Shown: piece by piece, positions 1 to 35,723 of the stretch
How positions within the stretch are numbered: the first letter of the stretch is position 1
Layout: every line of letters starts with the position of its first letter
Assembly (NCBI GenBank): GCA_023135195.1
Contig: JAGLTQ010000104.1
Coordinates: 1-35,723 of the forward strand
Origin: Gammaproteobacteria bacterium
Lineage (GTDB): Bacteria > Pseudomonadota > Gammaproteobacteria > UBA6429 > Thiohalophilaceae
Length of the DNA stretch: 35,723 bases
Direction: 5' to 3'
Position numbers and translations under genes: made by a program
The notes under the pieces: generated by a model
Databases searched by the model: none
What the model was told of the DNA's origin: nothing
The model's input: only the letters and a program-made list of their open reading frames with translations

Positions 1-800
1 AATATTGTGAATGAAAAGGTTAATAAAATTATAGCTAGTGCTTCATTGTTAATAGGTACACCATCGGTTTTCATATCCCATGGGTCGGGTCTTCTTGTTC
101 CATACCATGAACATTGTTCCTGGCTGGAGTCAAAAATATATGCCAGTAAAAAATCATTTGGATCAATATTATTGTTATGTGTATGATCTGCTAATATTTT
201 TTCTTTATGTAGCATCAAGTGGCGTACAGCAGCATGTATTAATCTTATTTTAAGAATTGATTGGATTCCTTTACCGGATAGCCTGCCGTCTTTAACAGAT
301 AAGCCATCTTCAGCCATGACATCTGTCACCATTTGTGCTGTTTCAACTAAACGTCTCGGTGCATCATCAATTAAACGGCGAGTAAAGCCCAGGACTTTTG
401 TATCCGGTTGACAGACATAGGTTGTTGGTAAGCTTGCGCAACCTAAAATCATAATGCCAGAGAATAAATGATCTTGAAAAACATGGCTGCCGAGTTTTAA
501 TTTTTCGGTATTAATCCATTCAGGTAATAGCGTAGCTTGTATGAAATATTTTTCTAATGCGTTACGAATAGCTTCACTTTCAGGAAAATATTCCTTGATT
601 GCCTTAATGACTTTGTCATCGTTAGGCATACGGATCATGTTCTCGAGTTTTTTAACTAATTCCTGAATGGATGAACCGTATTGGGAAGCAAATGTCTCAA
701 TAACTTCATCTGCGAGCGGATCACCCTGTTGTCGGAAATCATCTAACATTTTATCTGTAAATGGGGAACTCATATCTGCTTCTTCATTGATGAAGGACAT
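1..800 (-). CDS. DUF2236 / MpaB-like oxygenase-family protein, 3'-truncated by window edge
   Basis: The minus strand is open from an ATG at 798-800 to the window edge, giving about 266 residues with no stop. A good Shine-Dalgarno (AAGGAAA on the minus strand) lies just upstream. The translation has the hallmarks of the DUF2236 family (ER-bound oxygenase MpaB / rubber oxygenase Lcp catalytic domain). One is an Arg-Leu-Val-Glu-Thr helix near residue 150. Another is an R-L-I-H-A-A-V-R helix near residue 190, which carries the His that binds haem in Lcp. A third is N-N-E-A-L near the cut end. Family members are haem-binding and often of unknown substrate. No signal peptide is visible at the N-terminus. 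Only 36 bases separate its start from the end of cca on the same strand, so the two may be cotranscribed. The family call is from motif memory; the specific reaction is unknown. Confidence 0.7.
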   Translation of the reverse strand, partial: MSFINEEADMSSPFTDKMLDDFRQQGDPLADEVIETFASQYGSSIQELVKKLENMIRMPNDDKVIKAIKEYFPESEAIRNALEKYFIQATLLPEWINTEKLKLGSHVFQDHLFSGIMILGCASLPTTYVCQPDTKVLGFTRRLIDDAPRRLVETAQMVTDVMAEDGLSVKDGRLSGKGIQSILKIRLIHAAVRHLMLHKEKILADHTHNNNIDPNDFLLAYIFDSSQEQCSWYGTRRPDPWDMKTDGVPINNEALAIILLTFSFTI

Positions 801-836
801 ATATTTTCCTTTATTATTATATTAAAGATTAAATTA

Positions 837-2057
837 TTAATTTTCTCGTGCTTTTTTAATTGCGATTATCCGCTGCTTCGCAAGTTCATCTTTAATTTCC
901 TTGCCTTTTAATCCCTGGGCAACAAGTTTTTTTGCATTCAGACTTTTCGCTGCATTAAAAACCTTTCTATAAATTTCAGGTTGTTCAAAAGAGTTGTTTT
1001 CATAACCTGTACGGCCACGAGAGTCTGCTTCACAAGCAAGTAAAAATAATTCAAACCGATCAGGGCGACGAAATGCATCGATCGCTTCGAGTGTTTTTAA
1101 AAACGTGCTGTTTTTTAATTCTTTTGCACGATGATAATGTAAATGATATTCCGTCACGATAAGGGCAAGTTCCCGGTAATCATTTGGAATTTTATAGCGA
1201 TTACATAACGCATTAACTAATGGCACACCTCGTGATTCATGTGCAATGTGTTTTGGCCACTTTGATTTTGCTGTGGTGCCTTTTCCCAGATCATGAACTA
1301 GCGCAGCAAAACGAACTTTTGGATTGCTTGATAATTTAGCTGCCTGAGTAAGCACCATCATAGTGTGCACGCCGGTATCAATTTCAGGGTGGTGTTTTTC
1401 GGGCTGTGGCACACCCCAAAGTCGATCAATTTCCGGAAATAATATTGTTAGCGCGCCACAATCACGTAATACTTCAAAATATCGAGCGGGAGTGTTTTCT
1501 GTTAAAGCTCGTATTGTTTCCTGCCATACACGTTCAGGTACGAGTGAATCTACTTCACCGTTATTGACCATCTCTGCCATGAGTTTTTGTGTTTCATCTG
1601 CAATGGTAAAACCCAAATCAGCAAAGCGTGCAGCAAAACGTGCAACACGTAAGATGCGTACCGGATCTTCAACAAAAGCAGGGGAGACATGACGTAAGAT
1701 TTTCTCTTTTAAATCAGCCTGACCATTGAAGGGATCAATTAAATCACCATTGTCAGATTGAGCAATGGCATTAATAGTCAGGTCGCGACGTATTAAATCT
1801 TCTTCAAGCGTGACATCTGCTGCAGCATGAAAACTAAAACCGCTATATCCAGGTGCCGTTTTGCGTTCGGTACGTGCAAGCGCATATTCTTCGTTTGTTT
1901 CGGGATGCAAGAAAACAGGAAAATCTTTTCCCACTTGTCGATAATCCTGTTTTAACATTTCTTCGGGGCTCGCACCTACTACCACCCAGTCGCGATCCTT
2001 GGTTTCAAGCCCCAATAGTTGATCACGAACACAACCACCAACAAGATAGATTTCCAT
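837..2057 (-). CDS. cca: Multifunctional CCA tRNA nucleotidyltransferase
   Basis: The 406-residue product adds or repairs the 3' CCA of tRNAs. Its N-terminus carries the class II nucleotidyltransferase signature: G-G-C-V-R-D at 7-12 and the catalytic Asp pair D21/D23. An R-R-D-x-T-I-N-A motif follows at 90-97. A C-terminal HD domain is present (V-H-D-L-G-K-G at 254-260), as in the long gammaproteobacterial enzyme that also has phosphatase and phosphodiesterase activities. The length is close to the roughly 412 residues of E. coli Cca. It is transcribed toward the DUF2236 gene, with a 36-base gap. The roughly 200 bases upstream, to the divergent aldehyde dehydrogenase, show no further gene. 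Confidence 0.97.
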
Positions 2058-2259
2058 ATTTATTAAGTGTCTTTATTTTTATGAATTATGTTAATTTCAA
2101 AGCAAAATTATTTAGCTTATTGTATAGATAATTGCCGATGTGATCACATTTTAGTTGTAAGTCTTTATATGATTCGGAGTTCATGCTCATTTAAGCTATA
2201 GTTATTTTATGTATGGCCGACTTATATAAAGCATAAATAATAATATTAAGGAGTAGTGT

Positions 2260-3624
2260 ATGAGTTTTGAAGTGATTAATCCCGCAACGGGCGAGAAAGT
2301 CACCGAAATTCCTGGCTGGGATTCTAAACAACTGGAGTCCGCTTTAGCTGCTGTGGCCTCGGCTTCCCCCGCCTGGCGAAATACTCCAATGCCGGAACGC
2401 TGTGCCTTGATGCATAAAGCAGCTGAAGTTATACGCGCAAATAAAGAAAAGTATGCCGCTATTATTACCCAGGAAATGGGTAAACTGATCAATGATGCGC
2501 GCGCTGAAGTAGAAAAATGTGCATCGGTTTGTGATTTTTATGCCGATAATGGCCCTCAATTTTTAGCAGATGAAGAAATTGAATCCGATGCCGGTAAGAG
2601 TTATGTGGCCTACCTTCCTCTTGGAACCGTGCTTGCTGTCATGCCGTGGAATTTTCCCTTGTGGCAGGTCTTTCGTTTTGCCGCTCCCACATTAGTGGCG
2701 GGTAACACCGGTGTTTTAAAACATGCATCGAATGTTCCTCAGTGCGCATTACTGATTGAGGATGTCTTTAAGCAGGCAGGTTTTCCGGAAAATGTATTTC
2801 GTTCATTGATGATTCGAGCATCACAGGTAAAAGCCGTGATTGAAGATCCACGAGTACATGCGGTGACCTTAACGGGTAGCGAACCAGCGGGTCGACAAGT
2901 TGCGGCTACGGCTGGAAATAGTTTAAAAAAATCAGTGTTGGAATTAGGTGGTTCAGATGCCTTTATTGTTCTCGAAGATGCTGACTTAGATCTCACTGTA
3001 CAAAATGCTTTGGTTTCACGTTTTTTAAATACCGGTCAAAGTTGTATTGCTGCGAAACGTTTTATTATTGTAGATGCCATTGTTGAAGATTTTGTAGCGC
3101 GCTTTAAGGCGGCTGTTGAAGCATTGAAAACAGGCGATCCCATGGATGAATCAACCACGTTGGCACCTATGGCGCGTGAAGATTTAAGAGATGAATTACA
3201 TATTCAGGTAACGGATACGCTTGCTTCAGGTGCGATTGCGGCAACGGGTTGTGAACCAATTGATGGACCGGGTGCTTTTTATAAAGCGTCCATTCTTGAT
3301 CGTGTTGAACCGGGGATGCGTGCATACCATGAGGAACTTTTTGGGCCTGTAGCGATTGTTATTCATGCTAGAGATGAAGAGGATGCATTACGTATTGCAA
3401 ATGATTCACCTTATGGTCTGGGTGGCAGTGTCTGGACTCAGGATTCAGCGCGTGGTGAGCGACTTGCTCGCCAGGTAGAAGCAGGCTGTACCTTTGTTAA
3501 TGGAATGGTGAAAAGTGATGCCCGTCTGCCCTTTGGTGGAATCAAAAACTCGGGTTATGGCCGTGAGCTTTCAAAACATGGTATTCGAGAGTTTACTAAC
3601 GCAAAAACTATATGGATTAAGTAA
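2260..3624 (+). CDS. NAD(P)-dependent succinate-semialdehyde-type aldehyde dehydrogenase
   Basis: This 454-residue aldehyde dehydrogenase superfamily member resembles the short Sad/YneI and GabD succinate-semialdehyde dehydrogenases, which oxidise succinic semialdehyde to succinate. The oxyanion Asn is in P-W-N-F (N131). The general base is in E-L-G-G (E228) and the nucleophile in G-Q-S-C (C262). The C-terminal P-F-G-G-I-K-N-S-G-Y-G-R motif, typical of this branch, is present. A clear ribosome binding site (AAGGAG) precedes the ATG. It stands alone, with no aminotransferase beside it, so a GABA pathway cannot be inferred from context. The substrate assignment follows the family and is less certain than the fold. 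Confidence 0.85.
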   Translation: MSFEVINPATGEKVTEIPGWDSKQLESALAAVASASPAWRNTPMPERCALMHKAAEVIRANKEKYAAIITQEMGKLINDARAEVEKCASVCDFYADNGPQFLADEEIESDAGKSYVAYLPLGTVLAVMPWNFPLWQVFRFAAPTLVAGNTGVLKHASNVPQCALLIEDVFKQAGFPENVFRSLMIRASQVKAVIEDPRVHAVTLTGSEPAGRQVAATAGNSLKKSVLELGGSDAFIVLEDADLDLTVQNALVSRFLNTGQSCIAAKRFIIVDAIVEDFVARFKAAVEALKTGDPMDESTTLAPMAREDLRDELHIQVTDTLASGAIAATGCEPIDGPGAFYKASILDRVEPGMRAYHEELFGPVAIVIHARDEEDALRIANDSPYGLGGSVWTQDSARGERLARQVEAGCTFVNGMVKSDARLPFGGIKNSGYGRELSKHGIREFTNAKTIWIK

Positions 3625-3630
3625 GAGATA

Positions 3631-3749
3631 GCCACTAAGGACACAAAGAACACCAAGAAAATATACAAAACTAAGAAATTAAACGACTGGGGTTACAGGG
3701 TTAATAATAATGTATTTTTCCTCTTGTCTTTCTTCGTGTTCTTCGTGGC
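3631..3749. repeat. Imperfect inverted copies of a dispersed GAAGAACAC-type repeat
   Basis: A sequence beginning GCCACTAAGGACACAAAG at 3631 reappears as an imperfect reverse complement at about 3727-3749 (GCCACGAAGAACACGAAG on the minus strand). The arms are about 23 bases with three or four mismatches and are 75 bases apart. Similar purine-rich GCCAC-AAG-ACAC-AAG units are, from general experience, scattered between genes in many proteobacteria. No transposase or target duplication is visible. The element follows the aldehyde dehydrogenase and overlaps the degraded end of the EAL remnant. Confidence 0.55.
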
Positions 3750-3753
3750 CAAA

Positions 3754-3858
3754 TTTATTTGAATGCCTGGCTGAAAAATAGCCTTGCCCCCAGGAAATAC
3801 CCTGCTCGCGTAATACATCTAATGTTTTCTGATCTTCAATATGTTCTGCTATGTTATA
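3754..3858 (-). pseudogene. Remnant of an EAL-domain (cyclic-di-GMP phosphodiesterase) C-terminus
   Basis: On the minus strand a 35-codon stretch reads Y-N-I-A-E-H-I-E-D-Q-K-T-L, then L-R-E-Q-G-I-S-W-G-Q-G-Y-F. This matches the last helix and strand of EAL domains (A-E-x-V-E-x-x-x-x-L, then G-x-x-x-x-Q-G-Y). In that frame a stop lies a few codons upstream of the recognisable part. Downstream the frame runs into the dispersed repeat and ends near 3679. There is no catalytic E-A-L segment and no start. It therefore looks like the tail of a gene that has otherwise been lost, possibly cut by the repeat. The similarity is short, so a chance match is possible. Confidence 0.5.
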
Positions 3859-3907
3859 AGAACAACATAAACAATAATGATTAAACGTTTATGGCGAGCC
3901 CACAAAA

Positions 3908-5125
3908 ATGAATAATAAAACTGAATTAGTCAGACGATTATCATTGCCGTTATTAGTTTTTTACGGTATTGGCACTATTTTAGGTGCTGGAATTTATGTG
4001 CTGGTGGGAAAAGTTGCTGGGGAAGCCGGCTTTTATACGCCATTTTCATTTTTACTTGCATCATTATTGGCTGCTTTTTCTGCCTTTTCATATGCTGAGT
4101 TAGCCTCACGTTTTCCTCGTAGTGCTGGTGAAGCAATATATATAGAGGAAGGATTTGGAATAAAAAAGTTCTCTATTGCTGTTGGTTTGATGATTGTCTT
4201 AGTAGGTATTATTTCAGTTGCAACATTGGCACATGGATTTGCAGGTTATTTAAATGTTTTTTTTGAAATAGCTGAGCCTGTCATCGTAATTTCGATTGTT
4301 CTTTTTGTTGGTCTGGTTTGTGGCTGGGGTATTGGTCAATCGGTAATGATTGCATCTGTCATGACGATTGTTGAAATTATTGGCTTACTTATTATTTTGT
4401 ATGTAGGTAGAGATGCGTTTGCTTTAGTTCCAATTAAATTACCCGAAATGATTCCACCTTTAGATGCTTCTATATGGGCTGGAATTTTTATGGGTAGTTT
4501 TATTGCTTTTTATGCTTATCTTGGTTTTGAAGATATTGTTAATGTTGCAGAGGAAGCCATTAAGCCGCGCATAAATATTCCATTAGCGATTATTATTTCA
4601 CTGCTAGTAACAACATTATTTTATATTCTAATTTCGATTGTGGCTGTTTTATTAATGTCGCCACAAGAATTGGCAGCAAGCTCAGCACCTTTAGCGATGA
4701 TATACGAAACAACAACAGGGCAATCGCCAGTTGTTATTACTATTATCAGTTTGATTTCTGTTATTAATGGTGCATTGATACAAGTCATAATGGCATCGCG
4801 AGTCCTTTATGGAATGAGCCGAAGACAATGGTTGCCTGAAAAAATAGGTGAGGTTAATAAAACGACTCATACGCCGCTTATCGCAACAATAATAGTAATT
4901 TGTTTTGTGTTATTTTTTGCTTTGATATTTCCGCTGTTAAGTTTGGCTAAAATAACAAGCTTCATTACTTTAATTATTTTTATGTTAATTAATTTTGCAC
5001 TAATAAAAATTAAATATTCAAAAGGAACTCATGATGGTTTCAGCATACCTTTTTGGGTACCTGTGGTGGGTGGTGTTAGTACCTTGTTATTTATTTTGTA
5101 TTTATCGGCAACGTTATTTATATAA
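3908..5125 (+). CDS. APC-superfamily amino acid permease
   Basis: The 405-residue protein is almost entirely hydrophobic, with about 11-12 predicted membrane segments. TM1 contains the G-I-G-T-I-L-G-A-G-I-Y motif that binds the substrate backbone in APC (amino acid-polyamine-organocation) transporters. The TM2-3 region has S-Y-A-E-L-A-S-R-F-P, also typical. A second helix-break signature, F-A-Y-L-G-F-E-D, lies around residue 205. The substrate cannot be read from the sequence. The gene runs convergently into matB and the two coding regions overlap by 12 bases at their 3' ends. The start is the ATG at 3908, but no strong ribosome binding site precedes it, so an alternative start cannot be excluded. 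Confidence 0.85.
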   Translation: MNNKTELVRRLSLPLLVFYGIGTILGAGIYVLVGKVAGEAGFYTPFSFLLASLLAAFSAFSYAELASRFPRSAGEAIYIEEGFGIKKFSIAVGLMIVLVGIISVATLAHGFAGYLNVFFEIAEPVIVISIVLFVGLVCGWGIGQSVMIASVMTIVEIIGLLIILYVGRDAFALVPIKLPEMIPPLDASIWAGIFMGSFIAFYAYLGFEDIVNVAEEAIKPRINIPLAIIISLLVTTLFYILISIVAVLLMSPQELAASSAPLAMIYETTTGQSPVVITIISLISVINGALIQVIMASRVLYGMSRRQWLPEKIGEVNKTTHTPLIATIIVICFVLFFALIFPLLSLAKITSFITLIIFMLINFALIKIKYSKGTHDGFSIPFWVPVVGGVSTLLFILYLSATLFI

Positions 5126-6637
5126 ATCGCTATATGTTTCTCTAAGAATGTTTTTTTGAACCTTGCCCATTGTATTGCGAGGGAGTTTTTCAATGAATAT
5201 TATTTTCTTTGGTGTTTTATAACTGGCGAGTTGTTCTTTTAATGATTTTTTTAGCCCATCAACATTTGGTGGATTATTTATATCTTCAGGTACAACAATT
5301 GCTGTAACAGCCTCACCAAAATCTTTATGTGACAAACCTATTACGGCTGACTCTTTTACGCCTTCAGTTTCATCAAGTAATAGCTCCACTTCTTTAGGGT
5401 AAACATTGTAACCGCCTGTGATCACCATATCTTTGTTGCGACCAACGATTGAGATATAGCCTTGTTCATTATACTGAGCCATATCACCAGTAATAAAGAA
5501 ATGATCGTCGGTAAACTCTTCAGCTGTTTTTTCCGGCATGCGCCAGTAACCTTTAAAAACATTGTCACCTTTGACTTGTAGAACACCAACACTATTATTT
5601 TTAACGGCTTGATTATTCTCATCAACAATACGTGCTTCAACACCCGGTAAAGGGAGTCCAACGGTGCCAGCAATGCGATCACCTTTTAAAGGATTAGATG
5701 TATTCATTCCTGTTTCTGTCATGCCGTAGCGCTCAAGAATGGTATGGCTGCTACGTTGTTGAAAATCTTCAAACGTTTGCTCAAGTAAAGGTGCCGAGCC
5801 TGAAATAAAGAGGCGCATATTTTGGCTACAAGTACGATCAAAAGAAGGTTCATCGAGTAAGCGAGTATAAAAAGTGGGAACACCCATGAAGACTGTCGCT
5901 TTAGGTAAAAGCTGGGTAACTGTTTTACTATCAAACTTTTCTAAAAACAACATTTTACTGCCGCCGAGTAAAACATTATGACAGGCAACAAATAAACCAT
6001 GGATATGAAAAATGGGTAAAGCATGTAACAGCACATCACTTTGTTGCCAGCCCCATGCTTTTTGTAGCGCCAAACTATTAGCAGCAAGATTACCGTGGGT
6101 AATCATGGCACCTTTAGGACGCCCCGTTGTTCCTGAGGTGTAAAGAATAACCGCGATATCATCGGTATTGCAGGCAGCTGTCTCAAATTCTGCTGCTGTA
6201 CTTCTACTTTGCTCGATCAGGCTACCGTGTTCATTTAGATCCAGGGTAAAGACATGTTTTAGAGTTTTATTTTTAAAATCTGAAAATAATTCTTCTGTTT
6301 CTGTTTTGCATACCACAAGGACAGGCTCTGCATTTTCCAGAAAATAACTGAGCTCACTTTTTGTGTATGCCGTGTTCAAGGGTAAATAAACAAAACCTGC
6401 ACGTAAACAGGCAAGATATAAAAAAAGGACGTGGGGGGATTTTTCGACCTGTACAGCAATACGGTCGCCTTTTTTTATGCCCTGGCTGGTTAAAAATCGT
6501 GCAATACGAGACGTTTCCTGTTCCAGGTAAGCGTAACTATATTCAGCACCATCAGCTGTTTCGATAAAAGTGGCAGAAGTATCCTCAGGAAATCGGTCCT
6601 GAAAGATGCTATATATGTTGTTGTGCTTAGTGCTCAT
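5114..6637 (-). CDS. matB: Malonyl-CoA synthetase (malonate-CoA ligase)
   Basis: This 507-residue AMP-forming acyl-CoA synthetase is of MatB type; MatB activates malonate (often also methylmalonate) with ATP and CoA. The P-loop Y-T-S-G-T-T-G-R-P-K-G is at 166-176. The motif E-R-Y-G-M-T-E-T-G-M-N-T-S-N-P at 302-316 is characteristic of MatB rather than generic acyl-CoA ligases. The hinge Asp region (G-R-N-K-D) is near 400 and the catalytic Lys is in N-T-M-G-K (K492). The length fits MatB. It is divergent from a GntR regulator, with a shared palindromic control region. A TRAP transporter follows that regulator, as in malonate uptake loci. No malonyl-CoA decarboxylase gene (matA) is present in the window. 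Confidence 0.88.
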   Translation of the reverse strand: MSTKHNNIYSIFQDRFPEDTSATFIETADGAEYSYAYLEQETSRIARFLTSQGIKKGDRIAVQVEKSPHVLFLYLACLRAGFVYLPLNTAYTKSELSYFLENAEPVLVVCKTETEELFSDFKNKTLKHVFTLDLNEHGSLIEQSRSTAAEFETAACNTDDIAVILYTSGTTGRPKGAMITHGNLAANSLALQKAWGWQQSDVLLHALPIFHIHGLFVACHNVLLGGSKMLFLEKFDSKTVTQLLPKATVFMGVPTFYTRLLDEPSFDRTCSQNMRLFISGSAPLLEQTFEDFQQRSSHTILERYGMTETGMNTSNPLKGDRIAGTVGLPLPGVEARIVDENNQAVKNNSVGVLQVKGDNVFKGYWRMPEKTAEEFTDDHFFITGDMAQYNEQGYISIVGRNKDMVITGGYNVYPKEVELLLDETEGVKESAVIGLSHKDFGEAVTAIVVPEDINNPPNVDGLKKSLKEQLASYKTPKKIIFIEKLPRNTMGKVQKNILRETYSDLYK

Positions 6638-6674
6638 ATTTTGGTGACTCTGTTGCTTGCAAGTTTGTCCCCTA

Positions 6675-6722
6675 CAGTTTAGATTGCATTCATAATTATG
6701 AATTATGATGGATTCTAAACTG
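6675..6722. promoter_or_regulatory. Nested palindromes between matB and gntR, probable GntR operator
   Basis: Nine-base arms (CAGTTTAGA at 6675-6683 and its exact reverse complement at 6714-6722) flank a perfect 14-base palindrome TTCATAATTATGAA at 6689-6702. The block lies in the middle of the 139-base divergent gap, placed to control both promoters. FadR-subfamily GntR proteins commonly autoregulate from such sites. The binding protein is inferred from position only. Confidence 0.6.
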
Positions 6723-6776
6723 ATTATGGGCTCGTAATCAAATGGGTTGTCACTGTTAGTGGAGGGGAAATAACGA

Positions 6777-7451
6777 ATGACGGAACGAATATTAAGTCAG
6801 GCTTTGTACATGCAGGTGGCAGATCGCTTGCGTGATCAGATTTATCAGCATGAACTTACCCCCGGCGATGCGATTGATGAAATGGCATTGTGTGAACGTT
6901 TTGGTATTAGTCGTACACCATTACGGGAAGCGTTAAAAGTGCTTAATAGTGAGGGGCTAATTGAATTAATTCCACGTCGTGGCAGTTTTGTCCGCAGCAT
7001 GGATATTGAGGAATTAAACGAATTATTCCCGGTGATGGTTGTTTTAGAAGGTTTATGTGCAAGAGAAGCAGTAGAAAATTGCGCCCCACAAGATTTACAA
7101 CAACTTGAACAGATGCATGAGAAATTAGAGAACTTTGCTGAGAAAGGTGATGTTGATGGGTATTACGAACAAAATTTTGTTTTCCATCAAGCAGTACAGG
7201 ATTTGTCGGGTAATAAGTGGTTGCAGCGTGTTATCGGTGATTTACGTAAAGTTTTACGTTTAGCGCGTCACATGCAGTTAACCATTCCGGGTCGATTAGA
7301 AGCATCATTAGAAGAACATCGTCAGATCATGCAAGCATTTATCAAGAACGATCCTGATATGGCAGATCAGAATATGCAGAACCATTTAAAACAGCAATGG
7401 TTTTCATTAGTTAATAAAAATGAGTCGAATACAAGAAAGAAAAATAAGTAA
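6777..7451 (+). CDS. GntR-family (FadR/FCD subfamily) transcriptional regulator
   Basis: The 224-residue protein has an N-terminal winged helix (residues about 10-75) with the GntR core L-C-E-R-F-G-I-S-R-T-P-L-R-E-A-L and the wing R-R-G-S-F-V. An all-helical FCD effector domain follows; its metal or effector pocket is suggested by the conserved F-H-x-A and E-H-R-x-I-x-x-A segments. FCD regulators usually sense small carboxylates. Its place between matB and the TRAP genes suggests malonate or malonyl-CoA as effector, which is inference. A GGAGGGGAA Shine-Dalgarno is present. Only 43 bases separate it from dctP, so they may be cotranscribed. Confidence 0.9.
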   Translation: MTERILSQALYMQVADRLRDQIYQHELTPGDAIDEMALCERFGISRTPLREALKVLNSEGLIELIPRRGSFVRSMDIEELNELFPVMVVLEGLCAREAVENCAPQDLQQLEQMHEKLENFAEKGDVDGYYEQNFVFHQAVQDLSGNKWLQRVIGDLRKVLRLARHMQLTIPGRLEASLEEHRQIMQAFIKNDPDMADQNMQNHLKQQWFSLVNKNESNTRKKNK

Positions 7452-7494
7452 TATCCATTTAGTTAAAAATATAAAGTTAAAAGGGGAACTGTAA

Positions 7495-8496
7495 ATGAAG
7501 ATAAGTAAAATTAAATTATCCGCAATCATTATCGCGACTTTGGTAGGTGTATCGGGTGCAGCAAGCGCAGATCGCACATTAAAAGCTTCGCATCAATGGC
7601 CCGGTGGTAAAGGCGATATTCGTGATGAAATGGTACAAATGATTGCGCGTGATGTGGCAAAAGCAAATGTTGGTTTTAATATTAAAGTTTATCCGGGTAA
7701 ATCATTATATAAACCTAAGGAACAATGGAGCGCAATGACTAAAGGTAAACTGGATATGACAGCATTCCCTTTAGCGTATGCGGGTGGTCGTCATCCAGAA
7801 TTAAATTTAACCTTGATGCCGGGTTTAGTTAAAAATCATGAGCATGCTTTACGTTTAAATAAATCTAAATTTATGCAGCGTATTAAAAAAATTATGGATA
7901 AGGCTGGCGTTATTGTTTTAGCGGATACCTGGTTAGCAGGTGGTTTTGTTTCTAAAGGAAAATGTATTTTAGAACCTAAAGATGTAAAAGGTATGGCTTT
8001 TCGTGCAGCGGGTAAAGCATTCAATCAAATGTTAGCGGGTGCCGGTGCTTCAATTACCAAAATGCCAAGCTCTGAAATTTATTCAGGTTTACAAACAGGC
8101 GTACTTGATGGTGCAAACACAAGTTCAGCGAGCCTGGTTTCATACCGCATTTATGAACAAGTTAAATGTTTAACGGCTCCTGGTGATAATGCTTTATGGG
8201 TTATGTATGAGCCAATCTTAATGTCCAAGAAAACATTTAATAGCTTAAACAAGAAACAGCAAAAAGTGTTGATGACAGCATCTAAAAAAGCGGAAGTATT
8301 CGCAACTAAAGGTGCGAAAGAAGCAGATGCCAAGCTTGTTGCCGCGTATAAAAAAGCCGGTGTTAAAGTTGTGACTATGACTTCTGAGCAAGCTGCAATG
8401 TGGCGAGCGGTTGCTGATAAAACTTCTTACAAAGATTTTGCTGAAAAAGTAAAAGGTGGTCGTGAACTTTTGGATCTGGCGTTATCGGTTAAGTAA
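7495..8496 (+). CDS. dctP: TRAP transporter solute-binding protein (DctP family), probable malonate/dicarboxylate
   Basis: This 333-residue periplasmic binding protein starts with a classic signal peptide (K-x-x-K-x-K-L then a hydrophobic run, cleavage likely after A-S-A near residue 25). The mature part begins with R-T-L-K-A-S-H-Q-W-P-G-G, typical of DctP proteins. The conserved Arg that clamps the substrate carboxylate lies in the M-A-F-R-A-A-G motif near residue 170. It delivers substrate to the DctQM membrane pair encoded next. Association with matB and an FCD regulator points to malonate or a related dicarboxylate, by analogy to malonate TRAP loci. An AAGGGGAA ribosome binding site precedes the ATG. 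Confidence 0.92.
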   Translation: MKISKIKLSAIIIATLVGVSGAASADRTLKASHQWPGGKGDIRDEMVQMIARDVAKANVGFNIKVYPGKSLYKPKEQWSAMTKGKLDMTAFPLAYAGGRHPELNLTLMPGLVKNHEHALRLNKSKFMQRIKKIMDKAGVIVLADTWLAGGFVSKGKCILEPKDVKGMAFRAAGKAFNQMLAGAGASITKMPSSEIYSGLQTGVLDGANTSSASLVSYRIYEQVKCLTAPGDNALWVMYEPILMSKKTFNSLNKKQQKVLMTASKKAEVFATKGAKEADAKLVAAYKKAGVKVVTMTSEQAAMWRAVADKTSYKDFAEKVKGGRELLDLALSVK

Positions 8497-8532
8497 ACTA
8501 TAGTAAAGATTAGTTATCCTCTAATCAGAAAT

Positions 8533-8572
8533 AAAAAACGATCGTTATAACTTTATAACGATCGTTTTTTTT
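8533..8572 (+). terminator. Strong hairpin with T-run between dctP and dctQ
   Basis: Perfectly complementary arms of 18 bases (8533-8550 and 8553-8570) are separated by only two bases, so about 17 pairs with a small loop are realistic. The arms carry the palindromic core ACGATCGT and end in eight Ts. This is a textbook intrinsic terminator placed inside the transporter operon. It probably lets only part of the transcription continue into dctQM. The A-run on the 5' side would let it also work on the opposite strand. Confidence 0.88.
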
Positions 8573-8588
8573 AATTTAAAGTATACAT

Positions 8589-9119
8589 ATGAAAAACTAT
8601 ATACAGTTTGTTACTAACACATCAAAGTTATGTGGCATTGCTTCCGCACTCATGATCCTGGTGGCCGTTTTTGTTGTTTGCCAAATGGTTTGGGTTCGTT
8701 ACATTCTGGAAGAATCATCAATATGGCAAACTGAATTTGTTACTTTTCTATTAATTGCCGCTACATTTATTGGCAGTCCGTATGTATTGTTAACACGCGG
8801 CCACGTTAATGTTGATTTAATCCCTTTATATTTAAAACAACACTGGCGTTTAAGATTAGCTTTATTCGCGTCAACCATGTCACTCCTTTTTTGTTTGCTT
8901 ATTACTTATACCGGTTATGAATTTTGGTATGAAGCATGGGAAGGAGGCTGGGTATCAGATTCTATTTGGGAAGTACGACTTTGGATTCCATATTTTTCAT
9001 TACCCTTTGGTTTTGCTATTTTATCATTGCAGTATATTGCAGATATTATAAATTTGATTCGTGGTGATGAAATGCCATTTGGTCTCTCTGCTGAAGATAT
9101 TATGGAGAGCTCAACATGA
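8589..9119 (+). CDS. dctQ: TRAP transporter small membrane subunit (DctQ)
   Basis: This 176-residue integral membrane protein has four predicted helices, the normal size and topology for DctQ. It carries the family feature W-Q-T-E-F-V-T-F-L-L around residue 45 and a G-S-P-Y-V-L-L-T-R-G-H-V-N-V-D segment around 60-75, which is strongly conserved in DctQ proteins. It forms the membrane complex with DctM, into which the solute-binding protein DctP docks. Its stop overlaps the dctM start by four bases (ATGA), indicating translational coupling. It is separated from dctP by a terminator hairpin, so it may be expressed at lower level than the binding protein. Confidence 0.92.
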   Translation: MKNYIQFVTNTSKLCGIASALMILVAVFVVCQMVWVRYILEESSIWQTEFVTFLLIAATFIGSPYVLLTRGHVNVDLIPLYLKQHWRLRLALFASTMSLLFCLLITYTGYEFWYEAWEGGWVSDSIWEVRLWIPYFSLPFGFAILSLQYIADIINLIRGDEMPFGLSAEDIMESST

Positions 9120-10435
9120 GTCCCCTCATTATTGGTTTGTTAATTGTTTTTGTTCTTGTTTTTTTATTGTTAACGGGAATGCCTGTTGCTTTTGCATTGG
9201 GTTCAGTCGCTATTGTATTTTTAGTGATTTTCGATGGAGTAAATAGTGTTGATGTCATTGCCGATACGTTATTCGGCGGTTTAAATGAATTTGCTTTGCT
9301 TTCTATTCCTATGTTTATTTTGATGGGATCGGCAATTGCCTCATCACGTGCAGGTAGTGATCTGTATGAAGCATTAGAACGCTGGTTTTATAAAGTGCCT
9401 GGAGGTTTAATTATTTCTAACATTGGTGCCTGTTCTATTTTTGCGGCGCTAAGTGGCTCATCTCCTGCAACCTGTGCCGCCATTGGCAAGATGGGTATTC
9501 CTGAAATGCAAAAACGGGGCTATCCAGATAGTTTAGCTGCTGGTGCGATTGCCGCTGGTGGTACCTTAGGTATTTTAATCCCACCAAGTATAACCATGAT
9601 CGTTTATGGTATTGCGACCGAAACTTCAATTGGTCGACTTTTTATGGCGGGTATTATTCCAGGCATAATGTTAACTGGGTTGTTTATGGCATGGTCATTG
9701 TATTATGCCAGGCGTAAAGGTTTTCATTTTAAAGCGGGTGATAAAGGTTATTCCTGGAAAGAAAAGTTTGAAATACTTCCAAAGATTATGCCTTTCTTAA
9801 TGATCATTGTTTTAGTGCTATATGCTTTATATGGTGGAGTAGCGACGCCTTCTGAAGCGGCCGGTATTGGTGCTTTTGTTTGTATTGCGCTTGTTGTTTT
9901 CATTTATAAAATGTGGAACCTGCGTGAGCACTGGGAAATATTACGCAGTGCAATGCGTGAGTCAGTGATGATTATGATGATCATTGGCAGTGCCGCACTG
10001 TTCAGTTACATGATGTCGAGTTTATACATTACTCAATCATTGGCAGAAGGGATTGCAACATTGGATGTGAGTCCATGGGTATTATTATTAAGTATTAATT
10101 TTTTCCTTTTATTAGCGGGCTTATTTCTGCCACCGGTTGCGGTCATTTTAATGGCTGCGCCAACACTGGTACCGATTGTCGAAACGATTGGTTTTGATCC
10201 TATCTGGTTTGGCGTAATGTTAACGTTAAATATGGAAATTGGTTTAATAACGCCGCCGGTTGGTTTGAATCTTTATGTCATCAACAGTATTGCACCGGAT
10301 ATAAAGTTACCGACTATTCTTTGGGGGGCGTTGCCCTTTATGATTTGTATGTTGATTGGTATAGCACTTCTTATTATGTTCCCGGGTTTAGCAACATGGT
10401 TACCTGATTACATGATGGGGCCAGCTCAATATTAA
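9116..10435 (+). CDS. dctM: TRAP transporter large membrane subunit (DctM)
   Basis: The 439-residue polytopic protein (about 12 helices and two re-entrant loops) is the Na+-coupled transport subunit of the TRAP system. Typical DctM motifs are present: G-S-S-P-A-T-C-A-A-I-G-K-M near residue 117, A-I-A-A-G-G-T-L-G-I-L-I-P-P-S-I near 143, and E-I-G-L-I-T-P-P-V-G-L-N near 370. The length is normal. It overlaps dctQ by four bases. The next gene, a TauE/SafE permease, begins 22 bases after the stop and may belong to the same transcript. Confidence 0.95.
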   Translation: MSPLIIGLLIVFVLVFLLLTGMPVAFALGSVAIVFLVIFDGVNSVDVIADTLFGGLNEFALLSIPMFILMGSAIASSRAGSDLYEALERWFYKVPGGLIISNIGACSIFAALSGSSPATCAAIGKMGIPEMQKRGYPDSLAAGAIAAGGTLGILIPPSITMIVYGIATETSIGRLFMAGIIPGIMLTGLFMAWSLYYARRKGFHFKAGDKGYSWKEKFEILPKIMPFLMIIVLVLYALYGGVATPSEAAGIGAFVCIALVVFIYKMWNLREHWEILRSAMRESVMIMMIIGSAALFSYMMSSLYITQSLAEGIATLDVSPWVLLLSINFFLLLAGLFLPPVAVILMAAPTLVPIVETIGFDPIWFGVMLTLNMEIGLITPPVGLNLYVINSIAPDIKLPTILWGALPFMICMLIGIALLIMFPGLATWLPDYMMGPAQY

Positions 10436-10457
10436 AATGATCTAAACAAAACAATTT

Positions 10458-11246
10458 ATGGATATTTTAATTTTATTGGTTAGTGGTGCTGTGGCAGGAA
10501 TGTTTGCCGGGCTACTAGGCATTGGTGGCGGTATTATTATTGTGCCGGTTTTAGCTATGGTCTTTACTTCGCAAGGCGTGAGTATTGATGTACTGATGCA
10601 TGTTGCTATTGGCACATCACTTGCGACGATTGTGATCACTTCTCTCTCATCTATTCGCGCACACCACAAACATAAGGCTATAGACTGGCCTGTGGTACGC
10701 GTTATTGCGACAGGTGTTTTTGTTGGTGGCCTTGTGGGAGCCGTTATTGCAAAGCTGATACCGGGTGAAGATTTAAAATTTATTTTCTCTATTTTTATGC
10801 TTTTAATTGCTGCACAAATGTATTTTGGAAATGAAGCAAAAGCGCATCGAAGCTTACCCCATAAATTTGGAATGCTTATTGCTGGAACCAGCATAGGTTC
10901 AATTGCATCTTTGATGGGTGTAGGTGGTGGCTCGATGTCTGTGCCTTTCCTTACCTGGTGTAATATGAATATAAGAAAAGCAGTTGCAACATCATCCGCT
11001 ATTGGATTTCCTATAGCGCTGGCTGGCACGATAGGTTTTATTGTGACGGGTTGGTCTGTAGTAGATCGTCCGGTAATGAGTTTTGGTTACGTTAACTTAC
11101 CTGCATTTTTAAGTATTGTTGTTGCAAGTGTATTGTTTGCGCCGGTTGGTGCATGGATTGCACACCGTATATCTCCCGTCATACTCAAACGTATTTTCGC
11201 GGCCTTCCTGGTTGTTATTGGAACAAGAATGCTAATGACACTGTAA
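10458..11246 (+). CDS. TauE/SafE family anion permease
   Basis: The 262-residue membrane protein has about eight helices in two homologous halves. Each half begins with the TauE/SafE signature: G-L-L-G-I-G-G-G near residue 20 and S-L-M-G-V-G-G-G near residue 155. Family members export sulfite, sulfoacetate or other organic anions. The substrate here is not known. It lies 22 bases downstream of dctM on the same strand, so it could add another carboxylate or sulfonate carrier to that locus, or simply be read through. There is no clear ribosome binding site before the ATG, which makes the start less certain than the gene. Confidence 0.88.
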   Translation: MDILILLVSGAVAGMFAGLLGIGGGIIIVPVLAMVFTSQGVSIDVLMHVAIGTSLATIVITSLSSIRAHHKHKAIDWPVVRVIATGVFVGGLVGAVIAKLIPGEDLKFIFSIFMLLIAAQMYFGNEAKAHRSLPHKFGMLIAGTSIGSIASLMGVGGGSMSVPFLTWCNMNIRKAVATSSAIGFPIALAGTIGFIVTGWSVVDRPVMSFGYVNLPAFLSIVVASVLFAPVGAWIAHRISPVILKRIFAAFLVVIGTRMLMTL

Positions 11247-11352
11247 TGTTAGCGATACTGGAGTTTTACTAAAATATATCCTAATGTAACATAATCATTA
11301 ATGGTTGCAGGTTCAGCGCAGTTACAATTGACGAATCCAACAAACATATAAT

Positions 11353-11378
11353 GTTGGGTTAGCTATGCTTAACCCAAC
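11353..11378. repeat. GTTGGGTTA palindromic intergenic repeat, possible bidirectional terminator
   Basis: GTTGGGTTA at 11353-11361 pairs perfectly with TAACCCAAC at 11370-11378 across an eight-base loop. It lies between the convergent tauE-like gene and moaA. The sequence resembles the widespread GTTGGGTT...AACCCAACCTAC intergenic palindromes of many proteobacteria (from general experience). It lacks a long T-run on either side, so a terminator role is uncertain. Confidence 0.6.
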
Positions 11379-11402
11379 CTACGTCTACTTTTCAGACTTG
11401 TT

Positions 11403-12389
11403 TTAACCGCCTGTCATCGACATAAAGCGAACCAGCTTTCCAGGTTGTTCACTAAATTCATGCTTTTCTGGTTTTAAGTCAATGGCTTTTTGTATATGTT
11501 CTTTTAACTTATCATCGCTAATGCCTGCACGCATCAACTCGCGTAGAGGATAACTATCATCCTGACCCAGGCAGAGATATAACGTTCCATCAACGGAAAG
11601 ACGAACACGGTTACAGGTATCACAAAAATGTTGCGATATCGGAGTAATAAAGCCAATTCTTAATTCTGTGTCATCAACGCGAACATAACGAGCGGGGCCA
11701 CCACCGTTCATGTTTGCTTTGGTTAAGGTATATTTTTCTGCCAGACGATCATGGATTTCACTCAGTGGAATATATTGTTTATTCGCTTCTCGACCGGTAT
11801 CCCCCATCGGCATGGCTTCAATAAATCTTAAAGTGAAGTCATGTTTAATGCAAAAGTCGACCATGTCTTCAACTTCATCATCATTGACGCCGCGCATAGC
11901 AACCATATTAATTTTGACAGGTTGAAATCCTGCTTCTTTTGCTGCCATTAAACCATCAATGACTTTTTCAATTTTTCCGCCACCAGTAATTTCTTTAAAT
12001 CGATCGGCACGTAATGTATCCAGGCTAACGTTAATACGAGAAATGCCTGCTTGTTTAAGAGGAGTCGCTTGTTTCTTTAATTGAGTTGCGTTGCTGCTGA
12101 GTGAAAGATCTTCAATGCCAGGCAGTTTTGCAAGTCTGGCAGCAAGCCCGGCCAGATTTTTTCTTACCAGAGGCTCTCCACCTGTGATACGAATACGTTT
12201 TGTACCCAGTTCACCAAAGATGCGAATTACTCGTTCTATTTCATCAAATGTCAGCCAGTCTTCAGGTTCACCAAAATCTTTAAAACCTTTTGGCATGCAA
12301 TAGCTACATCTTAAATCACAACGATCGGTAACCGACAAGCGTAAGTATTCAATGCTGCGTCCATACTTGTCGGTCAGTAGCTGTGTCAT
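11403..12389 (-). CDS. moaA: GTP 3',8-cyclase, molybdenum cofactor biosynthesis
   Basis: The 328-residue radical-SAM enzyme converts GTP to 3',8-cyclo-GTP, the first step of molybdopterin synthesis. The radical-SAM cluster motif is C24-x3-C28-x2-C31. The second, substrate-binding cluster is C256-x2-C259-x13-C273, as in all MoaA proteins. The C-terminal G-G tail (S-M-T-G-G) that enters the active site is intact. It is a single gene with no other moa genes beside it. Molybdenum cofactor would serve a nitrate reductase upstream of the nitrite and NO reductases in this window, but no nitrate reductase is encoded here. Confidence 0.97.
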   Translation of the reverse strand: MTQLLTDKYGRSIEYLRLSVTDRCDLRCSYCMPKGFKDFGEPEDWLTFDEIERVIRIFGELGTKRIRITGGEPLVRKNLAGLAARLAKLPGIEDLSLSSNATQLKKQATPLKQAGISRINVSLDTLRADRFKEITGGGKIEKVIDGLMAAKEAGFQPVKINMVAMRGVNDDEVEDMVDFCIKHDFTLRFIEAMPMGDTGREANKQYIPLSEIHDRLAEKYTLTKANMNGGGPARYVRVDDTELRIGFITPISQHFCDTCNRVRLSVDGTLYLCLGQDDSYPLRELMRAGISDDKLKEHIQKAIDLKPEKHEFSEQPGKLVRFMSMTGG

Positions 12390-12536
12390 GTAAAAACCCT
12401 TTCGGTTGGTGGGTTTGAATAGGAGATATCACTGTACTTAGAGTGTCGCCGATTATAGCTTATTGAACTTGATGAGAGGTAGGCATATTGGTTTTATTTT
12501 AGATTGTTAGGGGTATTATGTGCTTAAAAAATCGTA

Positions 12537-13151
12537 TTATAAATCATTAACTTCTAAAGACATTCGAACAAGATCGGTAACCGATGTGACTGCCATTTTT
12601 ACCATCACATTAGCACGGTGAACTTCTACCGTCTTAATGCTAATTTCAAGTTGCTTGGCGATATCTTTATTTATCATGCCTGAAACAACAAGTCCCATCA
12701 CTTCTTTTTCTCGCCTGGTTAAAGAGTTGATTCGTTTTAGTGTTTTATTTTGACTCTTGTTTTTAGTGCGATCAATTTCGTGTTTAGATACAGCTTTTTG
12801 AATAAGAACGAGCAAGTCCTGAGCCTTAAAGGGTTTTTCAAGAAAGTCGAGTACTCCCGCTTTCATCGCTTTAACGGCAGTTGATACATCACCAAAACCA
12901 CTCATCATAATGACAGGCAGATCAATATTATTTCCTGCAAGTTGTTGTTGTAACTCGAGGCCATTAATTCCTGGTAAACGCATATCGAGCACCAGGCAAC
13001 CCAGACCATCATCTGTATAGGTATCCAGAAAATCGCTGGCACTCCTATAAGTTTTAGACTTGTAATTGATCGTTTGAACAAGTGAGCTTAAGTACGCCAG
13101 CATGCTTGGATCATCATCAACTATGTGTATAGTGGCATCTTTATTATTCAT
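12537..13151 (-). CDS. FixJ-type two-component response regulator (orphan)
   Basis: The 204-residue protein has an N-terminal receiver domain. Its acidic pocket is at D12/D13, the phospho-acceptor is D56 in V-L-D-M-R-L-P-G, and the conserved Lys is in L-E-K-P-F. A C-terminal LuxR/NarL-type helix-turn-helix follows (L-T-R-R-E-K-E-V, then I-K-T-V-E-V-H-R). This architecture is that of FixJ and TodT/StyR-like regulators. No histidine kinase lies next to it, so its partner and stimulus are unknown. It sits between moaA and the ccm operon. The 343-base gap upstream contains a perfect palindrome close to its start. Confidence 0.92.
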   Translation of the reverse strand: MNNKDATIHIVDDDPSMLAYLSSLVQTINYKSKTYRSASDFLDTYTDDGLGCLVLDMRLPGINGLELQQQLAGNNIDLPVIMMSGFGDVSTAVKAMKAGVLDFLEKPFKAQDLLVLIQKAVSKHEIDRTKNKSQNKTLKRINSLTRREKEVMGLVVSGMINKDIAKQLEISIKTVEVHRANVMVKMAVTSVTDLVRMSLEVNDL

Positions 13152-13494
13152 TCTATATTTCTAGTTAGTCTGTGAAAAATCACAGTTATCCCGATTTTAG
13201 TTTAATTTTTTTGCTAACCTGTATAGCCATCCAAAAAGCCATGAGTTAGACATGATTTTTATTTAAAATTAATCTCAATGGGGAAGGTGAGATGATTTCA
13301 TTAGTGTAATCATATTTGGTATTTATCACTTATCATATTATGATCATTGATTAATGATATTAGGGTTTTCCCTTATATAGTGTGAGTTCGCATACAAGAT
13401 ATATGGTATATAAGGCGTATCGGCCTTTAAGCCTCAATATTTAATTTAATTAAGCATAGTTTTTGTATGCTTCAAAGGTTCGATTAGTTTAATT
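13152..13494. other. 343-base divergent intergenic region between the response regulator and ccmA
   Basis: No coding region can be supported here. It is very AT-rich and must hold the promoters of both the response regulator (minus strand) and the ccm operon (plus strand). The only clear element is the palindrome at 13170-13185. A weaker hyphenated inverted repeat, ATCATT-4-AATGAT, lies near 13340-13360. No RNA gene is recognisable. Confidence 0.6.
13170..13185. promoter_or_regulatory. Perfect palindrome CTGTGA-AAAA-TCACAG upstream of the response regulator
   Basis: The sixteen-base dyad is centred about 27 bases upstream of the response regulator's start codon. Its half-site resembles Crp-family sites (TGTGA/TCACA), but the spacer is four bases, as in FNR/DNR boxes, not the six of a canonical Crp site. 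It is likely an operator of a Crp/Fnr-superfamily protein or an autoregulatory site. The protein is unknown. Confidence 0.5.
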
Positions 13495-14130
13495 ATGGAA
13501 AAACAGTACTCATTTACTGCCGATTTAAATGTCAAAAATCTTGCCTGTTTACGTAATGAGCAAGCGTTATTTAGTGGTTTAAATGTCTCTTTATCTCCTG
13601 AAAATGTACTGTTTTTAGAAGGTGAGAATGGTAGTGGAAAAACCAGCTTATTAAGAATTCTTTGTGGTTTTCGCCTTGCTGATGAAGGGGAAATTAGCTG
13701 GGGAGAGCAACCTGTTTCCAGCGTGCCGGAATATTTTGAAAACATCTCATATGTTGGACATAAAAATGGCATTAAAGATGAACTCACGGTTGAAGAAAAT
13801 CTGAATTTAATGCGTTCAATGGCAACCGCTTCCGATATAGAAACAGAAGTAGTGTTAAAACAAATTGGTCTTTTTAAACAGGCCGATGTTTTGAGTCGTC
13901 AATTATCAGCAGGGCAAAAACGTAAGCTTGCACTGGCGCGATTAATGATGACAAATAATTCTTTTTGGATTCTTGATGAGCCCTTTACCTCTCTCGATAA
14001 AGCAACGGTTGTTTTTTTCGAATCCTTAATTAAACAACACATAGCTCGGGGTGGTATGTTAATTTTAACATCTCATCATGATATTGATTTATCCGGTTTA
14101 TCGGTTCACCACTTAAATTTGTCGAATTAA
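13495..14130 (+). CDS. ccmA: Haem exporter ATP-binding protein CcmA
   Basis: The 211-residue ABC ATPase powers the CcmABCD complex that releases holo-CcmE during system I cytochrome c maturation. The Walker A G-E-N-G-S-G-K-T-S is around residue 43. The signature L-S-A-G-Q-K-R-K-L-A-L-A-R is around 139, and the Walker B I-L-D-E-P-F is near 160, followed by T-S-L-D. The length is usual for CcmA. It is the first gene of an uninterrupted ccm operon and ccmB starts three bases after its stop. The promoter should lie in the AT-rich gap upstream. Confidence 0.96.
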   Translation: MEKQYSFTADLNVKNLACLRNEQALFSGLNVSLSPENVLFLEGENGSGKTSLLRILCGFRLADEGEISWGEQPVSSVPEYFENISYVGHKNGIKDELTVEENLNLMRSMATASDIETEVVLKQIGLFKQADVLSRQLSAGQKRKLALARLMMTNNSFWILDEPFTSLDKATVVFFESLIKQHIARGGMLILTSHHDIDLSGLSVHHLNLSN

Positions 14131-14133
14131 AAT

Positions 14134-14802
14134 ATGTTAGATGCATGGTTACAAATATTTAAACGTGATTTATTAATTGCATTTAGGCGTCGTTCCGAAA
14201 TTATTCATCCCCTTATATTTTTTGTCATGGTGATTTCCTTATTTCCCCTCGCGATTGGCGATGATAAGGTCTTATTACAAAAAATTGCCCCCGCCATTAT
14301 TTGGGTAACGGCTTTATTAGCAACCATGTTGTCATTAGATAATTTATTTCGTTCAGATTTTGATGATGGCAGTCTGGAACAAATGACCTTGTTGAAAACC
14401 CCCTTATCTTTTTTGCTAACCGCAAAAATTACAGCACATTGGGTGATCACCGGTTTACCATTAATATTAATAACCCCGTTACTTGCAGTGTTACTTTATA
14501 TGCCGAGTGAAACAATTTCGATGTTGTTACTCACATTATTGTTAGGCACACCAACATTAAGTTTAATTGGTGCTGTCGGCATTGCTTTAACAGTGGGCTT
14601 GAGGCAGGGTGGCGTGATATTATCGCTGCTGATTTTACCTTTATATATTCCTGTTTTAATTTTTGCGACATTAGCGCTGCAAAACGTTGGGCAAGGTTTT
14701 TCTGCCGAAGCACAATTAGCCATGATGTTGGCCATCTTGGTCTTGGCGATTACGTTAGCGCCTTTTGCTATTGCCGCAGCATTAAAAGTGAGTTTGAATT
14801 AA
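14134..14802 (+). CDS. ccmB: Haem exporter permease CcmB
   Basis: The 222-residue protein with six predicted membrane helices is the permease partner of CcmA. The N-terminal F-K-R-D-L-L-I-A-F-R-R-R and the following cytoplasmic-to-membrane transition are typical of CcmB. So is the F-D-D-G-S-L-E-Q segment around residue 75. It sits in the standard position between ccmA and ccmC, with three-base gaps on both sides. The length matches the family. Confidence 0.95.
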   Translation: MLDAWLQIFKRDLLIAFRRRSEIIHPLIFFVMVISLFPLAIGDDKVLLQKIAPAIIWVTALLATMLSLDNLFRSDFDDGSLEQMTLLKTPLSFLLTAKITAHWVITGLPLILITPLLAVLLYMPSETISMLLLTLLLGTPTLSLIGAVGIALTVGLRQGGVILSLLILPLYIPVLIFATLALQNVGQGFSAEAQLAMMLAILVLAITLAPFAIAAALKVSLN

Positions 14803-14805
14803 GTT

Positions 14806-15558
14806 ATGAATATTTTCTCCAGTATCGTTCGGCTATATCACCAGCTTTCATCGCCGCCTTATTTTTATCGAATTGCCGGTTTATGGTTACCCTATATTAT
14901 GGGTTTGTTTGCAATATTATTTATTGGTGGTTTATATAGCGGATTAATACTCGCACCAATTGATTATGAGCAAGGTGAAGCTTATCGAATTATTTTTGTA
15001 CATGTTCCTGCAGCATGGATGTCAATGTTTATATATATAGTGATGGCTGTTACGGGGGCGATTGCTTTGGTTTGGCGTTTAAAGTTAGCCGAAATCGTTA
15101 TGATCAGCAGCGCCCCGATTGGCGCAAGTTTTACCTTTCTCGCTTTAGTCACTGGTTCTATCTGGGGTAAACCCATGTGGAACACCTGGTGGGTGTGGGA
15201 TGCACGTTTAACCTCTGAACTTTTATTGTTGTTTTTATATTTTGGTGTGATGGCTTTATATAATGCGATTGAAGACAGGCGTACTGCGGCACGCGCCGTT
15301 GCTATTCTTGCTTTAGTTGGTGTGGTGAATATCCCGATCATTCATTATTCAGTTGAATGGTGGAATACATTGCATCAAGGCCCGACCATAACAAAGTTTG
15401 ATAAACCTTCAATCCATCTTTCAATGTTGATCCCTTTATTAATCATGGCAGTTGCTTTTAAGCTTTTTTATATTGGTAGTTTGTTTATGCGTGTGAGAAC
15501 AGAATTACTTGCTCGGGAACAAAAAAGTAAATGGGTCGCGAATTTGCTTAAGAAATAA
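14806..15558 (+). CDS. ccmC: Haem-handling protein CcmC
   Basis: The 250-residue, six-helix membrane protein loads haem onto CcmE. The tryptophan-rich periplasmic motif W-W-V-W-D-A-R-L-T-S-E at 128-138 is the haem-handling WWD domain. The two periplasmic His ligands appear in F-V-H-V-P-A-A-W (H66) and T-L-H-Q-G (H190), as in CcmC. It follows ccmB by three bases. In contrast to the tight spacing before it, about 100 bases containing a palindromic repeat separate it from ccmD. Confidence 0.96.
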   Translation: MNIFSSIVRLYHQLSSPPYFYRIAGLWLPYIMGLFAILFIGGLYSGLILAPIDYEQGEAYRIIFVHVPAAWMSMFIYIVMAVTGAIALVWRLKLAEIVMISSAPIGASFTFLALVTGSIWGKPMWNTWWVWDARLTSELLLLFLYFGVMALYNAIEDRRTAARAVAILALVGVVNIPIIHYSVEWWNTLHQGPTITKFDKPSIHLSMLIPLLIMAVAFKLFYIGSLFMRVRTELLAREQKSKWVANLLKK

Positions 15559-15567
15559 AAAACATAT

Positions 15568-15645
15568 GTCATTCCGGCATGTTCTTCGCCGGAATCCATG
15601 TAGTTCGATGATTTAAATTCCGGTTTAAAACTTACTGGAATGACG
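15568..15645. repeat. GTCATTCC...GGAATGAC palindromic element between ccmC and ccmD
   Basis: Outer arms GTCATTCC (15568-15575) and GGAATGAC (15637-15644) are exact reverse complements. Inside them ATTCCGGC (15571-15578) pairs perfectly with GCCGGAAT (15588-15595). The roughly 78-base element looks like the dispersed GTCATTCCGG palindromes found between genes in many proteobacteria. It is inserted in the otherwise compact ccm operon, where it could act as an RNA processing or stability element. Confidence 0.65.
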
Positions 15646-15659
15646 AGAGATAAATAATT

Positions 15660-15839
15660 ATGGAAGCTTTAGATTTTGGTAAATATAACTTTTATATTTG
15701 GGCATCTTATGGATTAACGTTTCTTATTTTAGTCTGGAATGTTGTTGTTCCATTTCTTGAAAAAAAGAAATTGCTAAAAAGTATAAAACGCCGGAATTAT
15801 TTGAATAATAACGGGTCAAACGACACCAATCCTAATTGA
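15660..15839 (+). CDS. ccmD: Haem exporter small subunit CcmD
   Basis: The 59-residue single-helix protein begins M-E-A-L-D-F-G-K-Y-N-F-Y-I-W-A-S-Y-G, which has the CcmD hallmarks (Y-x-F-Y-I-W-x-S-Y-G). One membrane helix and a strongly basic tail follow (K-K-K-L-L-K-S-I-K-R-R). CcmD stabilises CcmC-CcmE within the CcmABCD complex. It lies exactly between ccmC and ccmE, ending 13 bases before ccmE. The ATG at 15660 fits the motif, although the preceding sequence has only a weak ribosome binding site (GAGAGA). Confidence 0.88.
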   Translation: MEALDFGKYNFYIWASYGLTFLILVWNVVVPFLEKKKLLKSIKRRNYLNNNGSNDTNPN

Positions 15840-15852
15840 ATGAGAGAACACT

Positions 15853-16302
15853 GTGAAACCAGCACGTAAAAAAAGATTATTCTTTATTGTATTTCTTGTC
15901 GCCGGAGTAAGCCTGGCCGCAGGTTTTGCAATGTATGCCTTTAACCAAAACCTCATGTTTTATTTCTCACCGACAGATGTAAAGCAAGGCAAAGCACCTG
16001 TTGATAAATTATTCCGCATGGGTGGCATGGTTGTAGAAGGTACATTTAAAAAAGAACCTAAGACATTAAAGGTTCATTTTGATCTGACAGATTATGAGAA
16101 AACCGTTAGTGTTGAATATGAAGGGATCTTGCCAGATTTATTTCGCGAAGGTCAGGGCATCATTAGTCGCGGTAAATTAAATACAGAGGGTGTTTTTATT
16201 GCAGAGGAAGTGCTGGCAAAACATGATGAAAATTATATGCCGCCTGAAGTTGCTGAATCATTAAAAAACAAACCCAAACCAGTTAAAATTCAAACTAAAT
16301 AA
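15853..16302 (+). CDS. ccmE: Cytochrome c-type biogenesis haem chaperone CcmE
   Basis: The 149-residue periplasmic haem chaperone is anchored by an N-terminal helix (residues 9-29). Its beta-barrel OB domain ends in the haem attachment motif H-D-E-N-Y (H124, Y128), the site of covalent haem linkage in classical CcmE. The preceding V-L-A-K and following M-P-P-E are conserved. It receives haem from CcmC and passes it to CcmF. It is transcribed with the rest of the operon; ccmF begins 21 bases later. Confidence 0.96.
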   Translation: MKPARKKRLFFIVFLVAGVSLAAGFAMYAFNQNLMFYFSPTDVKQGKAPVDKLFRMGGMVVEGTFKKEPKTLKVHFDLTDYEKTVSVEYEGILPDLFREGQGIISRGKLNTEGVFIAEEVLAKHDENYMPPEVAESLKNKPKPVKIQTK

Positions 16303-16323
16303 ATTTAAAAAAGTTGTAAAAAT

Positions 16324-18285
16324 ATGATTCCAGAACTTGGTCACTTTGCATTAATCATGGCGCTTGTTATGGCGCTGGTTCAATCCAGTATTCCTGTTAT
16401 AGGTGCAGCAAAAGGCATAAACAGCTGGATTGCAATGGCTAAACCTATAGCCCAGCTTCAATTGTTTTTCATGCTGCTTTCTTTTGCCGCTTTAGTTTAT
16501 GCCTTTGTAGTGCATGACTTCTCTGTCACCTATGTCGCAAATAATTCAAATACGGCATTGCCTTTAATTTATCGTATTTCTGCCGTATGGGGAGCTCATG
16601 AAGGTTCATTGTTATTATGGGCTCTAACATTATCGATATGGACGGGTGCAGTGACCATCTTTAGTCGCAGTATTCCGAAAGATATGCTGGCTCGCGTTAT
16701 TGGCGTGATGGGTATGGTCAGTGTTGGTTTTTTACTTTTCATGTTGCTGACTTCAAATCCATTTGATCGTCTAGCGATAGCCCCTGTACAAGGGCGTGAT
16801 TTGAATCCACTACTGCAAGATTTTGGTTTAGCGATACATCCACCGATGTTGTACATGGGGTATGTTGGTTTTTCGGTCGCCTTTGCTTTTGCCATTGCTG
16901 CAATGTTAGGTGGTAAGTTGGATGCGGCGTGGGCTCGTTGGTCTCGTCCGTGGACAGTTATTGCCTGGATATTTTTAACCTTAGGTATCTCATTGGGTAG
17001 TTGGTGGGCATATTACGAACTCGGCTGGGGTGGCTGGTGGTTCTGGGATCCTGTTGAGAATGCTTCATTTTTACCCTGGTTAGTGGGTACCGCGTTAATG
17101 CATTCACTTGCGGTAACAGAAAAACGTGGCACATTTAAAGCCTGGACAGTGTTGCTTGCTATTTTCGCCTTCTCCTTAAGTTTGCTCGGTACGTTTTTAG
17201 TGCGTTCAGGTGTCTTAACATCTGTGCATGCTTTCGCGACTGATCCTGGACGTGGTGTCTTTATTTTAATATTCCTGGTTGTGGTGATTGGTGGTTCATT
17301 AGCATTGTATGCATGGCGTGCCCCCAGTATTCGTAGCACTGCAACATTTGAATTCTTTTCTCGAGAAACGGCATTACTCCTTAATAATGTAATATTAGTG
17401 GTTGTTGCCGCCAGTATTTTGTTGGGAACCTTATACCCATTGTTATTAGATGCATTAGGTGTTGGGAAAATTTCAGTGGGGCCGCCATATTTTGAAAGTG
17501 TCTTTGTCCCATTAACGATTCCGTTAGCCATTTTATTGGGTTTTGGTTCATTGATGCGTTGGAAGCAAGATAAGCCCGCGCGATTGATTAAAGAGCTCGG
17601 TCTTTTATTTGCTATTAGTATTATTATTGGTAGTTCGTTACCTTTATTATTTTCACGTTATGAGTTTGGTGCAGCCATCGGCTTGATGTTGGCAATATGG
17701 ATAACGCTCTCAACTTTGAAAGGTTTACGTTTACGTCTGGCGAATAAAGGTTTGTCTTTAGCATCTTTGAAAAGTGTCCCTCGTAGTTTTTACGGTATGA
17801 GTATTGCGCATATAGGTGTGGCAGTATTTATCGTTGGCATTACCTTAACGTCTATTTATAGTGAAGAGAAAGATGTGCGCATGGAGCCGGGAGAAGAGTT
17901 TGTCTTAAACGGTTATAGCTTTAAGTTTAAAGGCGCAAGCTCAGTTCCTGGTCCTAATTACATCGCACAAAAAGGCCATCTCACCGTAAGCAAAGACGGG
18001 CAACTGGTCGCGACCATGTATCCAGAGAAACGTGTTTATCGAGTACAACGTAACCCGATGACAGAAGCGGCAATTGATGCGGGCATAACGCGAGATTTAT
18101 TTATTGCCCTGGGTGAACCGCGTGGTGCAGATGGCGCATGGAGTTTGCGACTTTATGTGAAACCTTTTATTCGCTGGATATGGCTGGGTACAATTATTAT
18201 GGCGTTAGGTGGATTGCTTGCTGCAACGGACAGACGTTATCGAATAGCGGGTAAAAAAACATCTGCTAAAGAGGCAACAGCATGA
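16324..18285 (+). CDS. ccmF: Cytochrome c haem lyase subunit CcmF
   Basis: The 653-residue polytopic protein transfers haem from CcmE to apocytochromes. It carries the WWD haem-handling motif G-W-G-G-W-W-F-W-D-P-V-E-N-A near residues 235-248. Other CcmF signatures are G-A-H-E-G-S-L-L-L-W near residue 97, H-P-P-M-L-Y-M-G near 172, and the large C-terminal periplasmic domain before the last helix. The size is usual for CcmF. Its last codons overlap ccmG by four bases, so the lyase and the thioredoxin are translationally coupled. Confidence 0.97.
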   Translation: MIPELGHFALIMALVMALVQSSIPVIGAAKGINSWIAMAKPIAQLQLFFMLLSFAALVYAFVVHDFSVTYVANNSNTALPLIYRISAVWGAHEGSLLLWALTLSIWTGAVTIFSRSIPKDMLARVIGVMGMVSVGFLLFMLLTSNPFDRLAIAPVQGRDLNPLLQDFGLAIHPPMLYMGYVGFSVAFAFAIAAMLGGKLDAAWARWSRPWTVIAWIFLTLGISLGSWWAYYELGWGGWWFWDPVENASFLPWLVGTALMHSLAVTEKRGTFKAWTVLLAIFAFSLSLLGTFLVRSGVLTSVHAFATDPGRGVFILIFLVVVIGGSLALYAWRAPSIRSTATFEFFSRETALLLNNVILVVVAASILLGTLYPLLLDALGVGKISVGPPYFESVFVPLTIPLAILLGFGSLMRWKQDKPARLIKELGLLFAISIIIGSSLPLLFSRYEFGAAIGLMLAIWITLSTLKGLRLRLANKGLSLASLKSVPRSFYGMSIAHIGVAVFIVGITLTSIYSEEKDVRMEPGEEFVLNGYSFKFKGASSVPGPNYIAQKGHLTVSKDGQLVATMYPEKRVYRVQRNPMTEAAIDAGITRDLFIALGEPRGADGAWSLRLYVKPFIRWIWLGTIIMALGGLLAATDRRYRIAGKKTSAKEATA

Positions 18286-18809
18286 ATCGCGCCTTAATCC
18301 CCTTAATTGCTTTTATTGTGCTCGTTGTTTTTTTGGCTATTGGTTTAACCAAAGATCCACGAAAATTACCATCGCCTTTTATTGGCAAAACAGCGCCGGC
18401 TTTTACTCTGCCGTTATTGCATGAGTTAGATAAAACATTTTCGCCAAAATCCATGCAGGGTAAAGTCTGGATATTGAATGTATGGGCGTCATGGTGTGTC
18501 TCATGTCGTGCTGAACATCATGTTCTAAATAGCATGATTAAAACAAATAAGGTTAATTTAATCGGTCTGAATTATAAAGATGAAGTGGCCGATGCTCGTC
18601 GCTGGTTAGGTCGTTATGGTGATCCTTATCAACTAAGCGTAAGCGATGTTGAAGGTTTAATTGGTATTGAGTGGGGCGTTTACGGTGTGCCTGAAACCTT
18701 TGTGATGGATAAAAAAGGCATTGTGCGTTTAAAACATACGGGGCCCGTTTCTAATAAAGATGTTGAGGAAGAAATTATTCCCTTAATTAAATTGCTGGAG
18801 AAAGAATAA
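18282..18809 (+). CDS. ccmG: Thiol:disulfide interchange protein CcmG/DsbE
   Basis: The 175-residue membrane-anchored thioredoxin has an N-terminal helix at 5-23. The active site is W-A-S-W-C-V-S-C-R-A-E-H (CVSC) around residue 70, with the G-V-Y-G-V-P-E-T-F cis-Pro loop near 130. CcmG keeps the haem-binding cysteines of apocytochromes reduced. It overlaps ccmF by four bases, and its stop codon overlaps the ccmH start by one base. Reductant would come from a DsbD/CcdA protein not encoded here. Confidence 0.95.
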   Translation: MNRALIPLIAFIVLVVFLAIGLTKDPRKLPSPFIGKTAPAFTLPLLHELDKTFSPKSMQGKVWILNVWASWCVSCRAEHHVLNSMIKTNKVNLIGLNYKDEVADARRWLGRYGDPYQLSVSDVEGLIGIEWGVYGVPETFVMDKKGIVRLKHTGPVSNKDVEEEIIPLIKLLEKE

Positions 18810-19276
18810 TGAAAAGACTCATCATCGTTCTCAGCTTATTTATTTCTCTGACGACTTTAGAAGCAGCGGTTGAAGTTAAAACCTTTGAAAGTCAGCAACA
18901 AGAACTGCGTTATAAAAAACTCATTGAAGAACTTCGTTGCCTGGTTTGCCAAAATCAAAATCTTGCTGGATCAGATGCAGGTTTAGCTCAGGATTTACGT
19001 AAACAGGTATATAAAATGATACGCGCGGGTAATAGCGACGAAGAGATCCTTGATTTTATGGTAACACGCTATGGTGATTTCGTTTTATATCGACCACCTT
19101 TTAAAGCAACAACATTTCTTTTGTGGATAGGCCCTTTTATTATTTTGGCAATAGGCATGCTGGTACTAATACGTTTTATTCGCCAACGTAAAAATGTTGT
19201 TGTAACAACGATAACCAATAATGATAAAGAAAAGTTAAAACAGTTATTGGATGAAGACAAGGAACAGGATAAATGA
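18809..19276 (+). CDS. ccmH: Cytochrome c-type biogenesis protein CcmH (CycL-type)
   Basis: The 155-residue protein has a signal peptide, the redox motif L-R-C-L-V-C-Q-N-Q-N-L-A near residue 45, the three-helix CcmH domain and one C-terminal membrane helix (about 104-125). It presents apocytochrome thiols to the haem lyase. It is the short form, as in Pseudomonas, with the TPR part encoded separately by ccmI rather than fused as in E. coli. It overlaps ccmI by four bases. Confidence 0.95.
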   Translation: MKRLIIVLSLFISLTTLEAAVEVKTFESQQQELRYKKLIEELRCLVCQNQNLAGSDAGLAQDLRKQVYKMIRAGNSDEEILDFMVTRYGDFVLYRPPFKATTFLLWIGPFIILAIGMLVLIRFIRQRKNVVVTTITNNDKEKLKQLLDEDKEQDK

Positions 19277-20535
19277 TCGCGTTTTGGATTTTAGCTATTG
19301 CCATGGTAGTAATAGCATTGTTTTTTTTATTGCGACCATTAGGTCTTGATCTTGATAGCAATGATGCTGATCGTACAGAACAAAATATCGGTATTGCTAA
19401 AGAACGTCTTAGTGAGCTGAAGTTAGAGCTCGAACAGGGTGTTATAAGTCAGGCTGAATACGATCAAACCCGTCAGGAACTTGAACAATCATTATTAAAT
19501 GATATTGAACAAGAGCCTGTAGAAAATAGCAGTAAAAAAATAAACTCAGAAAACAATCGTATTATCCGTTTTGTTCTTATGTTTAGTGTTCCTGTTTTAG
19601 CAGCAAGTTTCTATGCGTATTTAGGTAACCCGGAATTAATAGATGATGCTAAACAACGAGCAGCCGCACCTTCAGGACATGCTTCGTCACAAGATAGTGA
19701 GCTAGGTACGGTTGAACAAATGGTTGAAAAACTTGCTGCTCGAATGAAAGAGAAGCCAGACAATGCTGAAGGCTGGTTTATGCTGGGCCGTACTTATATG
19801 TCTTTAAATAGATATGAAGAAGCCGTTGCCGCTTTAGAAAAAACGAATGAATTGGTTCCAAACAACCCTGCGGTTATGTTGCGCTATGCTGATGCTTTAA
19901 CCATGCTACGTGGTGGACAAATGAGCGGTAAACCCTTCGAGTTAATTAAAAAGGCGGTAGCGATGAAGCCGGATGATCCTACTGGCTTATGGTTGCTTGG
20001 AATGGGCTATGAAGAGCAGGGTGAATATCAAAAAGCAATTTCTTACTGGAATTTGCTATTGCCATTACTTAAAGATGATAAATCCGTTAATGAAGTTACC
20101 CGCTTGATTCAACAGACTAAACGAAAATCGGGTAATGCTCTTGCAGATACTACTCCAGTAAACGTTAAACCTATTGAGAAAACAGCAGTAAAAAAATTAA
20201 CAGTTAAAGTGAGCATTGATAAAAGCATGTTAAAAAACGTATCTGAAAATGATATTGTTTTCATTTTTGCTAGGGCATTAAATGGCCCGCCAATGCCACT
20301 TGCCGCTGTGCGTAAGCAAGTTAAAGATTTACCGGTAGAAGTGATTCTTGATGATTCAATGGCAATGATGCCGAATATGAAAATGTCGAGTTTTGAGAAA
20401 GTTCACGTTGTTGCCCGCGTATCAAAATCAGGCAGCGCCATGCCTCAGTCGGGTGATTTAGAAAGTGAAGCGCATGAAGCGCGTGCCGGACAAAAAGAAA
20501 AAATAGAACTAACGATAAATAGATCTATTCCCTAA
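19273..20535 (+). CDS. ccmI: Cytochrome c maturation TPR protein CcmI (CycH)
   Basis: The 420-residue protein has two N-terminal membrane helices (about residues 1-17 and 97-116) joined by an acidic coiled-coil segment. A periplasmic TPR region follows (about 145-280, for example A-E-G-W-F-M-L-G-R-T-Y). The C-terminal beta domain (about 310-420) is like those of CcmI and NrfG-linked proteins. It is the apocytochrome chaperone of the haem lyase complex. It ends the ccm operon, 16 bases before the convergent thioredoxin-like gene. Confidence 0.93.
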   Translation: MIAFWILAIAMVVIALFFLLRPLGLDLDSNDADRTEQNIGIAKERLSELKLELEQGVISQAEYDQTRQELEQSLLNDIEQEPVENSSKKINSENNRIIRFVLMFSVPVLAASFYAYLGNPELIDDAKQRAAAPSGHASSQDSELGTVEQMVEKLAARMKEKPDNAEGWFMLGRTYMSLNRYEEAVAALEKTNELVPNNPAVMLRYADALTMLRGGQMSGKPFELIKKAVAMKPDDPTGLWLLGMGYEEQGEYQKAISYWNLLLPLLKDDKSVNEVTRLIQQTKRKSGNALADTTPVNVKPIEKTAVKKLTVKVSIDKSMLKNVSENDIVFIFARALNGPPMPLAAVRKQVKDLPVEVILDDSMAMMPNMKMSSFEKVHVVARVSKSGSAMPQSGDLESEAHEARAGQKEKIELTINRSIP

Positions 20536-20551
20536 TTTTATTTAATTGTGA

Positions 20552-20806
20552 TTATAACTTTAATGTCTGGATTAATTTTTCAGCGGCTTGTTCATCAGCA
20601 GGGTGACCGACGGCAACGACTTTATTGTTAACGATTAAGGCTGGAAAGGATTTTATATTCAGTTTTTCTGCTAGTTTTTTACCAATATTGCCGGTTAAAT
20701 CATGTATTTCAAATTCTATATTATGCTTTGAACAGCTATCTTGCCATATATTTTGAGTCGCAATACATGAAGAGTAAGGACCTGCTAATATTAAAATTGC
20801 TTTCAT
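20552..20806 (-). CDS. Small thioredoxin-fold protein with a single active-site Cys
   Basis: The 84-residue product has the size and layout of a minimal thioredoxin/glutaredoxin. It has a first beta strand, an active-site loop G-P-Y-S-S-C at 9-14, a helix, and the cis-Pro loop S-F-P-A-L-I-V-N near residue 54. The usual CxxC is Y-S-S-C, so only the second cysteine (C14) remains; a further Cys (C25) lies in the following helix. It could be monothiol or use C14-C25. There is no signal peptide, so it is probably cytoplasmic. A perfect FNR/DNR box and a TATTAT -10 element lie upstream on its strand at the right spacing, linking it to anaerobic or NO control. Its function is unknown. Confidence 0.72.
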   Translation of the reverse strand: MKAILILAGPYSSCIATQNIWQDSCSKHNIEFEIHDLTGNIGKKLAEKLNIKSFPALIVNNKVVAVGHPADEQAAEKLIQTLKL

Positions 20807-20876
20807 CTGATATGAAAATCCTTTATTCTTATTGCACGCTAGTTACACATAATAATGTCGTAAAGTTATTAACTCA

Positions 20877-20890
20877 TTGATCAAGATCAA
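20877..20890. promoter_or_regulatory. Perfect FNR/DNR box between the thioredoxin-like gene and dnr
   Basis: TTGAT-CAAG-ATCAA at 20877-20890 matches the FNR/ANR/DNR consensus in both half-sites. On the minus strand a TATTAT hexamer (20849-20854) puts a start site near 20842, with the box centred at -41.5, the class II activation geometry. On the plus strand the same geometry would give a start near 20925, only five bases before dnr. The box thus best serves the thioredoxin-like gene and may repress or tune dnr. Confidence 0.75.
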
Positions 20891-20929
20891 GAATAATAAT
20901 GAGAAAAATGAAGGATTAATACTAAGGCT

Positions 20930-21613
20930 ATGGAGAATAATCATATTCTAAAAGATGAACTCCATCGAATAGCTTTGTTTGAGGCGTTGGATGATGAGCA
21001 ACTTGCCAGCATTTTAAAATCCAGTAAAGTTATTTCCTTAGCTGCTAGAAAAACCTTGTTTGAAAAAGGTGCACCAGCCGAACATTTTTATCTTTTAAAA
21101 TCCGGCCAGGTGAAACTGTATTGTTTGTCAGCAGACGGTGATGAAAAAGTCATCGAAATTATTAATTCTTCAGAGACTTTCGCTGAGGCAATTATGTTTA
21201 TGCCTAAATATACATATCCTGTCTGTGCCGAAGCTATAAAAGATAGTGAGTTGTATAGTTTTGATATGAAGCAGTTTCGGGAAATACTTGAAAATTCCAA
21301 AGAGACTTGTTTTAGATTATTGGCAACTATGGGGCGACAATTGCATGGGAAAATTACGGATATCGATAACCTGACTCTTCACAACGCGACCTATCGTTTA
21401 GTGGTTTATTTATTAGAGCAATTGCCGGAAGGTGCAATGGCGTTATCTTCTATTCACTTAGGCGCAACTAAATCTATTATTGCATCTCGACTATCTATTA
21501 AACCTGAAACCTTCTCACGTATCTTGTTACGCATGAATAAGCAAGGTCTCATTGAAGTACATGGTAATGATATAACCCTGGTTGATGTTAAGGGGCTTCG
21601 TGAGCTGCTCTAA
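20930..21613 (+). CDS. dnr: Crp/Fnr-family regulator of the Dnr type (NO-responsive)
   Basis: The 227-residue protein has an N-terminal cyclic-nucleotide-binding-like domain (about 15-125), a long dimer helix and a C-terminal winged helix. Its recognition helix contains K-P-E-T-F-S-R-I near residue 195. The E-x-x-S-R type helix reads TTGAT half-sites. It lacks the N-terminal Cys cluster of FNR, so it is not an iron-sulfur oxygen sensor. Length and motifs such as T-F-A-E-A-I-M-F-M and L-H-N-A-T-Y-R resemble Pseudomonas Dnr, a haem-dependent NO sensor that activates nir and nor. It lies directly upstream of norC, consistent with this role. The Shine-Dalgarno is weak and close to the ATG. Confidence 0.85.
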   Translation: MENNHILKDELHRIALFEALDDEQLASILKSSKVISLAARKTLFEKGAPAEHFYLLKSGQVKLYCLSADGDEKVIEIINSSETFAEAIMFMPKYTYPVCAEAIKDSELYSFDMKQFREILENSKETCFRLLATMGRQLHGKITDIDNLTLHNATYRLVVYLLEQLPEGAMALSSIHLGATKSIIASRLSIKPETFSRILLRMNKQGLIEVHGNDITLVDVKGLRELL

Positions 21614-21676
21614 ATATAACCAAAACCCTCTTTTTTATCGTCTTTTACTTTTCATTACCCCCTGTCTTGCGATATC

Positions 21677-21690
21677 TTGATATAAGTCAA
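21677..21690 (+). promoter_or_regulatory. FNR/DNR box upstream of norC
   Basis: TTGAT-ATAA-GTCAA at 21677-21690 matches the consensus at nine of ten half-site positions. Its centre is about 73 bases before the norC start. A weak -10 (TGAAAT, 21712-21717) sits about 31 bases downstream of the box centre, as expected for a class II activated promoter. Dnr is the obvious candidate activator. Confidence 0.75.
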
Positions 21691-21756
21691 TGTAATTAGT
21701 TTGTGCTTATGTGAAATTCAATTTTAATTATTTTAAGAATAAGGGGAGCTCTCGTT

Positions 21757-22191
21757 ATGAGTGAAAAATTCACAAAATCGATGGCCAGAAACATCTTTTA
21801 TGGTGGTTCGGCATTTTTTTTCCTGTTTTTTATAGCGTTAACCTTTGATACGGTGGCGAAGTTGCCAGAGCGTGATCATCGGGAAAACATTACAGAACAG
21901 GTCGTTTTAGGTAAGAAAGTTTGGGAAGATAACAACTGTATTGGTTGTCATACTCTATTAGGTGAGGGTGCGTATTTTGCTCCTGAGCTGGGTAATGTTT
22001 ATAAACGTTTTGGTAATAGCAAAGAAGCGATTATTGGCTTTATCAAGAGTCGTCCGGTTGATGGTATTCCGGGTCGTCGCAGTATGCCGCAGTTCAATTT
22101 AAGTGATGAAGAATTGGAAGGGATAGCAGAATTCCTGAAATGGACATCTGAAATTAACACGGCAAACTGGCCACCAAACATTCAAGGGTAG
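21757..22191 (+). CDS. norC: Nitric oxide reductase cytochrome c subunit NorC
   Basis: The 144-residue membrane-anchored cytochrome c has one N-terminal helix (residues 13-31). Its single haem site is C61-I-G-C64-H65, followed by T-L-L-G-E-G-A-Y-F-A-P-E, a NorC signature. The sixth ligand is likely M110 in R-S-M-P-Q-F. It passes electrons from soluble donors to NorB in cNOR. A good ribosome binding site (AAGGGGAG) is present. norB follows after 12 bases. Confidence 0.97.
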   Translation: MSEKFTKSMARNIFYGGSAFFFLFFIALTFDTVAKLPERDHRENITEQVVLGKKVWEDNNCIGCHTLLGEGAYFAPELGNVYKRFGNSKEAIIGFIKSRPVDGIPGRRSMPQFNLSDEELEGIAEFLKWTSEINTANWPPNIQG

Positions 22192-23586
<1,395 letters not shown>

Positions 23587-23609
23587 ACCAACCACGCTAC
23601 TTAATTAAC

Positions 23610-23646
23610 CCGGAGTCTGTACGCACAGGCTCCGGAGTTAGTTTTT
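23610..23646 (+). terminator. Hairpin with T-run between norB and norE, overlapping the norE Shine-Dalgarno
   Basis: CCGGAGTCTGT (23610-23620) pairs with ACAGGCTCCGG (23625-23635) over a four-base loop, with one wobble. Five Ts follow at 23642-23646. The likely norE ribosome binding site (GGAG, 23634-23637) is partly inside the 3' arm. The structure could lower both read-through and translation of norE relative to norCB. Confidence 0.65.
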
Positions 23647-23647
23647 C

Positions 23648-24226
23648 ATGACTCAATCACATACTAAAATTAGTCAATATCCTCCAGGTGATTTCGCTAT
23701 CTGGATATTTATCTACGCAGAACTACTCGTATTTGGAATTTTCTTTTTATCTTATGCCTTTGCACGTAGTCAGAATGTAGAGTTATTTAATGAATCACAA
23801 TTGAATTTAAATCGTATCAGTGGTGCTATTAATACACTGATACTTATTACCAGCAGTTATTTTGTAGTCCGGGCTGTTGCGGCAATACGTGAAAACAAAT
23901 CTTTGTTATGCGCCAGATGGTTGTTGGCAGCAATCGTATTAGCAAGTGCTTTTATTGGTATTAAACTTTTTGAATTTATTAGTATATATTCAGAAGGGAT
24001 TTCACTCAGTACTAATGATTTTTATATGTTTTATTTATCGATGACTTTTTTTCATTTTATGCATGTCATTATGGGCATGGTGATTTTGATCGCTGTTATG
24101 CGAAAAGCAAAACAAGGCGGTTATTCTAACGAGGATCATACTGGAGTAGAAACAGGTGCGTCATACTGGCATATGGTCGATCTGGTATGGATTATTTTAT
24201 TTCCATTAGTTTATGTCATGCGGTGA
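23648..24226 (+). CDS. norE: NorE-type cytochrome c oxidase subunit III-like protein
   Basis: The 192-residue membrane protein has five predicted helices and belongs to the cytochrome oxidase subunit III family. It shows the N-terminal F-A-I-W-I-F-I-Y-A-E-L-L-V-F-G segment, the F-H-F-M-H-V-I-M-G helix and the C-terminal Y-W-H-M-V-D-L-V-W-I, all typical of NorE. NorE is an accessory protein that supports full NO reductase activity. The start is fixed by the ATG at 23648. It is separated from norB by a hairpin and followed by norF after 33 bases. Confidence 0.9.
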   Translation: MTQSHTKISQYPPGDFAIWIFIYAELLVFGIFFLSYAFARSQNVELFNESQLNLNRISGAINTLILITSSYFVVRAVAAIRENKSLLCARWLLAAIVLASAFIGIKLFEFISIYSEGISLSTNDFYMFYLSMTFFHFMHVIMGMVILIAVMRKAKQGGYSNEDHTGVETGASYWHMVDLVWIILFPLVYVMR

Positions 24227-24259
24227 TGCATTAATAATTATTTAAACTAGAATAGTAAG

Positions 24260-24544
24260 ATGAACAAAATAACCAAAACAAAATTAAATTTACGTCCCTG
24301 TACCTGGGTATGGTTAACGCTGATGCTATTAACACTAGCGGTATTGACCGTCGGACAGATGGGCTTGGGTGGTGTAACCATTGTTGCGTTACTGCTCGTT
24401 TCAACATTAGTAAAAACACATATCGTTGCCGATTATTTTATGGGGCTGAAACAAGGGCGATTATTGTGGCGAATGATAATAATTGTCTATTTATGGATTA
24501 TTGTTTCAATGATCGGACTGGCATATTGGTTAGGTATTTCATAG
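24260..24544 (+). CDS. norF: NorF-like small membrane protein (oxidase subunit IV family)
   Basis: The 94-residue protein has about three membrane helices and a basic N-terminus. The pattern V-K-T-H-I-V-A-D-Y-F-M-G-L-K around residue 55 is characteristic of the short prokaryotic cytochrome oxidase subunit IV/NorF family. NorF accompanies NorE in denitrifiers and improves NO reductase activity. It ends 10 bases before the norQ start codon, and the norQ ribosome binding site begins at its stop. Confidence 0.8.
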   Translation: MNKITKTKLNLRPCTWVWLTLMLLTLAVLTVGQMGLGGVTIVALLLVSTLVKTHIVADYFMGLKQGRLLWRMIIIVYLWIIVSMIGLAYWLGIS

Positions 24545-24554
24545 GAGAGGTTTG

Positions 24555-25376
24555 ATGACAACCCCGGTACAAGATGTAAGCCTGCTATCAGAAGAAGAGG
24601 ATAGCCCGTTTTATTTATCAAGTGGTAATGAAGAAGCTTTGTTTGAATTTGCCTGGAATAACCAGTTACCTCTTTTAATCAAAGGGCCAACCGGTTGTGG
24701 TAAGACGCGTTTTATTCGACATATGGCAAACAAATTAAATCGACCACTTTATACTGTTGCATGCCATGATGATCTGACTGCTGCGGATCTGGTTGGGCGT
24801 CATCTTATCGGCGAAGGTTCAACTTACTGGGTGGATGGGCCTTTAACCAAAGCGGTACGTGAAGGGGGTATTTGTTATCTGGATGAGATTGTAGAAGCAC
24901 GTAAAGATACAACCGTTGTTTTGCATCCCCTTTCAGATGACAGACGTATCTTGCCAATAGAACGTACCGGTGAAACGCTGAAAGCTCCTCCAGGATTTAT
25001 GCTGGTAGTATCTTATAACCCGGGTTATCAGAATTTGTTGAAAGGGATGAAACCGAGTACGCGACAACGTTTTGTTTCAATGCGTTTTTCTTACCCGTCA
25101 GCAAAAAAAGAACGGGAAATTGTTTTGGCCGAAACAGGTATTGAAGAGCATCGGGCTAAACAACTGGTCTCCCTGGCTCATGCCTTACGTGCATTAAAAG
25201 ATCATGATTTGGAAGAAAGCGCGAGTACCCGACTATTGATTTATACTGCTACACTTATTGCTGGCGGCTTTGATCCGGTTGAAGCGTGTCGTGCTGCGCT
25301 TATTGAACCATTAACAGATGATGAAGAAACTGTTGATGCATTAATGGAAGTTGTTTATGCAACATTCGGACGTTAA
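24555..25376 (+). CDS. norQ: NorQ/CbbQ-type MoxR AAA+ ATPase
   Basis: The 273-residue MoxR-family AAA+ protein works with NorD to activate NorCB, probably by inserting non-haem FeB. The Walker A G-P-T-G-C-G-K-T is at 44-51 and Walker B I-C-Y-L-D-E at 106-111. The C-terminal CbbQ segment is present. The ATG at 24555 is chosen over a TTG three bases upstream because the AGGAG at 24543-24547 is then seven bases away. Its end overlaps the next gene by 20 bases in another frame. Confidence 0.95.
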   Translation: MTTPVQDVSLLSEEEDSPFYLSSGNEEALFEFAWNNQLPLLIKGPTGCGKTRFIRHMANKLNRPLYTVACHDDLTAADLVGRHLIGEGSTYWVDGPLTKAVREGGICYLDEIVEARKDTTVVLHPLSDDRRILPIERTGETLKAPPGFMLVVSYNPGYQNLLKGMKPSTRQRFVSMRFSYPSAKKEREIVLAETGIEEHRAKQLVSLAHALRALKDHDLEESASTRLLIYTATLIAGGFDPVEACRAALIEPLTDDEETVDALMEVVYATFGR

Positions 25377-25779
25377 CAATAATTTATCTGACTCTGAAGT
25401 GACTCAGCCCGGTCAGGCTTTGGCCGTGGTTGCAGAATCATGTTTTCTGTTGAATCTGATTTTTCTTCCTGTTATCGGGTTTATTATTTTAACGGTTTTA
25501 TATTTTCGTTATCGCAATATCGCACCGCCACTAGCCCGCTGTCATTTATGCCAAACATTTAAGGCCAGTATATGGGCCGGCATTATGTTGGTACTGGTTA
25601 ATGCCCTGATTATTTTATTTGGTGGTTATGATTCCCCTTCTGTCTGGGTTATTGTCATTCTGTATTTAACATCCTTTCATGCTGCTTTCATTATGTATGG
25701 CACCTTTGGTTTAACACGAGCAATGAATGGACAGCATTATCATTACCCATTAATAGGACGAGGGTGTAAAGGGCAGTAA
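25357..25779 (+). CDS. Small three-helix membrane protein in the nor cluster, DUF4870-like
   Basis: The roughly 140-residue protein starts at the ATG at 25357, inside the norQ 3' end (20-base overlap). It has three or four hydrophobic segments (about 17-48, 60-80 and 85-110 from the start) and ends Y-H-Y-P-L-I-G-R. The layout and the terminal Y-x-Y-P-L are reminiscent of DUF4870/Tic20-like membrane proteins. A C-H-L-C pair sits between helices. It does not match norE or norF. Its position between norQ and the iron-sulfur protein, with no gap before the latter, implies a role in NO reductase assembly or electron supply. This is inference from context only. Confidence 0.7.
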   Translation: MQHSDVNNNLSDSEVTQPGQALAVVAESCFLLNLIFLPVIGFIILTVLYFRYRNIAPPLARCHLCQTFKASIWAGIMLVLVNALIILFGGYDSPSVWVIVILYLTSFHAAFIMYGTFGLTRAMNGQHYHYPLIGRGCKGQ

Positions 25780-26727
25780 ATGAAGTCGTATCCTTCTATC
25801 GCTAAAATTACCGTTTCTGTAGATCCAAAATTACAATTGAAACGGAGAATCACTCAAACCAGCTTTTTTTTACTTTTTATAATTACACCAATATTTGATC
25901 TTCTTCGATTAGATTTACATTTGGGGCACTTTATATTTTTAGGGCAAAACTGGACCCTGGGTCTGGATGCATTGCAAGCAGGTGAAGGCAGTGTGACCGA
26001 AGCAGTACTAAATATATTTCTTCGGGTTTTTTTACCTTTCTTTGGTCTGGCTACAGCCTTTCTATGGGTAGCGTGGAAATACGGTCGTCTTTACTGTGGC
26101 TGGTTATGTCCTCATTTTTCTGTTGTTGAAACGATAAATGGTTTAATGCGAAAAGCCAGCGGCAAATTTAGTATATGGGACAAAAAAAAATCTCTAAATA
26201 AAGTCGATGGCAGTAAAATTAAAACGGATAAAAGATATTGGTGGTTAGTTTACCTGGCTGTAATAGGTTTTGCTTTTTTATGGGCGGTGGTTTTTTTGAC
26301 TTATTTATTACCGCCAAAAGAGATTTATTATAATCTTGCGCACTTTAGTTTAACGCGTAACCAGATGTTCTTTATTGGGGTGGCAACTATTTTATTGTCA
26401 ATTGAGTTTATGTTTGCACGTCACTTCTTTTGTCGTTTTGCCTGTGCTGTAGGTGTATTCCAAAGTTTAGCCTGGATGGCAAACAAGCGCGCCATGGTAG
26501 TGAGTTTTGATAGAAAAAATGCAAAACAGTGCCAGGGTTGTCATGTTGCTTGTGAAGACGAATGCCCCATGCGTTTAAAACCTCGCTCAATTAAAAGGCA
26601 TATGTTTAATTGTACTGAATGTGGTCGATGTCTTAATGCATGCCAACAGGTTCAGTTAAAAAAAGATCAACCATCGTTGCTTACATGGCAAGATGGTCAA
26701 TCTGCATTTCAGGAAAGTGATCGCTAA
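25780..26727 (+). CDS. Membrane-bound polyferredoxin (CcoG/NapH/NosR C-terminal-like)
   Basis: The 315-residue protein has about four to five membrane helices, the cytoplasmic motif C106-G-W-L-C110-P, and a C-terminal ferredoxin domain. The two clusters in that domain are C251-x2-C254-x3-C258-x3-C262-P and C278-x2-C281-x2-C284-x3-C288. This is the plan of CcoG (RdxA), NapH and the NosR C-terminus, which move electrons across or along the membrane or reduce metal sites. The first cluster spacing (x2, x3, x3) is unusual. It sits between norQ and norD with no intergenic space, so it probably serves NO reductase maturation. It is not a NosR, since the FMN domain is absent. Confidence 0.85.
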   Translation: MKSYPSIAKITVSVDPKLQLKRRITQTSFFLLFIITPIFDLLRLDLHLGHFIFLGQNWTLGLDALQAGEGSVTEAVLNIFLRVFLPFFGLATAFLWVAWKYGRLYCGWLCPHFSVVETINGLMRKASGKFSIWDKKKSLNKVDGSKIKTDKRYWWLVYLAVIGFAFLWAVVFLTYLLPPKEIYYNLAHFSLTRNQMFFIGVATILLSIEFMFARHFFCRFACAVGVFQSLAWMANKRAMVVSFDRKNAKQCQGCHVACEDECPMRLKPRSIKRHMFNCTECGRCLNACQQVQLKKDQPSLLTWQDGQSAFQESDR

Positions 26728-28625
26728 TGGCTCTTAAAGCACCTAAGTTTATGCAAGCTTTACATCGACTGGTTGAGATAGAAGAACATGTTGGTTCTAT
26801 CTGGCATCGTTTAATTACATCTACTGCAAATGAGCGTTACCCGGAAGCCGCGATTTATTTAGATGATGTTCGTCGAAGTGTTGCAGTCATGTTTCGGGCG
26901 CTTGGTGGTGATGGCGCTCTTAAAATAGAATCTACAGCTGCAACAGAATATGCAGCACGGCGTACCTGGCGACAACGGTTAGCAGGCAGTAACAGACATG
27001 TTGAATTGAGTTGGCGTAATGAATCATCATTAAATTTGCCTGCATGTATAGATGTCTTTCCTGAAAAAGAACTTAATCGTGATCTTTATTTATGGCTTGC
27101 GGCATTGGCATCGGGTGATGCCGGCATTAAACAAAATGACTGGATTAGATACAATCAATGGCTTAGTTGTAAAGTATTAAAACGTTTCCCCGGTTTACAG
27201 GAACGTTATCAGCGATTAGTTGCAGCACAATTAGCTTTGCGTCCAGATATTAAAAAATTAAAAAAAGACGAGGCAGCGTTAGAGCGTGTCATTCAACAAG
27301 CACTGGATAATCCCGCTGAGGTTGTTGAGTACCCTGCCATGGATGATCAGAATTACATGCCACAACCGGTTTATCTCTGGTTGCATCCTTCTCCACCTTA
27401 TTCTGAAACAGGCATAATTTCTTCGCAGGACGATGATGTTATACCGGAATCTGAAGGTGAAACAATTGACCCGGAAGAAGAACGTCGTTATCGCGCAGAG
27501 CAAGTAGAGATGCCCAATGGTCAGGATGGTCTGGTATTGGATCGTTTTGAAAATATTTTTAGTTGGACTGAGTACATAAAAGTAGATCGTAGTACAGATG
27601 AAGATGAAGACCTGGAATCAGCAGAAGATTCTGCAAAAGATCTTGATCAGTTGAGTGTTGCTCGTGATAGTAAAAGCACGGCAAAACGTATCCGTTTCGA
27701 TCTTGATTTACCATCAGCTGAAAGTGATGACACTTTGATCGGTGAAGGCATCATGTTGCCCGAGTGGGATTATCGTAAATCTGAATTAGTGAAAGACCAT
27801 TGTTGTTTACAACCGATGGTTGCGGATACAGCAGAGGCCATTGAATTACCGTTAAGATTACGAAGCATTGCAAAACGATTACGTAGCCAGTTTGAAGCCT
27901 TAGTACCTTCACGAATCTGGTATAAAGGTCAAAAGGAAGGCAGTGAGGTTGACCTTGATGCTTACCTTGATTTTGTAACTGAACAAAAACAATCTCAAGC
28001 CGTTGCCGATCAAGGTATGTATCGAGAGTTCCGAGGAGGCTTTCGTGATATGGCCTGTTTATTACTGGCAGATTTATCATTATCAACAGATTCCTATGTT
28101 AATGATGAATCACGAGTTATTGATGTTATACGCGATAGCTTAATGTTATTTGCAGAAGCACTATCTGCTACCGGCGATCAGTTTGCTATGTATGGTTTTT
28201 CTTCTCGTTATCGCGACCATATTCGTTTCCATACCTTAAAAACATTCGGTGAATCTCATAATAATATTTCACGGGGCCGTATTAATGCGATTAAACCGGG
28301 TTACTACACCCGAATGGGCGCGGCTATTCGCCAGGCAAGCGAGGTGTTAAGTAAACAAGGGGCAAGTCAGCAATTATTATTACTGCTTACCGATGGTAAA
28401 CCAAATGATCTGGATCTATATGATGGCCGATATGGTATTGAAGATACTCGTATGGCATTAATTGAAGCTCGGCGAAAAGGTTTGCAACCCTTTTGTGTCA
28501 CGGTTGACGAAAAAGGCGGTGATTATTTACCTTATATGTTTGGTGCTGAAAATTTTGTGGTCATTCGTAAGCCGTCTGAATTGCCCCGTGAGCTACCCCT
28601 GCTATATGCACGGCTTACTAATTAG
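26727..28625 (+). CDS. norD: Nitric oxide reductase activation protein NorD (VWA domain)
   Basis: The 632-residue soluble protein is the NorQ partner for maturation of NorCB. A C-terminal von Willebrand A domain has the MIDAS motif D-L-S-L-S at 449-453, preceded by R-D-M-A-C-L-L-L-A. The later L-L-L-L-L-T-D-G-K-P-N-D contributes the third MIDAS loop. The middle region is acidic and low in complexity (about 235-330), as often seen in NorD/CbbO. It overlaps the iron-sulfur protein gene by one base. nirS follows after a 231-base regulatory gap. Confidence 0.94.
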   Translation: MALKAPKFMQALHRLVEIEEHVGSIWHRLITSTANERYPEAAIYLDDVRRSVAVMFRALGGDGALKIESTAATEYAARRTWRQRLAGSNRHVELSWRNESSLNLPACIDVFPEKELNRDLYLWLAALASGDAGIKQNDWIRYNQWLSCKVLKRFPGLQERYQRLVAAQLALRPDIKKLKKDEAALERVIQQALDNPAEVVEYPAMDDQNYMPQPVYLWLHPSPPYSETGIISSQDDDVIPESEGETIDPEEERRYRAEQVEMPNGQDGLVLDRFENIFSWTEYIKVDRSTDEDEDLESAEDSAKDLDQLSVARDSKSTAKRIRFDLDLPSAESDDTLIGEGIMLPEWDYRKSELVKDHCCLQPMVADTAEAIELPLRLRSIAKRLRSQFEALVPSRIWYKGQKEGSEVDLDAYLDFVTEQKQSQAVADQGMYREFRGGFRDMACLLLADLSLSTDSYVNDESRVIDVIRDSLMLFAEALSATGDQFAMYGFSSRYRDHIRFHTLKTFGESHNNISRGRINAIKPGYYTRMGAAIRQASEVLSKQGASQQLLLLLTDGKPNDLDLYDGRYGIEDTRMALIEARRKGLQPFCVTVDEKGGDYLPYMFGAENFVVIRKPSELPRELPLLYARLTN

Positions 28626-28651
28626 ATGAAGTATACGTATCGATACATTAC

Positions 28652-28692
28652 TTGATCAATATCAAGGTTTCTTACTCGAGAGCATGTATAAA
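28652..28692 (+). promoter_or_regulatory. FNR/DNR box and -10 element of the nirS promoter
   Basis: TTGAT-CAAT-ATCAA at 28652-28665 is a perfect box. A TATAAA hexamer at 28687-28692 is centred 31 bases downstream, predicting a start near 28700 with the box at about -41. This leaves an untranslated leader of about 157 bases before nirS. The leader contains a G-rich segment that can pair GGCCG (28733-28737) with CGGCC (28753-28757). Confidence 0.8.
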
Positions 28693-28856
28693 ATTAACTA
28701 ATCTTTTATTATAGGGCTTGGAAGTATTGAAAGGCCGGGTGGGTGTGTTTATCGGCCGCCATTTATATCCCCCTACTTATTTTAAAGGTTTTTTATAGAG
28801 CAATAGAATTTAGTTATAATGAATTTTTGGTAAACACAAAAAGCAGGAGTACTAAT

Positions 28857-30518
28857 ATGAGTACAAAACATTCGATAAAATATACGACAGCGATGTTAGC
28901 TGTCATCATAGGCATGGCAGCGTCTACAGGCGTTGCGTTTGCCAAAAAGAAATTTAAACCACTTAATGCGGCTGAGTTTGAGCAGGCAAAAAGCATGTAC
29001 TTCCAGCGTTGCGCAGGTTGTCATGGTGTTTTGCGTAAAGGTGCGACAGGTAAAAATCTGGAACCGCATGCAAACAAAGCTAAAAAGACAAAAGGTACGC
29101 TTAAATTAGGTACCAAGCGTCTTGCCAAGATTATCACCATCGGTACAGAAGGTGGTATGAATAACTTTGATGATATCTTCAGCAAAAAAGAAATCAATTT
29201 GTTAGCTAGATATATTCAGATGGAACCACCTGTTCCACCAGAAATGTCTCTGGCTTTAATGAAAAAACGTCATAAGGTTTATGTTCAACCTAAAGACTAT
29301 CCTACAAAGCCAATGCATGGTCGCAACTGGCAGAATTTCTTCATTGCCATCGAACGTGATAAAGGTTCAATCGCAATCATTGATGGTGACAAAAAAGAAG
29401 TAATTGCGCATATTCCTACCGGTTATGCAGTACACGTACTGAAAACAGTTGAACATCACCAAACCCTGAAAGCCAAAGACGCTGGTCGCTTCTGGTACAT
29501 CATGGGTCGTGATGGAATGATGACCAAGATTGATCTCTGGGCTATGCCTAAGAAAATGAAAGTGGCTCAGGTTCAGGTTGCTTATGACGCACGTGACGTT
29601 GCTGTATCAGGTGATGGCAAGTACGTTATCGGTGGCGGTTACTGGCCTCCTCATTTCGTTATTCTTGATGCTAAAACCATGACTCCACTAAAAGTCGTTT
29701 CTACTCGTGGTACAAACATTGATGGCGAGTATGTTAACGAGTCACGTGTTGCTGCCATATATGACACACCGATGGCACCTACATGGTTAGTGGCTGCGAA
29801 GGAATTAGGTCAGATGTGGCAGGTTGATTACTCTGATCTGGATAACATGAAGATCACCAAAATAGACTCAGCTAAGTATCTGCATGACGGTTTCTATGAT
29901 CCAACAGGCCGTTACTTCCAGATCGCTGCTAATGCATCTAACAAGATGGTCGTTATTGATACAGTGACACAAAAACTGGAAGCAATGATTGATGTTGATA
30001 AAAAACCTCATCCAGGTCCTGGTGCTAACTGGAACGACAGCAAGTGTGGCCCGGTTAGTGGCACAACTCATCTAGGTGTAGGTAAAGTGACAGTTTGGGG
30101 CAACGATCCAAAAGGTCATAAGAAAAATGCCTGGAAGATTTGCTACGAAGTTGATACCGACGGTGCTGGTGTGTTCTTACGTACTCATCCTAAGAGTGAT
30201 TATGTATGGATAGACCAGACTAAACATCCAGAGCCTAAAGTCCAACAGTCAGTAAAAGTCCTTGATAAGAAGACTCGTAAGATTGTTAAGACTATCCAGT
30301 TGACTACGAAGAAAGGCTATGCAGCTGTTCACTTCGAGTTCAATAAAGATGGTACTGAAGTTTGGGCCTCTGTATGGAATCGTTCAGACAGTCTGAAGCC
30401 TAACGGTGAAATCATTATCTTTGATGCTAAAACTTTGAAAGAAGTAGGACGCATTAAAGGTCTTTACGCTCCAACAGGTAAATTCAATGTGTATAACCGC
30501 GTTAATCACGTAACTTAA
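28857..30518 (+). CDS. nirS: Cytochrome cd1 nitrite reductase NirS
   Basis: The 553-residue periplasmic enzyme reduces nitrite to NO. The ATG at 28857 has a CAGGAGT ribosome binding site and starts a clean signal peptide (cleavage near A-F-A, about residue 29). A cytochrome c domain follows with C52-A-G-C55-H56 and a likely Met ligand at M101. The eight-bladed d1 propeller keeps the proximal ligand (G-Y-A-V-H, H193) and both catalytic histidines (Y-L-H-D-G, H343; T-T-H-L-G, H405), which correspond to His182, His327 and His369 of Pseudomonas aeruginosa. Against my recollection of that protein, there is an insertion of about nine residues just after H193, containing E-H-H. The C-terminus P-T-G-K-F-N-V-Y-N is canonical. 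An upstream in-frame GTG at 28743 is rejected as start. Confidence 0.97.
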   Translation: MSTKHSIKYTTAMLAVIIGMAASTGVAFAKKKFKPLNAAEFEQAKSMYFQRCAGCHGVLRKGATGKNLEPHANKAKKTKGTLKLGTKRLAKIITIGTEGGMNNFDDIFSKKEINLLARYIQMEPPVPPEMSLALMKKRHKVYVQPKDYPTKPMHGRNWQNFFIAIERDKGSIAIIDGDKKEVIAHIPTGYAVHVLKTVEHHQTLKAKDAGRFWYIMGRDGMMTKIDLWAMPKKMKVAQVQVAYDARDVAVSGDGKYVIGGGYWPPHFVILDAKTMTPLKVVSTRGTNIDGEYVNESRVAAIYDTPMAPTWLVAAKELGQMWQVDYSDLDNMKITKIDSAKYLHDGFYDPTGRYFQIAANASNKMVVIDTVTQKLEAMIDVDKKPHPGPGANWNDSKCGPVSGTTHLGVGKVTVWGNDPKGHKKNAWKICYEVDTDGAGVFLRTHPKSDYVWIDQTKHPEPKVQQSVKVLDKKTRKIVKTIQLTTKKGYAAVHFEFNKDGTEVWASVWNRSDSLKPNGEIIIFDAKTLKEVGRIKGLYAPTGKFNVYNRVNHVT

Positions 30519-30550
30519 GGAATACTTTAAGTTACTTAGCGAATGAAATT

Positions 30551-30579
30551 GAGCGGACGTACATATTGTATGTCCGCTC
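30551..30579 (+). terminator. Hairpin after nirS
   Basis: GAGCGGACGTAC (30551-30562) pairs with GTATGTCCGCTC (30568-30579) over a five-base loop, with one G-T wobble. The following sequence is T-rich but has no long T-run. It may be a partial terminator or a 3' stabiliser that raises nirS mRNA above that of the downstream genes. Confidence 0.6.
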
Positions 30580-30678
30580 TTCTTCTAACTAACCAATAAG
30601 CATACATATTACACAAGGGACTTTATGAAAAGGTTTCTTATGTAATATTAATTAACTATACAAAACTGGATGTAAATT

Positions 30679-32436
30679 ATGTCTATTTCATCAAAAAAGT
30701 TCGGTTTGATGTCTCGTAAAGTCATGTTCGGAACCACTCTTGGTGCTTCATTATTTTTTATGATTGTCGGTGTCATTTTCTGGGGTGGGTTTAATACCTC
30801 GATGGAAGTTACCAATACAATGGAATTTTGTATTTCCTGTCATGAAATGGAAGAAAATGTTTACAAGGAATACCAAAAGACCATCCACTACACTAATCGT
30901 AGTGGTGTACGCGCGACTTGTTCTGACTGTCATGTTCCTCGCCCATGGATACATAAAGTAGTCCGTAAAATTCAGGCCAGTAACGAGGTTTTCCATAAGG
31001 TTCTTGGTTCGATAGATACACCGGAGAAGTTTGATGCTAAACGATTAACATTAGCAAATAATGTCTGGCGTGGGATGAAAGCGACCGATTCTCGTGAATG
31101 CAGAAACTGTCATGATTTCGATTCAATGGCACCTGAAAGCCAGAAAAAACGTTCACGTAAACAACACGCATCAGCAATGGTAGAGGGTAATACCTGTATT
31201 GACTGTCATAAAGGAATTGCACACAAAAAAGTTCATGACCAACTCAGTGAAGAAGAGCTGGATGAAATGTCAAAACCTGTTGAAGGGGATAAGCGTCCAA
31301 TTGCACCGCAGTGGCAGGCATTTATTGATAACGGTAATAAGCTGGTTAAGAAAACAGATGAGACTAAAGCTTCAGTTGAAACTGAAGCAGCCAGTACTTC
31401 TGAAAAAGTTGATGAAACAAAACCAGCTGAAGCTTCCGCAGCTAAATCAACAGCTTCAGCATCAACTTCAAATATAGATTGGAGTGGTGTAACAGCAGCA
31501 GAAGTACCCTTATTCTTCCCCGGTCAGGCTTCAATGGAGTGGGTACTTAAAGGTAGTGACCACGGTGGCAAACGTGCTGTTATGACGGGAGATCGTTGTT
31601 TTGATTGCCATGAAGAAGAAGAAGTTGATATTGGTGAAAAAATTGTGTCAGGTGAAAAACTTGAACCAACACCCATTCCTGGTAAACGTGGCAGCATACT
31701 GCTAAAAGTGCAGGCAGCACATGATGCTAACAATCTCTATATGCGCTTCCAGTGGGATGATACCAAACATGCTACTGCCCCCTTTGTTTCGGGTGGCAAG
31801 ATGGATCCAAAAAACCCCATTAAATTTGCAATCATGCTGACAACAGATAGTGAAGAAAACCCTCAGGTTGAATTTGCTGAGCGTGCCGGCTGCTGGCAGA
31901 CTTGTCATCATGATGCCAATAACATGCCTCATCAACCGGACAAAGCATTATTAAAATCAAGTCCGTTGGCGAAGCAACTTGATCTTAGTGGCGGCTTTAC
32001 CAAGTACCTGAAAGAAAGCCGTACTGCGATTGAAATAGCCGGTAAAGATGGCAAAAAACGCGGTGGTTGGGACAAGCTGAAATCTAAAGCTGAAATAGAG
32101 GCTTTATTGAAGAAGGGCACATTCATGGACTTGTTACGTTACAAGTCTGGAACGGGTGAATCAGAAGATGGTTATATCCTTGCTGAACGTGTCATGACAG
32201 GTGGCCAGGGCGTAAACTTTACAGGTAGTCTGAAGGGTGGCGTCTGGACGGTTGAAATGACTCGCAAACTGACTTCTAAAGAGCTAGGTGATGTGAGTAT
32301 GGTAACTGACCAAATGTATAATATTGGTTTTGCCATTCATGATGATTACAGTGATAGTCGTTTTCATCATATTTCTCTTGGCCTCAAGCTTGGCTTTGAT
32401 GATGAAGATGCTGAAATTAATGCGATAAAAAAATAA
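30679..32436 (+). CDS. NapC/NirT-type tetrahaem cytochrome fused to an ethylbenzene-dehydrogenase-type haem-binding domain
   Basis: The 585-residue protein has an N-terminal anchor helix (18-37) and a NapC/NirT domain with four CxxCH sites (C51, C81, C141, C173). A low-complexity, Ala/Ser/Glu/Lys linker follows (about 220-265). The C-terminal part has one more CxxCH (C307-H311) and a CxxxCH (C405-H410). It also has the strand pattern of the cytochrome c-552/DMSO reductase-like haem-binding family that includes the EbdC gamma subunit (N-N-L-Y-M-R-F-Q-W near 351, H-H-I-S-L-G near 563). NirT normally carries quinol electrons to the periplasm, so this protein probably feeds NirS or the cupredoxin. 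The extra domain's role is unknown. The full-length reading frame is intact. Confidence 0.85.
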   Translation: MSISSKKFGLMSRKVMFGTTLGASLFFMIVGVIFWGGFNTSMEVTNTMEFCISCHEMEENVYKEYQKTIHYTNRSGVRATCSDCHVPRPWIHKVVRKIQASNEVFHKVLGSIDTPEKFDAKRLTLANNVWRGMKATDSRECRNCHDFDSMAPESQKKRSRKQHASAMVEGNTCIDCHKGIAHKKVHDQLSEEELDEMSKPVEGDKRPIAPQWQAFIDNGNKLVKKTDETKASVETEAASTSEKVDETKPAEASAAKSTASASTSNIDWSGVTAAEVPLFFPGQASMEWVLKGSDHGGKRAVMTGDRCFDCHEEEEVDIGEKIVSGEKLEPTPIPGKRGSILLKVQAAHDANNLYMRFQWDDTKHATAPFVSGGKMDPKNPIKFAIMLTTDSEENPQVEFAERAGCWQTCHHDANNMPHQPDKALLKSSPLAKQLDLSGGFTKYLKESRTAIEIAGKDGKKRGGWDKLKSKAEIEALLKKGTFMDLLRYKSGTGESEDGYILAERVMTGGQGVNFTGSLKGGVWTVEMTRKLTSKELGDVSMVTDQMYNIGFAIHDDYSDSRFHHISLGLKLGFDDEDAEINAIKK

Positions 32437-32474
32437 CTGTAAACCTACATGTTGAGGTGCAGTAAGACACGCTT

Positions 32475-32509
32475 AAAAGCCACGGGGTTAATGCCCTGTG
32501 GCTTTTTTT
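32475..32509 (+). terminator. Intrinsic terminator after the NirT fusion gene
   Basis: AAAAGCCACGGGG (32475-32487) pairs with CCCTGTGGCTTTT, with one wobble and a six-base loop, followed by a run of seven Ts. This is a standard terminator 40 bases after the stop codon. It separates the cytochrome from the cupredoxin-nirN pair, which should have their own promoter or depend on read-through. Confidence 0.9.
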
Positions 32510-32562
32510 GTGTATACTCAAGTTTGATTTTTGCTTCTTTCAGGATAGCTTGAGGATAAAAA

Positions 32563-32907
32563 ATGAAATTAAAATTGCTGTTGCTATTGTTTACGCTGAC
32601 TGTCTTTAATCAAAGTGCATTGGCGGGTGGAGACAATAAGAAAAACAGTGATCCTCTGGTGATAATAAAAGCGTTTAAATTTATACCTCAGGAAATCACG
32701 ATTAAACGTGGACAAAAAATAGTTTGGGAAAATCGTGAGAAACGTCAATATCACAGTGTCTGGTTTGAAGCGCTAGGTGAAGAGGAGCCGGAGGATTATT
32801 TATTCGCTGGTGATACTTATAAACGTGAATTTAAAACGGTTGGCAGCTTTCCTTATCGTTGTGGTCCACATCCAAAAATGACAGGTACGGTACACGTTAT
32901 TGATTAA
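32563..32907 (+). CDS. Periplasmic cupredoxin with an amicyanin-like copper loop
   Basis: The 114-residue blue-copper protein has a signal peptide (cleavage likely after S-A-L-A, about residue 21). Type 1 copper ligands are visible as H64 (Y-H-S-V), C100, H103 and M106. The ligand loop C-G-P-H-P-K-M has Cys-x2-His-x2-Met spacing as in amicyanin, shorter than the loops of plastocyanin and pseudoazurin. It is a likely small electron carrier, possibly the donor of NirS in place of cytochrome c551 or azurin, judging from its place between the NirT fusion and nirN. nirN starts five bases after its stop. Confidence 0.88.
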   Translation: MKLKLLLLLFTLTVFNQSALAGGDNKKNSDPLVIIKAFKFIPQEITIKRGQKIVWENREKRQYHSVWFEALGEEEPEDYLFAGDTYKREFKTVGSFPYRCGPHPKMTGTVHVID

Positions 32908-32912
32908 GTTAT

Positions 32913-34508
32913 ATGAAGAACGAACCCATCAAATATAGTCGACATATTTTATTTAAGTTTATTTTTACTGCTCTTTTCCTTTTTAGCTCGACGCAGTCAT
33001 TTGCGCAAATAGCACCGGCTCATGGCGTAACAAAGCTATTTAAAACACACTGTGCAGAATGCCATAATGAGCAGCGGTTGGGGGGAGTAGGGCCAGTTCT
33101 ACTGCCTGAAAACCTCAAATACCTACGCAAGCCCACAGCTATTAATATCATCCAAAAAGGCCGCGCAAAGACGCTCATGCCGGCATTTAAAAGCAAATTG
33201 AGTGACAAAGAAATACAATCTCTAGTTGAATTTATCTATACCCCATTAGCGAAAATACCTGCCTGGGATATGAAAAAAATTAAAACCAGCCACATTATTC
33301 ATAATAAGCAAAACAACTTACCAAATAAGCCATTATTGAAAGTTAAGGATCAGCTTAATATATTTTTAGTGGTGGAAAAGGGAGACCACCATGTCACATT
33401 GCTTGATGGTGATACGTTTAAACCTGTGCACCGTTTTAAATCACGTTTTGCATTATATGGTGAGCCACAATTTTCACCTTCCGGGCGCTTTGTTTATTTT
33501 TCTTCACGCGATGGCTGGATCAGCAAATACGATTTATATAATTTGAAACTGGTGGCTGAAATTCGTGTAGGTATTAATACGCGTAACCAGACAATATCTG
33601 CTGACGGGCGGTACCTTCTGGTTGCAAATTTTTTACCCCATACTATGGTACTGCTTGATACGCGGGATTTAAGTCCGCTCAAACTATTCGAAGTGAAAAG
33701 TCTGCAAGGTAAATCTTCACGAGTAAGTGCCGTTTATACCTCGCCTCCGGGCAATAGTTTTTTTGCCGCGTTTAAAGATATCCCTGAGTTCTGGGAAATA
33801 TCTTATGCTGATGAACCGCCACATGGATTCGGCATGTGGATGCATGATTATCGAGTGGATTCTGGTGAGAACACCAAGCTGCAACCTTTTCCGCTAAGAC
33901 GAATTCTTGTTAATGATTATCTGGATGATTACTTTTTTGATGAAGACTATATCTCTTTTATTGGATTAACGCGTGCGGGTAAAGGTCAGGTAGTCGACAT
34001 GGATGTAAGAAAAATTATTGTTCCTGAAATTACCTTACAAGGTAAACCTCATTTTAGTTCAGGCGTTAGCTTTGACTATAAAGGCCGAAAGGTATTGGCC
34101 GTACCTAATTTTAGAAAAGGCATTATTAGCGTGCTTGATATGGAAAGCTGGAAACTCATTAAAGAAATTAAAACTTTAGGTCCTGGTTTCTATATGCAGA
34201 CGCATAAAAACTCTCCATATATCTGGACAGAAGTATTATTTGGACCCAATAAAGATGTAATACACGTGATTGATAAGTCCAGTCTTGAAATTGTAAAAAC
34301 ATTACGACCTGCACCTGGAAAAAAATCTGCCCATATTGAATTTACGCGCGATGGTAAACACGCCTTGGTGAGTATCTTGGAAAAGGAGGGTGCGATAATC
34401 GTTTACGACTCGCTAACGTTAAAAGAAATTAAACACATTCCGATGAATAATCCTTCGGGTAAATATAATGTGTTTAATCGGACAAGATACATTAAGACAA
34501 ACGATTAA
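32913..34508 (+). CDS. nirN: NirN-like cytochrome c / d1-propeller protein
   Basis: The 531-residue periplasmic protein has an N-terminal signal anchor (cleavage near S-F-A, residue 31). Its cytochrome c domain has C47-A-E-C-H51, then L-G-G-V-G-P-V-L-L-P-E-N and M90-P as likely Met ligand. A d1-type propeller follows with S-S-R-D-G-W-I-S-K-Y-D and G-I-N-T-R-N, segments I associate with NirN, the dihydro-haem d1 dehydrogenase that finishes d1 and hands it to NirS. The position aligning with the proximal d1 His of NirS is Tyr183 (F-A-L-Y-G). The NirS catalytic His-Asp-Gly and Thr-His-Leu-Gly motifs are absent, excluding a second nitrite reductase. NirF is excluded as less likely by the haem c domain. 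It is translated with the cupredoxin. Confidence 0.85.
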   Translation: MKNEPIKYSRHILFKFIFTALFLFSSTQSFAQIAPAHGVTKLFKTHCAECHNEQRLGGVGPVLLPENLKYLRKPTAINIIQKGRAKTLMPAFKSKLSDKEIQSLVEFIYTPLAKIPAWDMKKIKTSHIIHNKQNNLPNKPLLKVKDQLNIFLVVEKGDHHVTLLDGDTFKPVHRFKSRFALYGEPQFSPSGRFVYFSSRDGWISKYDLYNLKLVAEIRVGINTRNQTISADGRYLLVANFLPHTMVLLDTRDLSPLKLFEVKSLQGKSSRVSAVYTSPPGNSFFAAFKDIPEFWEISYADEPPHGFGMWMHDYRVDSGENTKLQPFPLRRILVNDYLDDYFFDEDYISFIGLTRAGKGQVVDMDVRKIIVPEITLQGKPHFSSGVSFDYKGRKVLAVPNFRKGIISVLDMESWKLIKEIKTLGPGFYMQTHKNSPYIWTEVLFGPNKDVIHVIDKSSLEIVKTLRPAPGKKSAHIEFTRDGKHALVSILEKEGAIIVYDSLTLKEIKHIPMNNPSGKYNVFNRTRYIKTND

Positions 34509-34513
34509 CTATT

Positions 34514-35000
34514 ATTATTTGTAGTAGCTCACGTCATTTGAAGAAAAGGAGTCATTGAAATTATTTGGGGTCGTTTCGTTTCAGTCCCCGCGAGTGGTAA
34601 CGAGTCGATCTTGACTTGCTGTTAGGTGTTTTTGTCATTTGGTTTTCTTCGCTCACTTGTATTTACAACATAGTAGGCATAATCTACCAGTTATATCAAA
34701 TAGCATGTGACCATATGAAAAACGACAACATCTATAAATCATGGCGCGACAAGCTTCTCTCAGTGATTAGCGAACAAGTTTGCAAGCCATGTACAGACAA
34801 GCGGAAAGAACAATATACTCTTGATTTCGATAACCCGTTAGTATGTGGTTGTTGTTGTAACCGTGTAGAGGACGTCCTTGATAATGCCAGAAAAATTGAT
34901 GAAGACATCAAAAAAAACATAGAATAGTATTATCCGTTATTTAGCACCAAGTTGTTTTCGTGCCAACATTAATCGAATCTGCCCCCAATTATTTGTAGTA
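34514..35000. repeat. 13-bp direct repeat flanking a ~460-bp segment
   Basis: ATTATTTGTAGTA occurs at 34514-34526 and again, identical and in the same orientation, at 34988-35000. Between the copies lie a small Cys-rich ORF and non-coding DNA. No transposase or terminal inverted repeats are visible. The repeats may be a target duplication, recombination scars or chance in AT-rich sequence. Confidence 0.45.
34715..34927 (+). CDS. Hypothetical small Cys-rich protein
   Basis: This is a 70-residue reading frame from the ATG at 34715. It is hydrophilic, with a C-K-P-C pair near residue 22 and a C-G-C-C-C cluster near residue 45, which suggests a small zinc-binding fold. A K-I-D-E-D-I-K-K-N-I-E tail follows. 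The frame stays open upstream to 34616, but that part encodes a hydrophobic unrelated stretch, and the internal ATG fits the soluble part better. No strong ribosome binding site is visible, and I do not recognise the family. It lies inside a 13-bp direct repeat, after the nir block. Confidence 0.35.
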   Translation: MKNDNIYKSWRDKLLSVISEQVCKPCTDKRKEQYTLDFDNPLVCGCCCNRVEDVLDNARKIDEDIKKNIE

Positions 35001-35070
35001 ATCATATTGTGTTTTTCTAGTCATTTTTTCACCTCTAATAAATGTTTAATTAGATGTGTGCAAAACTAGG

Positions 35071-35096
35071 GGAGGTTCCTCCGCCGCTTTTCGGCG
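35071..35096. repeat. Two adjacent hairpins downstream of the toxin gene
   Basis: GGAGG-TT-CCTCC at 35071-35082 and CGCCG-CTTTT-CGGCG at 35082-35096 abut each other about 28 bases past the toxin stop on the minus strand. They are GC-rich islands in an AT-rich gap. They could end transcription of the toxin-antitoxin operon or be part of a recombination site. Neither role is proven. Confidence 0.5.
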
Positions 35097-35123
35097 TCGA
35101 TTTTAATGATTTGTTATATTTTA

Positions 35124-35390
35124 TTATTGGTAGTGCGTCCATAGACGAATGACTTTTATTGTATTTTCTTTTTCGTATACTTGATAAACAAGACGATGTT
35201 GAATATTTATTCTTCGCGAATAGGAACCAGAAAGATCGCCTATTAATTTTTCATACGGAGGGGGATTTTGGTACGGGTTTTCCTTAATGATATTGATTAA
35301 ATGTTTAGCTTTATCTTTTAAGCTGGCAGAAGATAATTTCTCTGCGTCTTTTTGAGCTTGTTTGGTGTAAACAATTTCCCAACTCACCAA
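35124..35390 (-). CDS. yoeB: Txe/YoeB-family toxin (ribosome-dependent mRNA interferase)
   Basis: This 88-residue RelE-superfamily toxin has the YoeB layout. Residues equivalent to the YoeB catalytic set are E47 (P-Y-E-K-L), R66 (Q-H-R-L-V-Y) and the penultimate-region H86 (T-H-Y). S-G-S-Y-S-R-R-I and H-R-L-V-Y are family signatures. Such toxins cut mRNA in the ribosomal A site and are neutralised by YefM. The gene overlaps the antitoxin gene by seven bases, indicating coupled translation. All key residues are present, so it is probably active. Confidence 0.92.
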   Translation of the reverse strand: MVSWEIVYTKQAQKDAEKLSSASLKDKAKHLINIIKENPYQNPPPYEKLIGDLSGSYSRRINIQHRLVYQVYEKENTIKVIRLWTHYQ

Positions 35391-35626
35391 TCAAGCTCCT
35401 GAGAAGACTCAGAAATTTTTTCTGCCATTCCTTCTTTAATTGATTCTCTCATACCAGGTATAGAGAGCAGGTGAAGAGTTTCATTTATTGCTTTCCAATC
35501 ACTTTCAGCAAGCAAGACAGCATTAGCCCTTTTACCGGTAATGAGGATAGGTTCATGTGTTGATGCTGTTTCATCAATAAGGTTATAAAGCTTAGAGCGT
35601 GCATCTGTGGCGTTTAATGTAGTCAT
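35384..35626 (-). CDS. yefM: Phd/YefM-family antitoxin
   Basis: The 80-residue protein begins M-T-T-L-N-A-T-D-A-R-S-K-L-Y-N-L-I-D, the DNA-binding Phd/YefM fold, followed by I-L-I-T-G-K-R-A-N-A-V-L and E-S-D-W. The C-terminal region is acidic and presumably wraps the toxin. It binds the toxin and represses the operon. A good ribosome binding site (AGAGG on the minus strand) precedes the ATG. It is the first gene of the pair, with a palindromic operator 20 bases upstream. Confidence 0.93.
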   Translation of the reverse strand: MTTLNATDARSKLYNLIDETASTHEPILITGKRANAVLLAESDWKAINETLHLLSIPGMRESIKEGMAEKISESSQELDW

Positions 35627-35644
35627 TTGAAATACCTCTAAATA

Positions 35645-35674
35645 TAGCGTACGTTAAGGCGTACGCTATGTCAA
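35645..35674 (-). promoter_or_regulatory. Promoter and operator of the yefM-yoeB operon
   Basis: TAGCGTACG (35645-35653) and its exact reverse complement (35660-35668) form a six-base-spaced palindrome. On the minus strand a consensus -35 TTGACA (35669-35674) is followed after exactly 17 bases by TACGCT (35646-35651) as -10. The palindrome therefore covers the spacer and the -10, ideal for repression by the YefM-YoeB complex. Confidence 0.75.
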
Positions 35675-35723
35675 GGTGTGATTTTAAATATAACGAGACT
35701 GTAGAAAAACCCATAAACAGGTA

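Follow-up and report, generated by a model that had tools for sequence, protein, structure and literature searches.

The DNA analysed here, hereafter the window, is a stretch of 35,723 nucleotides that makes up one contig of G000, an incomplete gammaproteobacterial genome of 2.7 Mb. Its genes follow one another in the order ccm genes, trx (on the minus strand), dnr, norC, norB, oxidase-like subunits, norQ, norD, nirS and further cytochromes, norD being named from its position and its VWA domain. Two further features of the cluster can be recorded here. The region 25351-26727, inside the nor cluster, contains a small ORF and a NapH/CcoG-like ferredoxin membrane protein, and a NapH/CcoG-like gene between norQ and norD is also present in three related loci (L122, L140 and L141). 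Downstream of nirS, at 30679-32436, a NapC/NirT-type cytochrome is fused to an ethylbenzene-dehydrogenase-type domain (PF03264 + PF09459). Our analysis concerns the intergenic region between the divergent genes trx and dnr, and the small protein encoded by trx. The relevant features are as follows.

20552-20806, minus strand: trx, gene of an 84-residue thioredoxin-fold protein (Thioredoxin_3, PF13192, 30.1 bits for a cut-off of 24.8)
20732-20734, minus strand: codon of C25 in the motif W-x3-C, Cys in 24 of the 25 members of the trx clade described below
20765-20767, minus strand: codon of C14 (the cysteine of Y-S-S-C), which varies within that clade
20842, minus strand: predicted transcription start, deduced from spacing geometry, with a leader of 36 bases to the trx ATG at 20806
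20849-20854, minus strand: TATTAT as -10 hexamer, separated from the box by 22 bases and from the -35-position hexamer by 17
20872-20877, minus strand: degenerate hexamer ATGAGT at the -35 position, which overlaps the edge of the box and has its G at 20875
20877-20890: FNR/DNR-type box TTGATCAAGATCAA between dnr and trx, centre 20883.5, 0 mismatches
20930-21613, plus strand: dnr, gene of a CRP/FNR-type regulator
21677-21690, plus strand: box TTGATATAAGTCAA before norC (21757), with a G in the same place and a weak -10 (GAAATT or TGAAAT, at offset 22 or 21)
28652-28665, plus strand: perfect box TTGATCAATATCAA before nirS (28857), with a G in the same place and a -10 TAAAAT at offset 23

Two regulators that could recognize such boxes are encoded in the genome. 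Dnr, in the window, belongs to the CRP/FNR type by its domains; it has no cysteine before residue 65, lacks N-terminal Fe-S cysteines, lies beside the nor and nir genes, and carries the sequence PETFSR in its recognition helix, as assigned by analogy with the FNR family. A canonical Fnr with N-terminal cysteines is encoded on contig 208 (NF008365, 283.6 bits for a cut-off of 228). The sequence of the box does not discriminate between the two. In its degenerate form, TTGAY-N4-RTCAA, the box occurs 42 times in the 2,705,164 bases of the genome, against 16 times for a reversed control, and 3 of the 42 occurrences fall within the window. At this density, only about 0.002 boxes are expected in the 123-base gap between trx and dnr.

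On the trx side of the box, TATTAT scores +4.6 as a -10 hexamer at offset 22, against -11.7 for the same offset on the dnr side in the window. It had originally been predicted that transcription toward trx would start near 20842, with the box centred at -41.5 and a 36-base leader, and that a start in the opposite direction would fall five bases before dnr; the spacing in the sequence gives the same values (dnr ATG at 20930). The Shine-Dalgarno-like AAAGGA of trx is rather distant from the ATG (12 bases). This arrangement resembles that of class II FNR/DNR-dependent promoters: the box is a symmetric, palindromic element of the TTGAT-N4-ATCAA type, the -10 hexamer lies 22 (+/-1) bases downstream, the predicted start is 41.5 bases from the box centre, and the cognate activators are both encoded, Dnr by the window itself and Fnr by contig 208. 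PMC5934665 describes a Fnr site centred at -42. Unlike in class II FNR/DNR promoters, the start is here a predicted one, and the degenerate -35 element with its invariant G is known by comparison only. In the window, nirS has the same promoter layout as trx, the unit from box to -10 ahead of it spanning 28652-28694, and norC has a weaker version of it.

The original prediction had proposed searching for orthologues of trx next to dnr in relatives. We examined 46 trx loci, 34 of which have a dnr-like ORF in flanks of approximately 1.5 kb, divergent from trx in 31 cases. All loci were oriented alike, and Y and R were allowed at positions 5 and 10 of the box. An exact TTGAY-N4-RTCAA was found in 30 of the 31 divergent trx/dnr loci, the exception being L076. 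The box had been described as perfect, which is true of the window itself; what is conserved among the relatives is the degenerate form. The degenerate boxes TTGACTAAGGTCAA and TTGACCAAGGTCAA are those of L034 and L035, the closest relatives, and we discarded the perfect TTGAT-N4-ATCAA as a conserved feature since it is too strict, the form with Y/R at positions 5 and 10 being the one present in 30 of the 31 oriented loci. In 27 divergent loci, the box lies at most 150 bases from the trx start; in L075, L087 and L091, an exact box is located 316-975 bases from trx. These 27 loci, which represent 15 genera, with many of the source genomes related to each other, were used to determine which of the two genes the box faces.

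Candidate -10 hexamers were scored in these loci at every offset from 5 to 44, both toward trx and toward dnr. In the trx direction, the mean score was +0.24 at offset 22, whereas it ranged from -4.4 to -7.9 at the remaining 39 offsets; on the dnr side, it was -7.5 at offset 22 and -3.9 at the best of the 40 offsets. At least four of six matches to TATAAT were present at offset 22 in 18/27 loci on the trx side and in 0/27 on the dnr side, while the other offsets averaged 2.7 (trx side) and 2.5 (dnr side) loci, with maxima of 7 and 6. When offsets 21-23 were combined, such hexamers were found in 22/27 loci (12/15 genera) toward trx and in 5/27 (3/15 genera) toward dnr, for control triples of offsets that average 6.7 and 6.8, respectively, with maxima of 10 and 13; five of the 27 loci have no 4/6 hexamer at trx-side offsets 21-23. 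The stricter pattern TANNNT is present at offset 22 in 11/27 loci on the trx side, from only 5/15 genera, versus 0/27 on the dnr side and a mean of 0.64 at other offsets. In addition, a G is located two bases past the box in all 27 loci on the trx side and in a single one on the dnr side. This conserved G coincides with base 3 of a -35 hexamer that is separated from the -10 by 17 bases, and we therefore read ATGAGT, with its invariant G, as a probable remnant of a -35 element. The -10 peak at offset 22 and the fixed G bear out the proposal that the box is positioned for trx rather than for dnr.

The distances from the box to both genes, for which the starts of the protein matches and not mapped start codons were used across loci, point in the same direction. 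The box lies 60-134 bases from the trx start in the 27 loci and 25-177 bases from the start of the dnr match (25-66 in 23/27). In seven of the 27 loci the dnr gap is below 35 bases; a start with class II spacing would there coincide with the start of the dnr match or lie beyond it. In the four loci with longer intergenic regions (L046, L047, L049 and L050), dnr is 149-177 bases away and the box has remained 72-88 bases from trx. In G026, trx has a box 86 bases away, and no dnr hit was obtained in the 12 kb read around trx. Moreover, an exact box starts 60-136 bases upstream of nine of the 11 unfused relatives of trx that have a CxxC motif (the nine include L080 and L090, which belong to the 27 loci too), and seven of the nine show a -10 score above 3.5 at offset 22 or 23. 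No exact box was found within 300 bases upstream of the 10 CxxC relatives that are fused to a membrane half.

It could be argued that the box mainly serves dnr, by autoactivation or by activation through Fnr, and that trx is a bystander. The box and dnr are adjacent, and dnr-type genes can be FNR targets. Furthermore, among seven dnr-bearing genomes in which we found no trx relative, G005, G022, G036 and G044 have an exact box before dnr, at 22, 78, 92 and 95 bases from the dnr match, respectively, whereas a box with a mismatch was found in G010 and no box in G023 or G051; a box adjacent to dnr is therefore not peculiar to trx loci. In G005, a fair hexamer (+2.2) is even present at offset 21 on the dnr side. 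However, on the dnr side no good -10 is present at offsets 21-23 in G022, G036 or G044, and in G044 a good hexamer (+4.4) lies on the side away from dnr. Together with the absence of any 4/6 hexamer at offset 22 toward dnr in the 27 loci, the seven loci in which a class II start would come too late for dnr, and the four long intergenic regions in which the box stays near trx, this makes a box mainly devoted to dnr very improbable. The offset scan found no class II promoter toward dnr and, with the box distances, led us to reject dnr as the gene served by the box.

A two-way function of the box, with class II activation of trx combined with repression or some other control of dnr, deserves more consideration, although we regard it as somewhat less than an even prospect. 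The short dnr gap of 25-66 bases in 23/27 loci would allow a bound regulator to overlap the promoter of dnr itself. There is also a published parallel: in Bradyrhizobium, nnrS and nnrR diverge from a single shared FixK2 box and are both transcribed in vitro only with FixK2 (PMC6710368). As in that pair, a putative NO-response gene and a NO regulator diverge at our locus from a single FNR-type box common to both. Unlike in nnrS-nnrR, the geometry at trx serves the small gene only, and the small gene encodes a thioredoxin fold and not NnrS. Against a two-way function, no conserved promoter element was seen on the dnr side of the box across the loci, and dnr is separated from the box by 149-177 bases in four of them.

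Taken together, the conservation of the box, the one-sided -10 and G, and the common layouts suggest that trx is very probably a direct target of Dnr or Fnr, and we consider it highly likely that an activator bound at this box drives trx from a class II sigma70-type promoter. In such a scheme, position -41.5 would be occupied by Dnr, which responds to NO, and/or by Fnr, which responds to oxygen. The bound regulator would touch RNA polymerase, which would read a weak -35 element, with its fixed G, plus the -10 that follows the box after 22 bases. Expression of trx would in this way be induced along with that of nirS and norCB, whereas dnr would not be class II-activated from this box and might even be hindered by the bound regulator. 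As for the initial claim that trx is a direct Dnr/Fnr target, comparison between loci supports the box, its spacing, its orientation toward trx and its denitrification neighbourhood, and both regulators are encoded in the genome; which of them acts, and induction itself, are what we infer from this setting.

Relatives of trx were detected in 21/40 genomes of the order (E <= 1e-8), all from one family, in 27/369 genomes of a sample of the class (E <= 1e-8; 23/272 genera) and in 2/398 genomes of a sample of the phylum (E <= 1e-10), one of which is G000. Searches of the orders around G133 (two genomes, both known hits) and around G170 (four genomes, one of them a known hit) gave no new trx. Most differences between the genes of four pairs of close relatives are located at third codon positions. 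Assignment to PF13192 is not uniform among close relatives, L070 falling below the cut-off with 18.0 bits. The structural model of trx, based on an alignment of two sequences, has a mean pLDDT of 84.3 (39.8-84.3 for the five models); it displays the thioredoxin order b-a-b-a-b-b-a with a proline at the cis-Pro position. The structural matches of this model are mostly thioredoxins, with KaiB also near the top. In fold and size, trx resembles the small thioredoxins of the Thioredoxin_3/MJ0307 type (PF13192; 1fo5), and 1fo5 is the only PDB sequence that matches the trx profile at E <= 0.01 (E 0.006).

The active site of trx differs from that of these small thioredoxins. We aligned 46 sequences and built a tree on 87 columns, the inner branching of which is poorly resolved; the tree nevertheless splits into two halves (support 100/98), a CxxC clade of 21 sequences and a clade of 25 that includes the trx of the window. 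Trx of G004 was excluded from the alignment because it has no standard start codon; it carries both C14 and C25. In this genome (L027, L038), the dnr match spans only residues 7-121 as well, which may reflect either decay of the trx/dnr pair or a fault in the assembly. W21, P55 (the cis-Pro) and G67 are invariant in the 46 sequences. Unlike in thioredoxins of the Thioredoxin_3/MJ0307 type, CxxC is absent from 23 of the 25 members of the trx clade, in all of which the first Cys of the motif is missing, and W21 and C25 are conserved instead. C25 is present in 24 of the 25 members, the last one having Ser and none having Ala, whereas 20 of the 21 members of the CxxC clade lack C25, with Ala at that site in 17. 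Counted over the whole alignment, C25 is found in all 23 sequences without the first Cys and in only two of the 23 with CxxC.

The original prediction described trx as a monothiol Y-S-S-C protein. This sequence, YSSC, provides neither the CxxC of thioredoxins nor the N-terminal Cys of monothiol glutaredoxins. A working monothiol redox enzyme, either glutaredoxin-like or a nitrosothiol reductase, that would act via C14 is compatible with the retention of C14 in 15 of the 23 sequences lacking the first Cys, with its location just ahead of the first helix and with the modelled thioredoxin fold and its cis-Pro. However, C14 is missing in eight of the 25 members of the trx clade, which have neither active-site cysteine and are still encoded beside dnr with the same box. 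The retained cysteine, C14, occupies the place of the resolving Cys in CxxC rather than that of the usual nucleophile, and this too argues against such an enzyme, which appears unlikely. Given the loss of C14 in 8/25 members and the presence of C25 in 24/25, Y-S-S-C is not a conserved site, and its reading as the working site is not supported in view of these figures and of the invariance of W21 (46/46); in sequence terms, Y-S-S-C may be a way-station.

C25 is located near the end of the modelled helix 15-27 and shares a stripe of this helix with W21; judging from the model, it would be remote from the classical site, which sits where the helix begins. It is conceivable that C25 is a mere buried small residue replacing the Ala of thioredoxins and that trx is a non-redox adaptor: Ala occupies this site in the 17 sister CxxC sequences mentioned above, and the position of C25 on the W21 stripe, near the helix end, would suit a packed residue. 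We find this reading credible, if short of an even chance, yet the distribution of residues in the trx clade (24 Cys, one Ser and never Ala) is stricter than packing alone suggests.

The connection of trx with NO metabolism and denitrification, which was part of the original prediction, is supported by gene neighbourhoods. Within the family, trx is present in 18 of the 24 genomes that have a dnr match (E <= 1e-40) versus one of the 13 that do not (37 genomes); in a nineteenth dnr-matched genome, G002, the contig ends inside trx. Outside the family, a dnr-like ORF was found within the locus for 14/25 hits, some of the loci being interrupted by contig ends. The divergent trx/dnr pair precedes norCB in L122, L140 and L141. 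In L123 and L127, trx is followed by moaA-like, moaB- or moeA-like, and mobA-like ORFs, which were named from the look of their N-termini except for the moaA of L123, which was confirmed. The CxxC relative L093 (inside L135) is located near norD, a hemN-like ORF and a hemerythrin-domain ORF. On the loci read, the trx family therefore seems to be associated with nitrate/nitrite/NO respiration.

Ten of the 21 CxxC relatives (L076, L078, L083, L084, L086-L089, L091 and L092) are fused to a C-terminal membrane half, in which the motif EHMLPRFTG is invariant in the nine sequences aligned. When compared with NnrS (PF05940), six of these nine match at E <= 1, the best at 8.7e-4 (19.2 bits), which is below the cut-off of 28 bits; L076 scores 18.0 bits, and the comparison by hhalign gives a probability of 21% and an E-value of 0.001. 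A weak resemblance to the C-terminal half of NnrS is thus suggestive, and we have not retained a trx-NnrS fusion as firm homology, the fused half scoring below the PF05940 cut-off.

Based on these neighbourhoods and on residue conservation, we suggest, as its most likely role, that the trx protein is a thioredoxin-fold partner or maturation factor for enzymes of nitrate/nitrite/NO respiration, akin to the CxxC thioredoxins of similar loci, which would have lost its dithiol and kept cis-Pro55, G67, W21 and C25; we would give this proposal an even chance. A more specific and speculative version, which we put forward as improbable in its full form, is that trx lost CxxC, had its one constant cysteine relocated to the distal end of the first helix (W-x3-C25) and turned into a NO-induced, non-dithiol factor of the Dnr regulon that would act via C25 either back on Dnr or on the maturation of nitrate/nitrite/NO reductases, as a feedback or sensor partner. 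The biochemical part of the original idea, a thiol or nitrosothiol handler, is a guess, which the conservation data redirect from C14 to W21/C25.

A DNR regulon with a DNR orthologue accompanying nor and nir genes and an FNR-like motif, as at our locus, has been described in beta- and gammaproteobacteria (Rodionov et al., 2005, PMC1274295). The words 'thioredoxin' and 'glutaredoxin' occur 0 times in the main text of PMC1274295. In the literature that we searched, which was largely open-access, we found no description of the trx gene or of such a feedback or sensor partner. If the regulation proposed here is true, the nitrite/NO regulon of scattered gammaproteobacterial denitrifiers would gain a small protein about which little is known. 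The trx system offers a testable handle, with a single gene, a single promoter and a single constant cysteine. If the relocation of the cysteine is functional, trx would represent a redox fold re-used after the loss of its active site, beside a NO regulator.
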